From NCBI GenBank assembly GCA_009841255.1, contig VXMD01000024.1:1-64000 (forward strand): a stretch of DNA of 64,000 bases, given 5' to 3'. The DNA comes from Candidatus Poribacteria bacterium (GTDB lineage: Bacteria > Poribacteria > WGA-4E > WGA-3G). How positions within the stretch are numbered: position 1 is the stretch's first letter; each line of letters starts with the position of its first letter. Of this stretch, positions 1-64,000 are shown one piece after another. A model generated the notes under the pieces. The model did no database searches and had not been told where the DNA came from. It was given only the letters and a program-made list of their open reading frames with translations. The translations under genes and the position numbers were made by a program.

Positions 1-7
1 TAAAAGG

Positions 8-81
8 CAGGCCAGGAGGGATTCGAACCCCCAACATTCGGTTTTGGAGACCGACGCTCTAGCCGTTGGAGCTACTGGCCT
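8..81 (-). tRNA. trpT: tRNA-Trp (CCA)
   Basis: The minus strand folds as a full cloverleaf: acceptor AGGCCAG pairs with CTGGCCT, the T arm carries GGTTCGAATCC, and the anticodon loop is CTCCAAA with anticodon CCA. No CCA is encoded after the discriminator G. It lies downstream of rpmG, as is usual before secE/nusG, which would be off the left edge. Confidence 0.95.
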
Positions 82-159
82 GCAAGTTTTTTGTAGGGAA
101 CCACACCTAACTTAATTTAACAGTTAGAGCAGTGTTGTCTGCGGCACCTACTCAAAAAG

Positions 160-312
160 TTATCGGGTTTCCTTGTGGGATGTATGCTTTCGACAGAAGC
201 GACAGTATTTCTTCCGTTCGTACCGGTTTTGGTTTGTCCGGCGGTTCCGGGTCGTCACATAATTCCGTTGGTTACATGCATCACATGCTAATGTTACAAT
301 GTCTCTGGGCAT
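160..312 (-). CDS. rpmG: 50S ribosomal protein L33
   Basis: A 50-residue, strongly basic protein of the large ribosomal subunit. It starts [18 protein letters not shown] and has two CxxC pairs (CDAC and CRFC), so it is the zinc-binding C+ form of L33. An in-frame start 69 bases further upstream would add a 23-residue tail read through the flank of tRNA-Thr; the ATG at 312 gives the exact family length and was chosen. The gene sits inside a tRNA cluster and is probably cotranscribed with it. The rpmG-trpT-(secE-nusG) order is common in bacteria. Confidence 0.93.
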
Positions 313-339
313 AATATGTACTCTACCTTCGATAAGTGG

Positions 340-412
<73 letters not shown>

Positions 413-429
413 AAAAATAAACGCCAACA

Positions 430-502
430 AGCGGGAGACGGGAATCGAACCCGCGACACATGGCTTGGAAGGCCAATGCTCTACCAGCTGAGCTACTCCC
501 GC
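430..502 (-). tRNA. tRNA-Gly (TCC)
   Basis: Acceptor GCGGGAG pairs with CTCCCGC; the anticodon loop CTTCCAA gives TCC. The T loop GGTTCGATTCC is canonical. Third tRNA of the operon. Confidence 0.95.
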
Positions 503-521
503 AGACTCTACTAAAAATAGA

Positions 522-603
522 TGGGGGCAGATGGATTCGAACCACCGTAGGCATAGCCAACAGATTTACAGTCTGCCCTATTTGACCGCTCTAGCATGCC
601 CCC
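522..603 (-). tRNA. tRNA-Tyr (GTA)
   Basis: Acceptor GGGGGCA pairs with TGCCCCC; anticodon loop CTGTAAA gives GTA. It has the long variable arm expected of a class II bacterial tRNA-Tyr. Confidence 0.95.
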
Positions 604-611
604 ATTAAAAA

Positions 612-683
612 AGCTGACGAGAGGAATCGAACCTCCAACCTAGTGATTACAAATCACTTGCTCTACCATTGAGCCACGTCAGC
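612..683 (-). tRNA. tRNA-Thr (TGT)
   Basis: Acceptor GCTGACG pairs with CGTCAGC; anticodon loop TTTGTAA gives TGT. First gene of the tRNA operon, about ten bases downstream of a consensus promoter. The Thr-Tyr-Gly-Thr order equals E. coli thrU-tyrU-glyT-thrT. Confidence 0.95.
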
Positions 684-693
684 AGCACTTTTA

Positions 694-722
694 ATTATAC
701 CCACTCTATCAGGAGTTGTCAA
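694..722 (-). promoter_or_regulatory. Sigma-70 promoter of the tRNA-rpmG operon
   Basis: On the minus strand TTGACA (722-717) and TATAAT (699-694) are both perfect consensus hexamers separated by 17 bases. The expected transcription start is a few bases before tRNA-Thr(TGT), as usual for stable RNA genes. Confidence 0.9.
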
Positions 723-798
723 GTGCCTTTCCGATTTTTGGGCGATTTTTTCGGCGAGAGGTTGTTTGGATAGGCGCGATTTTCGGCATTGACGAGAT

Positions 799-1143
799 TT
801 AAAGACCTTCCTCGCGCTCCTCTGGGTCGGCATCGCCCTCACGTGCGAGAAGTTCTTCATCGAATATATCACTCCCGTCATCTGAATCCTGTGAGTCGGT
901 AAAAATTGACGGTGTATTTTGAACCGGTGCTTTGGCTTCGCTTTTCTCAAAGTGAAGTTTACCTTCAACCAACTCTTGTGTTGCAATAGCGACAGGTTTC
1001 TTTTTCTTATCTGCAGTGCTTGAAGGCGCGATAGGTAAACCGTCTGCATTTATATCTCTGGCGCGTTTTGCGGCAATATTTACTGCGAGGTATTTATTTG
1101 ATACGCGTTTCACTAAGTCCTCATTGTAAACCACTTCGTTCAT
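799..1143 (-). CDS. rpoZ: DNA-directed RNA polymerase omega subunit
   Basis: The omega subunit binds beta-prime and helps assemble RNA polymerase. The first 65 residues show the Rpb6/omega fold signature: start, N(K/R)YLAVNIAAKRAR and later KPVAIATQELVEGKL. The rest of the 114 residues is a non-conserved, very acidic tail ending in DPEEREEGL; acidic omega tails occur in other phyla. A strong GAGGAG stands ten bases before the ATG at 1143, so the longer reading from 1215 is rejected. It is transcribed from its own consensus promoter. Confidence 0.9.
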   Translation of the reverse strand: MNEVVYNEDLVKRVSNKYLAVNIAAKRARDINADGLPIAPSSTADKKKKPVAIATQELVEGKLHFEKSEAKAPVQNTPSIFTDSQDSDDGSDIFDEELLAREGDADPEEREEGL

Positions 1144-1226
1144 TTGGTTTCTCCTCATTAAATATAGATTTAGAAGAAACCCCACTAAGCAGTGAGATTC
1201 TGCTTTGCTATCCAACGATTGCTAAT

Positions 1227-1255
1227 ATTATATAGTGTTTTTTGATGAAAGTCAA
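1227..1255 (-). promoter_or_regulatory. Sigma-70 promoter of rpoZ
   Basis: Minus-strand TTGACT (1255-1250), 17-base spacer, TATAAT (1232-1227), about 85 bases upstream of the rpoZ start. Confidence 0.8.
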
Positions 1256-1489
1256 GTTTATTTTTCACACCCGATGCCCGCTACGACCTCCCAAAACTAA
1301 AGCAGTGGGTTTTGTAGCGGAAGACTTGGGGCAATTATAGTAAGTCCAAAAATTAATGAGATACTCTTTGGCGGGCGAGGAGACCTACGAAGAAACACCC
1401 AAGCAAAAACCCCCTACGGAAACCGAAGCATCCCAATATTATTAAAATGTATTTTTAATTCTAAGTTTTACTATAAAATGGCAGAAAAG
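1256..1489. other. Intergenic region between rpoZ and mqnC
   Basis: No gene is visible. Positions 1390-1413 hold a fragment of a repeat family (GAAGAAACACCCAAGC then AAAAAC) that recurs near 26.35, 41.4 and 43.6 kb. The rest is AT-rich and unremarkable. Confidence 0.6.
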
Positions 1490-1518
1490 TTGACAAACCG
1501 ATTATAAAATGTTACAAT
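1490..1518 (+). promoter_or_regulatory. Sigma-70 promoter of mqnC
   Basis: TTGACA (1490-1495), exactly 17 bases, TACAAT (1513-1518), 65 bases before the mqnC ATG. Confidence 0.85.
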
Positions 1519-1582
1519 TGGGATATTAGATGGAATATTAGATTCGGCATTAGGACGCTTTATGAACCGAGGAAATTTGTAA

Positions 1583-2650
1583 ATGGACACGAACATCCAA
1601 CCTATTCTTGAGAAATCGCTTGTGGGCGAACGGTTAGACTTTGACGACTGTCTGACGCTTTTCAAGAGCCATGATCTACTTTCTCTGGGGCACGCTGCGG
1701 ATATTGTCCGCCAACGCAAGCATCCGGACGGCTACGTTACTTACATTGTTGACCGAAATATTAATTATACCAATTGGTGTTATGTGGACTGCGATTTTTG
1801 TGCTTTTTACCGCCATCGTCGAGACCCTGACGCCTATGTTATGGAACGGGAAGAACTGGGGCAAAAGATACAGGAAACACTGGATCTTGGCGGTGAGTTG
1901 ATTCTCATGCAAGGTGGATTGCATCCGAAACTCAAACTGGATTGGTACGAAGATCTGCTCCGCTGGATCAAAGCAAATTACCGCATTCATATCCATGGGT
2001 TTTCACCGCCCGAGTTGGACTGGTTCGCTAAGATAAACCGCATGTCATTGCGAGAGATGCTTATCCGGTTGCGAGATGCTGGACTTGATTCGATCCCGGG
2101 CGGCGGTGCAGAGATTCTCACTGACCATGCCCGCAATGAAATTAGTCCTAAGAAGTGCACTGCTGACGAGTGGCTGGAGGTTATGCGTCAGGGACATTTG
2201 GTCGGGCTGAAGTCGAGCGCGACAATGATGTATGGGCATGTAGAAAGTTACGCCGAACGCGTTGAACACCTCGTTCGGCTACGTGATTTGCAAGATGAGA
2301 CGGGCGGATTCACAGCGTTTATCTGCTGGTCACTACAACCTGCCAATACCCGTATGGATCATATCCCCCCGGCAGGGAGCTTTGAATATCTCAAAACGCT
2401 TGCTATTTCGCGCTTGTTCTTGGATAACTTCGATAATTTTCAATCTTCATGGGTAACTCAAGGTCCAAAGATCGGGCAATTATCACTTAAATTCGGCGCG
2501 AATGATATGGGTGGTACAATGATAGAGGAGAACGTCGTCAGCAAAGCCGGAACGGTCTATTGCATGCCGATTGAGGAGATCGAACGCACGATAGCCGAGT
2601 TAGGTTATATTCCCAAACGCCGCAATTTCTTTTATGAACACCTCAATTAA
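1583..2650 (+). CDS. mqnC: Cyclic dehypoxanthinyl futalosine synthase (radical SAM, MqnC)
   Basis: MqnC is a radical SAM enzyme that cyclises dehypoxanthinyl futalosine in the futalosine route to menaquinone. The 355-residue protein has the cluster motif C66-YVD-C70-DF-C73 (CxxxCxxC) directly after the family block VTYIVDRNINYTNW, and a GGGAEIL glycine motif further on. Length is normal. The long family-specific blocks favour MqnC over MqnE or CofH. No other mqn gene lies in the window. The gene is monocistronic with its own promoter; the ATG at 1583 follows GAGG weakly. It implies menaquinone-based respiration. Confidence 0.9.
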   Translation: MDTNIQPILEKSLVGERLDFDDCLTLFKSHDLLSLGHAADIVRQRKHPDGYVTYIVDRNINYTNWCYVDCDFCAFYRHRRDPDAYVMEREELGQKIQETLDLGGELILMQGGLHPKLKLDWYEDLLRWIKANYRIHIHGFSPPELDWFAKINRMSLREMLIRLRDAGLDSIPGGGAEILTDHARNEISPKKCTADEWLEVMRQGHLVGLKSSATMMYGHVESYAERVEHLVRLRDLQDETGGFTAFICWSLQPANTRMDHIPPAGSFEYLKTLAISRLFLDNFDNFQSSWVTQGPKIGQLSLKFGANDMGGTMIEENVVSKAGTVYCMPIEEIERTIAELGYIPKRRNFFYEHLN

Positions 2651-2708
2651 TCCCTCAACCCGACAAAGTGCCGAGCCCTCACATTGAGATTGCCCGCTTC
2701 GAGTTAAG

Positions 2709-4145
2709 ATGCCTGATACGCGTCCCAACATCCTTTTAATTACCACCGATCAGCAGCGTGGTGACTGTTTGGGCTTGGATCCGAACGGTCCGAACTGCCT
2801 GCAGACACCAAACTTGGATTGGATCGGTCGCACCGGCACGCATTTTCGCCGTGGATATGCTGAATGCCCGAGTTGTATTCCAGCTCGACGTAGTTTGATG
2901 ACAGGTACCGCACCAGCTGCTAATGGCGGGGTTGGCTTTAAAGGTGCACCGTGGAATCCACCGCATACCTTGGCAGGTGAATTGTCTGCAGCCGGTTATC
3001 AAACCGAGATGATCGGCAAACTCCACCTGACCCCATCGCGTAAACGTTACGGTTTCGATCATCTCCAACTGGCTGATGCGACTCGTGGAAATGATAACGA
3101 CTATGTCGACTGGTTGCGACAATATCACCACCGCAATGATGTTCATCCGGGTGTTGCGCACGGCGTCTCTGCTAACGGATGGGTCGGTCGCCCGCATCAT
3201 TTACCCGAAGAGCAGATGCATACTTTTTGGTGTATCGACCGCGCCCTTAATTTCCTGCAAAAACGTGACCCGACGGCCCCCTTTTTTCTCAATATTTCTT
3301 TTATAGATCCGCATCCACCGTTAACTCCACCGGCACATTATTACGAGCGCTACATCCGGCGAGATCTTCCTTCACCTGTGGTTGGGGACTGGGCACCCGA
3401 ATTCGAGGGAGCCCAAAAAGGGTTGGATCCAAACGCTTGGGAAATTTGCCTTGACGCCTACGATATGCAGTGTGCCCGTGCGGCTTATTACGGGATGATC
3501 AATTTTATCGACGATCAAGTCGGCCGCCTCATTCAGGCCATGAGCGGGTTGACGGATTGTTTGACCGTTTTCACCTCCGACCATGGCGAGATGCTGGGCG
3601 ATCACAACTTGTACCGCAAAACCTGGCCCTATGAAGCCTCAGCACGAGTGCCTTTTCTGATGCGGGCACCGGCGAAATGGGGCTACCCAAAAGAATGGAT
3701 CTGCCAGGGTCCCGTCGGTTTACAGGATATTATGCCCACCATTTTGGATGCCGCTGGGGTTGAGATCCCGAGGACCTGCACTGGTAGGAGTCTACTCCCC
3801 ATCATGCGAGGGGATACTGATCGGGTGCGGGATTATTTGCACGGCGAGCACTCCGGTTGTTACGATTATGGTCATGGTAACCACTATGTAACCGACGGAC
3901 ATCACAAGTACGTGTGGTATTCCCAAACTGGTCGGGAACATCTCTTCAATCTGCAGGACGATCCCCACGAAACACACGATCTGTCTGGATCGGAACCCCT
4001 CGTAACTCCTTGGCGGAATCGTTTGATCGAGTTTCTCCGTCATCGTCCCGAAGGCTTCACCGATGGCACAAATCTCATAGCGGGGCAAACGCATGATGCC
4101 TTACTGCCGGATTACCAACCCGATGCCATTTACCCCTATTTATAA
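2709..4145 (+). CDS. Sulfatase with formylglycine motif (arylsulfatase A family)
   Basis: A 478-residue sulfate-ester hydrolase. The maturation motif C56-I-P-A-R60 (CxPxR) within PSCIPARRSLMTG shows that Cys56 should be converted to formylglycine. N-terminal NILLITTDQQRGD supplies two metal-ligand aspartates and FTSDHGEMLGDH supplies the second metal site. The C terminus carries the usual sulfatase subdomain (DDPHETHDLS). No signal peptide is visible, so it looks cytoplasmic or non-classically exported. Substrate cannot be told; relatives act on sulfated glycans or choline sulfate. It starts 58 bases after mqnC, with no functional link evident. Confidence 0.88.
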   Translation: MPDTRPNILLITTDQQRGDCLGLDPNGPNCLQTPNLDWIGRTGTHFRRGYAECPSCIPARRSLMTGTAPAANGGVGFKGAPWNPPHTLAGELSAAGYQTEMIGKLHLTPSRKRYGFDHLQLADATRGNDNDYVDWLRQYHHRNDVHPGVAHGVSANGWVGRPHHLPEEQMHTFWCIDRALNFLQKRDPTAPFFLNISFIDPHPPLTPPAHYYERYIRRDLPSPVVGDWAPEFEGAQKGLDPNAWEICLDAYDMQCARAAYYGMINFIDDQVGRLIQAMSGLTDCLTVFTSDHGEMLGDHNLYRKTWPYEASARVPFLMRAPAKWGYPKEWICQGPVGLQDIMPTILDAAGVEIPRTCTGRSLLPIMRGDTDRVRDYLHGEHSGCYDYGHGNHYVTDGHHKYVWYSQTGREHLFNLQDDPHETHDLSGSEPLVTPWRNRLIEFLRHRPEGFTDGTNLIAGQTHDALLPDYQPDAIYPYL

Positions 4146-4316
4146 CGTGTGTTCAGAACATGCCCAGTGTCTATCAGGAAGGGAAAAAGAGGAAGGACTT
4201 ACCCGTCACACGCTGAAGTGTGGAGTCCCAGCCCAGAAGAGGATGCAAATATTTTACGCCGAACTTACGGTAATTTAGGAAACATCATCTCTTAATCATA
4301 TCGCGGACTTGAGTGT

Positions 4317-6275
4317 TCAACGATAATCTGGATGTATCCAGAGTTCACTCGCCTTTTTGCGTGCAGCGAACCAATTTAAATATGTTTCCCGCTTTTTTGC
4401 TTGAATGAGTGCTTGACGATGCCGCGCTTTCTCAGCCGGGTCCATTTGGAACGTTTCAATGTCGGGTTCCTCCCTCTCAACGAGTTGAACAATGTAGACA
4501 GAATTGTTTCCTTTGAAGGGACCCCCAATTTCATCAACCTTCAGCCGAAATGCAGCAAACATGGTTTCAGCCGAACTTCCCATACCGGCAATATAATCGC
4601 TGTTTGCGCTGAGTGCGAACAAATTACTTTCTTGGACAGAAAGCCGGTCTGTCGCTAAGCTCTCGGGGGCGTCATATTTCTCTAATAAGGCATCCAGAGA
4701 TGTAGCATCTGCCCGTTTATTGAACAGGTTTTGTGCATCCGTAAAGGCGTGCGCCTTGGATTTTTCGGTTTTCAGATCGCTGAAGACCTGTGGTTTGATT
4801 TCCGAAAAAAGTGGGATAGCCGCCGGTTTTTTTTCAAGAATGGTGGCAACAAAATAGGCTTCTACCTGTTCTCCACTCGATTTTTTCGCCTCAACAACCT
4901 TTATGACGTTCACTTCCATATCAAAGAGTTCTTCGATAAGTCCTTGATAGCCCCATCTTGCTCCAATTTGTGGGATAGTTGTAGCATCACGACTGAAGAA
5001 CCCGGTTTCCAAGGCAATAAGGGAAAGTTCCTTGTATCTCTCAAGCGCGAGAGCTGCTTCATAGTCCTGAATTTCGATTTCATATAGGAGGTCAGACGCA
5101 ACTTTTTTTGCCTCATCAACACCGCTGACCTGAATGAGTTTTTGTCGGATCTCGTATTGGATCTGGTCGAAAGATTGAACTTCTGGTGCTTTCTTCTCCT
5201 CCAACTTGATAATGTGATACCCAAATTGTGTTTCGACCAAACCGCTGACTTCTCCCGGTTCCAAGATGTCGAAAGCCGCCTCCTCAAAGGGTTTGACCAT
5301 GTCCCCACGTGCGAAGTAGTCTCCGGGTGGGAGTTTTGGGTTGCTGCCTCTCAATGCCCCGCCTTGTGCCCCGGAAGGTCCTTCCGAATGCGTTTTTGCG
5401 AGTTCGGCAAAATCAGCACCTGCTGCGAGTTCCTCGTTGATGGTTTTAAGGAGTTCTTCTGCGGCGGTTTTGATTTCTGACTTTTGTTCGTCAGTTGCGT
5501 TGTCAGGAAACTTTTTCAGGATATGGCGTGCTTTAACCACTTCTGGTGTCGTAAACTCCGCTGGGTTTTCCTCGTAATACGCAACAATGCCTTCGTCTGA
5601 AACGAGATCTACAGGATTCACCCTTATAAACTTTACATTCACCTGTTCTTCCGATTTATAGCGATCCCGATTTTTCTCAAAGTACGCCTCTGCTTCTGCG
5701 TCATCTATCTCAGTTGTTGCGGCATAATCGCTATGCTTAAATTCAATAAATTTCACTTTCGCCTTGTCCGACTCAAGTCGATAGGCTTGTTCCGCTTCAG
5801 TATCGGTTACCAACTCAAGCGACTGAACACTATCTCGGAGGGCAGTGGAACTGAGTTGTAGACGAACATTCTCTGTATAAAGGTCTGCTGCCCCGAATTG
5901 TTGGTAAAGATTGTACTGCTCGACTCGGGTTGCGTCACTCCGGATGTAACGTTCTATCTCAGCAGGACCGATATTTACACTTCCAAGTATGGTTTGTTGT
6001 ACCCAGCGATCAATGACCGATTTTTGGGTTGTTTCTCGGTCAGGCGCGCCGAATCTCTGGTTTCGTCTTTGAGATTCCAAATCATTGGCAACGGCAGTTT
6101 CAAATTCTCCACGTTTGACTTCTGTGTTATTAATTCTGAGAACCACTTCTCCCTCGGGACCTTCACCTCCGCCCCGCGTATTGCTGTAGAGGAACACTGT
6201 CCCCACAAGGAACACAATGGCAATTACCCACATAAAGAGTTGCGCAATAAATTTCTCGCGTAGAAAGATAATCAT
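4317..6275 (-). CDS. PpiD/SurA-like peptidyl-prolyl isomerase, membrane-anchored
   Basis: A 652-residue periplasmic folding factor. Residues about 12-31 form one transmembrane segment (MWVIAIVFLVGTVFLYS) that anchors an otherwise soluble protein, as in PpiD. A SurA-like N-terminal domain follows, then one parvulin (rotamase) domain from about 245 to 370, recognised by VKARHILKKF, the GxxFAELAKTHSEGP block and FGYHIIKLEEKK. The C-terminal part is long, helical and acidic. Probable role: chaperone and prolyl isomerase for proteins leaving the Sec translocon. It has its own consensus promoter. The 171 bases between its stop and the sulfatase hold nothing recognisable. Confidence 0.87.
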   Translation of the reverse strand: MIIFLREKFIAQLFMWVIAIVFLVGTVFLYSNTRGGGEGPEGEVVLRINNTEVKRGEFETAVANDLESQRRNQRFGAPDRETTQKSVIDRWVQQTILGSVNIGPAEIERYIRSDATRVEQYNLYQQFGAADLYTENVRLQLSSTALRDSVQSLELVTDTEAEQAYRLESDKAKVKFIEFKHSDYAATTEIDDAEAEAYFEKNRDRYKSEEQVNVKFIRVNPVDLVSDEGIVAYYEENPAEFTTPEVVKARHILKKFPDNATDEQKSEIKTAAEELLKTINEELAAGADFAELAKTHSEGPSGAQGGALRGSNPKLPPGDYFARGDMVKPFEEAAFDILEPGEVSGLVETQFGYHIIKLEEKKAPEVQSFDQIQYEIRQKLIQVSGVDEAKKVASDLLYEIEIQDYEAALALERYKELSLIALETGFFSRDATTIPQIGARWGYQGLIEELFDMEVNVIKVVEAKKSSGEQVEAYFVATILEKKPAAIPLFSEIKPQVFSDLKTEKSKAHAFTDAQNLFNKRADATSLDALLEKYDAPESLATDRLSVQESNLFALSANSDYIAGMGSSAETMFAAFRLKVDEIGGPFKGNNSVYIVQLVEREEPDIETFQMDPAEKARHRQALIQAKKRETYLNWFAARKKASELWIHPDYR

Positions 6276-6330
6276 ATTTTACAAGGCATCTCCTATTTAG
6301 TTTCTATTACTTTCAGACAAAGGTGTTAAT

Positions 6331-6359
6331 ATTATACCCGTAACCAAGCGAAATGTCAA
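6331..6359 (-). promoter_or_regulatory. Sigma-70 promoter of the PpiD-like gene
   Basis: Minus-strand TTGACA (6359-6354), 17-base spacer, TATAAT (6336-6331), 56 bases upstream of the start codon. Confidence 0.88.
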
Positions 6360-6495
6360 ATCAGGTCACTAAAAATAAAGTGGATTTTAGGATTGAGAAT
6401 AAAAATTTGCTAATTTTTGAGATTTGCTATATACTAATTGGGAAATATCAAGGGCGTTGCTTGCATGGCCTTCTCAAAACTCAGCAAGACACACG

Positions 6496-7416
6496 ATGCA
6501 GATTCGGGATGCAACAGATTTTAGCTTGAAATATACCTTAGAATCGGGACAGTCGTTTCGATGGAATCGAATAGATAACGCCTATTACGGTGTCGTGGCG
6601 GGGCGGATCTTCAAAATTTGTCAAGTCGGAACTACCTTGCGCGTTGAGAGTTCTGCCACCGAGGATAAGACGACCTTCGTACCATTTCTCCGACACTATC
6701 TCGATCTTGATCGGGATGTCCCAAAAATCCTTGCCAAAGTAGACAATGATGCTTATATCCATCGGACAATTGAGAAACTTTGGGGGATGCGCATTCTTAA
6801 CCAGGAACTCTGGGAAACGGTGGCATCGTTTATTCTATCTCAGAACAACAATGTCCCCCGGATTCGTGGGATTATCCGCCGACTTTCCGAGCGTTTTGGC
6901 GAGCAATTGACGTTTGCAGATTACGTGGATTATAGTTTTCCGAGTCCGGAAGTACTTGCAGCTACAACAGAGGATGAACTTCTCGCGTGTGGTGTCGGCT
7001 ATCGAGCAAGCTATCTTCGAGAGGCCGCAGCAGCCATTGTGAGTGGTGAACTTGTGCTTAAAACGCTGAAGGAGATGTCGTATCCTGAGGCAAAGCGTGA
7101 ATTAATGTGCTGCAAAGGTATAGGTGAGAAGGTAGCTGATTGTATCTGTCTGTTTTCGCTTGGACATCTTGCAGCATTACCGATTGATGTTTGGATAAAA
7201 CGAATCTTTGAAACACTTTATCTGCGTCGGCGTGCGACATACCATGAAATACGAGAGTTCGCGCACGCCTATTTCGGGGATAGCGTGGGGTATGCGCAGC
7301 AGTACCTTTTTCACTACGTCCATGAATATCCAGATTGGGCGGATGCTGAGCACCTATCGCTGATTGAAAGGCGTGTCACTGCTGCGGTGGAGAATCGTAA
7401 ATTCGCCGCGAATTGA
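6496..7416 (+). CDS. 8-oxoguanine DNA glycosylase, OGG1 family
   Basis: Removes 8-oxoguanine from DNA and nicks the abasic site. From the ATG at 6496 the protein has 306 residues: an OGG_N-like beta domain (about 1-95), then the HhH-GPD fold. The hairpin motif CKGIGEKVADCICLF contains the predicted Schiff-base Lys212, and PIDVW has the catalytic Asp231; the 19-residue spacing equals that of human OGG1 (K249/D268). Upstream in-frame starts (TTG at 6424) lack an RBS, and the N-terminal homology begins near DFSLKYTLESGQSF, so 6496 is preferred. OGG1-type enzymes are less common in bacteria than MutM. Confidence 0.88.
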   Translation: MQIRDATDFSLKYTLESGQSFRWNRIDNAYYGVVAGRIFKICQVGTTLRVESSATEDKTTFVPFLRHYLDLDRDVPKILAKVDNDAYIHRTIEKLWGMRILNQELWETVASFILSQNNNVPRIRGIIRRLSERFGEQLTFADYVDYSFPSPEVLAATTEDELLACGVGYRASYLREAAAAIVSGELVLKTLKEMSYPEAKRELMCCKGIGEKVADCICLFSLGHLAALPIDVWIKRIFETLYLRRRATYHEIREFAHAYFGDSVGYAQQYLFHYVHEYPDWADAEHLSLIERRVTAAVENRKFAAN

Positions 7417-7443
7417 TAAATATACCATTTTGGAGGAATAAAT

Positions 7444-7845
7444 ATGTCTGAAGTAACTGACCAAAGCATTGTATCGCTACTGGAGGAACGTGTCGAACTT
7501 GCGATTTCAACTGTCCAGGCGTTGAGAACAGAAAAGTTGGAACTTGAGGCTGAAATTGCCCGGCTCAACAATGATCTACTGCAACGCGATGCACAGATTC
7601 AAGATCTTGAAGATCATAATAGCGATCTTAGGGCGGAACTTGACTCAGAGCGTGCAGCCACTTCGGATGAACGATCAGAAATTCGCGAGAGACTTGAGGG
7701 TTTGATGGATGTTCTCATTGACTCAGATGAAAGTCCAATAGATACAGTCCATGAAGTCACTTTTGAGGCAGATACCGATGAGTCGGACGCGGATGCCACT
7801 GAAGCTGAGAAATCAGTAAGCCCAAGAGTTTTTGGGAGTGTTTAG
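7444..7845 (+). CDS. Acidic coiled-coil protein, function unknown
   Basis: A 133-residue protein with a near-perfect RBS (GGAGG, 7 bases before ATG). Residues about 15-85 show continuous heptads rich in Leu, Glu and Arg, predicting one long parallel coiled coil, similar in style to ZapB or other small cell-division or scaffold proteins, but with no specific signature. The last 50 residues are acidic and low-complexity (DESDADATEAEKS). It lies between a DNA glycosylase and a glycosyltransferase, 27 and 13 bases away, and is probably cotranscribed with both. I do not recognise a family. Confidence 0.7.
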   Translation: MSEVTDQSIVSLLEERVELAISTVQALRTEKLELEAEIARLNNDLLQRDAQIQDLEDHNSDLRAELDSERAATSDERSEIRERLEGLMDVLIDSDESPIDTVHEVTFEADTDESDADATEAEKSVSPRVFGSV

Positions 7846-7858
7846 GGACTAATTACTC

Positions 7859-9010
7859 GTGCGTGTCTTAGTCCTTTCTCATTCCTATATTATGAAGCCG
7901 TACCGGCGAAAGTTCGCTCTCATTGCGGAACGCCCAGATGTCACATTACGGGTTGTGGTGCCTGCACGTTGGTATGAAAGTTTCCAAGATATTGTCTTTG
8001 AACCAGACTCGGACACGTCGTGCGAAGAATTTCCTTGTCCAATTCGATTCTCGGGATACGGCAGTCGTTTCTACTACCGTCACGGTGTGAAATCTCATTT
8101 TCGAGATTTTCAACCGGATATTATCCACTTAGAGGAGGAAGCGTGGAGTCTCAGTGCCTTACAGGCAGTTCAGTTGAAGCGAAAATATTGCCCGAACAGT
8201 TGTTTCATCTTTCGCACATCACTGAGCATACCGACCAAACAGCGGTTTGGCTTTTTGCCTGTGTGGATTGAACGGCGTGTGTTTCGAGAAACGGATAGCG
8301 CTTTTCCATTGAGTGTGAATGCTGGCAAGATTCTGACCCAGCGAGGTTACACCGGACGACAAACTCCGTTTCCGAACGGCGTTGATGTGCGGCATTTTTA
8401 CAAGATGGACGTCAGCAAACTGAAGGATTCATTGCAGCTCAGCGATTGTTTTGTCGTTGGTTACGTCGGTAGATTACTTCAGATGAAGGGCGTTGATACG
8501 CTTCTTGCGGCTGTGGCGCGCCTCGTAAGTCAGGATACGACGCGTAGATATAAGCTTTTAATTGTCGGACAAGGTGAGGATAAACCGAGTTTTCAAAAAA
8601 CTGCCGAGACCCTTGGAATTTCTGAACATATTGTGTGGATAGACGCGGTGCCTCCTGAAGCAGTAGCCGCCTATATTAATTGTATGGACACGCTGGTTCT
8701 GCCATCTCGGACAACACCCGGATGGGTAGAATTCTTCGGTAGAGTCCTTATCGAGGGAATGGCATGCGAAGTGCCGGTTGTCGGTTCAGATTCTGGCGAA
8801 ATTCCGCACGTGATTAATAGCGCGGGACTTATCTTCCCTGAGGCAGATATAGAGGCTTTGGCAGAACGGATACATCGCATTGCACACGATGCCAGTTTAC
8901 GGAACAATTTGATTGAAGGTGGACTTAACCGCGTCAAGGATTTTACATGGGAGACGATTGCGGAACAGACGTATCAAGTATATCACGAATTGCTTGAGGG
9001 TACTTCGTAG
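7859..9010 (+). CDS. Glycosyltransferase family 4
   Basis: A 383-residue GT-B enzyme that transfers a sugar from a nucleotide donor, likely to a surface polysaccharide or lipid. The N-terminal half has the acceptor-side Rossmann fold (MRVLVLSHSYIMKPYRRKF); the C-terminal half holds GYVGRLLQMKGVDTLL, the donor-site stretch WVEFFGRVLIEGMACEVPVVGS with the conserved ExxxxxxxE pair, then SGEIPHVI. The start is a GTG at 7859, 13 bases after the coiled-coil gene. Family is certain, substrate unknown. Confidence 0.9.
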   Translation: MRVLVLSHSYIMKPYRRKFALIAERPDVTLRVVVPARWYESFQDIVFEPDSDTSCEEFPCPIRFSGYGSRFYYRHGVKSHFRDFQPDIIHLEEEAWSLSALQAVQLKRKYCPNSCFIFRTSLSIPTKQRFGFLPVWIERRVFRETDSAFPLSVNAGKILTQRGYTGRQTPFPNGVDVRHFYKMDVSKLKDSLQLSDCFVVGYVGRLLQMKGVDTLLAAVARLVSQDTTRRYKLLIVGQGEDKPSFQKTAETLGISEHIVWIDAVPPEAVAAYINCMDTLVLPSRTTPGWVEFFGRVLIEGMACEVPVVGSDSGEIPHVINSAGLIFPEADIEALAERIHRIAHDASLRNNLIEGGLNRVKDFTWETIAEQTYQVYHELLEGTS

Positions 9011-9053
9011 GTTGACGACCGGAATTAGAATCAAGGAATAAGGAAAGAGGAGA

Positions 9054-9137
9054 TGCCCCCGACTGGACTCGAACCAGTATGCCAATTAAGGCACAGGCCC
9101 TCAACCTGCTGTGTATACCAAATTCCACCACAGGGGC
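9054..9137 (-). tRNA. tRNA-Leu (GAG)
   Basis: Class II tRNA: acceptor GCCCCTG pairs with CGGGGGC allowing one G-U; anticodon loop TTGAGGG gives GAG; long variable arm TGCC-TTAATT-GGCA; discriminator A. It stands alone, transcribed against its neighbours from its own promoter. Confidence 0.94.
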
Positions 9138-9149
9138 ATTGTATGGTTA

Positions 9150-9178
9150 ATTATACGTTACTGGGGTATCAATGTCAA
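9150..9178 (-). promoter_or_regulatory. Sigma-70 promoter of tRNA-Leu
   Basis: Minus-strand TTGACA (9178-9173), 17 bases, TATAAT (9155-9150), 13 bases before the tRNA. Confidence 0.9.
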
Positions 9179-9222
9179 ATTTTTTTGGGAGGATAAAAAA
9201 ATAACGATCGCGATTATCTCTC

Positions 9223-12192
9223 GTGATGTCTACAGTTTTTTGGATAACAAATATGGACCCTTCTACATCGGAAACCCTTGAACAACAATTATCTAATACG
9301 CTTGCGGGGGAGGTACGCTTTGATCTGTATTCTAAGGCACTTTATAGCACAGACGCGAGCCTCTACCAAATACAGCCGATAGGTGTTGTAATCCCGAAAG
9401 ATAGCCAAGATGTTATTAAAACTGTGCAAATCGCAGCAGAACGCAATGTTCCGATCCTTCCGCGCGGTGGTGGTACGAGTCTCGCTGGACAGAGTGTCGG
9501 TGAGGCAATCGTGTTGGACATGTCTAAATACATGAACCAACTTCTTGGGGTAAATGTTGCTGAGCACTGGGCGCGCGTGCAGCCGGGTATTGTCTTAGAC
9601 GAATTGAACCATAAGTTAAAACCCTACGGCTTGATGTACGCCCCTGATGTTGCTACGAGCAGTCGAGCAAACGTGGGTGGTACCATTGGAAACAACTCCG
9701 CGGGTTCGCATTCCCTCATCTACGGTAAAACCATTGATCATGTCATGTCGCTTGACTTAGTCCTTTCCAACGCTGATGAAACCACAGCATCCCCCATCTC
9801 TATCCCAGAATTAGAGCGTAAAAAACAGGGAAACACATTAGAAGCAAACATTTATCGTGAGCTTTGCCGAATATGTATGGATAACGAAGCAGAGATTCGT
9901 AAACGTTATCCGCGCATATTGCGTCGCGTTGCGGGTTACAATCTCGATGAGTTTATTCCAAATGCCGGTTCGAAAGAGGTTACGCCTTATCGTCGCGATG
10001 GATGTGACGAAGATCATCCGTTTAGTTTGACGAAAATCCTTGTCGGCTCTGAAGGCACACTTGCAACAACGATTGAGGCGACGGTGAACCTCGTTCCGAT
10101 TCCGAAATTGACCGCCCTGTGTGTTGTCCATTTCGAGTCACTTGTCGGCTCTATGGAGGCGATGCAACCCATCTTGGAATGCAACCCGACTGCCGTAGAA
10201 CTTATAGATAAGACCATCCTTGATATGGCACGAGGTTCATTGGAGTTTTCACGGCTTACCACTTTTATACAAGGCGAACCTGCTGCATTACTTGCCGTTG
10301 AATTTTACGGTGAGACACAAGCGGAATTGGTGTCGCAGTTGGATAGACTTGAAAAGACGTTGAAAAGTACAGGTTTCGGCTATGCATTCGTACGCTGTTT
10401 CGCCGCTGAGGAGAAGGCACGCGTCTGGGAAACTCGGAAAGCTGGACTTGGTTTGTTGATGGGTATGAAGGGTGATGCGAAGCCGGTTGGTTTCGTCGAA
10501 GATGCCGCGGTGCCGATAGAAAATTTACCGGAATACGTCCGCCGATTTGACGAGATTGTCACATCACACGACACCACGGCTGCCTACTACGCGCATGCGA
10601 GCGTTGGGCTATTGCACAACCGTCCTATTGTCAATCTCAAATCCGAGACGGATATTCAGAAGATGCACGACATCGCCCGCGAGGTTAGAGATCTACTCAT
10701 GGAATTAGATGGTGCTATGAGTGGTGAACACGGTGACGGGCTCGTTCGGAGTGAGTGGATAGAGAGCATGTTCGGTCAGGAGATATATCAAGCCCTGGCT
10801 GAAGTGAAAACAGCGTTTGATCCGAACGGGATTATGAATCCGGGTAAAATTGTTGACGCGCCACCGATGACAGAGAACCTCCGCTTCGGTACAGACTATA
10901 ATACCATCAAGATTGATACTTACTTCGATTTTTCCAGTCAAGACGGATTTGGTGGGGCAATTGAAATGTGCAACGGTGTCGGTGCATGTCGGAAGACTCT
11001 GACGGGCACGATGTGTCCCTCCTTTATCGGCACACGTGAAGAGGAGCACTCGACACGTGGGCGCGCGAATGCGCTCCGATCGATTATTTCAGGAGCATTG
11101 CCACATACGGACCTTACCGGTGAACGACTTCAAGAAGTGTTAGACTTATGTCTGGGATGCAAAGCGTGCAAGGCGGAGTGTCCATCGAATGTAGATATGG
11201 CGAAAATTAAGTATGAGGTCCTTGCGCACTACCACAAAGCAAATGGCTTACCTTTGCATCGTCGGTTGTTCGGTGAAATCGGTGCGCTCGCGCCTTTAGG
11301 ATCGATGTTCTCACCTTTCTCTAACTGGGCAGTCAACAACGGACTTTCTAAATGGATTGCTGAGAAACTTATTGGAGTCGATCGGCGTCGCGATATGCCG
11401 ACCTTCGTACGTCCCACCTATGAACAGTGGTTCCGAAAGCGAAAGTCCCGCCGAACATCCGACAAAAAGGTTGTCCTGTTTCCCGATACCTTTATGAACT
11501 ATAGCGAACCCTCCATTGGCAAAGCTGCGGTGGAGCTGCTTGAAGCGTGTGGCTTCGAGGTGTTATTGCCTGAAAAAAGGTGTTGCGGACGACCTCTGAT
11601 CTCCGAGGGAATGCTGGACCGAGCTGTTGAAAATGCGAGTTACAATATTGATGTGCTTCGCGGTTATGCTGACGCGGGAATTCCAATTGTTGGGTGTGAA
11701 CCGAGCTGTACCTCTGCTATCACTGATGATTACGTTGAGTTGATCGGGACGCCCGACGCGCAACGTGTTGCTGAGGCGACCTGTTCGTTTGAGGAATTTT
11801 TTGCCCAACTTGCTGAAAATGGTGAACTGCCTTTGGAATTAACGACAGAACCGCGGGATGTCTTGCTGCACGGACATTGCCATCAGCGAGCCCTTGTCGG
11901 TATCCAACCGACCGTGAAGATGTTAAGTTTGCCATCGGAACACAGTGTCACTGTAATTGATTCGAGTTGTTGCGGCATGGCGGGTGCGTTTGGATATGAG
12001 AAGGCACACTATGACCTCTCTATGAAAATTGGTGAATTGAGACTTTTTGAGGCTGTCCGTGAGAAATCACCGGACAGTTTTGCGTTAAGTGCTGCGGGCT
12101 TTTCCTGTAGGCACCAGCTGGAGCATGGGACAGGCGTGCAACCGAAGCATCCTGTTGAAATTTTACGTGAGGCAGTGCTGGAAAATGTCTAA
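9223..12192 (+). CDS. FAD-linked oxidase/Fe-S protein fusion (GlcD-GlpC type, D-2-hydroxyacid dehydrogenase)
   Basis: A 989-residue fusion that oxidises a 2-hydroxy acid such as D-lactate, glycolate or 2-hydroxyglutarate and passes electrons toward quinones. N-terminal FAD-binding PCMH domain with PRGGGTSLAGQSVG, then the FAD-oxidase C-terminal domain ending GEHGDGLVRSEW. Two 4Fe-4S ligand sets follow (CNGVGACRK...CPS and CLGCKACKAECPSNVD). The C-terminal part has two CCG-type blocks with KRCCGRPLISEG, CEPSCTSA, GHCHQRAL and SSCCGMAGAFG. This order matches YdiJ-like proteins. Start uncertain: GTG 9223, ATG 9226 and ATG 9253 are in frame, and the only good RBS (GGGAGG, 9187) is too far away. 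Overlaps the next gene by 8 bases. Confidence 0.9.
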   Translation: MMSTVFWITNMDPSTSETLEQQLSNTLAGEVRFDLYSKALYSTDASLYQIQPIGVVIPKDSQDVIKTVQIAAERNVPILPRGGGTSLAGQSVGEAIVLDMSKYMNQLLGVNVAEHWARVQPGIVLDELNHKLKPYGLMYAPDVATSSRANVGGTIGNNSAGSHSLIYGKTIDHVMSLDLVLSNADETTASPISIPELERKKQGNTLEANIYRELCRICMDNEAEIRKRYPRILRRVAGYNLDEFIPNAGSKEVTPYRRDGCDEDHPFSLTKILVGSEGTLATTIEATVNLVPIPKLTALCVVHFESLVGSMEAMQPILECNPTAVELIDKTILDMARGSLEFSRLTTFIQGEPAALLAVEFYGETQAELVSQLDRLEKTLKSTGFGYAFVRCFAAEEKARVWETRKAGLGLLMGMKGDAKPVGFVEDAAVPIENLPEYVRRFDEIVTSHDTTAAYYAHASVGLLHNRPIVNLKSETDIQKMHDIAREVRDLLMELDGAMSGEHGDGLVRSEWIESMFGQEIYQALAEVKTAFDPNGIMNPGKIVDAPPMTENLRFGTDYNTIKIDTYFDFSSQDGFGGAIEMCNGVGACRKTLTGTMCPSFIGTREEEHSTRGRANALRSIISGALPHTDLTGERLQEVLDLCLGCKACKAECPSNVDMAKIKYEVLAHYHKANGLPLHRRLFGEIGALAPLGSMFSPFSNWAVNNGLSKWIAEKLIGVDRRRDMPTFVRPTYEQWFRKRKSRRTSDKKVVLFPDTFMNYSEPSIGKAAVELLEACGFEVLLPEKRCCGRPLISEGMLDRAVENASYNIDVLRGYADAGIPIVGCEPSCTSAITDDYVELIGTPDAQRVAEATCSFEEFFAQLAENGELPLELTTEPRDVLLHGHCHQRALVGIQPTVKMLSLPSEHSVTVIDSSCCGMAGAFGYEKAHYDLSMKIGELRLFEAVREKSPDSFALSAAGFSCRHQLEHGTGVQPKHPVEILREAVLENV

Positions 12193-13615
12193 GATTTATC
12201 AACCGCTCGACGATTTCAGGATCGTCGAATTGCCAGAGAAACAGTTACCTTTTTGGAAAATTGCGGGTCCCGGTGCTATCTTAGTCGGTCTGTCTATTGG
12301 TGCGGGTGAGAGTGTGATTTGGCCTCTCATCGCTGCTGAATATGGCGGGAGTATGATCTGGGCGGCGGTGCTCGGTGTATTCCTTCAACTCTGGATAAAT
12401 TTTGAAGTGGGTCGCTGGACGATCGCTACAGGCGAGACGGTGTACACGGGGTATAACCGTATCTGGCGCGGTTTTGCTCCTTTGTTCATTTTACTGACTT
12501 TGGTGGGTTGGATAGCACCCGGATGGGCACGGACATCAGGACTCGCGCTCAAAGCGCTCGTGCTTGGACCTGGGGGCTGGGGTTCCGATACCTTTTGGAC
12601 AATCGTGACGTTTGCTGGGGTCGCGGTTATCCTCTTCGGACCGAAGATGGTTTATCAGTCCGTCGAACGGACAGTTGAGGTGCTCGTCGCCATTGTAACA
12701 GTTGGATTGATCTTAGTTGCTATCGCTGTGGGTTCAATGGAAACATGGCAAAAACTCGGCTCTGGTCTGGTAAATGTTGGATACATAGACCCAGGCATGT
12801 CGGTGAAAAAATTGTTTAGTGCGTTAGTTTTCGCAGGCGCGGGAGGGACAGCAAACCTCTTTTATACGTTCTATCTACGCGATAAAAACATCGGCATGGG
12901 TGCGCAACTGCCGGGACTCCAGAATCCGCTTCGAGGTAGGAGCGAAAAGGTCCCTGCGACTGGGTTTCTCTTTGAAGTGACGGAGGAAAATCGAAAACGT
13001 TTCACCGCATGGTGGCAATATGTGAAAAAAGACCAGATACTGTTTTTTTGGGCACTCAACACATTCACGATCCTACTTTTTATTTTTGGCGCGCTCGCGG
13101 TTTTACATCCGCAAGGAATTGTTCCCGAACAAGGCAAGCTCATCTACGACGAAGCCCAGATATTAGGCGAGATCTGGGGCGTGGCGGGGCAGCGGATCTT
13201 TTTATTGGTTGGCGTTGCGACGCTTTTTGGCACGCAACTTGCGCTCGTTGATGGCGTGTCACGCTCTATTTCTGACATTATCTATACCAACTTCCGAGGC
13301 GCGCAGCAGCGGAGTTTAAGTTGGTGGTATCTTCTCATTGCAGGCATCTGGATTGTCGGTGGGTGTGTAATCACCTTCGTTATGGAGCAGTTAAATGTCA
13401 GCGAATTAGGATTTCTCTTTAATGCGGCGTACATGGGCGGTTTCGCTATGGCGATTTATGTACCGCTTACCCTTTACATGAACTACCGCTTTTTACCTGA
13501 TTTCGCGAAGCCAAAAAAACTTTCGACTACCATGATGGTCATCGCCTCATGTGTCTATATCGGATTTGCGATTTTAAGTATTGTCTGGGAAATTAAACAA
13601 TTAATTGGAGGTTAG
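12185..13615 (+). CDS. Nramp-like divalent metal transporter family protein
   Basis: A 476-residue polytopic inner-membrane protein with about 11 hydrophobic segments. The first, after FWKIAGPGAILVGLSIG, aligns with Nramp TM1, but where Nramp metal transporters have DPGN this protein has GAGES, so the metal-coordinating Asp-Asn pair is absent. It may therefore carry another cation or a different solute. The ATG at 12185 overlaps the oxidase stop, and the PhyH gene follows after one base, so the three genes form one translationally coupled unit. The start upstream at 12089 would lie inside the oxidase and is rejected. Confidence 0.78.
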   Translation: MSKIYQPLDDFRIVELPEKQLPFWKIAGPGAILVGLSIGAGESVIWPLIAAEYGGSMIWAAVLGVFLQLWINFEVGRWTIATGETVYTGYNRIWRGFAPLFILLTLVGWIAPGWARTSGLALKALVLGPGGWGSDTFWTIVTFAGVAVILFGPKMVYQSVERTVEVLVAIVTVGLILVAIAVGSMETWQKLGSGLVNVGYIDPGMSVKKLFSALVFAGAGGTANLFYTFYLRDKNIGMGAQLPGLQNPLRGRSEKVPATGFLFEVTEENRKRFTAWWQYVKKDQILFFWALNTFTILLFIFGALAVLHPQGIVPEQGKLIYDEAQILGEIWGVAGQRIFLLVGVATLFGTQLALVDGVSRSISDIIYTNFRGAQQRSLSWWYLLIAGIWIVGGCVITFVMEQLNVSELGFLFNAAYMGGFAMAIYVPLTLYMNYRFLPDFAKPKKLSTTMMVIASCVYIGFAILSIVWEIKQLIGG

Positions 13616-13616
13616 C

Positions 13617-14438
13617 ATGGATTTGAAGGAGCGGAAAGCGTTTTTTGAACAGGAAGGTTACCTCGTTGTTGAGAACCTGCTATCGGCAGCAGAAGTCGAA
13701 ACGTGCCAAAAGGAGATCCACCGTTTGCATCAGTTTGCTGCAGGACAGGAGTCCGATCCTGAGAAGGAACAGGCAGAGGTCGCACGTCGGCACGTCCAGC
13801 ATGAACCGTTCGCCAAAGATGAAACACAAGGGAACAATTTACCTGTGCTGCGGAAGGCAGAAAACACGCGTCAGTACTCCGAAGTATTTCGGGACCTCGC
13901 ACAACATCCGAAACTCATTAGCGTTGTTCAAGAACTGATTGGAACAGACGATTTGTTGCTCTTTAGAAGTACACTGATGTTCAAACCGGCGTTTCATGGA
14001 TCTTCGCACGGGTTGCACCAAGATTCGGCGTACTGGCCCATGGAACCCCCGAGCCTTGTTACCGTGAGTATTGCCCTGAATGACGCTACAGTCGAAAACG
14101 GTTGTTTCAAGGTAATTCCAAGAAGCCACCAATGGGGAATGCAGTCGTGGGGACACATCGCACGTCAACAGGATGCAGAGCTTACCGATCGCAAGGAAGT
14201 CGCGAAACAACAGCTGGACGTTCCACTTTCTGCGGGAAGTGCTCTATTTTTCCACAGTTTAATGGTACACGGTTCTGGACCAAATACCACGGCTAACCCT
14301 CGGAACACAGCGTTGTATGCCTACTTCTCACCGCAGGTCCGGTATGTGCCGAAAGATGGAAAGCCAGGGGAGAAAACATTTCCTGTTGTTGCGGGCCTCG
14401 GTGGCAAAACGGAACTGACGCTCGTTGCCCAAACATAG
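13617..14438 (+). CDS. Phytanoyl-CoA dioxygenase (PhyH) family protein
   Basis: A 273-residue non-haem Fe(II)/2-oxoglutarate dioxygenase. The iron facial triad is visible as HQDSAYW (HxD) and the distal His in MVHGSGPN; the Arg in NPRNTALYAYFS should bind 2-oxoglutarate. GGAGG lies 5 bases before the ATG at 13617, which decides against the TTG at 13605. Members hydroxylate diverse small molecules; the substrate is unknown. Coupling to the 2-hydroxyacid oxidase fits a route that makes and then oxidises a 2-hydroxy acid, but that is inference. Confidence 0.88.
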   Translation: MDLKERKAFFEQEGYLVVENLLSAAEVETCQKEIHRLHQFAAGQESDPEKEQAEVARRHVQHEPFAKDETQGNNLPVLRKAENTRQYSEVFRDLAQHPKLISVVQELIGTDDLLLFRSTLMFKPAFHGSSHGLHQDSAYWPMEPPSLVTVSIALNDATVENGCFKVIPRSHQWGMQSWGHIARQQDAELTDRKEVAKQQLDVPLSAGSALFFHSLMVHGSGPNTTANPRNTALYAYFSPQVRYVPKDGKPGEKTFPVVAGLGGKTELTLVAQT

Positions 14439-14496
14439 AGAATTCTCAAACCATTGGAGATCTCATATCCTGCGGAGGGCTATACTGTTATTAACT

Positions 14497-15432
14497 ATGA
14501 ATAAAACTACCAAAGAGACTTCAGAGGAGAACAGCAGTCATATGCCTGTTGTTAGCGCGCAGCGTGGTACGCAGGTGGAGTTAGCGCAATCTAATGCCCT
14601 TGTTGTTCACACGGACCAGGAAACCACGCCTCAAAAAAAAGGACTCTTCAGAAACTCGAAACGAAAGACAGGACTATCTCGCGAACAAATTAAGCAGTTA
14701 ATTCTGGAGAATATTGAGACGTTTTCCGAATACGAAGCACGATTATTACGGACAATTTTCGATTTGAGAGGATTGACAGCACAGGAGGTGATGATGCCTT
14801 TGTCAGAGATGGTTCCCCTGACAGTAGAAGCGGCATGCGCTGAAGTTCCCAAATTCTGCCGCGTCTCCAACTATCGTTACATCCCTGTCTATAATGAGCG
14901 CGTTGATTGGTTGGTTGGAGTGATTGACGCTGTGGAAGTGCTCACAAGCGAGCAACATGACGGCGACTTAAGCCCCTTTGTGAGGGAAGCGTATTATGTA
15001 CCCGCGCTGAAGCCTGCAATGGATTTATTAAGCGAACTGCGGCAATCCGAGGTACCTGTCGCCGTTGTGGTTAACGAGCACGGAAGTTGTATCGGCGTTG
15101 TAGAATTGGCGGATGTGTTAGAGAAAGTCGTAGGGGAGATAACAGCAAATCGCAAACGGGATACGCCACGTATTGAGGAAATCGGGAGAAGTGAGTGGCG
15201 CATCGATGGACGTGTATTAATTTCTGAAGTTAATATGGCATTAGACACCCAAATTCCCACAGAGCGGTCTGATACCATTGGGGGCTTTATTTTCACGTTA
15301 CTCGGGCAATTGCCACAACAAGGCGAAACAGTTGAATATGAAACTCTTGAGTTTAATATAGACGAAGTTTTTAAGTATCGCATCTCTCGGATCCGGGTTA
15401 CGAAAAAAACTGAGAGAAGAACTCGGCGGTGA
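14497..15432 (+). CDS. CBS-pair protein with CorC/HlyC C-terminal domain
   Basis: About 311 residues. A low-complexity N terminus precedes ITLEQ-like REQIKQLILENIETFSEYEARLLRTIFDLRGLTAQEVMMPLSEM, the entry to a CBS-domain pair (about 95-225), then the transporter-associated CorC_HlyC domain (EWRIDGRVLISEVN to RISRIRV). Unlike most TlyC/CorC proteins it has no DUF21 membrane domain, so it is predicted soluble, like E. coli CorC, which is linked to cobalt/magnesium efflux. Start: ATG 14497 with GGAGGG 17 bases away, or ATG 14542 with GAGGAG 11 bases away; the second is equally plausible. Confidence 0.82.
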   Translation: MNKTTKETSEENSSHMPVVSAQRGTQVELAQSNALVVHTDQETTPQKKGLFRNSKRKTGLSREQIKQLILENIETFSEYEARLLRTIFDLRGLTAQEVMMPLSEMVPLTVEAACAEVPKFCRVSNYRYIPVYNERVDWLVGVIDAVEVLTSEQHDGDLSPFVREAYYVPALKPAMDLLSELRQSEVPVAVVVNEHGSCIGVVELADVLEKVVGEITANRKRDTPRIEEIGRSEWRIDGRVLISEVNMALDTQIPTERSDTIGGFIFTLLGQLPQQGETVEYETLEFNIDEVFKYRISRIRVTKKTERRTRR

Positions 15433-15467
15433 AGACGTTGCGTTCAACATCAGATAGATCTTTTAGA

Positions 15468-15508
15468 ACGGAATGTATATTCAGAATTTATGAAATTCCG
15501 TATTTTTT
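15468..15508 (+). terminator. Probable rho-independent terminator after the CorC-like gene
   Basis: Arms ACGGAAT (15468-15474) and ATTCCGT (15495-15501) followed by A and six T. The loop is long (20 bases), so efficiency is uncertain. Confidence 0.5.
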
Positions 15509-15619
15509 CCGTCAGAGCAGTCTGGTGATGAGATTTTGTCGGCAAAGATACTGTGTTGAGGCGGCTTACGCCTGAAGAAACGTCCTGTCGAAACCTAAGA
15601 AAAAAAGCAAAAAGCATTT

Positions 15620-15754
15620 ATGAAGTTGAAACGCTCTCGCCCTCATATTTTCAAAAGAACGCGTATTCGAACGTTAATTGTGTGGTACCTCATTTTGCTT
15701 ACTGGTATCATCATCCTTGTTTGGAAAATGCCAGCGATTGTCTCACATTTGTAA
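15620..15754 (+). CDS. Small single-span membrane protein (44 aa), hypothetical
   Basis: Frame 15620-15754 encodes a basic N terminus (MKLKRSRPHIFKRTRIRT) followed by one hydrophobic span (LIVWYLILLTGIIILVW) and a short tail. That positive-inside topology is typical of real small membrane proteins, and the surrounding 600 bases have no other gene. No clear Shine-Dalgarno precedes the ATG, which lowers confidence. A longer overlapping frame (15553-15948) has no such organisation. It could be an FtsL-like or morphogenesis partner of the downstream M23 peptidase, but nothing in the sequence proves it. Confidence 0.4.
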   Translation: MKLKRSRPHIFKRTRIRTLIVWYLILLTGIIILVWKMPAIVSHL

Positions 15755-16051
15755 AAGCGTCTAATAGGAACACTACGAAAATTTCGATTCGTATAGTTAT
15801 AGCATTCAACAGTCAGGATATTGCAAGATTTTTGATCGGACTGCCAATGCTGCCTAACGTTCAAACTTTATACCAAATTGATTGGCACCTGTTACAGGTA
15901 TATCCGAGATTGTGTAACCACAAGTCTCTACCCTTTGAAAACAGGTGAACTCTGTAAGTTTTACTAAGAGTAACAGCAGCCGCGGTTAATTTTGGTATTA
16001 TAACTTTCGCACAGTCTAAAGATTTTTAAATCATAAAGGAGGATTGATTGG

Positions 16052-17023
16052 ATGTATACCCTCGTTTTTATGTCGTCTCGTGGAAACTCAGTTCGCCAGC
16101 ATACAATCAGCAAAGGGCATATCCTACTTTTCGCCTTCACCGTTTCAGTTTTATTATTAGCAGGAATCAGCGGAATTGGCTACGGACTTTTCTACAAACT
16201 CCATGAAGCTGGTGCGGAAAAAAGGTTACAGGTGAGTCTGGAAGAAAACGATAAATTAATACAGGCAAAACTTCAGGTCGAATCGGAACTCGCCGATGTT
16301 AATGAAGAGATGAAAGATATTCGACAGATGGCGGAAAAGATTCAGCAGGCTTTAGGGATCCTTGGTCAAGGCGGTGGTGACAATGGTGTTTCTTGGGCAA
16401 CCGAAGGGAGCGAGGCACCAGCTGATATGCAACAGGAAAATGCCTCAGCAACCGATGGTAACTTGGATTATACAAATGAAAGGCAAAAATTGCTAACCTC
16501 CAGTATCCTGAAGCATGAGATTTCATCCCTCTATGACTATATCAGCGAACATCAAAAACAGCTTGACGGATATCCTTCGATTCTACCCGTGAAACTTCAA
16601 CAAGAAAACGGAGAGAAATACAATTATTGGTATTCTTCTGGTTTTGGGTGGCGCATCCATCCGTTGACGCAGAAACGCGAATTTCACCAAGGATTGGATA
16701 TTAAAACCCGATCCGGGGTTCCTATTATTGCCGCTGCTGATGGAACAGTTGTGCAGGTTGAAAGGGACGGTTATTTCGGAAAGACCGTTGAGATTGACCA
16801 TGAAGGAAACCAGTTCAAAACATTATACGCACATTTGAAAGATTACGCAGAGGGTCTCGAAGTTGAGCAAAAGGTGACACGTGGTCAGATTATCGGCTAT
16901 GTCGGAAATACCGGTCGTAGCACGGGTGCCCACCTACACTATGGGGTTTATGATACGGCAAAAGAGAAGTGGGTGAATCCGATTAGATACATTTTAGATC
17001 AGCAACCAACACTTTCGCCTTAA
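16052..17023 (+). CDS. Membrane-anchored M23 family metallopeptidase
   Basis: A 323-residue cell-wall peptidoglycan hydrolase or its activator. Cytoplasmic residues 1-22, one transmembrane helix at about 23-48, a coiled coil at about 60-105, then the LytM/M23 domain from about 195. All zinc and catalytic positions are present: H212 and D216 in FHQGLDIK, H261 in YAHL, and H294-L-H296 in GAHLHYG, so it should be an active endopeptidase. GGAGG is ten bases before the ATG. Topology resembles EnvC/NlpD-like or MepM-type enzymes. Confidence 0.9.
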   Translation: MYTLVFMSSRGNSVRQHTISKGHILLFAFTVSVLLLAGISGIGYGLFYKLHEAGAEKRLQVSLEENDKLIQAKLQVESELADVNEEMKDIRQMAEKIQQALGILGQGGGDNGVSWATEGSEAPADMQQENASATDGNLDYTNERQKLLTSSILKHEISSLYDYISEHQKQLDGYPSILPVKLQQENGEKYNYWYSSGFGWRIHPLTQKREFHQGLDIKTRSGVPIIAAADGTVVQVERDGYFGKTVEIDHEGNQFKTLYAHLKDYAEGLEVEQKVTRGQIIGYVGNTGRSTGAHLHYGVYDTAKEKWVNPIRYILDQQPTLSP

Positions 17024-17061
17024 TTGCAAGTCTTCAGTATTACTAAAGGAGAATGGAAAAT

Positions 17062-18423
17062 ATGTCCTATTTAAAACCCTTCGGACGTTGTAGCACATAT
17101 CTTGCGACGTGGGGGATTGTGTTATGTTTTTTAGCACTACCTACTGTCCTGTTGGCACAGGACGAACTTATCATTATTTCGCCACATCCAGAGGGAATTG
17201 AGACGGAGTTTGGAAACAATTTCGAGAAGTGGTACGAGGAACAAACGGGTAGAACCGTCAAAACCGATTGGCGCGATGTAGGTGGTACCTCTTCCAACTA
17301 TCGGTTCATTGAATCGGAGTTCAAGCGCGTGCCAGACGGTATCGGTGTTGATATTTTCTTTGGTGGTGGCACTGATAATTATCTCCGCCTTTCAAAGAAT
17401 GGTTGGTTGCACCCTTACAAACTACCTGAAGCACAACTTGATCAGATGACGCAATCGTTTCAAGGGATCCCGCTCTATGATGTGGTCCATCAGTGGTACG
17501 GTGCGGCGTTATCGAGTTTCGGTATTATGCACAATGAGGAATTGCGTGAGATGCTCAATCTCCCGAAAGTCTTGGCATGGCAGGATTTGGGGGATGTCGC
17601 ATTGCTCGGTAAAATTGGTGCAGCCGATCCAAGAGAGAGTGGTTCAGCACACATGGTGTATGAAATCATCCTTCAGACCCTCGGATGGGAAGAAGGGTTT
17701 GCGCTCCTGACAAAGATTGGTGGCAATGTTCGCGGTTTCTCCGCTGGTGCCAACGCGATTCCGACAGATGTCGTTGCAGGACAAGTCATTTATGGACTCG
17801 CTATCGATTTTTACGCCTACGGTCAAATTGCGGTTGTCGGTGCGGATAAGATTAAATATGTTGTTCCAGCCGACGGCGCGGTCATCAACGCTGATCCTAT
17901 TGCAATTCTCAAAGGCGCGCCGAACCTGACTGTCGCACAAAAGTTCCTTGAATTCGTTTTATCGGAAGACGCTCAGAAACTTTGGATGCTCCGTGATACC
18001 GATTCGGAAGGACCAAAGTGGAAGGGTGGTTTGAACCGCGCGAGTGTTCTACCAGCACTTTATGACAAATTAGGCGAGCGATGCATCGTTCCGAATCCAT
18101 TTGCTATGGAGGGAACTCCCTTCCAATACAACTCAGATAAAGGCAGTACTCGATGGGATATCGTTAACGGCCTCTTCGGTGTTTTGATTATTGATTCACA
18201 TAAGGATCTCGTCAACGCGTGGAAGGCAATCCGGAAGTGTAAGGACCCAGCGAAACGTGACGCCGCGATCGCGGTTTTAACGCAGATGCCGATAACCGAA
18301 GAAAAAGCGATGGAAATGGCAGCTGGATCATGGAAAGATCCAAAAGTCCGCAATGAAAAAATCAAGGAATGGGGGCAATTCGCTAAGGAGAAATTCAAAG
18401 AGGCACGAAACCTGGCAAGATAG
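17062..18423 (+). CDS. ABC transporter extracellular solute-binding protein
   Basis: A periplasmic binding protein of family 1 (iron/thiamine/polyamine type), 453 residues. The signal peptide runs to about residue 33 (LCFLALPTVLLAQ), followed by DELIIISPHPEGIETEFGNNFEKWYEEQTG, the typical opening of Fe(III)-type receptors. The ATG at 17062 is used because AAAGGAGA ends about ten bases before it, whereas ATG 17053 directly abuts the RBS. No permease or ATPase is adjacent on this strand, so its transporter partner is elsewhere. Ligand unknown. Convergent with the sigma-FtsZ-DnaE gene, 11 bases apart. Confidence 0.87.
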   Translation: MSYLKPFGRCSTYLATWGIVLCFLALPTVLLAQDELIIISPHPEGIETEFGNNFEKWYEEQTGRTVKTDWRDVGGTSSNYRFIESEFKRVPDGIGVDIFFGGGTDNYLRLSKNGWLHPYKLPEAQLDQMTQSFQGIPLYDVVHQWYGAALSSFGIMHNEELREMLNLPKVLAWQDLGDVALLGKIGAADPRESGSAHMVYEIILQTLGWEEGFALLTKIGGNVRGFSAGANAIPTDVVAGQVIYGLAIDFYAYGQIAVVGADKIKYVVPADGAVINADPIAILKGAPNLTVAQKFLEFVLSEDAQKLWMLRDTDSEGPKWKGGLNRASVLPALYDKLGERCIVPNPFAMEGTPFQYNSDKGSTRWDIVNGLFGVLIIDSHKDLVNAWKAIRKCKDPAKRDAAIAVLTQMPITEEKAMEMAAGSWKDPKVRNEKIKEWGQFAKEKFKEARNLAR

Positions 18424-18448
18424 TCTTGTATCAGTCAAGACTTATTTT
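18422..18448. terminator. Hairpin between convergent genes
   Basis: AGTCTTG (18422-18428) and CAAGACT (18436-18442) form a 7-bp stem followed on the plus strand by TATTTT. It contains part of both stop codons of the two convergent genes and probably ends the plus-strand transcript. Confidence 0.55.
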
Positions 18449-21400
18449 CGGAAAGCGACAGATTGATTTCTATACCTAAGAAGTCAGCGAGTTTTTCACA
18501 CTCCTCTCGGTAATAAGCAATTCTCGCTGAATCGTTTGCCTTGCTGGTCATCATTGTCGCCATAAATTCGCGCGGATAGTGTGCTTTCAGGTAGGCCATA
18601 CGATATGCCAACATCGAGTAAGCAACGGCATGCGCTTTGTTAAAGGCATAGCGTGCCGAAGGTTCAAGTAGCTTAAATACTTCTTCAGCCTCTTCTTTAG
18701 GCATACCTTTTTTTATTGCACCCTCAACAAATTTTTCACGCTGTGCTGTAAGCACTCGCTCGTTTTTTCCGTCCATTCCTCTGCCCATTGCGTGGCGGAA
18801 TACATCCGCTTCAGCGAGGGTAAAACCCCCCATATCGTGGGCAATCTGCATCACCTGCTCCTGATAGAGGCACACACCGTAAGTGCTTTTGAGTACCCTC
18901 TCAAGTGAGGGATGTATATATTCTACGGGCTGCAGTCCATTTTTCCGGTCCATGTACCGCTGCATATCCCCATTTTCTATAGGACCTGGTCGATAGAGTG
19001 CGATAATCGCGCAAAATTCCTCAAAATTGTCAGGTTTGAGCTCGGTGACAACCTGAAGCATGCCGGGAGAAGTTTCCAACTGAAATAAACCCGCGATGAG
19101 TCCGTTGCTAACCAGCGAATAGGTTTTCTTGTCGTCAAAAGGGATCTCTTCCAGTTTAATTTTCACCGCGTGGCTCGTCTCAATCATCTGAAGACAGTCG
19201 TACGTTTCAGTGAGACTCCGTAAACCGAGGGAATCAAATTTGACGATACCGACATCTTCAACCGTTTTCCCTTCAAACTGCGTCGCGACTTGGTCATGTC
19301 TATCCTTAAAGAGCGGGACGTAATTTGTCAACGGACCGTCTGAGACGACAATTGCAGAGGTATGCGTGGAAACATGTCGTTTCATACCTTCAACTGCTTT
19401 ACTCATCTCAATCAACTCTCGATTTTCAGGGAGTTCAGCGAGTGCCTGAAATTCAGGGACCCGTTCCAAGACTTCATCAAGCGTGATGTAGGACGTCCGC
19501 GGAATGAGTTCCGTCAACTTTTCAACAGTTTCGGAAGGTACATCAAGTGCGCGCCCGACATCCTTAATCGCGGCTTTCGCACCTAAGGTCGTAAAGATAG
19601 CGACTTTACTGACGGAATCCGCTCCGTATTTTTTCGCGAGATACGCAATTACATGTTCACGTGCGCGGTCGGCGAAATCTATATCAATATCTGGAGCAGT
19701 GAGACGTTCAAGGTTCAAAAATCGTTCAAATAGGCAGCCGTGATCCATCGGATTGAAACTAATCACACCGAGCGCGTATAGTGCCAGACTGCCAGCAGCA
19801 GAACCGCGGGCGGAAAGTGGATACCCCTGTTTGTGGGCGTAGTTGACATAATCTGCCACAATCAGAAAATAGTTAGCATGGCTCCCCTGTCTGATGATAT
19901 CCAGTTCGTAATCAACCCGCTGCCGGATGGGTTCGGAGAGTTCACCACATTTTTCACGTAAGCCGCGGTAGCACAGTTCCCTCAGATAACTATCGTGCGT
20001 ATGCCCTTCGGGGACCTCGTATTTGGGCATCGGATTCTGTTGATAGTCGAGTTCAAGGTTACACCGATTCGCAATTTCAAGGGTGTTGCTGATAGCCTCC
20101 GGCGGATAATCCTTCAGCGCCTCCCGCATCTCGTCAATGCTTTTGAAGTAGAAGTGGTTATCATAGCGGAGTCGCTCGCGGTCATTGACAGTTTTCTTCG
20201 TCTGGATACAGAGAAGAATGTCGTGCATCCCGTGATCCGATTTGCGAAGGTAGTGGCAATCGTTTGTGCCGACGATGGGAAGATTGAACTCACTTGCCAG
20301 TTGTACCATTACTGGATATGCCTCAAGCTCCTTGTCGATGTAGTGGTTTTGCAGCTCGACATAGAGATTACCTTTCCCCATTATCTCCATCAGGGTTTTG
20401 AAGGTTTGAATTGCCTCATCGCGCCGATTTGCGCAAAGGAGTTGTGGCACCTGTCCTTGGATACATCCGGTTAGTGCAATAATCCCGTCCCGGTGTTCAC
20501 GTAAGATTTCCATGTCGATGCGTGGTTTGTGATTAAAGCCCTCTGTGTATCCGAGAGATACCAATTCCAAAAGATTTTGGTAACCGGTTGCATCTTCTGC
20601 AAGCAGCGTGAGATGATAGGGACCTTCGCGTTCTTGTCCACGCGCCTTTCGACTCCCCCGTGCGACATACACCTCACAACCGATGATTGGGTTGATTCCT
20701 GCCTCTGTCGCCTTGTTGTATAACTCCCATGCGCCGAACATGTTGCCGTGATCGGTGAGTGCGACAGCTGGAACGCTATTTTCAACTGCCCAATCCACCA
20801 TATCTGGAATACGGCAGGCACCATCGAGCATGCTATACTCACTGTGGTTGTGCAAATGAACAAATTCAGATGTGGCTGTAGAAGAGACGCGAGTGTCGCC
20901 TCCAGGGGAGCTTCCACGCTGCTGGGTGGACGGTGCAACACTGGGTTCGTTTTGTGGCTCAATTCCCGTAGCAAGGATGGTAACATAAACCGTGCCTTTA
21001 GGTTCAGGATCGTCGTCTCTGTAGACGAGTCCAAAGATAATTTGAGCGTCGAACGCTTCGTCTTGGAGCACCCCCATCGCCGTATCCAATTCATTCATCA
21101 TAAAGTCCGGCGGGGCACTAATATTAACAATCAGCCCGGTCGCGTTCCCAACGCTTTTCCCGTCCAGCAACGGTGAGGTGATAGCGTTTTCCATAGCGAT
21201 TCTCGCCCGATTTGTGCCTTTGGCATGCCCTATGCCCATCAACACAGTGCCAGCATCCTTCATGATACTCTCTATATCGGTAAAATCAACGTTAATCTCG
21301 CCTGATTCCACGATAATATCGGCGACAGCTTTAATGCCGAGTAACATGGCCCCATCACTCATGTGGAACGCTTCACCTGTCGAGGGTTCTGTGTCTATAG

Positions 21401-22502
21401 TATCAAGAAGCCGTTGATTTGGTACTACGATAACGGCATCAGTATTGTCTCGGAGTTCATGGAGTCCCAGTCTCGCGTGTTCGGCGCGGCGTTGCCCCTC
21501 GGAATCAAGTGGAAGTGTCACAACACCTATCGTTAAAACGCCCTGCTCTCGGGCGATAGATGCGATTAAGGGAGCGGCACCTGTCCCCGTTCCACCCCCC
21601 ATGCCTGCTGTAATGAAGACCATACGAGCGTCCGCAACGATGGCATTGAGCGTTTCCAAATCTTCCTCAGCTGCCCTTCTGCCCACCTCCGGATTCCCAT
21701 TTGTGCTGATTCCTTGCGTGGTGTTAGCACCGATCTGCACCTGTGTTGCCCCATCGCACGTGCGGAGTGCTTCTAAATCCGTATTCACGGCGTAAAATCC
21801 AATGCTTTTCAAACCGGATGCAATCATCCGTTTGACAATGTTGCCACCTGCGTCGCCGATACCGAAAACCTTCGTTTTGTCCCGTGTCGGTTTGGATACC
21901 TCTTTTTCATGCGTCATAGTTCTTTCCCTTTTAATTTCTTCAACGCCAAATTCCTCACGCAGGAGTGTCCGAATTTGGCTGAGTCTCGTCTTGACGGTCC
22001 CAACCGCTAAACCAAGCTCGGTCGCAATTTCTTTGATCGTCCACATCTCTAAGTAATACAGCACTGCGACAGCCCGAACCCGCTCCGGTAGGTGATGTAC
22101 TGCTTCCGTTACAGCCGCACGAAGTTCCGTCTCTCGAAAACGGGCAATCACATCTCGGTCAATGGTTTCCGCGAGTTGCTCTGCACTTTGAAGGATTTCA
22201 CCTCTTGTATGCGAGTTAGCAGTGTAGTATCTTCTGCAAGTCGTGTACGCTATCTTCCTGAGCCAGGCACCAAAACTACTGACTTCGCGTAAGCCTCTAA
22301 TGTTTTCCCAGACGGCTACCCAAATGTCTTGAAAAATCTCTTCAGCATCGCGAATTTGACGGGAGTTCAAAACAACGAGTTGCCAAATTCTGGAACTATG
22401 ACGGGCTGCGAGTTGGGCAAATGCCGCCTCATCCCCGCCTTGCACGAGCCGAATGAGTCCTTCATCCGTTAGATCTGTGTAGGTTGATGAATCGTATCGC
22501 AT
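18435..22502 (-). CDS. Triple fusion: ECF sigma factor - FtsZ GTPase - DNA polymerase III alpha (DnaE) N-terminal part
   Basis: One uninterrupted 1355-residue frame. Residues 1-190: ECF sigma factor with region 2 (ARHSSRIWQLVVLNSRQIRDAEEIFQDIWVA... in part) and region 4 (LPERVRAVAVLYYLEMWTIK, GTVKTRL). Residues about 208-515: FtsZ with GIGDAGGNIV nucleotide loop, tubulin signature GGGTGTG (302-308), VIVVPN, and T7 residues NVDFTD (404-409). A 31-residue Ser/Pro/Gln linker replaces the FtsZ tail. Residues 547-1355: DnaE PHP domain with HLHNHSEYS (549-557), DH 584-585, E610, NDCH (747-750); palm with SARGSAAGS (898-906), PDIDIDF (937-943) and D1090; thumb and fingers. It stops after FLGIEINLSL, so the HhH, clamp-binding, OB and tau-binding domains are absent. 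All catalytic residues checked are intact. No anti-sigma gene is adjacent. Confidence 0.9.
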   Translation of the reverse strand: MRYDSSTYTDLTDEGLIRLVQGGDEAAFAQLAARHSSRIWQLVVLNSRQIRDAEEIFQDIWVAVWENIRGLREVSSFGAWLRKIAYTTCRRYYTANSHTRGEILQSAEQLAETIDRDVIARFRETELRAAVTEAVHHLPERVRAVAVLYYLEMWTIKEIATELGLAVGTVKTRLSQIRTLLREEFGVEEIKRERTMTHEKEVSKPTRDKTKVFGIGDAGGNIVKRMIASGLKSIGFYAVNTDLEALRTCDGATQVQIGANTTQGISTNGNPEVGRRAAEEDLETLNAIVADARMVFITAGMGGGTGTGAAPLIASIAREQGVLTIGVVTLPLDSEGQRRAEHARLGLHELRDNTDAVIVVPNQRLLDTIDTEPSTGEAFHMSDGAMLLGIKAVADIIVESGEINVDFTDIESIMKDAGTVLMGIGHAKGTNRARIAMENAITSPLLDGKSVGNATGLIVNISAPPDFMMNELDTAMGVLQDEAFDAQIIFGLVYRDDDPEPKGTVYVTILATGIEPQNEPSVAPSTQQRGSSPGGDTRVSSTATSEFVHLHNHSEYSMLDGACRIPDMVDWAVENSVPAVALTDHGNMFGAWELYNKATEAGINPIIGCEVYVARGSRKARGQEREGPYHLTLLAEDATGYQNLLELVSLGYTEGFNHKPRIDMEILREHRDGIIALTGCIQGQVPQLLCANRRDEAIQTFKTLMEIMGKGNLYVELQNHYIDKELEAYPVMVQLASEFNLPIVGTNDCHYLRKSDHGMHDILLCIQTKKTVNDRERLRYDNHFYFKSIDEMREALKDYPPEAISNTLEIANRCNLELDYQQNPMPKYEVPEGHTHDSYLRELCYRGLREKCGELSEPIRQRVDYELDIIRQGSHANYFLIVADYVNYAHKQGYPLSARGSAAGSLALYALGVISFNPMDHGCLFERFLNLERLTAPDIDIDFADRAREHVIAYLAKKYGADSVSKVAIFTTLGAKAAIKDVGRALDVPSETVEKLTELIPRTSYITLDEVLERVPEFQALAELPENRELIEMSKAVEGMKRHVSTHTSAIVVSDGPLTNYVPLFKDRHDQVATQFEGKTVEDVGIVKFDSLGLRSLTETYDCLQMIETSHAVKIKLEEIPFDDKKTYSLVSNGLIAGLFQLETSPGMLQVVTELKPDNFEEFCAIIALYRPGPIENGDMQRYMDRKNGLQPVEYIHPSLERVLKSTYGVCLYQEQVMQIAHDMGGFTLAEADVFRHAMGRGMDGKNERVLTAQREKFVEGAIKKGMPKEEAEEVFKLLEPSARYAFNKAHAVAYSMLAYRMAYLKAHYPREFMATMMTSKANDSARIAYYREECEKLADFLGIEINLSLSENKS
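21915..21930 (-). promoter_or_regulatory. Possible internal ribosome binding site and start of the FtsZ-DnaE part
   Basis: Inside the fusion, AAGGGAAAG (21930-21922) stands four bases before ATG codon 196 (21917-21915), just before the FtsZ domain (MTHEKEVSKPTRDKTKVFGIG). An FtsZ-DnaE protein without the sigma part could start here. No comparable ATG exists at the FtsZ-DnaE junction. Confidence 0.45.
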
Positions 22503-22609
22503 TGATAAATTTCCAATAAGATTTGGTTATAAAGAGGGGAATTTTTGGGGAAAAGGTTTAAATTTTTTTCTGTGAATAGGGGAGACCGTCTTTGTCGTAG
22601 GAAAATCTT

Positions 22610-23725
22610 TTATCGCCTCCGGGACGCCATATCGAATCCTACGGCTGCGACGAGCACAATTCCTTTGATTATGTCTTGCCATGAGGCATCCATATTCGCC
22701 ATGCTCATTCCGTTGTTGAGGCTTTCCATGACGAACGCGCCTAAAATTGCCCCGAATATGCTCCCACGTCCCCCCATTAAACTGGCACCGCCGATCACAC
22801 ACGCAGCAATGGCATCTAATTCCAACAGCCGCCCTGCCTCTGGACTGGCACTCCCGACCCGTGCTGTCATAACAACACCAGCGATCGCCATTAACGCACC
22901 CATTGTTGCAAACACACGCAGCGTAACCCCGCGAACGTTGATCCCGGAGAGGTACGCCGCTTCGGCGTTTCCACCGACTGCATACACATAACGTCCGAAA
23001 CGGGTATGGTTGGCGATAAAATGGAATACGAACGCCAATCCAAATAGAATGCAGACTGGAACGGGAATCCCCTTGTGAGCATTCATCACGGAGATGAAGG
23101 CTACAATGAGTGCGGATGCTCCGATGAACTTCAATAGGAAAGTTTGCAAGGATGTTTGCTCAGGACTGTATTGGCGCTGGGCGGTTCGCTGTCGATAAAA
23201 GCGATAGCCGTTGATGCCCAATCCAACACCCATGAGTGCCCATCCAAGCGTTGACGAGAGATAGGCGTTTCCGATCGCTTTGAGCCAATTGTCTGGAAGT
23301 AGGATGGTCTCGCCTTTGGTAAACGCTAACATCAAACCACGATACGCTAAAAATCCACCCAATGTGACGATAAACGCTGGGACTCGCTGATACGCCACGA
23401 GGTAACCCTGCATCAAGCCCATCAGCATCCCGATGCATAAGACAGCGATGAGTGTCACGAAGATCGATTGTCCCCACCAGACGTGTACAATCGCGGCAAT
23501 AGCACCGAGCAATCCTGCCCCGTAGCCGACAGAGAGATCGATATTCGCAGAAACGATGACCAAGGTCATGCCGACAGCGAGGATGGCTGTGACGGCGGCT
23601 TGACGAGAAAGGTTGGACAGGTTCCGAGTACTGAGGAAGGTGCCGCCGGTTAGGAGTGTGAAAATCACCCAAACACAGACGAGGGCAAGCACCATCGCAT
23701 ACATGCGAAGATTCAGGTGTTTCAT
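22610..23725 (-). CDS. Sugar ABC transporter permease, XylH/RbsC family
   Basis: A 371-residue inner-membrane permease of the ribose/xylose type with about ten hydrophobic segments. Typical blocks are NLSRQAAVTAILAVGMTLVI, IDLSVGYGAG, FIVTLGGFLAYRG, GRYVYAVGGNAEAAYLSGI and AACVIGGASLMGGRGS. A hydrophilic insertion (RFYRQRTAQRQYSPEQ) sits between central spans, as in XylH. Neither the ATPase nor the binding protein is next to it; the upstream gene is a lipoprotein and the downstream gene is the triple fusion, 107 bases away, an AT-rich gap with no clear promoter. Confidence 0.87.
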   Translation of the reverse strand: MKHLNLRMYAMVLALVCVWVIFTLLTGGTFLSTRNLSNLSRQAAVTAILAVGMTLVIVSANIDLSVGYGAGLLGAIAAIVHVWWGQSIFVTLIAVLCIGMLMGLMQGYLVAYQRVPAFIVTLGGFLAYRGLMLAFTKGETILLPDNWLKAIGNAYLSSTLGWALMGVGLGINGYRFYRQRTAQRQYSPEQTSLQTFLLKFIGASALIVAFISVMNAHKGIPVPVCILFGLAFVFHFIANHTRFGRYVYAVGGNAEAAYLSGINVRGVTLRVFATMGALMAIAGVVMTARVGSASPEAGRLLELDAIAACVIGGASLMGGRGSIFGAILGAFVMESLNNGMSMANMDASWQDIIKGIVLVAAVGFDMASRRR

Positions 23726-23887
23726 TTTTTTAATGGTTGGGTTTTTGCTCCGATTTTTCCGTTGTCAAAATCGGGTTCTCGATGAATTTGAAGCGGTCTA
23801 CCATGATTAAATCATTTATAGCAAAATCCAAAAAGAGAAAATGCGTAAGTTTCACTTATCTGTCAATCATTGTTTCCTCTTCGGAAA

Positions 23888-24712
23888 TCATTCCTGTTTG
23901 GGCGGGAGCCGAATCCATGTTTCAAGAGCAGCGGCATCCTCAAAAAATGAACGGATGAGGGCAAATTCGTCGGGGGTCGAGATCGCACAACGTAGAAGTC
24001 CTTCCCCAGAACCGTAAACTTCCAGCTGCTCACGCCAGATTTTACGAAATACTTCTGTATCCAAGGCAGCCATACCCGTCGGCACCGCACCTATTTTCAT
24101 TACTTTTATCGCATCGGAAGTGGACATTTTTGATGGATACGTATCCATTAACGGATCAATTAAGTGTATCTTTATGAATGCCTCCATTTCCTCTGATTCG
24201 TAGGTAACGTCCGGTTCGTTCACGATCAGTTCACTGAATTGGAAATAGAAGTCCATACAGATTTGGATTTGCTCATCCGTTGCCGCTGGCGGAAGAATCT
24301 CTTTAAACGTAAATAGGAGGGTCGATTTCTGTTCGGTAGTGGGGACCGCGGCAAGATAGGTCGGATAATCTTTATGAGCCACGCCGATCTGCCCCTCCAG
24401 ATAAGTCAAATACGGTTGACTCGACAAAAGCGTATCCAAACCATTCTGTTTTTGAAGAAGCTGCGTTAAAAGTTCTTCCTGGCTTTCCGTTAAAGGTTTT
24501 TCCGCAGATTCTATCAAGAACGCCTCCCGCTCCGCAAGTTGTGTCACCATACCCTTCATGAATCCTGCCATTTCAAAGGGAGCCTTTACCGCACTTACAG
24601 CCCCACAACCGAAAAACGCTGCCAGCGCGAAACAACAAAGCAGCAAGAAAAGGATGTGAACCGCTTTGCATAATTTGTGCTTTGCGATCAATAATCGGTT
24701 ATTTCGTTTCAT
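23888..24712 (-). CDS. Uncharacterised lipoprotein
   Basis: A 274-residue exported protein. The N terminus has a basic stretch, a hydrophobic core (ILFLLLCCFALAAFFG) and a lipobox-like AFFGC, with Cys36 as likely lipid-modified residue. The mature part is helical and acidic, with no motif I recognise. The 162 bases between it and the permease gene contain nothing clear. Possible but unproven link to the downstream transporter. Confidence 0.72.
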   Translation of the reverse strand: MKRNNRLLIAKHKLCKAVHILFLLLCCFALAAFFGCGAVSAVKAPFEMAGFMKGMVTQLAEREAFLIESAEKPLTESQEELLTQLLQKQNGLDTLLSSQPYLTYLEGQIGVAHKDYPTYLAAVPTTEQKSTLLFTFKEILPPAATDEQIQICMDFYFQFSELIVNEPDVTYESEEMEAFIKIHLIDPLMDTYPSKMSTSDAIKVMKIGAVPTGMAALDTEVFRKIWREQLEVYGSGEGLLRCAISTPDEFALIRSFFEDAAALETWIRLPPKQE

Positions 24713-24748
24713 GGTAATTTCCCCAGAAGCGGAAGTTATAGTTACACA

Positions 24749-25510
24749 CTAACATCTAAAGAGTTTCTGAAAATTTTGGATTGTTATTTCGCCGATTGTC
24801 TCTATAGCAGTGCCGCGGAGTTCCGCAATTTTCTCTGCTACAGCACGGACATAAGCCGGTTCATTCCGTTTACCGCGGCGGAATTGTGGTGTCAGCCACG
24901 GACAATCTGTCTCGATTAGTAGTCTATCTTCGGGCACCCCCCGTGCGACTGCTTGGACATCTTTGGCATTCGGGTATGTTACAATCCCTCCAATACCGAT
25001 GTGAAAACCGATGTCGAGACTTCTGTGCATTAATTCGATATCACCGGTAAAGCAGTGCAACACGCCTTGGATTTTCCCTTGTCGTGCTTCTAAAATGGGG
25101 AGGATGTCCATGTAAGCATCGCGATTGTGGATGACAATCGGCATCTGTGTCTCTTCAGCGAGGTCCAACTGTTTCTCAAACACCTCTTTTTGTACGGGAC
25201 GCGGCGAGAGGTTTCGGTAATAGTCTAACCCCATTTCGCCGAGTGCAATCACCTTTGGATGTGCGGCGAGTTCGCGAAAAGTCTTTAGCACATCGGGAGT
25301 TAGATCTTTCGCATCGTGCGGATGCATGCCGACGGTGGCATAGATATGCGTATGTTCCTCCGCCAATTCCACAGCACCGAGGCTGGTTTCCATGTCAAAC
25401 CCTATGACAAGAATATGGGAGACTGAGGCTTCGTGGGCGCGTTTTAGCATCGCCTCACGATCATGGTTAAATTGGGAGAGTTGAATGTGTGCGTGTGAGT
25501 CGATAAGCAT
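24749..25510 (-). CDS. tatD: TatD family metal-dependent hydrolase (DNase)
   Basis: A 253-residue TIM-barrel hydrolase of the TatD family (3'-5' exonuclease on DNA/RNA, DNA repair and quality control). Metal ligands are in place: SHAHIQ near the N terminus, GEMGLDYYRN, IVIHNRDA, LHCFTG and ETDCPWLTPQ near the C terminus. Length is exactly that of the family. The C terminus FQKLFRC ends in a normal helix. Likely general housekeeping; not coupled to neighbours. Confidence 0.92.
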   Translation of the reverse strand: MLIDSHAHIQLSQFNHDREAMLKRAHEASVSHILVIGFDMETSLGAVELAEEHTHIYATVGMHPHDAKDLTPDVLKTFRELAAHPKVIALGEMGLDYYRNLSPRPVQKEVFEKQLDLAEETQMPIVIHNRDAYMDILPILEARQGKIQGVLHCFTGDIELMHRSLDIGFHIGIGGIVTYPNAKDVQAVARGVPEDRLLIETDCPWLTPQFRRGKRNEPAYVRAVAEKIAELRGTAIETIGEITIQNFQKLFRC

Positions 25511-25530
25511 TTCTGTCCCTAATCCGGGTA

Positions 25531-25551
25531 GGTGCGGTTTGTAACCGCACC
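25531..25551. repeat. Dispersed palindrome, GGTGCGGTT type
   Basis: GGTGCGGTT, three bases, AACCGCACC: a perfect 9-bp stem between tatD and the SDR gene. The same sequence recurs at 37973 and 62555, and stems of the same design but other sequence at 45150, 53976, 55209, 57226, 57270 and 60510. Confidence 0.85.
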
Positions 25552-25572
25552 GGATTTGAAAGACAAGTTTAA

Positions 25573-26283
25573 CTACATCAAAGGCGTCCGTATAATCGTT
25601 TCAAGCGTGTGTGCACGGGCTGGCTGTGTCACCAGAAATAGGATTAGATCTGCGACATCCTCTGGAAGTGTGAGATGTTCAATCACGTCATCTGGATGGT
25701 TATCGCGGCGCATTTTGGTATCTACAGGACCGGGACAGACAACCGAGGCTTTTACACCGTGGGGTCTGCCCTCATTGTTCGTTGTCTCGGTGAAGCCGAC
25801 AACGGCGAATTTAGAGGCACAATACGCGCCGCCATTGACGTGCCCAGATTTGCCGGAGACTGAGGAGACATTGACGATATGTCCGTACTTCTGCTTACAC
25901 ATGTGGCTGAAAACGGCTTGTGTGCCGAGGAACACGCCCTTGAGGTTGACTGCCATCGTCAGGTCCCAATCCTTTTCTCGGATCTTCGGAATCGGGTTGT
26001 GGATTGCGACCCCTGCGTTGTTGACAAGGAGGTCCACCTTACCGAAGGTATCGAGTGTTCGAGCGACCAGGGCCTCGACATCCGTTTTCAGTTGGATATC
26101 AGTTGTGATGGGGAGTGCGCGTCTGCCGAGTTGTTTCACCTCTTCGGCGACAGCGGTTATCTCAGTGTCCGTCCGTGCGGCAAGGACAATATCTGCCCCT
26201 TCTTTGGCAAACGCTAAGGCGGTTGAGCGACCGATTCCGCGCCCGCCGCCTGTAATAATCGCGATACGGTTTTCAAGTTTCAT
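25573..26283 (-). CDS. Short-chain dehydrogenase/reductase (FabG-like)
   Basis: A 236-residue classical SDR using NAD(P)H. The cofactor loop is ITGGGRGIG (TGxxxGxG), NNAGVA is conserved, the catalytic Ser is in VSSVSG and the YxxxK pair in AYCASKFA. The C terminus ends early compared with FabG, and substrate is unknown. There is no Shine-Dalgarno before the ATG at 26283; instead TATAAT ends six bases upstream, within a dispersed repeat, which suggests a leaderless transcript. Confidence 0.87.
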   Translation of the reverse strand: MKLENRIAIITGGGRGIGRSTALAFAKEGADIVLAARTDTEITAVAEEVKQLGRRALPITTDIQLKTDVEALVARTLDTFGKVDLLVNNAGVAIHNPIPKIREKDWDLTMAVNLKGVFLGTQAVFSHMCKQKYGHIVNVSSVSGKSGHVNGGAYCASKFAVVGFTETTNNEGRPHGVKASVVCPGPVDTKMRRDNHPDDVIEHLTLPEDVADLILFLVTQPARAHTLETIIRTPLM

Positions 26284-26286
26284 TTT

Positions 26287-26705
26287 TTAATTATACCTTG
26301 CGATTCAGTCAAGTGGATTAGAGATTTCACATGCTTTTGCGTATATCTGAAGAAACACCCCAGCAATACGCAGAAATACCCAAGCAAAAACACCCTGCGC
26401 CGTTGTTGCAGACTACCTCTTTCGGTTTAAGGAAACCTCTTTACTGACAACTAATAACTGATAACTGACGACTATAATTATACCTTGCGGTTCGGTGAGC
26501 AGGTTTAGATACATTGCGTGCCTTTCCGTATATCCGCCTGCGTGTTTTTGCTTGGGCGTTTCTGCGTATTGTTGCAGGCTGCTGTCTTCGGACGCAGAAT
26601 TAAAGATAAAACCAAACCGTAAGCCCGTAACGTAGTGGAGGGTGGATTTGAGAAATAAGCGTCAAAGTTCCACATTCACTTCATTACTCCACAAGGTATA
26701 ATTAA
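26287..26705. repeat. Repeat-filled intergenic region bounded by 14-bp inverted repeats
   Basis: TTAATTATACCTTG (26287-26300) and its exact inverse CAAGGTATAATTAA (26692-26705) bound this gene-free stretch, like terminal inverted repeats of a MITE. Inside are a partial unit (26287-26349), the reversed CGCAGAAATACCCAAGC motif (about 26364-26395), an ACTGATAACTGAC motif (26454-26470), and a full 105-base unit (26476-26580) that is closely repeated at 41321-41425. No ORF or transposase. Confidence 0.75.
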
Positions 26706-27787
26706 AATATTTGATAGGGTGCGAGTTTCTTTTTATTGAAGAGAATACCGTGCCCCGGACGTTCAGGCGGTGAAAAGTGTCCGTCTTTGAGTGTCAAGGT
26801 ATCGTCAAGGACCGGATCCAGCGAAGGGATATATTCAACAAAAAGCGAATGCGGCACAGCAGCAGAAAGATGAACGTGCAAATCCATCAGGAAGTGTGGA
26901 GAGACCGAAAGCCCAAAGCATTCTGCCATGTGTGCAACCTTCATCCATTCAGAGATACCACCGACGCGGACGGCATCCGCTTGTAGAATATCCGCCGCCC
27001 CTTGTGCGATGTATTCCTTAAAAACGTATTTATTGTAGATAGTCTCGCCGACAGCAATCGGGATAGTTGTTTTCTCGCGGAGTGTCACATGACTGTCCAC
27101 ATCGTCTGCCTCAATGGGTTCTTCAAACCAGAAGAGGTCCGCTTCTTCGACACGACATGCGAGCTGAATTGCTTCGCGGGCGTTCCACTTCATGTTGGCA
27201 TCAATCATGAGATAAGGTTCCTGTCCGATCGCCTTTCTGACGGCGAAGATTCGTGCCACATCTTCATAGAGACTGTCGCGCCCGACCTTAATCTTGATAC
27301 CTTTGAAGCCTTGTTCCACAAATTCCACGGATTGCCTGACGAGTTCCTCTTTGGAAAGATGTAGCCAGCCACCATCTGTATTGTAGACGGGAACAGCGGA
27401 TCTTGCCCCACCGAGAAGTTGGTAGAGCGGCACGCCTGCGCGCTTTGCCATGAGATCCCAGAGGGCGATGTCCACCGCTGCCATACCTAAACCGACGATA
27501 CCCCCTCTGCCTACCCAATGTGTCTCCATCCACATCCGATTCCAAATCCGGTCAATGTTGGAAGCATCCTCTTCGAGCAGGATAGGTGTGAGATAGGCAT
27601 CCATCGTCTGCTTAATCGCTTCTCCACCCTTACCGATTGTGTAAGAGAAACCGGTCCCCACGATGCCATCTGCGTCCTCAATTTCAATGAAGGGAAATTC
27701 CATAGAGACGAAAGTTTGAATGGCATCGACGCGTTCCACTTCGGGTGGGATGTCGTAAAGGGATGTCCGAACAGCTTTAATTTTCAT
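26702..27787 (-). CDS. Mandelate racemase/muconate lactonizing enzyme family (enolase superfamily)
   Basis: A 361-residue enolase-superfamily enzyme that abstracts a proton next to a carboxylate, typically a sugar-acid dehydratase or racemase. The KxK motif is in GIKIKVG; the three Mg ligands are in MIDANMKW, FEEPIEADD and VGETIYN; QADAVRVGGIS and SPHFLMDLHVH complete the barrel. The pattern fits the mandelate racemase subgroup, but the histidine base is placed differently from canonical mandelate racemase, so substrate is open. It starts ten bases after the TIM-barrel epimerase gene and is surely cotranscribed, suggesting joint catabolism of a sugar acid. Confidence 0.88.
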   Translation of the reverse strand: MKIKAVRTSLYDIPPEVERVDAIQTFVSMEFPFIEIEDADGIVGTGFSYTIGKGGEAIKQTMDAYLTPILLEEDASNIDRIWNRMWMETHWVGRGGIVGLGMAAVDIALWDLMAKRAGVPLYQLLGGARSAVPVYNTDGGWLHLSKEELVRQSVEFVEQGFKGIKIKVGRDSLYEDVARIFAVRKAIGQEPYLMIDANMKWNAREAIQLACRVEEADLFWFEEPIEADDVDSHVTLREKTTIPIAVGETIYNKYVFKEYIAQGAADILQADAVRVGGISEWMKVAHMAECFGLSVSPHFLMDLHVHLSAAVPHSLFVEYIPSLDPVLDDTLTLKDGHFSPPERPGHGILFNKKKLAPYQIF

Positions 27788-27797
27788 TGATTTCCGC

Positions 27798-28670
27798 CTA
27801 CTGCTTTAAGTTCTCAATCATCGCCAGTAAGTTTTGGATACAGATGCGTGAAGCTTCCTCACCGGCTTCAGAAAACGCTTGTCCTGCTGGACGGTTGAGG
27901 ATAGCCTCGTCAATTTTCAGCGAGGGTCGCCAATGCGTTTCAAGGGTAAGATGCCCTTCGTAACCGTCGTCAATAAGGGCTTGCAGCTGCCCTTGCCAGT
28001 CGATGATGCCATCACCAACGGGAACGGATTCTATTTCGCCTGTATCGGGGTTCGGACCTGCGTCCTTGAGGTGTGCGTGAATCATCGTGGATTTCATGCG
28101 ATTGTAGGCGTTGGGATACGGGGTCTCGCCACCCTTCGCGTGTGCTTCATTGGCAGGGTCCCAGATACCGCGGATATTCGGTGCATCAATCTGTTCGATA
28201 AATTCCGCTGTGAGTTTGGCGGTGCGGAGCGAGGTAGTGGATTCGTTTTCCATGCCGAGGACGATCCCTTCACCGTCTATCATTCTACGCGGTTCATCGT
28301 AAGAAGCGACAATCTCATCCCACCGTTCCTCGGTTTCACCGGTGTCCCAGAAGACGAAGGTTCGGATGAGATTTGTATCAAACGCCTTTGCTGTCTGGAT
28401 GGATCCTTTGAGTATATCAAGATGTTCTTTGCGTTCCGCGGCGTTGTCCATATCGCATTTAAAGAACGGAGATGCGACGCCGATAATCTCAATGTCGGTG
28501 CCATCGAGTAAGCGTTTCATCTCGTCGATGTCGGTGTCAGTGAGTTCGTGCGGGAGTTTGTCCCAGACCGAGCGAATTTCGATGGAGTGTAGATTGAATT
28601 CTTTTACAAAATTGACAACGGTGGCGAAGTCTTGTGAAACTTCGTCATTGATAACGCCGAGTTTAAACAT
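27798..28670 (-). CDS. Sugar phosphate isomerase/epimerase family protein (xylose isomerase-like TIM barrel)
   Basis: A 290-residue AP_endonuc_2 superfamily TIM barrel. Blocks: FKLGVINDEVSQDF at the N terminus, HSIEIRSVWDKLP, GMENESTTS, GIWDPANEAHAKGG, IHAHLKDAGPN and GHLTLETHWRP, which hold the usual Glu, Asp, His and His metal ligands. These enzymes isomerise or epimerise sugars, keto-sugars or inositol derivatives. The ATG at 28670 has GGAGAC upstream and matches the family N terminus; a start 60 bases further up is rejected. Forms an operon with the enolase-superfamily gene. Confidence 0.87.
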   Translation of the reverse strand: MFKLGVINDEVSQDFATVVNFVKEFNLHSIEIRSVWDKLPHELTDTDIDEMKRLLDGTDIEIIGVASPFFKCDMDNAAERKEHLDILKGSIQTAKAFDTNLIRTFVFWDTGETEERWDEIVASYDEPRRMIDGEGIVLGMENESTTSLRTAKLTAEFIEQIDAPNIRGIWDPANEAHAKGGETPYPNAYNRMKSTMIHAHLKDAGPNPDTGEIESVPVGDGIIDWQGQLQALIDDGYEGHLTLETHWRPSLKIDEAILNRPAGQAFSEAGEEASRICIQNLLAMIENLKQ

Positions 28671-28701
28671 AGTAACATGTCTCCTGTGAAATTTTCGTGA
28701 T

Positions 28702-28730
28702 ATTTTAGCACAGCGTGATGTTAATAGCAA
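28702..28730 (-). promoter_or_regulatory. Sigma-70 promoter of the sugar-acid operon
   Basis: Minus-strand TTGCTA (28730-28725), 17 bases, TAAAAT (28707-28702), 32 bases before the TIM-barrel gene. Confidence 0.6.
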
Positions 28731-28784
28731 GCAGATTTTAGGTGGTGGTCAGCAATCGGAAACCATCAGCGATAGGAAATTGGT

Positions 28785-28814
28785 TTGCAATGCGGGCAAA
28801 AATCGTGGTAAAAT
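28785..28814 (+). promoter_or_regulatory. Possible promoter of glnE
   Basis: TTGCAA (28785-28790), 18 bases, TAAAAT (28809-28814), 35 bases before the glnE start. Confidence 0.45.
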
Positions 28815-28848
28815 AAAATAAATCGTAGCATTGCATGTAGAGGTGAAA

Positions 28849-31800
28849 ATGATGAATCACGCAGAATTGTCACTCCCACAAGGTCAGAGAGAAGAAATTC
28901 ATCGGATTTTATCCAACGCTGTCGATAGAGCCGGTAGTGTAGATGGCGAATCCATATTGCAAAGCCTCCAAGAACTGACCACTAACGACACAGACCTTCA
29001 GGCATGCTTTGCCGACCTCGTCGTCCCGTTGTTGAAAACCGCTATAGATTCACCGAACCCTGAAGCCGCTTTAAATCGTTTTTCACGTTTTGCGGAGGCA
29101 TCGTTTAATCGTAACTCGCTCTATCAACTGCTGCGAGATGCGCCGCATCTGATACGCCCCGTGATTTTAAATTTCGGTGCGTCTACTTATCTGTCCGAGA
29201 TCCTCATCCGCACGCCTGAATATTTCTATAACATCATCGATCCGGATGTGATGGAGACACAGAAGACGTCGGCGATAATGTATCAGGAACTTAAGCAATC
29301 GATTTCGCGGTTCGCTTCGGTAGAGCAGAAACTCCGCATCTTGCGTCGGTATAAACGCCGGGAGACGCTCCGTATTGGACTGCGCGACCTGCTTAAGGTG
29401 GCAGATGTTGAGACAACGACGTTAGAATTGAGCAATTTGGCAGAAGCTACCCTGCAACACTGCTATGAAATCGGGCGCGACCAAATCATGGAACCGAAGT
29501 TTGGGACACCGCTCAATGAAGAAGGCACTGCCCCGTGTCGTTTCGCTATCATTGGGATGGGAAAGTTAGGTGGCTATGAACTCAATTTTAGTTCCGATAT
29601 CGATCTCATTTTTGTATATTCAGACGATGCGCGCACGGATATGGGGACTGACAATAGTGAGTATTTCTCACGTTTTTGCGAGTTTATCATCAAGGCAATG
29701 AGTGAGATTCTCCCAGAGGGCTACGTCTTCCGTGTTGACATCCGCTTACGTCCGGAAAGTGGCGCAGGCGTTATCATTCGCTCTATGGAGAGTTACGAAA
29801 GTTATTATGAAGGGTGGGGCGACTTGTGGGAACGTCAAGCTTTAATTAAAGCGCGTCCTGTCGCCGGGGATATGGCATTTGGCGATGAGTTCATTCGTAT
29901 GATCCAGCCGTTTGTCTATCAGCGTTATTTAGATGGGGTGACGCTCACCGAGATTAAGGCAGACATCCGACGCACGAAAGGACGGATAGAGGAGCGGCTT
30001 GTCAGTGAAGGTGCGACTCTGGAAAAACATGTAAAACTCGGTCCGGGAGGTATCCGTGACATTGAATTCACTGTCCAGTGTCTTCAGATGATTCACGGTG
30101 CTAAGCGCAAATCATTGTGTTCGCATAACACCTTAGAAGTCCTTGCGGCGTTAAAAGAGAGTACACTCCTCAGCGCGGCGGATGCAGACGCGCTCATGGC
30201 TGCCTACAGGTTCTTACGCACCGTTGAAAACTGTATCCAAATTGAGGCGGACCAGCAGCGTTACTCGATTCCAGAGGGAGAGACGGAAGAACGCGAACTG
30301 GCGCGACGTGTAGGATATCAGCACACTACAGAAATTGATGCGCTGGAAACATTTCGTGCGGATTACCGCGCACATACTGAACGCGTGCGCGATGTTTTTC
30401 GGAAAATTACCGCAACCTCGATCGAATCTGAAGATGGGCTCGACATCGCCATTCTACTTTCCGAAGAGGATCCGCAACAATTAGAGGCTTTCTTGAGCGC
30501 GTTCCGTTTTGAAAATGTAAGAAACGCACAACGTCTCTTAAGACAGCTTGCGAACGGCGGGGACGGCATCCAATTCTCACCGAGTGTGCGGCGGACCTTC
30601 TTTAAACTCGCGCCGACGCTCCTAAACGTGTTACGGGACGCTCCGAATCCGGACATGGCACTCCGTTACCTCTCAGCGTTTACAGATAAAGTGGGTGCGC
30701 GAAGCAGCTACTACACGATGTTCGCTGAAAAGCCGTCGACACTTGAAGTGCTTACGCGTGTCTGTGGTACGAGTTTATATCTCGCAGATATGCTCATCGC
30801 GAATCCTGCGCTCTTTGATCTACTGACGGTCCCTACGTTGATAGAACGTTCCAAGACGCTCGCTGAAAAACAGACGGAGGCGTTGCAAGTGGTCGAGCAG
30901 TCACCGGAAAGCAGAAAACTATCTATGTTGCGGCGGTATAAGAACGATGAGATTTGGCGCATCGCCCTGCGAAATATTCTCGGAAACGCGACATTGCAGG
31001 ACACGACGCAAGAACTCTCTGATTTAGCCGAAGCTACCTTGCAAGCGATCTATCCAGAAATTGAGGCGGAACTTCGCGAGGTACACGGTACGCCACTTGC
31101 TCCCGATGGAACGCCCGTAACGTTCGCGATCATCGCCATGGGTAAGTTCGGTGGACGTGAATTGAATTTCAGTTCGGATTTAGACGTTATGTACGTCTAT
31201 TCAGCGGATGGTAAAACGACGAAAGGCGTGCCGAATGTGGAATACTTCTCAGCCGCTGGTTTGGAGTTAGTCAACCGACTTGTTGGAAACGGAGTGAGTA
31301 TCTATGAAGTTGATCTTCGGCTCCGTCCACACGGGGCAGGGGGTGCGATTGCACTGCCGTTGGAAGGGTATCAGAATTACTATGATAACGCTGCGGAAGT
31401 TTGGGAACGCCAGGCGTTAACCCGTGCCCGCGTCGTCGCAGGAGACATAGAGCACCTCGGAAACCGGTTTTTGGAAATCGCCCACGCCTTCTGTTACGGG
31501 GATGCCCTAACGCCTGAGGAGATCGCTGAGATTGTGCATACACGTCGACGGAAAGAAACACAAGCGACCCGAAAGACATCGACTCGGCGCAGAAGGGGCG
31601 GCAAAGCACAGACATCCACAGTTAACGTCAAGTCAGGATATGGCGGACTTGTGGATATAGAATTTGTTGTCCAAACCCTTCAATTGGTGCATGGCGGTAG
31701 GGAAACCTCTGTGCGTGTGCAAAATACACCCCTTGCGATTGAGCGATTGCAAAAAATTGGGGTGCTGACAGAGGCACAAGGGGATGGCTTAGCGGAAGCG

Positions 31801-32016
31801 TATCAATTCTTGAGACGCGTCGAGAATGCACTCCGTATTGTTCACGATCGGGCGTTGGACGCGCTTCCCAAAAATCGAGCGGAACTCGGACAGTTGGCGC
31901 GCCGTCTCGGCTATAGAGGAGGTAACGATAAACCTGCTGGAGAAGTGTTTTTACAGGATTACGGAAAGTGGACTGAGACGACCCGTGCGCTTTTCAACCA
32001 GATTCTTGTCAAGTAG
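28849..32016 (+). CDS. glnE: Bifunctional glutamine synthetase adenylyltransferase/deadenylase
   Basis: GlnE (about 1055 residues) adenylylates and de-adenylylates glutamine synthetase under control of PII and glutamine. Both catalytic halves are present, each with the nucleotidyltransferase signature: IIGMGKLGGYELNFSSDIDL in the first and IIAMGKFGGRELNFSSDLDV in the second, each followed by a GlnD-like helical domain (RDIEFTVQCLQ; VDIEFVVQTLQ). A very basic insertion (about RRKETQATRKTSTRRRRGGK) lies in the second half before that helix. Start: ATG 28849 or 28852 after AGAGG. No glnA or glnB lies near. Confidence 0.93.
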   Translation: MMNHAELSLPQGQREEIHRILSNAVDRAGSVDGESILQSLQELTTNDTDLQACFADLVVPLLKTAIDSPNPEAALNRFSRFAEASFNRNSLYQLLRDAPHLIRPVILNFGASTYLSEILIRTPEYFYNIIDPDVMETQKTSAIMYQELKQSISRFASVEQKLRILRRYKRRETLRIGLRDLLKVADVETTTLELSNLAEATLQHCYEIGRDQIMEPKFGTPLNEEGTAPCRFAIIGMGKLGGYELNFSSDIDLIFVYSDDARTDMGTDNSEYFSRFCEFIIKAMSEILPEGYVFRVDIRLRPESGAGVIIRSMESYESYYEGWGDLWERQALIKARPVAGDMAFGDEFIRMIQPFVYQRYLDGVTLTEIKADIRRTKGRIEERLVSEGATLEKHVKLGPGGIRDIEFTVQCLQMIHGAKRKSLCSHNTLEVLAALKESTLLSAADADALMAAYRFLRTVENCIQIEADQQRYSIPEGETEERELARRVGYQHTTEIDALETFRADYRAHTERVRDVFRKITATSIESEDGLDIAILLSEEDPQQLEAFLSAFRFENVRNAQRLLRQLANGGDGIQFSPSVRRTFFKLAPTLLNVLRDAPNPDMALRYLSAFTDKVGARSSYYTMFAEKPSTLEVLTRVCGTSLYLADMLIANPALFDLLTVPTLIERSKTLAEKQTEALQVVEQSPESRKLSMLRRYKNDEIWRIALRNILGNATLQDTTQELSDLAEATLQAIYPEIEAELREVHGTPLAPDGTPVTFAIIAMGKFGGRELNFSSDLDVMYVYSADGKTTKGVPNVEYFSAAGLELVNRLVGNGVSIYEVDLRLRPHGAGGAIALPLEGYQNYYDNAAEVWERQALTRARVVAGDIEHLGNRFLEIAHAFCYGDALTPEEIAEIVHTRRRKETQATRKTSTRRRRGGKAQTSTVNVKSGYGGLVDIEFVVQTLQLVHGGRETSVRVQNTPLAIERLQKIGVLTEAQGDGLAEAYQFLRRVENALRIVHDRALDALPKNRAELGQLARRLGYRGGNDKPAGEVFLQDYGKWTETTRALFNQILVK

Positions 32017-32147
32017 ATAACACAGTGATATACGTCTATTAGCCTTTAACGCTGTAGGATTTTAGTTTTGTGATTATGTGCTGGCAGTCTTCAAACAGCG
32101 TCAGCAAACCGCATTAACACCAACAATATAGCTCTGAGGAGGCATTC

Positions 32148-33179
32148 ATGGTATCCGAATTGCCATTTTTTGACTCGCGCTCCCCGAAGAATGTAATCTT
32201 TTGCATAGGGGACGGTATGGGCTTTGAAGCAGTCAAAGCTGCCGGATATTATGCCTATGGTGAAACAGGCACCCTGTCTTTTGAAGCGTTCCCACACCAT
32301 GCAGAAATGGCGACTTCCGCAGCAAACTCACCTATGACAGACTCCGCCGCCGCCGCAACCGCCATGGCAACGGGACACAAAGTCAACAACGGCGTCATTA
32401 GCATGGAATTCCCCGGTAGTGGTACTCCATTGAAGACGCTCTTAGAAATTTCCAAGGCACAAGGCAAGTGGACTGGACTTGTGTCAACTACTTATATCAC
32501 TCATGCAACCCCTGCAGCTTTTGCTGCACACAACCCCGAACGCAACAATCTCTCGGATATTGCCCATGATTATCTGCATCTCACTCGTCCAAACGTCCTT
32601 TTGGGCGGCGGCGGCAATGGACTCACTGAAAAAAATGCCGAAGCCGTGGGCTATACCGTTGTGAGCAATCGAGAGGGCTTATTGAATCTCAATACCGACA
32701 CTGAAAATCGTGTTTCCGGACAGTTCGGCGATACGAATATCCCCTATATGTTCGATGGTCCCAACGATTTGCCCCACCTGTCAGAGATGGTAACGGTGGC
32801 ATTGGACATCCTCTTTAACGCACAAAAAGGTTTCTTCCTGCTTGTTGAAGGCGGACGTATTGATCATGCAGGACACTCTAACGACATTGAACGCAACATT
32901 TTGGAGACAATTGAGTTCTCCAAAACAGTCCAAACCATTGTTGACGGCGTTTCCGGACGAGATGATACCCTTATTCTTGTTACTGCTGACCACGAAACGG
33001 GAGGTTTGAAAGTTCATAAAAATAACGGAGAGGGACACGTCCCTGAAATTTCTTGGAGCACAGGTGGGCACACCGTCAGCAACGTACCACTTTACGGTTG
33101 GGGCAGAAATGCTGAACGGGTGGCAGGCATCATGAACAATACAGACCTTATTAAGGTAGTAGGATGCCTGTCTAACTGA
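32148..33179 (+). CDS. Alkaline phosphatase family protein without signal peptide
   Basis: A 343-residue metal-dependent phosphomonoesterase. The zinc/serine site is in TDSAAAATAMATG, with IGDGMG, GGRIDHAGHSND and TADHETGG giving the other metal ligands and WSTGGHT the last His. A good GAGGAG precedes the ATG by 6 bases. The N terminus MVSELPFFDSRSPKNVIFCIG has no hydrophobic leader, although most family members are periplasmic. The protein is also shorter than E. coli PhoA, lacking extra loops. It stands alone between glnE and the NHL gene. Confidence 0.87.
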   Translation: MVSELPFFDSRSPKNVIFCIGDGMGFEAVKAAGYYAYGETGTLSFEAFPHHAEMATSAANSPMTDSAAAATAMATGHKVNNGVISMEFPGSGTPLKTLLEISKAQGKWTGLVSTTYITHATPAAFAAHNPERNNLSDIAHDYLHLTRPNVLLGGGGNGLTEKNAEAVGYTVVSNREGLLNLNTDTENRVSGQFGDTNIPYMFDGPNDLPHLSEMVTVALDILFNAQKGFFLLVEGGRIDHAGHSNDIERNILETIEFSKTVQTIVDGVSGRDDTLILVTADHETGGLKVHKNNGEGHVPEISWSTGGHTVSNVPLYGWGRNAERVAGIMNNTDLIKVVGCLSN

Positions 33180-33217
33180 ATTTTGGGATAGATTCTCTGC
33201 TTCTCCATAAATTTTCC

Positions 33218-33246
33218 TTGAGAAATCGCGATGAACTTGCTAAAAT
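33218..33246 (+). promoter_or_regulatory. Sigma-70 promoter of the NHL-repeat gene
   Basis: TTGAGA (33218-33223), 17 bases, TAAAAT (33241-33246), 35 bases before the chosen start. Confidence 0.6.
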
Positions 33247-33281
33247 AGATGCCAATTCATTTTGGAGTAGGGAGAACATTT

Positions 33282-34142
33282 ATGGTTTACGGACAAGGCA
33301 CACATCAATATACTGTTCAAGAAGATTGGTGGACACTCCCAGAGGGTTGGGAATTTGGGTGGGTCCCCGCTGTTGCTGTTGATTCGCAGGATCGCGTCTA
33401 TGTTTACAGTCGCAGCGAACATCCGATGGTCGTTTTCGATCGGGAGGGCAACTTCCTTGATTCTTGGGGCGATGATATCCTTAAGGATGCCCACGGGATT
33501 TTCATCGACGCTGACGATAACATCTATTGTACGGAACGTGACACGCACGTTATGCGGAAGTTCTCCACAGACGGTGAACTGCTGATGACGCTCGGCACAC
33601 CGGATGTACCTGGTGCGGAAGGCGACCCCTTCAATAAACCGACGGATTTGGCGGTCGGACCTGAGGGCGAAATGTACCTCACTGATGGCTATGGCAACGC
33701 CCGCGTCCACAAATACTCGCCCGATGGTGAGTTGATTAAATCGTGGGGACAACCCGGCACGGGCCCAAGTGAATTTGATCTCCCGCATTGTGTGAGAGTT
33801 GATCCGCGCAATAGACTCATGGTCGCCGATAGGGAAAATAATCGCATCCAGTTCTTCACCCTTGATGGCGAGTACATCGAGGAATGGGGCAACCTAGCAC
33901 ATCCAGACACGATCTATATCGACGAAGAAGAACTCGTCTATATAGCTGAACTGGATCAACGTATCACAATCATGACGTTGGATGGCGAGGTTGTCTCTCA
34001 ATGGGGTAGCGAACGCGGCAGTGCCGTCCCGGGCGAATTTATGGCATGCCCGCACGGGATCTGGTTGGATTCACACGGCGATATGTACGTTGGCGAAGTT
34101 CAAGCAGACGCACGTCTCCAAAAATTCGTTCGGCAGCGGTAG
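33282..34142 (+). CDS. NHL-repeat beta-propeller protein
   Basis: A 286-residue soluble protein made of about six NHL blades, each with a pattern such as GIFIDADDNIYCTE, DLAVGPEGEMYLTDGYGNARVHKYSPDGE (in part) and CVRVDPRNRLMVADRENNRIQFF. Similar propellers occur in the lyase part of peptidylglycine amidating enzymes and in 6-bladed sugar or lactone hydrolases, but no catalytic set can be named. The ATG at 33282 follows GGGAGAAC; the ATG at 33249 has no RBS. No signal peptide, so it is probably cytoplasmic. A decayed fragment of a related blade sits 170 bases downstream. Confidence 0.82.
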   Translation: MVYGQGTHQYTVQEDWWTLPEGWEFGWVPAVAVDSQDRVYVYSRSEHPMVVFDREGNFLDSWGDDILKDAHGIFIDADDNIYCTERDTHVMRKFSTDGELLMTLGTPDVPGAEGDPFNKPTDLAVGPEGEMYLTDGYGNARVHKYSPDGELIKSWGQPGTGPSEFDLPHCVRVDPRNRLMVADRENNRIQFFTLDGEYIEEWGNLAHPDTIYIDEEELVYIAELDQRITIMTLDGEVVSQWGSERGSAVPGEFMACPHGIWLDSHGDMYVGEVQADARLQKFVRQR

Positions 34143-34161
34143 TAAGAGTGGCTTTTAGTAC

Positions 34162-34180
34162 GCCTGCTACGCAGGCTTTT
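34162..34180 (+). terminator. Rho-independent terminator after the NHL gene
   Basis: GCCTGC, TAC loop, GCAGGC, then TTTT, 20 bases after the stop codon. Confidence 0.65.
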
Positions 34181-34414
34181 AGTTGTCAGTTATCGGTTAA
34201 GAGGTTGTCATTTAACCAAACCCTCCTGTAACTGATACCCCTTAACTGATAACTGATAACGCATAAAAAAACCCCTGGTAACCGAACAACCAATACCCCA
34301 TAACCATTACGGGATTTTCATCAACGCCACTGATAATATCTTTAAAAAAGACAGGACTTACGCAAGGCGCAGTCTTTTCGTCTACAAACCGCTACTCTAA
34401 GGTAAGTTAAAAAA
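34181..34414. other. Intergenic region with simple repeats
   Basis: It holds several copies of the motif AACTGATAAC (34229-34260), also found at 26454-26470, and a degraded NHL-blade fragment at 34309-34344. No gene or clear promoter was seen. Confidence 0.6.
34309..34344 (+). pseudogene. Remnant of an NHL-repeat blade
   Basis: This stretch begins with 14 bases identical to 33493-33506 in the NHL gene and stays similar over about 36 bases. Translation TGIFINATDNIFKKDRTYA resembles the intact blade HGIFIDADDNIYCTERDTH. It has no start or continuation and appears to be a leftover of a duplicated NHL gene. Confidence 0.5.
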
Positions 34415-35836
34415 ATGGCAGAAAGTTTCTCGTTTTTCCAGAAAGTGAATGAGGATTTTGACAAGGCGGCGCGATTCACTGACTATCCGCGTGGGCTTTT
34501 GGAGCAGATAAAGATCTGTAATAGCTCCTGCCATTTCACATTTCCGATCAAACGGGACGACGGGACGATTCAAACTATTCATGGATGGCGTGCCGAGCAT
34601 AGCCACCATATTCTCCCAACAAAGGGTGGCATCCGTTACAGTACCCTCGTCAACGAAGATGAAATAATGGCACTTGCAGCATTGATGACCTACAAGTGCG
34701 CGCTTGTTGATGTACCGTTCGGCGGTGCTAAGGGCGGCATTCAATTGGATAGACGCGAATATTCTGAAAGTGAATTGGAGCGCATTACCCGCCGTTATAC
34801 TTATGAACTGATCCAGAAGAATTACATCGGACCCGGAGTAGACGTGCCTGCACCCGATTTTGGGACCAGTGAAACCGAAATGACGTGGATATTGGATACG
34901 TATATCACAATGGCACCCGATAAGCTTAACGCTATTGCGTGCGTAACGGGTAAACCGATCGAACAAAACGGGATTCATGGACGGAAAGGGGCTACCGGAC
35001 GCGGTGTCGCCTTCGGTTTAGAAGAAGCATGTAGTTTTCCAGAGGATATGAAACCGCTTGGACTATCCGCTGGTTTACAGGGAAAAAGCATCATTGTCCA
35101 AGGATTTGGGAATGTTGGCTACCATGCTGCCAAGTTTCTGATGGAGGCAGATGCGCGCGTCATTGGGATTATTGAGCGAACCGGTGGCATCTATGATCCA
35201 GGGGGATTTGATGTCGAAAAAGTTGCTATGCATCGTGCAGAAACCGGATCAATCTGTGGGTATCCGGGTGCTGAACGCATTGAGAATCCGAGCGATGGTC
35301 TGGAGTTAGCCTGTGATATTCTGATCCCCGCCGCGCTTGAGAATCAACTCACTGTAGAAAACGCGCCTCGCATCAAAGCCGCTATTATTGCTGAAGCTGC
35401 GAACGGACCTACGACCCCGGCTGCCGATAAAATTTTCCAAAAACGGGGGACCATGATTATACCGGATACTTTCCTCAACGCGGGGGGTGTCACCGTTTCC
35501 TATTTCGAGTGGCTCCGGAATCTGTCGCATGTACAATTTGGGCGACTCGGGAAACGGTTTGAGGACCAAACGCAACACGCCATGCGTCGCGCTATCAAGA
35601 AAGCAACAGGCTATACCTTTTCAGACGAGGAACGGGAGTTAATACATGGTGCCGATGAAGAAGACCTGGTGAACTCTGGTCTTCAGGATACGATGATAAA
35701 TGCCTATCAGGAAATGCGTGAAACCCGCATGCGGCACAGGGACAAAAACGATGCCATAGATTACCGAACGGCTGCGTTTATCAATGCGATCCATAGAATT
35801 GCGAAATCCTATATGCAGCTGGGAATTTTCCCTTAA
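34415..35836 (+). CDS. gdhA: Glu/Leu/Phe/Val dehydrogenase (glutamate dehydrogenase)
   Basis: A 473-residue NAD(P)-dependent amino-acid dehydrogenase; most likely glutamate dehydrogenase, linking 2-oxoglutarate and ammonia. The substrate-lysine motifs are KGGIRYS and [47 protein letters not shown] and the Rossmann loop [15 protein letters not shown] follow. The C terminus is slightly longer than in short GDHs, with the [16 protein letters not shown] helix. No strong RBS (TAAGGTAAG). It may serve nitrogen metabolism with glnE, which lies 2.4 kb upstream but in a separate unit. Confidence 0.9.
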
Positions 35837-35875
35837 GCACAAGGGAAGGTTCGAGCGACCCCTGATGGAGGAAAA

Positions 35876-36628
35876 ATGATAGCATTAAGTGTGAACGTAA
35901 ATAAAATCGCAACACTGCGAAATTCACGGGGTGGTGATATTCCGGATGTGCTCACCGCTGTTGATACCTGCATTGCCGCTGGTGCGCAAGGGATCACCGT
36001 CCATCCGCGTGAGGATCAGCGTCATATCAGACCAACAGATGTACAGGACATCGCCGAACGGTTAATAGAAATCAATACCCAAAAAACACCGAATATCGAA
36101 TATAACATTGAAGGCGATCCACGACCCGATCTCATTGATATGGTACTACGCACAAAACCGACGCAATGCACGCTTGTCCCCGTTGTCGCAGGCGAGATAA
36201 CAAGCCACACCGTCTGGGATATCCGCAAAGATGGCGACACTTTGAAACCGATCATTACGGCATTGAAAAAAGCAAATATCCGTGTGAGTCTATTTAGTGG
36301 GATTGATGTGCAACAGATCGCAAGGACGCGAGACATCGGGGCAGACAGAATTGAACTTTATACTGCCCCTTATGCAATGGCAGAGACAAAGACGGAGATC
36401 GAACGTGAGTTCGCCTTGCTGGAAAATGCGGCAGCAAAAGCAGTGGATTTAGGGCTTGGCGTCAACGCGGGACACGATCTGAATCTCGAGAATCTACCCT
36501 TGATGCAGAAATTAACGGGGCTCCTTGAAGTCTCTATTGGGCACCATCTGATGGCGGATGCTCTCTATATCGGCTTGAAAGCCGCTGTCAAAGCCTATCG
36601 GCGCGCGTTGGGGCAGCAGACGACATGA
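35876..36628 (+). CDS. pdxJ: Pyridoxine 5'-phosphate synthase
   Basis: PdxJ condenses 1-deoxyxylulose 5-phosphate with 3-amino-2-oxopropyl phosphate to make pyridoxine 5'-phosphate (DXP-dependent vitamin B6 route). The 250-residue TIM barrel starts MIALSVNVNKIATLRNSRGG and has the catalytic-site blocks GITVHPREDQRHI, NIEGDP, VSLFSGID, IELYTAPYA, VNAGHDLNLENL and SIGHHLMADALYIGL. GGAGG precedes the ATG by 6 bases. The stop overlaps the next ATG (ATGA), so it is coupled to the HAD phosphatase. Confidence 0.93.
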   Translation: MIALSVNVNKIATLRNSRGGDIPDVLTAVDTCIAAGAQGITVHPREDQRHIRPTDVQDIAERLIEINTQKTPNIEYNIEGDPRPDLIDMVLRTKPTQCTLVPVVAGEITSHTVWDIRKDGDTLKPIITALKKANIRVSLFSGIDVQQIARTRDIGADRIELYTAPYAMAETKTEIEREFALLENAAAKAVDLGLGVNAGHDLNLENLPLMQKLTGLLEVSIGHHLMADALYIGLKAAVKAYRRALGQQTT

Positions 36629-37266
36629 CAACATCCAAAACATGTGCCATCTTCGACTTAGATGGCACACTCATCCGTCTCTCCTCAGAGCAGGTTTTTT
36701 TGACGTATCTGTTGAACCACGGCGAGATCCCTATATCGAATCTGCTTGCGTGGACCCTCAATTTTTTGCGGGTTAAGTCGTTGCCTGTGGCGAAATCCAA
36801 CAAAATTTACCTTCGCGGCTTAGAACAGCATCGCATCCATGAAATTGCCGACCGCTGTTTTGTTGATACATTACGTGCGAGTATCGCGCCTCACATTTCT
36901 GAGTTAATCCACGCCCACCGCGCCGAAGGACGAACCGTTATTCTGATGTCCGGTTCATTGTCGTTTCTCGTTCAGCCGTTTCATGCGCATTTTCAAACCG
37001 ATATGCTGGTCGCGCATGAATTGGAAGTGGTTAATGGCAGATTTACAGGACAACGCATCGGACTGCACCCTTTCGCGGAAAATAAAGCGAAACTCGCCGA
37101 GCAACTCGCGACTGAATATGGGTTTGACCTGAGTACTTCTTATGCCTACGGAAATCATCACACGGATGCACACAAACTGGAATTATTCGGACATCCTGTT
37201 GCCGTCAACCCAGACAAGCAGTTGAGACGCATCGCGACGGAAAAAGGTTGGCATATAGAAGAATGA
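36625..37266 (+). CDS. HAD-IB family phosphatase (SerB-like)
   Basis: A 213-residue haloacid dehalogenase-fold phosphatase. Motif I is IFDLDGTL with the nucleophilic Asp; motif II is LMSGSLSFL; motif IV is the YGNHHTDAHKLELFGHPVAVNPD block, in which the usual Asp-rich GNSxxD has His-His at the middle positions. A helical cap lies at about 20-90. Relatives hydrolyse phosphoserine or lysophosphatidic/histidinol-type phosphates; since SerB and PdxJ both concern serine/PLP metabolism a link is tempting but unproven. Starts and stops overlap both neighbours by four bases. Confidence 0.85.
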   Translation: MTTSKTCAIFDLDGTLIRLSSEQVFLTYLLNHGEIPISNLLAWTLNFLRVKSLPVAKSNKIYLRGLEQHRIHEIADRCFVDTLRASIAPHISELIHAHRAEGRTVILMSGSLSFLVQPFHAHFQTDMLVAHELEVVNGRFTGQRIGLHPFAENKAKLAEQLATEYGFDLSTSYAYGNHHTDAHKLELFGHPVAVNPDKQLRRIATEKGWHIEE

Positions 37267-37973
37267 GACTTGAAAAGTACATTGCGACCTCAGGAATCGC
37301 CTCGCGGCGGTCGGTGAAAAAGAGCATCCGAGATGGGGCTGTCACTGTCAACGGCGAACCCGTTTTGGTGCCGGGACACCCGATCAAGGTAGGTATTGAT
37401 GCTGTTGAATTTGAGGGTAAACAGATTGAGCCGTTAGCAGAACACCTCTATCTGATGCTGAATAAACCGGCAGGATATCTAACGACGCGTCGCGATGAAC
37501 GTGGGCGCCCGACTGTCATGGATCTACTCACAGATCTGCCTAATACCCTCTATCCTGTCGGACGCTTGGACTTGGAAACCGAGGGACTTCTTCTTTTTAC
37601 AGACGATGGAGACTTTGCTCACCGGTTGCTACATCCGAGCCATGAAGTAGAGAAAACCTATCTGGTGTGGGTGAGGGGTGTGCCGAGCGACGACGCGGTT
37701 CAACAGTTGCGTCAGGGTATTATGATTCCGAGTGGAACAACGGCACCGGCGAAGGTCAAGCGTTTAAAAAGCAGTAAAGATGGCACGACAGCGAAATTTG
37801 AGGTTGTGATTCACGAGGGAAAAAAACGGCAGGTTCGTTTAATGTTTAAAGCCGTGGGACATCCGGTAATTCGCTTGAAGCGGGTCCGAATTGGTAATTT
37901 ACGGTTAGGCAAGCTTCCGTCTGGACGGTATCGCTTTCTAACGTCAGAGGAGATCTCCAAGTTGATGGTGTAG
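37263..37973 (+). CDS. Pseudouridine synthase, RsuA/RluB/E/F family
   Basis: A 236-residue enzyme that isomerises uridine in rRNA. N-terminal S4 RNA-binding domain (MRLEKYIATSGIASRRSVKK to VTVNGEPV), then the catalytic domain with the family motif GRLDLETEGLLLFTDDG carrying the nucleophilic Asp, and HEGKKRQVRLMFKAVGHPV near the C terminus. The last feature favours RluB-like members over RsuA. The ATG at 37263 overlaps the HAD stop (ATGA); a TTG at 37248 is rejected. Last gene of the gdhA/pdxJ cluster; a palindrome begins at its stop codon. Confidence 0.9.
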   Translation: MRLEKYIATSGIASRRSVKKSIRDGAVTVNGEPVLVPGHPIKVGIDAVEFEGKQIEPLAEHLYLMLNKPAGYLTTRRDERGRPTVMDLLTDLPNTLYPVGRLDLETEGLLLFTDDGDFAHRLLHPSHEVEKTYLVWVRGVPSDDAVQQLRQGIMIPSGTTAPAKVKRLKSSKDGTTAKFEVVIHEGKKRQVRLMFKAVGHPVIRLKRVRIGNLRLGKLPSGRYRFLTSEEISKLMV

Positions 37974-37993
37974 GTGCGGTTTCTAACCGCACC
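37973..37993. repeat. Dispersed palindrome after the pseudouridine synthase
   Basis: GGTGCGGTT, TCT, AACCGCACC, a perfect 9-bp stem whose first base is the last base of the stop codon. It lies between convergent genes and could stop transcription of both, though no T-run follows. Confidence 0.8.
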
Positions 37994-38005
37994 TATCGGA
38001 AAGTG

Positions 38006-38920
38006 TTAGTTAGAACTTGCCAAATCTTTGACCCGTTCCAGCATCCCCTCAGCGTTCTGCCTTATGTTCTCATCCTTCGCATGATGGGATAATTTCTCGA
38101 GCACCGCGATCGCATCTTCAAAATGCCCTTTGATGGCGTATGTCACACCGAGATAATACTGAGCAGGTTCATAGTCATCGCTTTTGGAATAGGTGTCTAT
38201 GACCGTTTTGAAGTGAGAGATAGCCTTTTCAAAGTATGTCTCCGCTTCTTCGGTGTTTTCAAGCATAGCCTGTTCAACCAGTGCACCGTAAGCGAGTCCC
38301 AATTGGGTGTGCAGGTTTGGGATGAGCTTCGTGCGGTTTCTTGGGTCATTTTCAAACGCTTTTTTACTGAAAGTGCCTGCTTTTTCAAGCTGCTTCCGTT
38401 CGATGTAGGTAAGCGCGACTTGCGCGTTGAGTTTAGCATCGTCCGGTTTTTTCTTGAGTTCGTTGAGTTTCTTCGAAAAGGTTTCCTCTTTCGCCAAAGC
38501 ATCTTTCATAATCGGTGAAAACTGTTCCGGTGTGAGAAATCCTGAAGCTCTTTGGATGAGCCCTCCATCTGGACTGACGAACAGGACAGCTGGATACCCC
38601 ATGACACCGTATCGGCTTCGGGTCTCTTCATTGATAGGATAATCCTTATCCTCCGGATTCACTTTGACGGGAACAAACTTTTCAGAGAGCTCGATAATGC
38701 GAGCATCCGTAAACGTTTCGGCATCCAGCCGCTTACAGAACCCTCACCAATCGGTGTAGAAGTCCATCATCATAGGCTTGCCAGTCTTCGCGGCTTTTGC
38801 TATGCTATCCTCAAGCGTTTTTTCCCATTTAACTTCCTCGCTCGCGACGAGCGCGGGGACTGTGCCTACCATTAGCAGCAGGACCCCGAGTGATATGCGG
38901 CGAAAAACAGAATTGAACAT
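38006..38920 (-). CDS. Exported thioredoxin-like TPR protein, probable selenoprotein (UxxC)
   Basis: Reading from the ATG at 38920 (AAGGAG upstream), a signal peptide (LGVLLLMVGTVPALVA) is followed by a thioredoxin fold. The frame contains one TGA, at 38746-38744, exactly at codon 59 where MMDFYTDW-x-GFCKRLDAETF demands the first Cys of CxxC. Past the TGA the frame is intact for 245 codons: cis-Pro110 in GVMGYPAVLF, then at least three TPR-like helical repeats to the C terminus. Read as selenocysteine the product has 304 residues with motif U59-G-F-C62. A hairpin with G-containing loop follows at SECIS distance. Alternatives are a nonsense mutation or sequencing error; the exact placement argues against both. 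Translating only from 38662 (GTG) would lose the active site. Confidence 0.82.
38709..38736 (-). promoter_or_regulatory. Candidate bacterial SECIS element
   Basis: Starting 12 bases after the TGA, CGGC (38731-38728), loop TGGAT, GCCG (38722-38719) form an apical hairpin; GTAA (38736-38733) can pair with TTAC (38712-38709) below an internal loop. Sixteen bases separate the TGA from the apical loop and the second loop base is G, as in known bacterial SECIS hairpins. Confidence 0.55.
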
Positions 38921-39001
38921 GAATTTTCTCCTTTTTCGTTTAATAACGTTTTAATTTCCAATTTTATTAATTTTAACAGGCCCCTTCACTTATTGTTGGA
39001 T

Positions 39002-39187
39002 TCACATCTCTTCGCTCCGCTCAAGCGCAGCTGCGCTGGTTGTTTTGCTCGATAGCGTTGTCCGACACTTGAAACAGGTAATAATAATTTTAACGAGTTC
39101 TTTCTGTCTGCCAACGTAGGACTGTTTTTGCTCTGTTTGTACGTGCCTTTGGCAGCGAGGACACCACTGTTGCTTTGCTCCTAACAT
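39002..39187 (-). CDS. Small zinc-ribbon protein, hypothetical
   Basis: A 61-residue basic protein with two cysteine knuckles, C9-PR-C12 and C38-FK-C41, which together should bind one zinc. AAAGGAG stands six bases before the ATG, supporting translation. The last 15 residues are non-conserved in style. Similar tiny ribbons bind nucleic acids or serve as regulators, but the function is unknown. It lies between mnmE and the selenoprotein on the same strand. Confidence 0.7.
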   Translation of the reverse strand: MLGAKQQWCPRCQRHVQTEQKQSYVGRQKELVKIIITCFKCRTTLSSKTTSAAALERSEEM

Positions 39188-39282
39188 GATTCACTCCTTT
39201 GTGATGTTGTGTTCAGAATGATACCCTCTGCTCGTATGCGGGAAATAAACACACCTAACCTCGGTAAAAGTTCCCATTTTAT

Positions 39283-40671
39283 TTATTTTCCAACGCAGAA
39301 CTGAGAGAAAATTCTATCCAAAATATCTTCAGTCGTTGTTTTACCGACGATGTCTCCGAGACCGTCCAGACTGATCCGTAGATCCACAGCAACAAGATCC
39401 GGGGGCATCCCCTTTTCGAGACTCTCTATAGCATAATTGAGTCCTTCGTTTGCGCGTCGGAGCGCTTCTTGGTGGCGAGCGTTCGTCACAATTGGGGATT
39501 CACCGACGACTAATTCGCCTCCAAGCAATTCCTCACAGATCGTAGACTTTAGGACATCAAGTCCTTTGCTCTCAGGGATTACTGTTTCGATAACCTGTTT
39601 CTTCGGACAGTGCCCAAGCAATATCGTTGCGGGTGTCACAACTGGTAGATCCACCTTGTTGAGAATAAGAATTGTCTTGGCTGATTGTGCTATCTGTAAG
39701 AGTTCCAAATCTGCGTTGTTCAAGGGTTGCGAGGCATCAAACATCAAGAGTAACAGTTCTGCTCTGTCAAGTACCGCTTTGCTCCGTTCAACGCCCTGTT
39801 TCTCTACAATGTCGTCTGTCTGTCGGATTCCGGCGGTATCAATGAGTTTTAACGGGATGCCGTTGACGTTAACTGTTTCCTCAATTGTATCGCGTGTTGT
39901 GCCGGGTATGTCTGTAACGATTGCCCGTGTCGTTCCAACGAGCGCATTGAGCAGACTTGATTTTCCGACGTTCGGTTTTCCGAGTATAGCGACGTTGACA
40001 CCCTCTGTAATAATCCGACCTTCTGTAGCAGTGTCGAGCAGTGTCGTTAAGTCGTGCTGAATCGTACGGCCCGCTTCGAGCTGCGTTTCTGCCTTCATAA
40101 AATCCAGGTCTTCCTCGGGGAAGTCGATAGATGCTTCAACTTCTGCGAGCAAGTCAGCGAGTCGGTCACTGAGGGAATTTACAATATCCGAAAGTTTTCC
40201 GGCGAGTGCCTCTATAGCGATTTTTCGGCTTAAGTCTGTTTTCGCGGCGATGAGTTCGGCGACCGCTTCCGCTTGTGCTAAATCCAGTCTCCCGTTGAGG
40301 AAGGCACGTTTTGTGAATTCTCCGGGTTCGGCAACCCGCGCCCCGCTTTTCACTATTAGGTCCAACACTGCTGTGAGTGTCACAATTCCACCGTGGCAAT
40401 TAAATTCGACGATGTCTTCACCGGTATATGTCTTCGGTGCGTGCATGATGCCGAGTAACACTTCGTCAATGACATCATCGGATGCATTTGGATTTATGAC
40501 GTGTCCGTACGTAAGCGTATGCGTTGACAGTTTTGTGGGAGATACTCCGCGCGGTGATCGGAACAACTCAGCAGCGATCGGTAGGGCAAGGTCACCACTC
40601 ACTCGGACGATGCCGATGCCGGCTTCACCGCGTGCTGTTGCGATGGCTGCAATCGTATCGTGGAAATTCAT
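39283..40671 (-). CDS. mnmE: tRNA uridine-5-carboxymethylaminomethyl modification GTPase
   Basis: MnmE (TrmE) with MnmG modifies the wobble uridine of certain tRNAs. The 462-residue protein has the N-terminal formyl-THF domain (ATARGEAGIGIVRVSG), a helical domain, and an inserted GTPase with G1 GKPNVGKSSLLN, G2 TTRD, G3 DTAGIR and G4 NKVD. It ends in FCVGK, the conserved catalytic-cysteine C terminus. The ATG at 40671 matches the family start (MNFHDTIAAIATARG); upstream in-frame codons are rejected. mnmG is not in the window. It is last of the yidC-jag-mnmE group. Confidence 0.94.
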   Translation of the reverse strand: MNFHDTIAAIATARGEAGIGIVRVSGDLALPIAAELFRSPRGVSPTKLSTHTLTYGHVINPNASDDVIDEVLLGIMHAPKTYTGEDIVEFNCHGGIVTLTAVLDLIVKSGARVAEPGEFTKRAFLNGRLDLAQAEAVAELIAAKTDLSRKIAIEALAGKLSDIVNSLSDRLADLLAEVEASIDFPEEDLDFMKAETQLEAGRTIQHDLTTLLDTATEGRIITEGVNVAILGKPNVGKSSLLNALVGTTRAIVTDIPGTTRDTIEETVNVNGIPLKLIDTAGIRQTDDIVEKQGVERSKAVLDRAELLLLMFDASQPLNNADLELLQIAQSAKTILILNKVDLPVVTPATILLGHCPKKQVIETVIPESKGLDVLKSTICEELLGGELVVGESPIVTNARHQEALRRANEGLNYAIESLEKGMPPDLVAVDLRISLDGLGDIVGKTTTEDILDRIFSQFCVGK

Positions 40672-40678
40672 AGAAATT

Positions 40679-41302
40679 TTAAGGCTGTTGTGTTGTGACG
40701 ACGACGCGTCGCATCTCACCCTCGCCTTGGCTATAAGTAGACACAACCTCGTCCCCTTTTAAGGCGACATGAATGATACGCCTATCGCGTGCGGACATTG
40801 GTGCCAGGACGACTTCCCTGTCGGTATATCTGACCTTTTCAGCGACCTGGTGCGCCATTTCAATGAGTCGTTCTTCTCGGCGTTCTCGATACCCCTCTGT
40901 GTTGACGAAAACGCGTCTTTTTACAAGTGAGGCTTTGTTAACGATACAATTAAGCAAACGTTCGATTGCATCGAGGGTCTGTCCGTGCTTCCCGATGAGC
41001 AGTGCGGGGCTGTCGGTGACGATATTAAGATGTGTGCTTCCGTCAACAAAGTTTGATTCGACCTCTGCGTCAATCCCCATCCGGGTAAGCATCTCCTTTA
41101 GGATTGTTTCCGGTGCGGAAGAGACATCTTGTTTGAGCGTTGCGCGGATTTTCGCCGGTTTAGCACCGAAGTTCAAAATCCCTTTCGTAGGTTCGTTGAC
41201 GATGTCAATTGTGACTTGATCCCGAGTTGCCTCGAGTTCGGTGAGCGCGTGTTCAATTGCTTCTTCCACTGTATCGCCTTCGGTTTCGATGTAGTGCTGC
41301 AC
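40679..41302 (-). CDS. jag: Jag/KhpB RNA-binding protein
   Basis: A 207-residue RNA-binding protein normally encoded beside yidC. Jag N-terminal domain (about 1-50: VEEAIEHALTELEATRDQVTI, KGILNFGAKPAKI), a linker, a KH domain with GKHGQTLDAIERLLN, and an R3H domain (YRERREERLIEMAHQVAEKV). Starts with GTG at 41302, with AAGGAT 12 bases before. It stops seven bases before mnmE starts. Its upstream region is a dispersed repeat unit. Confidence 0.92.
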   Translation of the reverse strand: MQHYIETEGDTVEEAIEHALTELEATRDQVTIDIVNEPTKGILNFGAKPAKIRATLKQDVSSAPETILKEMLTRMGIDAEVESNFVDGSTHLNIVTDSPALLIGKHGQTLDAIERLLNCIVNKASLVKRRVFVNTEGYRERREERLIEMAHQVAEKVRYTDREVVLAPMSARDRRIIHVALKGDEVVSTYSQGEGEMRRVVVTTQQP

Positions 41303-41320
41303 AGGTTAATATCCTTTTTT

Positions 41321-41676
41321 AATGATACCTTGCGGATCGGTCAAGTGGGTTAATGATTTCACGTGCCTTTACGTATATCTGCCTGCGTGTTTTTGCTTGG
41401 GCGTTTCTGCGTATTGTTGCAGGCTTTTTACTTATACCTTGCGGGTCGGTCGGGTCAATTGAGTGAATAACGTTGCTTTGCGTATATCCGCCTGCGTGTT
41501 TTTGCGAACGCTGAAATCCAATGCGAAGAAAGTCTTTGCTTGGGGTGTTTTTGCTTGGGTATTTCTGCGTATTTCTGCGTATTTCTGCGCATTTCTGCGT
41601 ATTGTTGCAGGCTACGGTCTCGTTAAAACCGCACAAATTTTAATTAGACCTTACGGTTGGGTCAAGTGGGTTAGGG
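41321..41676. repeat. Cluster of dispersed repeat units between yidC and jag
   Basis: The whole gap consists of head-to-tail repeat units: a full unit 41321-41425 (edge AATGATACCTTGCGG, end TTGTTGCAGGCT), a second longer unit 41431-41613 with an internal four-fold 10-bp array ATTTCTGCGT at 41561-41600, and an edge fragment 41640-41676 (TAATTAGACCTTACGG). The full unit is nearly the same as 26476-26580. No ORF. Confidence 0.8.
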
Positions 41677-41685
41677 ACAATTGCT

Positions 41686-43521
41686 TTACTTTCGTTTGGC
41701 GTTGTTCCTTTTCCCCGTGTCTGCTTGTACGGATTGATCCTCGTCAGTCTCACTTCGGTTTTGTAAGTATTGTTGCGCTATTGTGAAAACATTATTGCAT
41801 AACCAATACAACACAAACCCAGATGCCCAGTTATAAAAGATAAAAATAAAAATGAGCGGCATAAACTGCATTAATTTCGCTTGCATGTTGTCTGTTGTCG
41901 GTGCCATGTTGCCGACGAATTTCTGTTGGAGCCACGTTGTCAACCCATTTATTATAGGCAACAGGCGGACGGCATCTATTTGTGTAACAATCAATGGAAT
42001 CGTGAAAGGCAGTTCGATTAAAGTGTCAGGTGCAGAAAGGTCATCGATCCATAACAGGAAAGGTGCTCCACGGAGTTCCACGGCACTTCCAAGAAGCGCG
42101 AAGAGTGCCCAAAAAATCGGAATTTGTGGAAGCCATGGTATACAGCCCCCTAAGGGGTTGACCCCGTGTTCTTTGTAGAGTCGCATTGTGGCTCGATTGA
42201 GTTTCTGCGGGTCATCTCTATATTTCTCCTTCAATTCCACCAATTGTGGTTGAAGTTTCTGCATCTCCTTCATAGATTTATGCGCTTTGCGTGTGAAGGG
42301 ATAGGAAATGACCTTCACCAAAGCGGTCAGGAGGATAATCGCGATGCCGTAGTTTCCAAAGATACTGTGTAGACCTTTGAATATCCAGAGCATCCCCCAT
42401 GCAAGGGGCCAGAAAAATCCGAAATCAATGATTTTTGAGAGGCGCACTGGATTTTCAGGTGCATTCGGTGCCTCTATACCTTTTAGAATTGTATCGTCCT
42501 TGGGTCCGACGTAGAGCCGGAAAACATGCGTCTTCTTCTCCTGTGTCGCGAGATAAAAACTAGGGACTACGAGTGCTGCGGTCTCTGTTGGTGCGGTGAC
42601 AGCGATATCAGTTGTAAGGTTTGCCTGTGGTGTCTCTATAAATTTATATGTAGCGGCAAGCTGCGGATCTGGAATCATCAGTGCACTGAAGTACTGGCTG
42701 TCCATGCCCGCCCAGAGAACTGGCACTAAAGCCTGTTCAGATTTGAGTTCACGCCTCGGTTTATCCTCACCGATATAAGCTTTTGCCCCTTCACTGCCGC
42801 GTCGTCCGCGTTTGCCGCTCTTCTTTTCATGTAGGAGCAGATCGGCGTTGATACCGCGTCCCCACTGAAGTTGATATCCGTTTGCGGGCTCGGTTCCACC
42901 CATAAGTAGCGGTTCGTCAGAGACATTTTGAAAGGTTAGCGTCATATCAACGAAATAATTGTCTGGATTGAAGGTGAACTGCTTTGCAACTTGTAGCTTC
43001 TCTCCGATTGTTGCCCCGAAGATGAGTGTACCAATTTTTTCTCCGTTTGTAATGTCAATTTCGGATTTGTCAGCTCTCCATGTGGCACGAAGTGAATCAA
43101 GTTGCAACTGTGAATTTCCGAACCGGAGTGCGAGGCAGTTAAGTGCGTTTTCAGGAATCAGATTCAAGGGATTTTTATCCACATCTGTTCGGTCTGGAAA
43201 GTGATTTAATTGCCACTGCTTCGCGATTGCGAGTTTTTCGTTAAAAACAATTGTGTAGTTATCGGTTTGAACGTTGATTTTTGCGTCGTCCGGACTTTCC
43301 TCAACCGGTGTCCATAGGTCAGGGCTGACGGAAGCATCGGTTCCATCGAGTGTTTCCTGCGTCGCAGGCCCCGATTGTGTTTCGTTTGGGCTTGATGCTG
43401 CCGGTGTCTCCGTAGTTGCGGGGTCATCGGGTTGAGGGGCAAAACGTTTGCCAAAGAATAGGCTCCATCCGATCATCACAGCAATCATTAGAACCAATGC
43501 AAGAATGTAACGTACTCCCAT
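41686..43521 (-). CDS. yidC: Membrane protein insertase YidC
   Basis: YidC/Oxa1 inserts and folds inner-membrane proteins. The 611-residue protein has TM1 (VRYILALVLMIAVMIGWSLFF), a large periplasmic P1 domain (about 60-355) as in Gram-negatives, and the conserved C-terminal five-helix core starting FFWPLAWGMLWIFKGLHS with the hydrophilic-groove Arg in YPFTRKAHKSM, NPLGGCIPWLPQIPIFWALF and FVLYWLCNNVFTIAQQYLQ. A basic tail (GKRNNAKRK) should bind ribosomes. GAGGAG lies 12 bases before the ATG. Standard neighbourhood rnpA-yidD-yidC-jag-mnmE. Confidence 0.95.
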   Translation of the reverse strand: MGVRYILALVLMIAVMIGWSLFFGKRFAPQPDDPATTETPAASSPNETQSGPATQETLDGTDASVSPDLWTPVEESPDDAKINVQTDNYTIVFNEKLAIAKQWQLNHFPDRTDVDKNPLNLIPENALNCLALRFGNSQLQLDSLRATWRADKSEIDITNGEKIGTLIFGATIGEKLQVAKQFTFNPDNYFVDMTLTFQNVSDEPLLMGGTEPANGYQLQWGRGINADLLLHEKKSGKRGRRGSEGAKAYIGEDKPRRELKSEQALVPVLWAGMDSQYFSALMIPDPQLAATYKFIETPQANLTTDIAVTAPTETAALVVPSFYLATQEKKTHVFRLYVGPKDDTILKGIEAPNAPENPVRLSKIIDFGFFWPLAWGMLWIFKGLHSIFGNYGIAIILLTALVKVISYPFTRKAHKSMKEMQKLQPQLVELKEKYRDDPQKLNRATMRLYKEHGVNPLGGCIPWLPQIPIFWALFALLGSAVELRGAPFLLWIDDLSAPDTLIELPFTIPLIVTQIDAVRLLPIINGLTTWLQQKFVGNMAPTTDNMQAKLMQFMPLIFIFIFYNWASGFVLYWLCNNVFTIAQQYLQNRSETDEDQSVQADTGKRNNAKRK

Positions 43522-43560
43522 CGAGATTAGGTGCTCCTCATTTTTTTATGTTTCTTGTTT

Positions 43561-43681
43561 TTTAATTATACCTTGCGGAGAAACGACGGGGTTTGTACTT
43601 TAGCGGTCATCCTTTGGAGTTGAAGAAATACGCAGAAATACGCAGAAACGCCCAAGCAAAAACCCCAAGCAAAAACCCCTC
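43561..43681. repeat. Dispersed repeat unit upstream of yidC
   Basis: Starts with TTAATTATACCTTGCGG, the same edge as at 26287 and 41321, and ends with several GAAATACGCAGAAA / CCCAAGCAAAAAC copies in reverse orientation relative to the 41.4-kb units. The TATAAT in the edge points toward yidC. Confidence 0.7.
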
Positions 43682-43764
43682 CAAATGTAAAGCGAAGACA
43701 AATTATGCCTTAAATGGCATAATTTCATTACGGACTACGGTTTTGTTGCCATTTCGCATACCCG

Positions 43765-43974
43765 CTATTTTAGAGGATCAAAGCCCCCTGGATGGTAAGG
43801 GTGGCATTTTGAAAGTCGTTTAATTGTGAGCCAGCCCCCTTTGAGCGTGCCGTAGCGTTTTAAGGCTTCGAGTGCATATTGCGAGCAGGTCGGATAGAAG
43901 CGGCAGGAGGGCGGCAACAGTGGAGAAATAAAGCGTCGATAGAAGCGGATGGGTTGTAGAAGTATCACTGTCAT
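43765..43974 (-). CDS. yidD: Membrane protein insertion efficiency factor YidD
   Basis: A small amphipathic inner-membrane factor that assists YidC. The core [63 protein letters not shown] holds the three conserved cysteines. With the ATG at 43974 it has 69 residues, as usual. An in-frame ATG at 44061 would add 29 hydrophilic residues and start 15 bases after rnpA; it cannot be excluded. Confidence 0.9.
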
Positions 43975-44076
43975 GTCCAACTTATAGCGTGCCTGCTGGC
44001 TTCTATTTTGTTTTCTATTTTCTTCGTGGTGCTTGCAACGTGGCACGCCTCTATTCCTCATCGACTGTAATCGTTT

Positions 44077-44442
44077 TTACCTTGTCTTAGACCACCGCTG
44101 GACTGGATCGTTTAAAATAGACGCTTTTCGAAAGAGGTGAAACAATCCATCTTTTGCTTCTTGACACGTGAGTTGACACGCTTGTGTTCTTCCGACGACG
44201 ACAATGTCGTATTCAGTTTTTATTTCTGGACGTAACTGTCGAAACGATTCACGAATGAGTCTTTTGACCCGATTTCGTTGAACGCTCTTTCCGACTTTTT
44301 TGCTGACGGTTATTCCCAATCGGAGGTTATTGAAACGGGTGTGGAACACGTATATCACAAAATAGCGATTCCAATACTTACTGCCCTTCTGATAGGCACG
44401 TTGAAATTCCCAACGCTTTTTCAGTTTTTTCGGATCTTGCAT
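44077..44442 (-). CDS. rnpA: Ribonuclease P protein component
   Basis: The protein subunit of RNase P, which matures tRNA 5' ends. 121 residues, basic, with LKKRWEFQRAYQKGSKYWNRYFVIYV at the N terminus (in part) and the signature KKVGKSVQRNRVKRLIRESFR that contains the RNR motif. Normally rpmH (L34) lies immediately upstream; here an HNH endonuclease gene ends three bases upstream instead. Confidence 0.94.
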   Translation of the reverse strand: MQDPKKLKKRWEFQRAYQKGSKYWNRYFVIYVFHTRFNNLRLGITVSKKVGKSVQRNRVKRLIRESFRQLRPEIKTEYDIVVVGRTQACQLTCQEAKDGLFHLFRKASILNDPVQRWSKTR

Positions 44443-44445
44443 GAT

Positions 44446-44964
44446 TTAGTTGATATACAGATATTTTCTCCACGACGGGTGGCACCCGCGAAAATGACGA
44501 TTGAGTTGCAAATAGGTCAAAATTGAGGGTGTTTTCGGCTGACGCTGCAATTTCAATCGCGCTTCGTAGAGCATTTTACTGCCCTTGTTGTTATTACATT
44601 TCTTGCAGGCTGTCACAACGTTTTCCCATGTTGTTTCTCCACCGCGAGAGAGCGGTACCACATGGTCCATCGTGAGTTGCGCTGCTGGAAACTCACTATG
44701 ACAGTATTGACATGTATACTGATCGCGGACGAGAACATTCCTCCGTGAAAATTTGACGACGCTGCGCGGGACATGGACGTAGTTCACTAACCGAATTACA
44801 TGCGGGACTTTCATCGCGGCACTGGGTGAATGAATCTCAATATCAGAGACTTCTTCCGTCTGTGCAGTGCCTTTAAAAACCATTTTCATAGCGCGCCTGA
44901 GGTTGCAAACGTTGATCGCTTCGTAGCTGGCGTTAAGTACTAAGACAGATATTTCCACTTGCAT
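44446..44964 (-). CDS. HNH endonuclease family protein
   Basis: A 172-residue protein with a C-terminal HNH domain: YTCQYCHSEF, then DHVVPLSRGGETTWENVVTAC and KKCNNNKGSK, giving the zinc-binding CxxC pairs and the catalytic His in MDHVVP. The N-terminal half (ISVLVLNASYEAINVCNLRRA) is typical of a widespread stand-alone family often found near rnpA or in core loci and not in mobile elements. GAGG directly precedes the ATG at 44964. First gene of the rnpA-yidD unit. Function in vivo unknown. Confidence 0.85.
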   Translation of the reverse strand: MQVEISVLVLNASYEAINVCNLRRAMKMVFKGTAQTEEVSDIEIHSPSAAMKVPHVIRLVNYVHVPRSVVKFSRRNVLVRDQYTCQYCHSEFPAAQLTMDHVVPLSRGGETTWENVVTACKKCNNNKGSKMLYEARLKLQRQPKTPSILTYLQLNRHFRGCHPSWRKYLYIN

Positions 44965-45010
44965 GTCCTCTAACTTGAACAACTGGCTTTAAACGCAATA
45001 ACTTCTATGA

Positions 45011-45039
45011 ATTCTAACACATTTGCAGTGTAATTGCAA
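45011..45039 (-). promoter_or_regulatory. Probable promoter of the HNH-rnpA-yidD unit
   Basis: Minus-strand TTGCAA (45039-45034), 17 bases, TAGAAT (45016-45011), about 47 bases before the HNH gene. Confidence 0.55.
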
Positions 45040-45149
45040 CTAAAATCTCAGTTATCAGAAGAATGGCGGTCAGCAATCGGTAAAGGAAATAAAGATGCAC
45101 TTGACGAAGGGTTTTGTGTATAATGTCTATAAAATGCAAATTAGGTAGT

Positions 45150-45167
45150 CGAGGTTCGGAAACCTCG
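45150..45167. repeat. Dispersed palindrome, CGAGGTT type
   Basis: CGAGGTT, CGGA-centred loop, AACCTCG upstream of the FG-GAP gene. The arms equal those at 55209 and 60510. Confidence 0.75.
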
Positions 45168-45209
45168 CCAGCGAAGGCGTGAAGTCGTTCTAATCTGAGA
45201 GGAATTTGA

Positions 45210-46817
45210 ATGCACAATCGGTTGTGGGACGCTATTGCAGTCTTGAGTTTTACGTTTATTTTTAGCAGTTATGCATCTGATATTCGATTTGTGGATGTTA
45301 CCAGGCAGGCAGGCATCCATTTTGAGCACGTCGGCGGTATCGACTTACGTGTGGTGCCTGCACTCGTCGGTTCCGGTGCGGCGTGGTGCGACTACGACAA
45401 CGATGGGACGTTAGATCTCTATATTGCCAACAGTGCCTTGGTACGACCGGCGTCGGACGCGGTGTTACCGAAAAACGCCCTCTATCGAAATAATGGCGAT
45501 GGAACTTTCACGGATGTAACGTCCACTGCTGGGGTCGGCGATACTGGTTGGGGGATGGGATGTGCCTTCGCGGATTATGACAACGACGGGGACGCCGATC
45601 TTTATGTCACGAACTATAAGGCGAATTTGTTCTATCTGAACAACAGCGACGGCACATTCAAACGTTTCTCATCAGGCGCGGGTGGTATCGGTCACGATGG
45701 TTTCGGTGCTGGGATCGCATGGGGTGATTACGATAACGATGGTTATCTTGACCTCTATGTCGGCAACTATATTGAATATACCAAAGTTCCGCAAGGGGAT
45801 GAAGTCTTTTTCCCGTATGATTTTTTCGGACAGGCAAACGTTCTTTATCTCAATAAGGGAGATGGCGGTTTCATCAATATTACCGATGCCGCTAAGGTGA
45901 ATGGTGGATTTCATCTGACCCTTGGGATCTCTGCGGCGGATTACGATGGCGATGGCGATCTGGATCTGTATCTCGCCAATGATACCGACCAAAATATTCT
46001 CTACCGCAACGATGGGGAGTTAACATTCACGAATACGAACCAGCCCGACGCGAGGAGCCGCACCGGTGACATACGAAGTGGTATGGGCATTGCCTGGGGT
46101 GATTACGATACCGATGGCGATCTGGATCTGTTTGTCACGAACTGGTTAGATGAAAACAATGTCCTTTATAGAAATAGGGGTGATGGCACGTTTACGGATG
46201 TTTCTGCGGGGAGCGGTGTTTTTGAGTCGGGACTCGGTAAAACATGCTGGGGAACGGCGTTGTTTGATGCGGATAACGATGGGGATCTGGACATCTTTTT
46301 TTCGGCAGGACATATCGATCCGGCTTCGTGGGAGGCGCACGGACAAGCGGATGTGTTTCTGCAGAACAACGGCGACGGCACCTTTACTGATATTTCTGAG
46401 GTCGTGGGACTTCGGAAGTTCGGTTCGTATGGGGTTGGTAGAGGGGTCGCTGTTGGGGACTACGATGCCGATGGCGATCTGGATCTCTTTATCGTCAATA
46501 GTGGGGGGACACCGATGTTGCTCCGAAACGACGGCGGTAACCGACAACAGTGGCTTCAGATTCGTACAGTCGGTACCGTGAGCAATCGGGACGGTGTTGG
46601 CGCACTTGTGAAGGTGAGTGCTGGCGATCTTCATCAGGTTCAGCAGGTGACAGCGGGAGACAGCTATCTTTCTCAGAGCAGTATTGATGTCGAGTTTGGG
46701 CTTGCGGACCATAAGATAGCGGAACGCGTTGTTATTCAATGGCCGAGTGGCATTGTGCAAACGTTGACCGATGTGCGAGCGAATCAACGACTCGTTGTGG
46801 TCGAACCTTCGGAGTGA
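45210..46817 (+). CDS. Exported FG-GAP/VCBS repeat protein with ASPIC/UnbV domain
   Basis: A 535-residue secreted protein. After a signal peptide (IAVLSFTFIFSSYAS) come seven calcium-binding repeats of the form WCDYDNDGTLDLYIAN, FADYDNDGDADLYVTN, WGDYDNDGYLDLYVGN, AADYDGDGDLDLYLAN, WGDYDTDGDLDLFVTN, FDADNDGDLDIFF and VGDYDADGDLDLFIVN, each with a DxDxDG loop, forming an integrin-like propeller. The C-terminal ASPIC/UnbV domain spans about 440-530 (RDGVGALVKVSAG, VEFGLADHKIAERVVIQWPSG). Such proteins are frequent in Planctomycetes, Poribacteria and Acidobacteria; a role in adhesion or extracellular binding is likely. Confidence 0.9.
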   Translation: MHNRLWDAIAVLSFTFIFSSYASDIRFVDVTRQAGIHFEHVGGIDLRVVPALVGSGAAWCDYDNDGTLDLYIANSALVRPASDAVLPKNALYRNNGDGTFTDVTSTAGVGDTGWGMGCAFADYDNDGDADLYVTNYKANLFYLNNSDGTFKRFSSGAGGIGHDGFGAGIAWGDYDNDGYLDLYVGNYIEYTKVPQGDEVFFPYDFFGQANVLYLNKGDGGFINITDAAKVNGGFHLTLGISAADYDGDGDLDLYLANDTDQNILYRNDGELTFTNTNQPDARSRTGDIRSGMGIAWGDYDTDGDLDLFVTNWLDENNVLYRNRGDGTFTDVSAGSGVFESGLGKTCWGTALFDADNDGDLDIFFSAGHIDPASWEAHGQADVFLQNNGDGTFTDISEVVGLRKFGSYGVGRGVAVGDYDADGDLDLFIVNSGGTPMLLRNDGGNRQQWLQIRTVGTVSNRDGVGALVKVSAGDLHQVQQVTAGDSYLSQSSIDVEFGLADHKIAERVVIQWPSGIVQTLTDVRANQRLVVVEPSE

Positions 46818-46941
46818 TTAGCAGCCGTCGGGAATCGGAGTGCTCTCCTACAATGATAGGAAAATATTGCAATTGCGATGTAGATATGTTATTCTTTAAT
46901 TCAATATGTTCACGTTTTTTAATCACAATAAGGAGGAAAAC

Positions 46942-47589
46942 ATGCGACGAAGTTTATTTTTCGTTGTTTTGATTGCCGTCTATGTTGCGGTAACGATCGT
47001 CCACGATGCGGGTTCAGCTGAAGAGATTCGGGTATGGGGTGGCAAATTGGAGGATTTTAAAGATTCCAAGGGCCGTATCTGGCACGGTGGACAGAATGAA
47101 AAAGAGAAGTGGGGCGGATGGATCGATCTACAACCCCGCATCGCCGAAGTCCGAAACCTTACGAAAGATGCCCAAAAACTGGCGAAGAAAGAGGGATATG
47201 ATGAAGAACTCTTCTATGCCGTCAGTTGGGCAAAGTTCCCTGATGTCGTTAAGGTCGATCTGAATACCGGTAAAGGCATGTTCAATGTTACCTATCTTGT
47301 GGGTGAACACTGGTCGCCTAATAACCGTGGTTTCGATATTATCATCGAAGAAGAGGTTGTCGAGCCGCTTTATGTCACCCCCGGTAAAGATGAGATAGAT
47401 ATTAAACGCTATGAGGGCATTGAGGTTAAAGATAAAGTGATGAGCCTTGAGTTTGCTGGCAATCAGAAAACCGGCAAGGGTGACCTGAACGCGATGTTCA
47501 GTGCGATAGAGGTAACTCCCGTATTAGCCGTTGACCCGAAGCAGAAGCTCGCTACGACTTGGGGGGCTCTGAAAGGGGAACGGAATTAA
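46942..47589 (+). CDS. Exported malectin-like protein, copy 1
   Basis: A 215-residue secreted protein with signal peptide (MRRSLFFVVLIAVYVAVTIVHDAGSA). The mature part is one beta-rich domain opening IRVWGGKLEDFKDSKGRIWHGG, which resembles malectin/CBM57 carbohydrate-binding domains, and contains FNVTYLVGEHWSPNNRGFDI and VTPGKDEIDIK. AAGGAGG stands seven bases before ATG. The following gene encodes a protein of the same length and similar sequence throughout, so this is a tandem duplication. The malectin assignment is by pattern only. Confidence 0.78.
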   Translation: MRRSLFFVVLIAVYVAVTIVHDAGSAEEIRVWGGKLEDFKDSKGRIWHGGQNEKEKWGGWIDLQPRIAEVRNLTKDAQKLAKKEGYDEELFYAVSWAKFPDVVKVDLNTGKGMFNVTYLVGEHWSPNNRGFDIIIEEEVVEPLYVTPGKDEIDIKRYEGIEVKDKVMSLEFAGNQKTGKGDLNAMFSAIEVTPVLAVDPKQKLATTWGALKGERN

Positions 47590-47610
47590 CGAACAAATGG
47601 AGGTCTTTTA

Positions 47611-48258
47611 ATGAGATTATTAAGTGTTTTGATGGTTGTCGCCTTTCTGGGATTTTTCGCAGTCCCGGCGTTGCTACCGGCGGAGGAATTCCGAGTCTGG
47701 GGTGGCAAGACAGATGATTTCACCGATTCACAGGGACGGGTCTGGAACGGCGCGCAGCAGACAGACCAAGCATGGGGGGGATGGATTGAAAAGGAGCCTC
47801 GTATCGCTGAAGTCGCAACCTTGACAGCGGACGCACAAGCACAGGCAGCAGATGCTGGCTATGACGTGGAACTCTTCTACGCTGTGAGTTGGGCACAATT
47901 TCCTGACACTGTTAAGTATCAGTTTAAGACCGGCGACGGTACTTTTGATGTTACCTATCTCGTAGGTGAGCACTGGTCTCCGAACAACCGCGGTTTCGAT
48001 ATTTTCATCGAAGAGGACAACGTCGAACCGCTTTACGTGACACCGGGCAAAGACGAGATTGACATCAAGATGTATTCCGGGATTGAAGTCAGCGATGGCA
48101 CGCTTGATCTCCACTTCGCAGGAAACGCGGAGACGGGTGCAGGCGATCTAAACGCGATGTTCAGCGCGTTGGAGGTTGTGCCGTCTGTGAGCACTGCTGT
48201 AGATCCGAAGGCGAAACTCACGACAACGTGGGGTGCGCTGAAAGTCAATCGTCAGTAA
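47611..48258 (+). CDS. Exported malectin-like protein, copy 2
   Basis: Tandem paralogue of the preceding gene, 215 residues, signal peptide MRLLSVLMVVAFLGFFAVPALLPA (in part), mature start EEFRVWGGKTDDFTDSQGRVW. The block FDVTYLVGEHWSPNNRGFDI and the stretch PLYVTPGKDEIDIKMYSGIEV are nearly identical to copy 1, whereas the first 60 and last 30 residues have diverged. Strong TGGAGGT RBS. The gene ends before a strong terminator, so the two form a bicistronic unit. Confidence 0.78.
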   Translation: MRLLSVLMVVAFLGFFAVPALLPAEEFRVWGGKTDDFTDSQGRVWNGAQQTDQAWGGWIEKEPRIAEVATLTADAQAQAADAGYDVELFYAVSWAQFPDTVKYQFKTGDGTFDVTYLVGEHWSPNNRGFDIFIEEDNVEPLYVTPGKDEIDIKMYSGIEVSDGTLDLHFAGNAETGAGDLNAMFSALEVVPSVSTAVDPKAKLTTTWGALKVNRQ

Positions 48259-48277
48259 GGATCACACCGAAATTAAA

Positions 48278-48313
48278 ATGCCCGCGGTATTTTCGTTACC
48301 GTGGGCATTTTTT
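48278..48313. terminator. Strong rho-independent terminator
   Basis: ATGCCCGCGGTA, TTTTCGT loop, TACCGTGGGCAT with one G-U pair, followed by six T. Ends the malectin-like pair and, read from the other side, may also stop the convergent isochorismatase transcript. Confidence 0.85.
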
Positions 48314-48327
48314 GTGCATAGGGAATT

Positions 48328-49107
48328 TCAAACTTTGGGTGTTGTTAAATCGCCGCTCAAGATTGTAGAACACCAGAATTTCTCAATGTATTCAATAATG
48401 AGTTGTGTGCCCGCTTCATGGCTGACATAAGGCGGCTTGAACGGGTTGTACATCGCATCAGTGAGGTCCCGTGCGAGAACAGCGTTGAAGCCCCAACGTA
48501 CCATCTGTTTAATGGCGAAAGAACGTCCGAGGACACACATATTGGTGTGGACCCCCATGAAGATAATATTCTGAATACCTTTGTGATTGAGCAGGTTGTA
48601 TACCTCCTGCCCGTTATCGCTGATGGCATCTACATCAGAGATTTCAATGGCTGCGTGCTGACGGTGCCATGCTTTGTAGCCATCGGTTTCGCCGGTATCT
48701 GAACCGCCATCGGAAGCATCGACGGGTAGGGGTGGATCCGGTATTTCGCGTTCGGGAGGGGTGTCGGCGTGCGGCAGTTCTAAAACCGAACGGCGTGCTG
48801 GATGCGTCTCGTAGAAGTCCATTGTGTCGGACGGCGCATGGATAATCTGTATACCCTGCTGTCGAGCCCGTTCGAGTACGATGTTCATCCGAGGTGCCAT
48901 TACGTTCACACGTTCTGTAGCACCCCATGACCAGTGTTCGTTCCACATATCAACAACAACAATGGCAGTTTCAGCGGTGTTCCAGTTGACTTCTTCTTCA
49001 ATGACCCGCCAACCGTTTCTGCCGACTGTTCGTGCTTCCTGTCGACGGGTTGAGAGCGACAGGTTCGTCGTTGCTGAAAAGGTATGGCTTAATAAATTAA
49101 ATAGCAT
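48328..49107 (-). CDS. Isochorismatase-family cysteine hydrolase
   Basis: A 259-residue hydrolase of the isochorismatase/nicotinamidase fold. The catalytic Asp is in AIVVVDMWNEHW, and the nucleophilic Cys in MGVHTNMCVLGRSFA, near a cis-peptide segment; the Lys is less certain. Substrates in this superfamily include isochorismate, nicotinamide, N-carbamoyl compounds and ureidoacrylate. The ATG at 49107 has AAAGGAG upstream and overlaps the rimI stop by 11 bases, so the two are coupled. The 51-residue upstream extension seen in frame is rimI sequence in another frame and is rejected. Confidence 0.85.
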   Translation of the reverse strand: MLFNLLSHTFSATTNLSLSTRRQEARTVGRNGWRVIEEEVNWNTAETAIVVVDMWNEHWSWGATERVNVMAPRMNIVLERARQQGIQIIHAPSDTMDFYETHPARRSVLELPHADTPPEREIPDPPLPVDASDGGSDTGETDGYKAWHRQHAAIEISDVDAISDNGQEVYNLLNHKGIQNIIFMGVHTNMCVLGRSFAIKQMVRWGFNAVLARDLTDAMYNPFKPPYVSHEAGTQLIIEYIEKFWCSTILSGDLTTPKV

Positions 49108-49576
49108 GAACTTCTTCTCCTTTTCGGAAAACGTAAGCGTCTTTATAGCGTCCGTAGTAGTTTTTTCGGATGCCACAGATGCGGAACCCGAACTGTCGAT
49201 AGAGATACTGCGCCGGTAGATTGCTGACGGCGACTTCCAAGAAAACTTCGCGCCCGTCATGTGCGTGTATCATTCCCAAGGCTGAGGCGAGTAGGTATTT
49301 AGCAATACCCTGTCGCCGATAGGCAATCGGTACCGCGAGGTTCAAGATATGCGCCTCTTCATAAAGAATACTGAATACAATGTAACCGACGACGGTATTC
49401 TCGCGTCGAGCGACGTAAAAATGTTCGTACGATCGGGGTCGTTTCAGGGACAACGTATAGTAGGTTTCGCTCCATGGATCCTCAAAGCACTCGTTTTCGA
49501 TTTTTAGCACTTGCTGGAGATGACACGAGCGCATCGGTTCAAAGGTGAGGTTCGGGAGCAGATCTTGGGTTGCCAT
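49097..49576 (-). CDS. rimI: Ribosomal protein S18-alanine N-acetyltransferase
   Basis: A 159-residue GNAT acetyltransferase. The acetyl-CoA motif is VPIAYRRQGIAKYLLASAL (Q/RxxGxG/A), followed by LEVAVSNLPAQYLYRQFGFRICGIRKNYY, characteristic of RimI, with the C-terminal Tyr that acts as acid. RimI acetylates the N-terminal Ala of S18. Usually rimI sits near tsaB or tsaD; here it is paired with an isochorismatase-family gene. Confidence 0.88.
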   Translation of the reverse strand: MATQDLLPNLTFEPMRSCHLQQVLKIENECFEDPWSETYYTLSLKRPRSYEHFYVARRENTVVGYIVFSILYEEAHILNLAVPIAYRRQGIAKYLLASALGMIHAHDGREVFLEVAVSNLPAQYLYRQFGFRICGIRKNYYGRYKDAYVFRKGEEVHAI

Positions 49577-49629
49577 TTTCGTATGCTTTCGTCCAAGTTT
49601 TGCTGTTACATTGTCAGGTGCGTTAATCT

Positions 49630-49658
49630 ATTATACCATAATAAGATTTTTCTGTCGC
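49630..49658 (-). promoter_or_regulatory. Possible promoter of rimI
   Basis: Minus-strand GCGACA (49658-49653), 17 bases, perfect TATAAT (49635-49630), 54 bases before the rimI start. Confidence 0.5.
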
Positions 49659-49677
49659 AACAGAATGGTTTTCGGTC

Positions 49678-49706
49678 TTGCCTTTTTTCAGGGAGTCTGT
49701 TATAAT
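49678..49706 (+). promoter_or_regulatory. Sigma-70 promoter of the aminotransferase unit
   Basis: TTGCCT (49678-49683), 17 bases, TATAAT (49701-49706), 39 bases before the ATG at 49745. Confidence 0.75.
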
Positions 49707-49744
49707 GCACCTATGTGGAATCTGCTGAGAAAAAGGAGTGTACT

Positions 49745-50890
49745 ATGAAAGATTTTGGTTTTACAGGCGGACGTCCGGATCCGTATACATTCCCGACGGA
49801 GGGCTTAATTGCCGCGAGTGAAAAGGCACTACGTAAGTTGGGCGGTGATCTGGTTAACTATCCGGGCGAATCAGGTTATCAGGGCTTGCGGGAACTCGCA
49901 TCCATGCGATTTGAGAGACGTGAGGGCATCCCGCTACCGATAGATAATATCTCTATTACCTCAGGCTCCATGCAGGCACTGGAATTGGTCCTGGGGACGT
50001 TGATTAACCCCGGCGATACAGTGCTGACAGAGGAATACACTTACAGCGGCACCTTGGGGATCATGCGGCACTTCAAAGCAAATATTGTGGGTGTGCCGAT
50101 GGACTATATTGATGGCATGAATATGGATGCGCTAGAGGCGAAACTTGTGGAACTCAAACGCCAAAATATTCGCCCATCGCTTATCTATACGACATCGAAC
50201 CATCAGAACCCGACAGGTGCAATTCTTTCGCTTGAGCGGCGTCACCGGATGTTAGCCTTAGCAGCGGAATACGATACTTTGATCGTTGAAGACGATTGCT
50301 ACGGCGATATTGACTTTACATCGACACCGACGCCGGCTTCGCTTTTTAAGTTGGATACTTCAAATCGGGTGATCTTCATTGCGACTTTTTCCAAGATCTT
50401 AGGCGCAGGGGTTCGACAAGGTTATTTTGTGGCGAGAGAGCCTTATTGGGGACAAATTCACCAGAACCGCTGGGACGGTGGGACGAGCGCATTGGCGAGC
50501 GCGATTGTTGCTGAATTCTTCATGGAACACTTGGAGGCACATCTTGTGAAGACAAATGCGGCTGTAGGTGCGAAATGTCGCGCAGTGGTGGAGACGCTTG
50601 ATCAGCATGTCAATGATCTCTGTACATGGACACGCCCCCGGGGTGGACTTTTCCTCTGGATAGACCTGCCGGAGACTACGGATCTCAATAAGTTACAGGA
50701 ACTCGCCTCGGCAAAAGGGGTCGGCTATAGCAATGGAAGTGCCTTTCACTATGCGAACGAGCCCGTAAAGTCGATCCGACTGGCGTATGCCTACTGTCAC
50801 GTGGATGACATTCCTGAAGGGATTACCTACCTATGTGAGGCGATCCGTGCGGCACAAGTGTCCTCAGCGGATGTTGCGGCAGGCGATTAG
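49745..50890 (+). CDS. PLP-dependent aminotransferase, class I/II (LysN/2-aminoadipate type)
   Basis: A 381-residue fold-type I transaminase resembling the catalytic part of MocR/LysN-type enzymes. The PLP lysine is in IATFSKILGAGVRQGY; YTTSNHQNPTG supplies the substrate/phosphate site, VEDDCYGDI the pyridine-binding Asp, and LPETT/GSAFHY the C-terminal domain; the end SIRLAYAYC has the substrate-carboxylate Arg. AAGGAG precedes the ATG by 8 bases; a GTG at 49715 is rejected. Amino-acid substrate not determinable. Probably cotranscribed with the sulfatase-like gene 18 bases on. Confidence 0.88.
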   Translation: MKDFGFTGGRPDPYTFPTEGLIAASEKALRKLGGDLVNYPGESGYQGLRELASMRFERREGIPLPIDNISITSGSMQALELVLGTLINPGDTVLTEEYTYSGTLGIMRHFKANIVGVPMDYIDGMNMDALEAKLVELKRQNIRPSLIYTTSNHQNPTGAILSLERRHRMLALAAEYDTLIVEDDCYGDIDFTSTPTPASLFKLDTSNRVIFIATFSKILGAGVRQGYFVAREPYWGQIHQNRWDGGTSALASAIVAEFFMEHLEAHLVKTNAAVGAKCRAVVETLDQHVNDLCTWTRPRGGLFLWIDLPETTDLNKLQELASAKGVGYSNGSAFHYANEPVKSIRLAYAYCHVDDIPEGITYLCEAIRAAQVSSADVAAGD

Positions 50891-50908
50891 CGGAAAGGAG
50901 CTGAATTT

Positions 50909-52276
50909 TTGCGTAATATCATCCTCATTTCGTTAGATACGCTACGGGCGTCGAGCATGAGTTGTTACGGGCACCGTAACCTGACAACACCGCACCTCGA
51001 TGCACTCACAGAGAAGGCGACGCTTTTTGAGAAGTGCATCAGTCCGCATATTCCGACACACCCGGCTCATACGACGATGTTCACGGGCAAGGATGTCTTG
51101 TCCCATCAAATTATTACACAGGGTGGGACACTCAACTTGGCAACGGATATAAAGACGGCTCCTGAGTTGCTGAGTGAGGCGGGCTACTTCACCGTTGCGG
51201 CGGACAATTTGGGACGCTGGTTTCAGCGTGGTTTCCCTGAGACGCAGTATCGCGGCTACCACTGGGAAACAGGGTACCGCAATGCTCGGAAGGCGGAGGC
51301 GGTTAACGAGACAGCGATGGAACTTCTGGACCGCGCACAGGCACAGGATAAACCTTGGTTCGCGTTCCTTCACTATTGGGATCCTCACACGCCGTATCTT
51401 CCACCGCTGCCGTTTGAACGGATGTTTTATAGCGGGGACGAATGTGCCCCGAACAATCGAAGCATGGACGCCGTTTACGCATGTGAACCTTTTACGGACT
51501 ACTTCCGGCAGTGGATGTGCACACCAGACCCCTCGGATCCGGATAATATTGCGAAGAAACGGCTCTGGACGGATAGGCGGTATGTAAACGCGCAATACGA
51601 TGCTTCAATCGCTTATATGGATGCGTGCCTGGCGCAGTTGTTCCGATATTTGGAAGATCGCGGGCAACTTGAGGAGACGCTCTTGATAATTACCGCCGAC
51701 CACGGAGAGGAACTTGATGAACACGAACTCTGGTATGACCATCATGGGCTTTATGAGACGAATTGCCACGTGCCGTTAATCGTTCACTGCCCAGCACTTA
51801 TTCCTGAAGGACAGCGGCTTAGGGGTCTTGTCCGTCTTACTGACATTGCCCCGACACTCCTCGATTATGGGGGATTGACGGCAGTGGTGGCACGTGAAAA
51901 GATGGAGGGCACCAGCCTACGTGCCTTGATGGAAAACAGCTTGCACGACGGGACGACGGAATCGGTCTATCTTACCGAGTGCGGATGGATGAAAAAACGC
52001 GGTTGGCAGACCCAGAAGTGGAAATTGATCGTTGAAACCGGCGGAACGCCCGCCGTCTATGGGACACCGGATGTGGAACTTTACGACCTTGAGGAGGATC
52101 CAGATGAGGTTTATAACCTATCTGAAGAAGCGGATGATGTCGTTGCACGTTTGAAAGCGGATATGGAAGCTTTTCTACAACGCCGACTCACCGAAACAGG
52201 TCTGCCGGATCCAACAGTTGAACAGGAGATTACCATGCGGCGCATCGGTGATACGTCTAAGGCAGTGCCGCTTTGA
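50909..52276 (+). CDS. Sulfatase-fold hydrolase lacking the formylglycine cysteine
   Basis: A 455-residue alkaline-phosphatase-superfamily protein. The N terminus NIILISLDTLRASSMSCYGH gives the first metal site and ITADHGEELDEHELW, DHHGLYETNCHVP the rest. Where FGly sulfatases read CxPxR, this has T54-H-P-A-H in PTHPAHTTMFTG, so there is no Cys or Ser to mature and no Arg. Thr54 may be the nucleophile, as in phosphonoacetate hydrolase and nucleotide pyrophosphatase relatives, making phosphodi- or phosphonate ester hydrolysis likelier than sulfatase activity. Start is TTG at 50909 with GGAAAGGAG 9 bases upstream. Confidence 0.83.
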   Translation: MRNIILISLDTLRASSMSCYGHRNLTTPHLDALTEKATLFEKCISPHIPTHPAHTTMFTGKDVLSHQIITQGGTLNLATDIKTAPELLSEAGYFTVAADNLGRWFQRGFPETQYRGYHWETGYRNARKAEAVNETAMELLDRAQAQDKPWFAFLHYWDPHTPYLPPLPFERMFYSGDECAPNNRSMDAVYACEPFTDYFRQWMCTPDPSDPDNIAKKRLWTDRRYVNAQYDASIAYMDACLAQLFRYLEDRGQLEETLLIITADHGEELDEHELWYDHHGLYETNCHVPLIVHCPALIPEGQRLRGLVRLTDIAPTLLDYGGLTAVVAREKMEGTSLRALMENSLHDGTTESVYLTECGWMKKRGWQTQKWKLIVETGGTPAVYGTPDVELYDLEEDPDEVYNLSEEADDVVARLKADMEAFLQRRLTETGLPDPTVEQEITMRRIGDTSKAVPL

Positions 52277-52338
52277 AGAGGACTCTCGTGAAACATAAAT
52301 ATAGATTGTGCCCTATTGTCCCGATTTTCAATAGTGTG

Positions 52339-53325
52339 ATGCGAACGCGAGCTGTGTTTGTGTCGCTTGTGTTGATGCTTGTCTTCAGTAGTTGCACGGC
52401 GTTAGAGGAAGCGCAGCAACGGCGCGCGAAACGGATTCTCGAAGAACGCGATGCGACATCGCTCATGCTTAGACCCTCGAAGGCAACGATTCAGATCGCA
52501 CCGGACGCGCTACGCGGTGAGAGTGACCACTATACCCTCACATTTGCGGAAGACTTACGCGTGCTTGAAGGATTTGACGAAATTGCGGAACGGGAGCTGT
52601 TCACACGCAGTGCCCTCGGTTACATGGAAAGTCTTTACGACGCGATGAATCGACTCTTCGGTTTCCAGCCGGAGCATAAGATTCACGTGACGCTGCATCA
52701 CCTCTATAGGGGCAGTAACCTCTCGGCGGTTACACGTACGGATTATCGTTCTGGGGTTCTGGACGGACGCTATGTGAAGTTTATTAACAGTATTGAGATG
52801 GATTTCCCAATACGGATGTATGAAAAACATGGCGTGCGCGTCCATGAACTGACACATGCCTTTACGAATATCTATTTTTTACCGGTATGGTTCTCAGAAG
52901 GCATCGCGGTCCTGATTCAGACGGAATATGCGAAAGGTGGCACGCATCCTAAGTTTGACAGTCTTGAGGGGGATCTGCGAGTCGATCTCGATGGCGTGAA
53001 TCAATTGGAGAGTTGGGCGGGGCATACGGAAACCAATCCGCTGACGCATTGGCGGTATAGATACGCGTATACGCTCGTTGCTGAATTGTGGGAACGATAC
53101 GGTACAGACTTTTATATCCGGGTTTTTCGGTTGATGGAGCGAGATGGTCTGCACCAAAAACTGGAGGGGACGATGAGGACCAGTTTTTTGGTTTATTACT
53201 TTAGCGAAGCGGCGGGTGAGGACCTGGTGCCGTTCTTTAAGAAACTGCATTTCAAGGTGCGTAAATTGACAAAACAGGACATTCTCAATCAGATTGAGGC
53301 GAATAGCGTCCGTCGGAGGCAATAA
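52339..53325 (+). CDS. Lipoprotein metallopeptidase with HExxH motif
   Basis: A 328-residue exported protein. Signal sequence MRTRAVFVSLVLMLVFSSC has a lipobox with Cys19. The gluzincin motif is in VRVHELTHAFTNIYF (HExxH), followed by WFSEGIAVLIQTEY whose Glu is the third zinc ligand, as in M1/M61-like or uncharacterised DUF-type peptidases. The C-terminal part is helical. Start uncertain: GTG 52288 has a better RBS (GAGGA) but gives an odd 17-residue leader before the signal; ATG 52339 gives a normal lipoprotein signal. It ends TAATG, overlapping the next gene. Confidence 0.77.
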   Translation: MRTRAVFVSLVLMLVFSSCTALEEAQQRRAKRILEERDATSLMLRPSKATIQIAPDALRGESDHYTLTFAEDLRVLEGFDEIAERELFTRSALGYMESLYDAMNRLFGFQPEHKIHVTLHHLYRGSNLSAVTRTDYRSGVLDGRYVKFINSIEMDFPIRMYEKHGVRVHELTHAFTNIYFLPVWFSEGIAVLIQTEYAKGGTHPKFDSLEGDLRVDLDGVNQLESWAGHTETNPLTHWRYRYAYTLVAELWERYGTDFYIRVFRLMERDGLHQKLEGTMRTSFLVYYFSEAAGEDLVPFFKKLHFKVRKLTKQDILNQIEANSVRRRQ

Positions 53326-53927
53326 TGCGTGTTAAATTCAAATCATGCCGCGGGCACGTAACTGTGTTATTGGGGTTGATGTGTCTATATTACGGTTGCA
53401 ACCTCGCTCAACAGTGGAGCGAGAACTACGCGCTCCTGCCGGGTGTAACCGCCAGCGATCCGGCAATCATCGATGGAAAACCGGAGACGATTGGGCAATC
53501 CCAACGTAAAAAGGGGTCAGGTAATGTCGTAACCGACCTTGATATTCCATCGGAGGCGATTATTTATTTGCCGGAGAAGAAGTCAGTCTATCGGATTGTG
53601 ATTCATTCCACGAATTTGGAAGAGTTCGAGTTGATGGCGTACAATTCGCGGGGTGAGTGGGACAAAATTTATGATCAGCGGAGTAACAAGGATCCGATCC
53701 TCGATATCCGCCTCAACAAAGTGGTCATGACAACGGGCATCAAACTGGTGGTGCATCGGACGACAGAGGACGCCGCTCGGAGACGGGAGAATGTCCAGAT
53801 TCGGCGCGAAAATGTGGAAATCAAAGAGGGACAGGTGCGGCGTGGGCGTTACCTTTATCATATAACAGGACCGACAACGGCACTCGCCAAGATTTCGGAG
53901 ATTGAGTTATATGGCTACGAGAATTAG
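53325..53927 (+). CDS. Putative lipoprotein with discoidin-like domain
   Basis: A 200-residue exported protein. LLGLMCLYYGC forms a lipobox, Cys25 being the lipid site. The mature part looks like a single galactose-binding/F5-8 C fold: PAIIDGKPETIGQ, IIYLPEKKSVYRIVIHST, FELMAYNSRGEWDKI, TGIKLVVHRTT and a closing ISEIELYGY. A run of Arg/Glu-rich residues (ENVQIRRENVEIKEGQVRRG) interrupts it. Translationally coupled to the metallopeptidase through TAATG, suggesting a shared surface role. Function unknown. Confidence 0.7.
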   Translation: MRVKFKSCRGHVTVLLGLMCLYYGCNLAQQWSENYALLPGVTASDPAIIDGKPETIGQSQRKKGSGNVVTDLDIPSEAIIYLPEKKSVYRIVIHSTNLEEFELMAYNSRGEWDKIYDQRSNKDPILDIRLNKVVMTTGIKLVVHRTTEDAARRRENVQIRRENVEIKEGQVRRGRYLYHITGPTTALAKISEIELYGYEN

Positions 53928-53975
53928 TCGGTCATTGTCAGAATCAGGATTTTAGGATTTGCAGGATTAAGAGTC

Positions 53976-53990
53976 GGGGTTAGAAACCCC
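53976..53990. repeat. Dispersed palindrome, GGGGTT type
   Basis: GGGGTT, AGA, AACCCC followed by TCCCACAATT. Same architecture as the other short palindromes but a different arm sequence. Confidence 0.65.
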
Positions 53991-54056
53991 TCCCACAATT
54001 GCAAGACTACGAACCCACCGTCAAAATAAGGCTAACAAAGCACTACTTTAGGATTC

Positions 54057-55184
54057 ATGCAGTCCACTCGGCTTCAACAGTATTTAGACCGATACCTTGG
54101 TATCCCACTTTGTATTCTGCTGCATTTATTTTCTAAGGGGATACCCGCAAAACCGACCCCGGAAAAGATTCTTTTCATCCAACTCTCTGCTTTGGGTGAC
54201 ACAATTTTGGCGATCCCTACCATTCGGGCGATACGACACACTTTTCCCGATGCCGAAGTCACAATATTAGCGTCCCCAACGAACCTCAATTATTTAGCGG
54301 CGTGCCCCTATATCGACAGACGGATTCCCTTCCATAAACCGGGAGGTCGGTTGATTTCGCTGTTGCGTCGCGAAAGATTCGATTGGGCAATCGACTTAGA
54401 GCATTGGCCCCGATTGAGCGCGCTGCTCGCTTACGCCACGGGTGCCCCGATGCGACTTGGGTTTTCTACGAAGAGACAGTATCGTCATTTCCTTTTCACA
54501 GAAACGGTGCCGCACATCCAAGGACGGCATGAGGTCCGCAACTTTTTGAGTCTCGCGGCGCGACTGAACTGTTCAGTCCAAGAACTTGGACTTGAGGTTT
54601 GGTGGCGTGAAAAGGAACGGACGTGGGTGCGCGAAGTTTTGGCAGCAGAGGGTATCTCCCTGGAGAAACCGCTGATTGTGCTACACCCAGAGGCGGGTAG
54701 ACGTGGTGAACCCCGGAGGCGATGGCCACAGGTCCGTTACGTGGCATTGGCGAACGCCCTCGTTGCAAGGTATGACGCGCAGATCGTTTTGACGGGCGCG
54801 CCTGATGAGGTGGCGGTCTCTGAAGAAATTGCCGAGCGGATGACCCATCGAGCAATTGTGCTTGCGGGACGAACAGGTGTCAACCAACTCGCCGCGCTTT
54901 TTGCGGACGCGACGTTGGTTGTGAGCGGCAATTGTGGTCCGATGCACCTCGCGGCGGCCGTCGGAACACCGGTTATCGGGTTGCATGGTCCCACGAATTT
55001 TGCGCAGTGGGGTCCTTGGAGTCGCGACGCGAGTATCGTACATGCGTCGATACCGTGTAGTCCGTGTCTTAATTTGGGGTTTGAGTATGGGTGTCAAGCA
55101 CTTCCAGATGGGACATCGCCGTGTATGCACACGGTTGCGGTTGCGGCTGTGCTTCGGGAGTGTGAAGAGTTGTTGGAGGAATAG
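54057..55184 (+). CDS. Glycosyltransferase family 9 (heptosyltransferase-like)
   Basis: A 375-residue GT-B enzyme of the ADP-heptose:LPS heptosyltransferase family. N-terminal ILFIQLSALGDTILAIPTIRAIRHTFPDAEV is diagnostic; the donor domain has LIVLHPEAGRRGEPRRRWP, NQLAALFADATLVVSGNCGPMHLAAAVGTPVIGLHGPT and a C-terminal cysteine-rich tail CSPCLNLGFEYGCQA. Acts on the lipopolysaccharide core at the inner face of the inner membrane, so an outer membrane is implied. No other LPS gene is adjacent. Confidence 0.9.
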   Translation: MQSTRLQQYLDRYLGIPLCILLHLFSKGIPAKPTPEKILFIQLSALGDTILAIPTIRAIRHTFPDAEVTILASPTNLNYLAACPYIDRRIPFHKPGGRLISLLRRERFDWAIDLEHWPRLSALLAYATGAPMRLGFSTKRQYRHFLFTETVPHIQGRHEVRNFLSLAARLNCSVQELGLEVWWREKERTWVREVLAAEGISLEKPLIVLHPEAGRRGEPRRRWPQVRYVALANALVARYDAQIVLTGAPDEVAVSEEIAERMTHRAIVLAGRTGVNQLAALFADATLVVSGNCGPMHLAAAVGTPVIGLHGPTNFAQWGPWSRDASIVHASIPCSPCLNLGFEYGCQALPDGTSPCMHTVAVAAVLRECEELLEE

Positions 55185-55203
55185 TTGTCATCGGAGGAAA
55201 ATA

Positions 55204-55234
55204 AAAAAGGCGAGGTTCTCGAACCTCGCCTTTT
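55204..55234. terminator. Bidirectional terminator between GT9 gene and groEL
   Basis: GGCGAGGTT (55209-55217), CTCG, AACCTCGCC (55222-55230), with A-run before and TTTT after, so it can end transcripts from both sides. It is also a member of the CGAGGTT palindrome family. Confidence 0.8.
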
Positions 55235-55248
55235 GTGTTACAGACGGT

Positions 55249-57182
<1,934 letters not shown>

Positions 57183-57225
57183 GTCGCTGAATTCCTCCTT
57201 GAGTATGGCGTGAAAATTGTGAGTC

Positions 57226-57284
57226 GCGAGTGAAACTCGCTCCTACAGCTTGTGTGAAAATTGTCGGGCGCGAGTGAAACTCGC
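57226..57284. repeat. Pair of identical hairpins in the groES leader
   Basis: The 15-base palindrome GCGAGTGAAACTCGC occurs twice, at 57226-57240 and 57270-57284, each preceded by TGAAAATTGT and followed by TCCTACAG or TCCTGCAG. The repeat unit is about 44 bases. Both would be transcribed in the groES leader. Confidence 0.85.
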
Positions 57285-57303
57285 TCCTGCAGTGCAGTAT
57301 GTT

Positions 57304-57320
57304 AGCAATTTTCATGCCAA
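57304..57320 (-). promoter_or_regulatory. Sigma-54 type promoter upstream of groESL
   Basis: On the minus strand TTGGCATG-AAAA-TTGCT (57320-57304) matches the -24/-12 consensus TTGGCACG-N4-TTGCA with GG and GC at the required spacing. Transcription would start near 57292 and give a leader of about 110 bases. Confidence 0.65.
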
Positions 57321-57359
57321 CCTCTAAAACTGCCATATCGTCAAGGTTACATGGAAGAA

Positions 57360-57376
57360 CGTGACATTTTGGCAGG
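57360..57376. promoter_or_regulatory. Partial second copy of the upstream palindrome
   Basis: CGTGACATTTTGGCAGG matches the 57426 palindrome at 13 of 17 positions, including ten consecutive bases, and lies exactly 66 bases from it, 40 bases upstream of the -24 box. Confidence 0.45.
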
Positions 57377-57425
57377 TTTTCTACCGTGACAACTTGTCGT
57401 ATAGAAAAATAAACCTGGAGACTAC

Positions 57426-57442
57426 TGTGCCATTTTGGCACA
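57426..57442. promoter_or_regulatory. Perfect palindrome upstream of groESL, candidate enhancer site
   Basis: TGTGCCA-TTT-TGGCACA is a perfect 7+3+7 dyad about 106 bases upstream of the sigma-54-like box, the normal distance for binding sites of bacterial enhancer-binding proteins. It resembles NtrC-type sites in layout only. Confidence 0.55.
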
Positions 57443-57460
57443 TGTTAACTGATAGCCCCT

Positions 57461-58447
57461 CTACGTAGCAGGACACGGAACCACTTGTCCTGTTTCCCCT
57501 GCACGATAGGCGGCGACGAGAATTTCGCTCGCTCTTAACCCATCATTTCCAGTTGTGATGGGTGTTACCCCGTTGTGTACACATGCCGCGAAATGCTCAA
57601 ATTGATATTGATACAGGTCCTCGTATTGTGAAGCGATTAATTGCTGTTCGCCCTCAAAATAGGTTTTGATTTTCCAACCATTGTCATTGTAGACCCACGC
57701 TGTGCCTTCCGTGCCGTAGAGTTCTAAAACGATATCACAGTGAGGCACTGAAAAACTGAGGTCAGTGAAAGCTTGCGCGCCGTTATCGAAACGCATGAAG
57801 ATGCCACCGGTTTCCTCGACAGCAGTGTTCTGGGTTGTGGTATTGTAAAACGCGCTGACGGCGTTCACCTCACCGATGAGGTAGCGGAGTAGGTCCACAC
57901 TATGTGGACCGAGATCCATGAAACATCCACCACCCCCTTTTTCCGGCTGTGCGCGCCACTCGTCTGGTGCCAGCTGGTACTGTTTCAGAAATGGCATACG
58001 CCCATGGATTATCGTTCCGAAACATCCTTCGTCTATCCATGTTCGGATCTGTTGGAAGCAGGAGTGAAACCGGAAGAGGAAGCAGACCTGCAAGTGGACC
58101 TCGTTTGTTTCGCAGGCGGCGATCATTTCCGTACATTCTTGCGGTGTGAGTGCCATCGGTTTATCACACAGCACATGCAAGCCGCGTTCCGCGGCGGCGA
58201 TTACCTGCTTGCAGTGTAGGTGAACGGGTGTTGAGACGTAGATTGCGTCGAGTGCCTCGTCTGCAAGGAGTGCATCAACAGTGGTATAGGCATTGGTTGC
58301 ACCGTATTCCCGTGCCAACCGTTCTGCGCGCGTCGCGTCGCGTGAGAGCAGGGCGTGGAGTTCTGCCCCCTCTGCCTTTTTAATGCCAGGCATTGCTCGG
58401 CGTTGTGCGACACTGCCTGCGCCTAATACACCCCATTTTAAGTTCAT
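57461..58447 (-). CDS. Gfo/Idh/MocA family oxidoreductase
   Basis: A 328-residue NAD(P)-dependent sugar or inositol dehydrogenase. N-terminal Rossmann motif GVLGAGSVAQRRAMPGI, then YVSTPVHLHCKQVI, the catalytic-site segment HVLCDKPMAL (EKP replaced by DKP), and GGGCFMDLGPHSVDLLRYLIG with the usual His. C-terminal alpha/beta domain complete. Substrate unknown. Own promoter; the intergenic space to groES holds regulatory palindromes. Confidence 0.89.
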   Translation of the reverse strand: MNLKWGVLGAGSVAQRRAMPGIKKAEGAELHALLSRDATRAERLAREYGATNAYTTVDALLADEALDAIYVSTPVHLHCKQVIAAAERGLHVLCDKPMALTPQECTEMIAACETNEVHLQVCFLFRFHSCFQQIRTWIDEGCFGTIIHGRMPFLKQYQLAPDEWRAQPEKGGGGCFMDLGPHSVDLLRYLIGEVNAVSAFYNTTTQNTAVEETGGIFMRFDNGAQAFTDLSFSVPHCDIVLELYGTEGTAWVYNDNGWKIKTYFEGEQQLIASQYEDLYQYQFEHFAACVHNGVTPITTGNDGLRASEILVAAYRAGETGQVVPCPAT

Positions 58448-58482
58448 CGTTTTTGGACCTCGTCTGTTTTGTTGTGCCGTAT

Positions 58483-58511
58483 ATTATAGGGGATTTCAGG
58501 TTATATTTCAA
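58483..58511 (-). promoter_or_regulatory. Sigma-70 promoter of the Gfo/Idh/MocA gene
   Basis: Minus-strand TTGAAA (58511-58506), 17 bases, TATAAT (58488-58483), 36 bases before the start codon. Confidence 0.65.
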
Positions 58512-58542
58512 GGTAGCTTTTAGCAACCAGCAGTCAGCGGTC

Positions 58543-58558
58543 GGGAATCAGAGTTCCC
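58543..58558. repeat. Dispersed palindrome, GGGAA type
   Basis: GGGAA, TCAGAG, TTCCC followed by TCCTACAAGG; a similar degenerate copy with CTCCTACAATG stands at 46829-46853. Confidence 0.5.
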
Positions 58559-58583
58559 TCCTACAAGGATAGACGGCTGATGG

Positions 58584-59342
58584 CTAATTACTGAACAAGA
58601 GATGCACACCGGTCGCGAACAGGAAAAAGAGGACGATTCTTGAAAAGAGGAGTTCCGGCACGCGGTTGTTCAGCGAGATACCTGTTAGTACACCTAATCC
58701 GATAAATGGAAGCAGTGCAAGTGCTTCAATCAGAATTTCGAAAGAGAAAAGTTGTAATTGGAAATAGAACGGAATTTTGATGAAATTGAGCAGGAAATAA
58801 GTGGCGGTTGTGGTTGCGACGAAGCCGGTGTTGCCCAAGCGTTGTGGGAGAAGGTACATGACGACGACGAGTCCCCCCATGTGTGCGAGGGTTGAGAACG
58901 CGCCCGCAAATATTCCCGCAAGTAGCCCTTGCCACGTTTTGAATTGGAGTGCCGTTTGGACGGGTTGCTCGGAATTTCCGAGGAGGGGTTGCCAATACGG
59001 ACGCAGGAATTCTAATATCGCAAATAAACTGGCGATGCCACCAATGACTTTTTTTAGATGGACATCCGAGATGTCCTTCAAAATCAGGCTCGCGAGCGTG
59101 ATGCCGAGTAAGGAACCGAGGATGAGTCGTGTGACACTTTGGCGATGCCACCGCTTCCAGTAGTGGGAGAGCGAGAAGATGTCTGTTGAGAACAGGAGTG
59201 GAAGCATCAACCCGATGACGTTTCGAGCACTGCGGAAATGCGTGAACATGGGGACGACGATCATGCCGATGCCGCCGCCGAAACCGGCTTTGCTGACACC
59301 GGTGAGCCATGCCCCGAAGCAGAGGATGATAATTTCGTAGAT
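58584..59342 (-). CDS. Sulfite exporter TauE/SafE family protein, non-ATG start likely
   Basis: A polytopic inner-membrane permease (about 252 residues, 7-8 spans). Family features include WLTGVSKAGFGGGIGMIVVPMF, the typical first-helix loop, and a repeat in the second half. The first ATG (59264) would remove the conserved first helix. The frame is open back to the codon at 59342 and a strong AGGAGG (59354-59349) stands 6 bases before ATC (59342-59340); ATT follows three codons later; there is no ATG, GTG or TTG between. I therefore extend the gene to 59342 and infer initiation at a rare codon, or a sequencing change in the start. Substrate (sulfite, sulfonate or other anion) unknown. Confidence 0.75.
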   Translation of the reverse strand: MYEIIILCFGAWLTGVSKAGFGGGIGMIVVPMFTHFRSARNVIGLMLPLLFSTDIFSLSHYWKRWHRQSVTRLILGSLLGITLASLILKDISDVHLKKVIGGIASLFAILEFLRPYWQPLLGNSEQPVQTALQFKTWQGLLAGIFAGAFSTLAHMGGLVVVMYLLPQRLGNTGFVATTTATYFLLNFIKIPFYFQLQLFSFEILIEALALLPFIGLGVLTGISLNNRVPELLFSRIVLFFLFATGVHLLFSN

Positions 59343-59354
59343 GGTGCTGCCTCC

Positions 59355-59627
59355 TTCTGAGTGAAGTGAGTATAACAGGTTATCCGTAAATTGTCAAAGG
59401 GCTATTAGGGGGTGGCAGGGTCATTCAGTTTTAAGAAATTGTCGGATTCCACGCCTTTTTTGCATGATCCAGCGTCCCTTCCCAGTAACGGGTGGGAACC
59501 CTGGTTGGGAAACCGCACCTACCGGGTTTGAGATGAAAACCCGACAGAACAGCAGAAGATTGTTACAGAACACCTTTTAACCGACTGCCGATAGTTTCCG
59601 ACAGATGACAGCCAATAGAAGAAATAT
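59355..59627. other. Intergenic region before rpsU
   Basis: No gene seen. Positions 59503-59525 contain a decayed half of the GGTGCGGTT palindrome (GGTTGGGAAACCGCACC) and 59605-59616 a GACAGCCAATAG-like fragment of the small simple-repeat family. The rest is not conserved in pattern. Confidence 0.5.
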
Positions 59628-59656
59628 TTGACATTCGGCGTGAGATGTGATATAAT
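59628..59656 (+). promoter_or_regulatory. Sigma-70 promoter of rpsU
   Basis: TTGACA (59628-59633), 17 bases, TATAAT (59651-59656), 48 bases before the ATG. Confidence 0.9.
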
Positions 59657-59703
59657 TTATGGAATGTTTTTGTAATTACATATTCCAACGGAGGCTTAAA
59701 AAA

Positions 59704-59940
59704 ATGGTTCAAGTAGAAGTAAGTGTCGATTCAGGTGAGGCGTTTGATCGCGCCCTTGCACGTTTTAAGAAGATGTGTGGAAAAGCTGGCATCGTCACTG
59801 AGATAAAAAAACGGAGTTTTTACGAGAAGCCGAGCGAAAAACGACGCAGGATTGAGATGAAACGGCAACGGAAGGTGAAACCCCGCAGAATGGGGGGTGA
59901 ACGTCCACAGTTTTATAACGGCGGTGGCAGTAATCGATAA
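59704..59940 (+). CDS. rpsU: 30S ribosomal protein S21
   Basis: S21 binds the 30S platform near the anti-Shine-Dalgarno. 78 residues, very basic: [36 protein letters not shown] and a C-terminal extension [17 protein letters not shown] that goes beyond the E. coli protein. ACGGAGG lies 8 bases before the ATG at 59704; a start at 59659 would place the RBS inside the gene and is rejected. Likely cotranscribed with the dsRBD gene 19 bases downstream. Confidence 0.92.
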
Positions 59941-59959
59941 ATAATTTGAGGAGGGATGT

Positions 59960-60481
59960 ATGGCAGATTTGGTTACCGGCGGCGAGGTTTTGGAGAATTA
60001 TAAAGGGCTTTTGATTCAATATTGCCAGGAACGTGGGTTAGGCCAACCGACTTATACCGAGACCCAGCACGGACCACCGGATTCCCCACAATGGCAGGTA
60101 ACCGTGTCCTACGGGACCTGGACCCATGAGACGCCTGATCCGATCCCCGGTTCAAAGAAATTTGCGCATCAAGTCGCCGCACAGCAGGTGTTAGACGAAA
60201 TCAATTCGCGGCGCGAGAGCTTTTTAGCGGGTGAAACAGCAGATCCAACCCCTATGCCCATTTCGGAACCAGTTCCAGATACAACTCCTCCGCTTGAAGT
60301 ACCTATATCGCTCGTGTCAAACGCCCTGATGATTGCAAACGAACGGCTTACCGCATCGCAACCTTCGCGGTACCGGACGGTTACAGATACCGAATTTTCG
60401 CAAAAACTCTCCAAATTGACGTTAGAGATTGTCCGGAATTTGCTTGAGAGGGCGGAAGCGGACAGGATTACATTTCGATGA
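59960..60481 (+). CDS. Stand-alone double-stranded RNA-binding domain protein
   Basis: A 173-residue protein whose first 85 residues have the dsRBD pattern: alpha-1 VLENYKGLLIQYCQERGLGQPTY, beta strands WQVTVSYGTW, and the alpha-2 binding helix GSKKFAHQVAAQQVLDEI with its conserved Lys-Lys. A Pro/Thr-rich linker follows, then a helical C-terminal segment (LVSNALMIANERL, SQKLSKLTLEIVRNLLERAEA) without known motif. In bacteria dsRBDs are nearly always joined to RNase III; here there is no nuclease domain. GAGGAGG eight bases before the ATG. Downstream of rpsU, so a ribosome or RNA role is plausible. Confidence 0.75.
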   Translation: MADLVTGGEVLENYKGLLIQYCQERGLGQPTYTETQHGPPDSPQWQVTVSYGTWTHETPDPIPGSKKFAHQVAAQQVLDEINSRRESFLAGETADPTPMPISEPVPDTTPPLEVPISLVSNALMIANERLTASQPSRYRTVTDTEFSQKLSKLTLEIVRNLLERAEADRITFR

Positions 60482-60509
60482 TAGGGCGGTCGGCAGTCAG
60501 CAGTCAGTA

Positions 60510-60540
60510 GGCGAGGTTTTTTAACCTCGCCGTTTTTTTT
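60510..60540 (+). terminator. Rho-independent terminator after the dsRBD gene
   Basis: GGCGAGGTT (60510-60518), TTTT, AACCTCGCC (60523-60531), then G and nine T. Confidence 0.85.
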
Positions 60541-60569
60541 TGACATTTCATAAGAAGATGCTATATAAT
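60540..60569 (+). promoter_or_regulatory. Sigma-70 promoter reading into the methyltransferase gene antisense
   Basis: TTGACA (60540-60545), 18 bases, TATAAT (60564-60569) immediately after a terminator. The next plus-strand gene starts at 61296, so the transcript would first run opposite the methyltransferase gene. Confidence 0.55.
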
Positions 60570-60586
60570 ACGGGAAATAGGCGTAC

Positions 60587-61288
60587 TTACGGCTTCTTTC
60601 CGATGAAATAGACGGCTGATGCTAAAATATGGGTATCTTTATGTAGGGAGAGTGGCACATCTAACAGCAGGATCGGAAATGTGATCCATCCGACGATAAG
60701 AGAGATTGCTTTCGCGAGGAGTAGGCTACCGAACGAACAAACCAATCCGACGTATTCTCGGAAGATCCAGTGTAAAGAGGTTGTCGGACCGGCGCAGGGA
60801 CCACTCTCGAGTTCAGAGAAGGCAGCGCAGAGTTGGACGATGCCGGGGACAGTCCAGCGCTGATAATCGTGAGGAGAGGCGTGATAGCCTTGTAGGAACG
60901 GGACGGCGATGCAGATATTGCCCCCAGGTTTCAGGACCCGGTAGATCTCTGAGACAACGAGATTCGGTGAGCGGACATGCTCAAGGACGGCTTCAGAGAT
61001 TACCGCGTCAAAGGCATCGTTGCTGAACGGTAAAAAGTGTCCATCGGCGACGATATCGACTTCAGGTGTTATCTCGATTTCGAGGTTGATGACGTTTGGC
61101 GCCCGGCGGCGAGCACCAGCACCGAGATCCAAGATTTTTGCGTCAGGACCGAGACGCTGGAGCAGTTTCCTGACACAGCGATTCCAGCGTGGGGCAGGAT
61201 ACGGACATCCGATGAGGTAAGATAAGAACGGGTTTTGCCTAAATTTGCGTTTTAAGCGTGAAATCAAATCCGGTTTCGAGTCTGTCAT
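60587..61288 (-). CDS. Class I SAM-dependent methyltransferase
   Basis: A 233-residue Methyltransf_11-type enzyme. SAM motif I ILDLGAGARRRAPNVINLEIE, motif II VISEAVLEHVRSPNLVVSEIYRVLKPGG, then AVPFLQGYHASPHDYQRWT; the C-terminal hydrophobic stretch (LIVGWITFPILLLDVPL) may bind membrane. Similar enzymes modify glycolipids or polysaccharide precursors. Starts only seven bases from the divergent YihY gene, so there is no room for a promoter between the two coding regions. Confidence 0.85.
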   Translation of the reverse strand: MTDSKPDLISRLKRKFRQNPFLSYLIGCPYPAPRWNRCVRKLLQRLGPDAKILDLGAGARRRAPNVINLEIEITPEVDIVADGHFLPFSNDAFDAVISEAVLEHVRSPNLVVSEIYRVLKPGGNICIAVPFLQGYHASPHDYQRWTVPGIVQLCAAFSELESGPCAGPTTSLHWIFREYVGLVCSFGSLLLAKAISLIVGWITFPILLLDVPLSLHKDTHILASAVYFIGKKP

Positions 61289-61295
61289 AAGGACG

Positions 61296-62528
61296 ATGAT
61301 ACATAACCTTTCCGAAAAATATGAGGGATATTTTCGCGGTGCCCGGGTGTCTGTCTTGCGTCTCGGTGTGAACGTCTGGCATCAATTCATGGTGCATAAA
61401 TGTCTCCAGCAGGCATCATCGTTGGCGTTTAACACATTGCTATGCCTTGTGCCGCTGTCGGCAGTCGCCCTATTTTTGCTGAAAACGTTTGGTGTTGTGG
61501 AAGATGGCAACTCACCGTTAATCGCGATGCTTCGTGATAACTTCCTGCCGCGCTATAGTGCTGAGGAAATTGTATCAGAACTCTCAGGATTTGCCAATAG
61601 AAATCTTGGTGGGTTGAGTGTAGGTGGGTTCCTGCTGTTTCTGTTGGTCTCGACGATGCTGTTTATGTCGGTAGAGCAACACTTTAACGATATTTGGGGT
61701 GCGCGGCGCCGGTTGCCGGTGGTGCAAGCGTTCCAGAAATACGCTGTCTTCTATACATTACTCTCCGTGGGACCGCTGCTCATTTGGCTTTTCTTTTCGA
61801 CAGCTACCAACTGGGTGTTCGGACATGTGTTCCCCTGGGTGCTGGTCTACTGTCTCTTTTTTCTGATGTACATTGCGATGCCGAATACGTTCGTGAAGTG
61901 GAGTGCGGCACTGCTCGGTACATTCGTTGCCGGGACGTTCTTCCAGATCGCCCGGATCGCCTTTGGACGTTATCTTGAGTTGGTGTGGCAGAACTATAGT
62001 GACGTCTATGGCGCGCTGGCAATGCTGATTATCTTTGCTATCTGGATATATGTGGCGTGGGTGGTGATCCTGCTCGGTGCGGAGGTCTCGAATTCTGTCC
62101 AACATTTCCATCAACAGGAAGCGACAGGCGGACGGTCTCGCTATGAGACTAACGGTTATTTGAACGCGTCCGGTGTTATTGCGTTGTTTCTGATTGTTGC
62201 GGAGCGTTTTGCGAAGGGCGAGGGTGCGTGTTTGGTGGAAGAGGTCGTTGCACGTTCAGGGGTTTCAGCAGAGGTTGTGCATCAGAGTTTTGAACGGTTC
62301 AAGGCGGCGGGGTTAATCTATGAGGTTGAAGGAGATACGGATGGGTATCTCCCGGCGCGTGCGTTAGAGGACATTACGCTGGCAACACTTGTGGATGCGG
62401 TTGAGGGTGAAATGACGATGCTTTTTGCGAAGGGGATATCATCTGAGTCAGGTGTGCGCGTGTTGGAAACGCTTCAACGGTCTCAGCGGGACGGCTTGGA
62501 GAAGGTTACGGTGGCGTCGCTGGTGTAG
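61296..62528 (+). CDS. YihY/virulence factor BrkB family membrane protein
   Basis: A 410-residue integral membrane protein. Six hydrophobic segments lie within about 50-270 (KCLQQASSLAFNTLLCLVPLSAVALFLL, VGGFLLFLLVSTMLFMSVEQHFNDIWGARR, then later spans; each cited only in part), with the conserved WGARR loop. The soluble C-terminal part (about 290-410) is helix-rich with LFLIVAERFAKGEGACLVEEVVARSGVSAEVVHQSFERFKAAGLI, a winged-helix-like region common in this family (in part). ATG 61296 with AAGGA immediately upstream; the TTG at 61245 would overlap the methyltransferase gene. Function in the family is unclear; often linked to RNase BN by an old error. Confidence 0.86.
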   Translation: MIHNLSEKYEGYFRGARVSVLRLGVNVWHQFMVHKCLQQASSLAFNTLLCLVPLSAVALFLLKTFGVVEDGNSPLIAMLRDNFLPRYSAEEIVSELSGFANRNLGGLSVGGFLLFLLVSTMLFMSVEQHFNDIWGARRRLPVVQAFQKYAVFYTLLSVGPLLIWLFFSTATNWVFGHVFPWVLVYCLFFLMYIAMPNTFVKWSAALLGTFVAGTFFQIARIAFGRYLELVWQNYSDVYGALAMLIIFAIWIYVAWVVILLGAEVSNSVQHFHQQEATGGRSRYETNGYLNASGVIALFLIVAERFAKGEGACLVEEVVARSGVSAEVVHQSFERFKAAGLIYEVEGDTDGYLPARALEDITLATLVDAVEGEMTMLFAKGISSESGVRVLETLQRSQRDGLEKVTVASLV

Positions 62529-62554
62529 TGTCTTCCCAATGATGAAAGAGATCC

Positions 62555-62575
62555 GGTGCGGTTACAAACCGCACC
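62555..62575. repeat. Dispersed palindrome, GGTGCGGTT type
   Basis: GGTGCGGTT, ACA, AACCGCACC, then TACCGG, between the YihY gene and the convergent monooxygenase gene. Confidence 0.8.
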
Positions 62576-62598
62576 TACCGGATAAGAAAAAATTGGGG

Positions 62599-64000
62599 CT
62601 ACTCACTCGGTGAAAACTCACTCGCCTTGACGTAATACAGAAATCCGATACACATCTCATCTGTTGTTTTCTCGCCCCAACCGACAGGGATCGGTGGATC
62701 ATGTGGGTTCGCTGGATTCGCTGCCGAATTATCGAAATGCGCAACGAGATCGACGCGGGTGCCAGCAGGTAGGAAGAGTGGTTCGCGATAGTGGTAGGCG
62801 TCCTGCCAGTTGAAGTCCCAATCCTGGATCCAGATGAGGTCGTGTTTATCACCGGACGGTGTCGTGGCGGTCAGTCGCATGTTGCGTCCGAGTAGGTGCA
62901 TGTGCGGCATCGTTGCTAAAAGATAAACGTCTTTCTTGAACTTCTCGGATGCTAAGACCTCATACCATTTCTCACCCGCAGGGATAACGAAATCGCTGTT
63001 AATGGCGTCTCCAATACGCAATTTGGTGGTTTCCGCTGTTTTGGAGAAGTATAATCCCAGCCGTGAGCGATCCCGTTCGAGATGTCCAGTGCGATAGTAA
63101 TGCACCTGCATGACGATGTCGGCACCTTTCGGTAAGAGATAGCCGATTCCCTCCGGTAAGACCATGGGTGTAACGCCCGGTGCCCAACCGCCGACCGTTC
63201 CGGCACTATCAAACCCCGGTCCTGTGCCCTCTGTAACATAGCCCGGTTTCGGGTCCTGCGCGTCGAGTTTACGCGCTTCACCGTTGACATCTAAGTAGGC
63301 GATAACGTGATGCACTGTCTTGCGATTGCCGGGTTGCACGTCAACGGCTTGGACGTACATGTCCGTTTCAAAGTTAGTGGGTATAATGAATTGCCGATAT
63401 TCGTCCTCGCCTTCGGGTTCGATCTCGTATTCGACCGGCATTTCAGCGATCCAATCGGGTGCACCGAGTGCCCACCCTTCGGGGAATTGAGGTGCGGGTG
63501 GCACAGCGTTGAGGTCGCCAGCGGGTGCCCCGGCTTCTACCCAGTGTGCGATCATCTGGATTTCGGTGTCCGTGAGTTGCCGCTCGTTTTTGAAGTCGCC
63601 GTAGCCGGGCGCGGGTTTCCAAGGTGGCATGAGGCGTGCCTGTGTATACGCAGCGATTTCGGTTGCCCACGCTTTCGCGTCGCTGTAGTCGACGAGTGTG
63701 AAGGGCGCGACCTCACCGTGACGATGGCAAGTCTGGCAATTCTTTTGGAGAACAGGTGCGATGTGCTCGCTATAGGTGATTTCCGTGGGAAGATTCGTTT
63801 CGGGGAGATGGATCGTGCATCCGAATGCCGGTGTCTCTTGCACGGGGATAGGGGTATCTGTCTGTGTTGCGAGGAGCGCGTCTCGTAGGTAGTCGTGCTT
63901 GACGCGTGGTTCATAGCGATTATCGTCGATAGCACCGCGGTAGGTGATCCTCCGGGTTGTGTCAATAAGGACGGCTTGTGGGGTCATGGTTGCGCCGAGT
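62599..64000 (-). CDS. Redoxin - cytochrome c - copper type II monooxygenase-like fusion (5' part outside the window)
   Basis: The frame is open to the right edge; 467 codons are visible. The first residues LGATMTPQAVLIDTTRRITYRGAIDDNRY are the end of a peroxiredoxin/AhpC-like redoxin domain. Residues C84-QT-C87-H88 (numbered from ATG 63987) form a c-type haem motif within an isoprenylcysteine-like cytochrome region (EVAPFTLVDYSDAKAWA, MPPWKPAPGYGDF). The C-terminal part is like the copper centres of PHM/DBM ascorbate-dependent monooxygenases: VHHVIAYLD, MQVHYYRTG and MPHMHLLGRNM carry the His ligands and a possible Met. Probably periplasmic redox enzyme; substrate unknown. The complete gene begins beyond 64000. 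Confidence 0.82.
   Translation of the reverse strand, partial: LGATMTPQAVLIDTTRRITYRGAIDDNRYEPRVKHDYLRDALLATQTDTPIPVQETPAFGCTIHLPETNLPTEITYSEHIAPVLQKNCQTCHRHGEVAPFTLVDYSDAKAWATEIAAYTQARLMPPWKPAPGYGDFKNERQLTDTEIQMIAHWVEAGAPAGDLNAVPPAPQFPEGWALGAPDWIAEMPVEYEIEPEGEDEYRQFIIPTNFETDMYVQAVDVQPGNRKTVHHVIAYLDVNGEARKLDAQDPKPGYVTEGTGPGFDSAGTVGGWAPGVTPMVLPEGIGYLLPKGADIVMQVHYYRTGHLERDRSRLGLYFSKTAETTKLRIGDAINSDFVIPAGEKWYEVLASEKFKKDVYLLATMPHMHLLGRNMRLTATTPSGDKHDLIWIQDWDFNWQDAYHYREPLFLPAGTRVDLVAHFDNSAANPANPHDPPIPVGWGEKTTDEMCIGFLYYVKASEFSPSE

What the first reader, a model, noticed from the sequence alone, without database searches (positions are those of the whole stretch)
18435..22502. ECF sigma factor, FtsZ and DnaE polymerase encoded as one 1355-residue protein
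Three proteins of transcription, division and replication that are normally separate are joined in frame over 4.07 kb. Each part keeps its diagnostic and catalytic residues: sigma regions 2 and 4; FtsZ GGGTGTG and NVDFTD; PHP ligands and the DnaE aspartates of PDIDIDF. A short Ser/Pro/Gln linker replaces the FtsZ C-terminal tail that normally binds FtsA/ZipA-like partners. I know of no described protein with this architecture. A polymerase tethered to a GTP-dependent filament could couple DNA synthesis to division or to an envelope signal, or act as a defence or repair polymerase; these roles are speculation.
Basis: partly seen in the sequence, partly recalled or inferred. Interest (0 to 1): 0.95.

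Follow-up and report, generated by a model that had tools for sequence, protein, structure and literature searches.

The report
Sigma factor fused to FtsZ and DnaE
A group of uncultured bacteria (Poribacteria, mostly known from sponges) carries a conserved gene-switching protein physically joined to spare copies of its cell-division protein and its DNA-copying enzyme, and sister genes join the same kind of switch to other essential proteins, which suggests that these cells use copies of core machinery to control genes.

Summary
Window 18435-22502 (minus strand) is one open frame of 1355 aa: ECF sigma factor, FtsZ, then the PHP and polymerase core of DnaE, cut before the clamp-binding part. It is no assembly artefact. 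The same frame occurs unbroken in 29 of 85 poribacterial genomes, in two genera of one family, including single-contig chromosomes. All fused DnaE parts form one clade, so the fusion arose once, before the two genera split. Complete separate ftsZ and dnaE are also present. Every part is under purifying selection (dN/dS 0.09, 0.18, 0.09). Active-site residues are kept better than other conserved positions, with a few clear losses. A promoter-like element (TAAACC-N18-CTCTTTATA) is conserved upstream and also precedes the sister sigma genes whatever domain they carry, so the sigma part is probably live and autoregulated. A Shine-Dalgarno plus ATG is conserved at the sigma/FtsZ joint, so a second product (FtsZ-DnaE alone) is likely. 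Related sigma factors in the same family are fused to DnaN, PurC, FtsZ alone or WD40. Best reading: an ECF sigma factor whose C-terminal regulatory module was built from duplicated essential proteins. What it senses is not shown. No literature on it was found.

The parts
18435..22502 (-). ECF sigma - FtsZ - DnaE(core) fusion gene, 1355 aa
21939..22502 (-). ECF sigma factor part (res. 1-188; sigma regions 2 and 4)
   Evidence: dN/dS 0.094
21915..21938 (-). Joint 1 (res. 189 to Met196): Shine-Dalgarno-like AAGG plus in-frame ATG (21915-21917), possible internal start
20958..21878 (-). FtsZ part (res. 209-515): GTPase and C-terminal domains, no C-terminal peptide
20868..20957 (-). Joint 2 (res. 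516-545): Ser/Pro/Gln linker, no start signal, predicted disordered; true FtsZ-DnaE fusion
18489..20867 (-). DnaE part (res. 546-1338): PHP, palm, thumb, most of fingers; clamp-binding part absent
22528..22560 (-). Conserved promoter-like element TAAACC-N18-CTCTTTATA, 25 nt before the ATG
22610..23725 (-). Upstream neighbour: sugar-type ABC permease, same position in most genus-1 and some g20 loci

Best explanation
It is an autoregulated ECF sigma factor of a poribacterial subfamily whose C-terminal module is exchangeable. In this member the module is a duplicated FtsZ followed by the PHP/polymerase core of a duplicated DnaE. I think the module controls the sigma part: binding of GTP, dNTP/DNA or partner proteins (native FtsZ, replisome, or an inhibitor) changes its conformation or assembly and so frees or hides the sigma part, coupling transcription to the state of division and replication. 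An internal start at joint 1 probably also yields free FtsZ-DnaE, which could co-assemble with and titrate the full-length protein. Shown: architecture, conservation, single origin, purifying selection, a shared promoter-like element, a conserved internal start signal, exchange of modules. Inferred: sigma activity, autoregulation, regulation by the module, the signal, use of the internal start.
For: Same frame in 29 phylum genomes; fused DnaE parts form one clade across two genera (support 0.993). dN/dS: sigma 0.094, FtsZ 0.177, DnaE 0.090, linkers about 0.4. A promoter-like element is conserved in both genera; its only exact match in the own 5.73 Mb genome is upstream of the fusion, and it also precedes sister sigma-FtsZ, sigma-DnaN and sigma-WD40 genes of the subfamily. 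The same sigma subfamily carries FtsZ, short FtsZ, DnaN, PurC or WD40. Many other ECFs of these genomes carry large C-terminal extensions. Regulatory C-terminal extensions of ECFs are an established mode (PMC8999054). Active-site positions of DnaE are kept at 99.0% against 90.5% for other native-invariant positions (p=0.005). Shine-Dalgarno match of 4 nt or more at joint 1 in 25/26 against 10.9% of 909 other Met codons.
Against: No expression, binding or activity data. The structure model does not show the module packed on the sigma part (joints disordered, pTM 0.56); the FtsZ-DnaE model failed. Preferential retention of catalytic residues would also fit a working enzyme. The ligand or signal is unknown, and the sigma may act constitutively with the module serving another role.
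Confidence: 0.5

Rival explanations
1. Integrated decoy: copies of attacked essential proteins (FtsZ, DnaE, DnaN, PurC) serve as bait for phage proteins or natural-product inhibitors; binding switches the sigma part on and triggers a protective regulon.
For: Essential proteins were recruited repeatedly: DnaN at least twice, PurC several times by different ECF subfamilies. A near match to the promoter element precedes a MacB-like ABC permease in four genomes. The module drifts faster than the native proteins but mostly keeps its binding sites.
Against: No defence-family match. The MacB promoter could belong to another ECF. Other ECF extensions are WD40, redoxin, methyltransferase and so on, not only likely targets. 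No inhibitor is known for this host.
Confidence: 0.15
2. Working enzyme delivered by a stress sigma: sigma and FtsZ-DnaE are made from one autoregulated gene, and the FtsZ-DnaE product acts as a stress polymerase or phosphoesterase (PHP) tethered to division filaments.
For: PHP and polymerase residues are kept in nearly all members; PHP is the most constrained part in most close pairs (dN/dS about 0.03-0.08); internal start signal.
Against: Clamp- and tau-binding parts absent. One metal-binding aspartate of the palm (res. 940) is lost in two related genomes, yet the polymerase region stays constrained (dN/dS 0.16). One genome has lost two PHP histidines. DnaE was lost altogether in several lineages that keep sigma-FtsZ.
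Confidence: 0.2
3. Two stacked genes: the sigma and FtsZ-DnaE act as separate proteins made from overlapping starts, and the in-frame joint 1 is incidental.
For: Shine-Dalgarno plus ATG conserved at joint 1 and at DnaN and PurC joints.
Against: No stop codon between the parts in any of 26 fusions compared although the linker evolves fast; joint 2 has no start signal at all.
Confidence: 0.12
4. Decaying or artefactual fusion without function.
For: Two genomes have the frame split (G030, G015) and several lineages lost DnaE or FtsZ.
Against: 29 intact frames in two genera, single-contig assemblies, purifying selection in all parts, conserved promoter-like element.
Confidence: 0.03

Closest known systems
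[quoted passage not shown] PMC8999054)
   Same: Sigma regions 2 and 4 followed by a C-terminal domain; relatives in this subfamily carry WD40 as in ECF57
   Different: Known extensions are SnoaL, TPR, WD40, Cys-rich or anti-sigma-like; here they are whole or near-whole essential proteins (FtsZ, DnaE core; in relatives DnaN, PurC)
FtsZ
   Same: GTPase fold, T-loops and T7 aspartates kept; closest folds are FtsZ crystal structures
   Different: No C-terminal FtsA/ZipA-type peptide; sigma in front, DnaE behind; dN/dS about five times that of native ftsZ
DnaE (DNA polymerase III alpha)
   Same: PHP and palm metal ligands, fingers motifs; 78% identical to the DnaE of the same genome
   Different: Ends soon after E. 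coli residue 808: no HhH, clamp-binding, OB or tau-binding part
Second sigma-FtsZ gene of the same genome (C49:56088-57245, 418 aa)
   Same: Same sigma subfamily and FtsZ GTPase domain
   Different: Stops before the T7 loop and C-terminal domain; no DnaE

Membership tests
ECF sigma factor (sigma-70 family group 4) | Sigma regions 2 and 4 only, no region 1.1/3 | tested here: met
   PF04542, PF08281, TIGR02937 above cut-offs; no other sigma region matched
ECF sigma factor (sigma-70 family group 4) | Recognises a cognate, usually autoregulated promoter | tested here: inconclusive
   Conserved element upstream of subfamily members; no transcription data
ECF57 (WD40 extension) | WD40 C-terminal extension | tested here: not met
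   This protein has none; sister genes show WD40-like repeats in their sequence
FtsZ | Tubulin signature GGGTGTG and GTP-binding loops | tested here: met
   Met in all 21 genus-1 members compared; last Gly changed in 4 of 5 g20 members
FtsZ | C-terminal peptide for FtsA/ZipA-type partners | tested here: not met
   Present in native FtsZ, replaced by the linker here
FtsZ | GTP-dependent polymerisation | not testable with these tools
   Needs purified protein
DnaE replicase | Three palm aspartates and PHP ligands | tested here: met
   Kept in the window protein; exceptions L024, L025 (res. 940) and L022 (two PHP His)
DnaE replicase | Clamp-binding and C-terminal domains | tested here: not met
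   Match ends at profile position 813/1151
Known anti-phage defence systems | Match to a PADLOC family | tested here: not met
   No match

The most novel reading that the evidence does not exclude
Poribacteria have evolved a modular class of sigma factors that carry built-in copies of essential replication, division and purine-synthesis proteins (FtsZ, DnaE, DnaN, PurC) as sensors or decoys, so that attack on or stalling of the core machinery is read out directly as transcription by one polypeptide.
Probability: 0.3. Interest if true: 0.93.

Novelty: new variant of a known kind. Interest (0 to 1): 0.85.

Why it matters
If the module controls the sigma part, this is a direct molecular link between the division/replication machinery and transcription, made from copies of the machinery itself. 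The repeated recruitment of DnaN and PurC to ECF sigma factors in the same phylum gives natural replicates, so the idea that essential proteins can be reused as sensors or decoys becomes testable. It also widens the list of regulatory extensions of ECF sigma factors.

Tried and rejected
Assembly artefact: rejected. Gene conversion from native dnaE as the reason for kept catalytic residues: rejected for DnaE, since own-native and other-native identities are about equal with no converted windows; it probably does occur between fused and free PurC in this genome. Defence family: none. A plasmid-borne copy: none covering 80% of the joint-1 query. Structure prediction: residues 1-554 gave FtsZ and helical sigma domains with disordered joints; residues 196-1355 gave a low-confidence model, not used. 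Literature searches for Poribacteria with ECF terms gave nothing, and searches with FtsZ or sliding clamp gave no title or abstract on such a fusion.

Full report
OBSERVATION. The window's minus strand at 18435-22502 holds one open frame of 1355 aa with an ATG start. Profile searches place sigma regions 2 and 4 at residues 34-183, FtsZ at 196-527 (above the NCBIfam cut-off) and DnaE at 547-1338. The DnaE part stops at position 813 of an 1151-position profile and aligns to E. coli pol III alpha 5-808. PHP, palm, thumb and most of the fingers are present; the helix-hairpin-helix, clamp-binding and C-terminal parts are absent. The same genome has a complete dnaE (1190 aa, 78% identical) and a complete ftsZ (432 aa, 62%), plus a second sigma-FtsZ gene of 418 aa that ends before the T7 loop.

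IT IS REAL. A search of all 85 held genomes of the phylum gives 29 intact three-part frames: 21 in the window's genus and 8 in a second genus (g20) of the same family. Four more are partial or split (G030, G015, G029, G068). None is outside the family. Carriers include two single-contig genomes (G005, G010) and one of three contigs (G018). Named records are Candidatus Poribacteria. Fused DnaE parts of both genera form one clade (support 0.993) that branches among native DnaE of this family. So the fusion arose once, before the two genera split, and has been inherited since. In most genus-1 loci and some g20 loci the upstream neighbour is the same ABC permease. DnaE was lost secondarily in several lineages: L329, in a two-contig genome, keeps only '...EFVHLHNHSEYSLLV'. 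FtsZ was lost in L322, which is sigma-DnaE.

SELECTION. Median dN/dS among 21 genus-1 fusions is 0.094 (sigma), 0.177 (FtsZ) and 0.090 (DnaE), about 0.4 in both linkers, against 0.035 for native ftsZ and 0.051 for native dnaE. At 28 PHP and polymerase active-site positions that never vary in native DnaE, the fusions keep 99.0% of residues, against 90.5% at the other 352 native-invariant positions (Fisher p=0.005; the active-site list is mine, from knowledge of the family). Gene conversion does not explain this. There are clear exceptions. Two related genomes lack one metal-binding aspartate of the palm (PDIFIDF; the D401 equivalent by my knowledge of E. coli DnaE), yet their polymerase region is still constrained (dN/dS 0.16). 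One genome has lost two PHP histidines. Four of five g20 members compared changed the last glycine of the FtsZ GGGTGTG loop, while both T7-loop aspartates are kept in all 26. So the ligand sites are mostly kept, but catalysis cannot be indispensable in every lineage.

SIGNALS IN THE DNA. All 26 aligned upstream regions share an element close to TAAACC-N18-CTCTTTATA, usually about 25 nt before the ATG (window 22528-22560, minus strand). In the own genome the only exact match is this one. In other genomes exact matches precede sister genes of the same sigma subfamily whatever their C-terminal part: sigma-FtsZ short, sigma-WD40, sigma-FtsZ and sigma-DnaN. With one mismatch or none it also precedes a MacB-like ABC permease in four genomes and another ECF gene in two. 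That may be the regulon of this sigma or of a related one. This fits an autoregulated ECF factor, but promoter use is inferred. At joint 1 an in-frame ATG (Met196, invariant in an otherwise variable linker) is preceded by a Shine-Dalgarno match of 4 nt or more in 25 of 26 genes, against 10.9% of 909 other internal Met codons. DnaN and PurC joints carry the same kind of signal. Joint 2 has none. One gene therefore probably gives a full-length protein and a free FtsZ-DnaE.

THE WIDER PATTERN. The own genome has about 50 ECF matches and G005 has 94, most in frames of 400-1290 aa. Many are sigma plus a transmembrane-like segment and a propeller-like repeat domain; others carry redoxin, methyltransferase, M16-peptidase or HTH domains. 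Two ECF subfamilies carry essential enzymes: DnaN, complete with all three clamp domains, in two separate clades, and PurC in six scattered cases near free PurC of their own lineage. In this genome fused and free PurC are 99% identical in protein, with a nearly identical central stretch and diverged ends, which suggests gene conversion. In the sigma tree the DnaN- and PurC-bearing members of the window's subfamily nest inside the FtsZ(-DnaE) members, so modules have been exchanged. Among 27 genus-1 genomes compared, those with the subfamily's sigma-DnaN (G012, G022, G023, perhaps G025) lack the three-part fusion; shared ancestry may explain this.

MECHANISM. The best-supported reading is an ECF sigma factor whose C-terminal extension, made of duplicated FtsZ and DnaE, regulates it. 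Fused extensions are an established way to control ECF factors (PMC8999054), and the same sigma with other modules behind the same promoter element fits a common output with different inputs. The signal is not known; GTP or dNTP/DNA binding, contact with native FtsZ or the replisome, or inhibitor binding are all possible. Rivals are the decoy idea, a stress enzyme made from an autoregulated gene, and two proteins from stacked starts.

NOVELTY. I found no report in the held library. Most subscription journals are not held, so this is not proof. Domain by domain it belongs to known families; the combination and the repeated use of essential proteins as sigma extensions are new as far as I can tell. 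The search outside Poribacteria used short exact patterns, so distant relatives elsewhere are not excluded.

Noticed in passing
G000 C49:58300-62700 (L107); G005 L213, L217; L231-L256: ECF sigma factors fused to a complete DnaN sliding clamp, in most genus-1 genomes sampled, besides free DnaN copies; two independent recruitments by two sigma subfamilies.
   Followed up: partly
G000 C41:36500-43500 (L292, L115); L074; L296, L298, L300: ECF sigma factors fused to a complete PurC, sporadic and recurrent; here fused and free PurC share a nearly identical central tract (gene conversion likely). A sigma-HTH gene follows in tandem.
   Followed up: partly
L055 / L035 (G003 C103): In one genome the sigma-FtsZ-DnaE frame runs on to 1758 aa through a further domain of about 300 aa.
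   Followed up: no
L317, L318, L319, L320 (g20), L321 (g18): Additional free-standing DnaE paralogs besides the native dnaE in several genomes of the family.
   Followed up: no
L344, L345, L349, L336: MacB-like ABC permease preceded by a match or near match to the fusion's promoter element in four genomes; candidate regulon member.
   Followed up: partly
G005 (single-contig genome): 94 ECF sigma matches in one 6.66 Mb genome, most in large multi-domain frames.
   Followed up: partly
L340 (G010 C1:3746469): An exact match to the promoter element lies upstream of what looks like an IS200/IS605-type TnpB gene.
   Followed up: no
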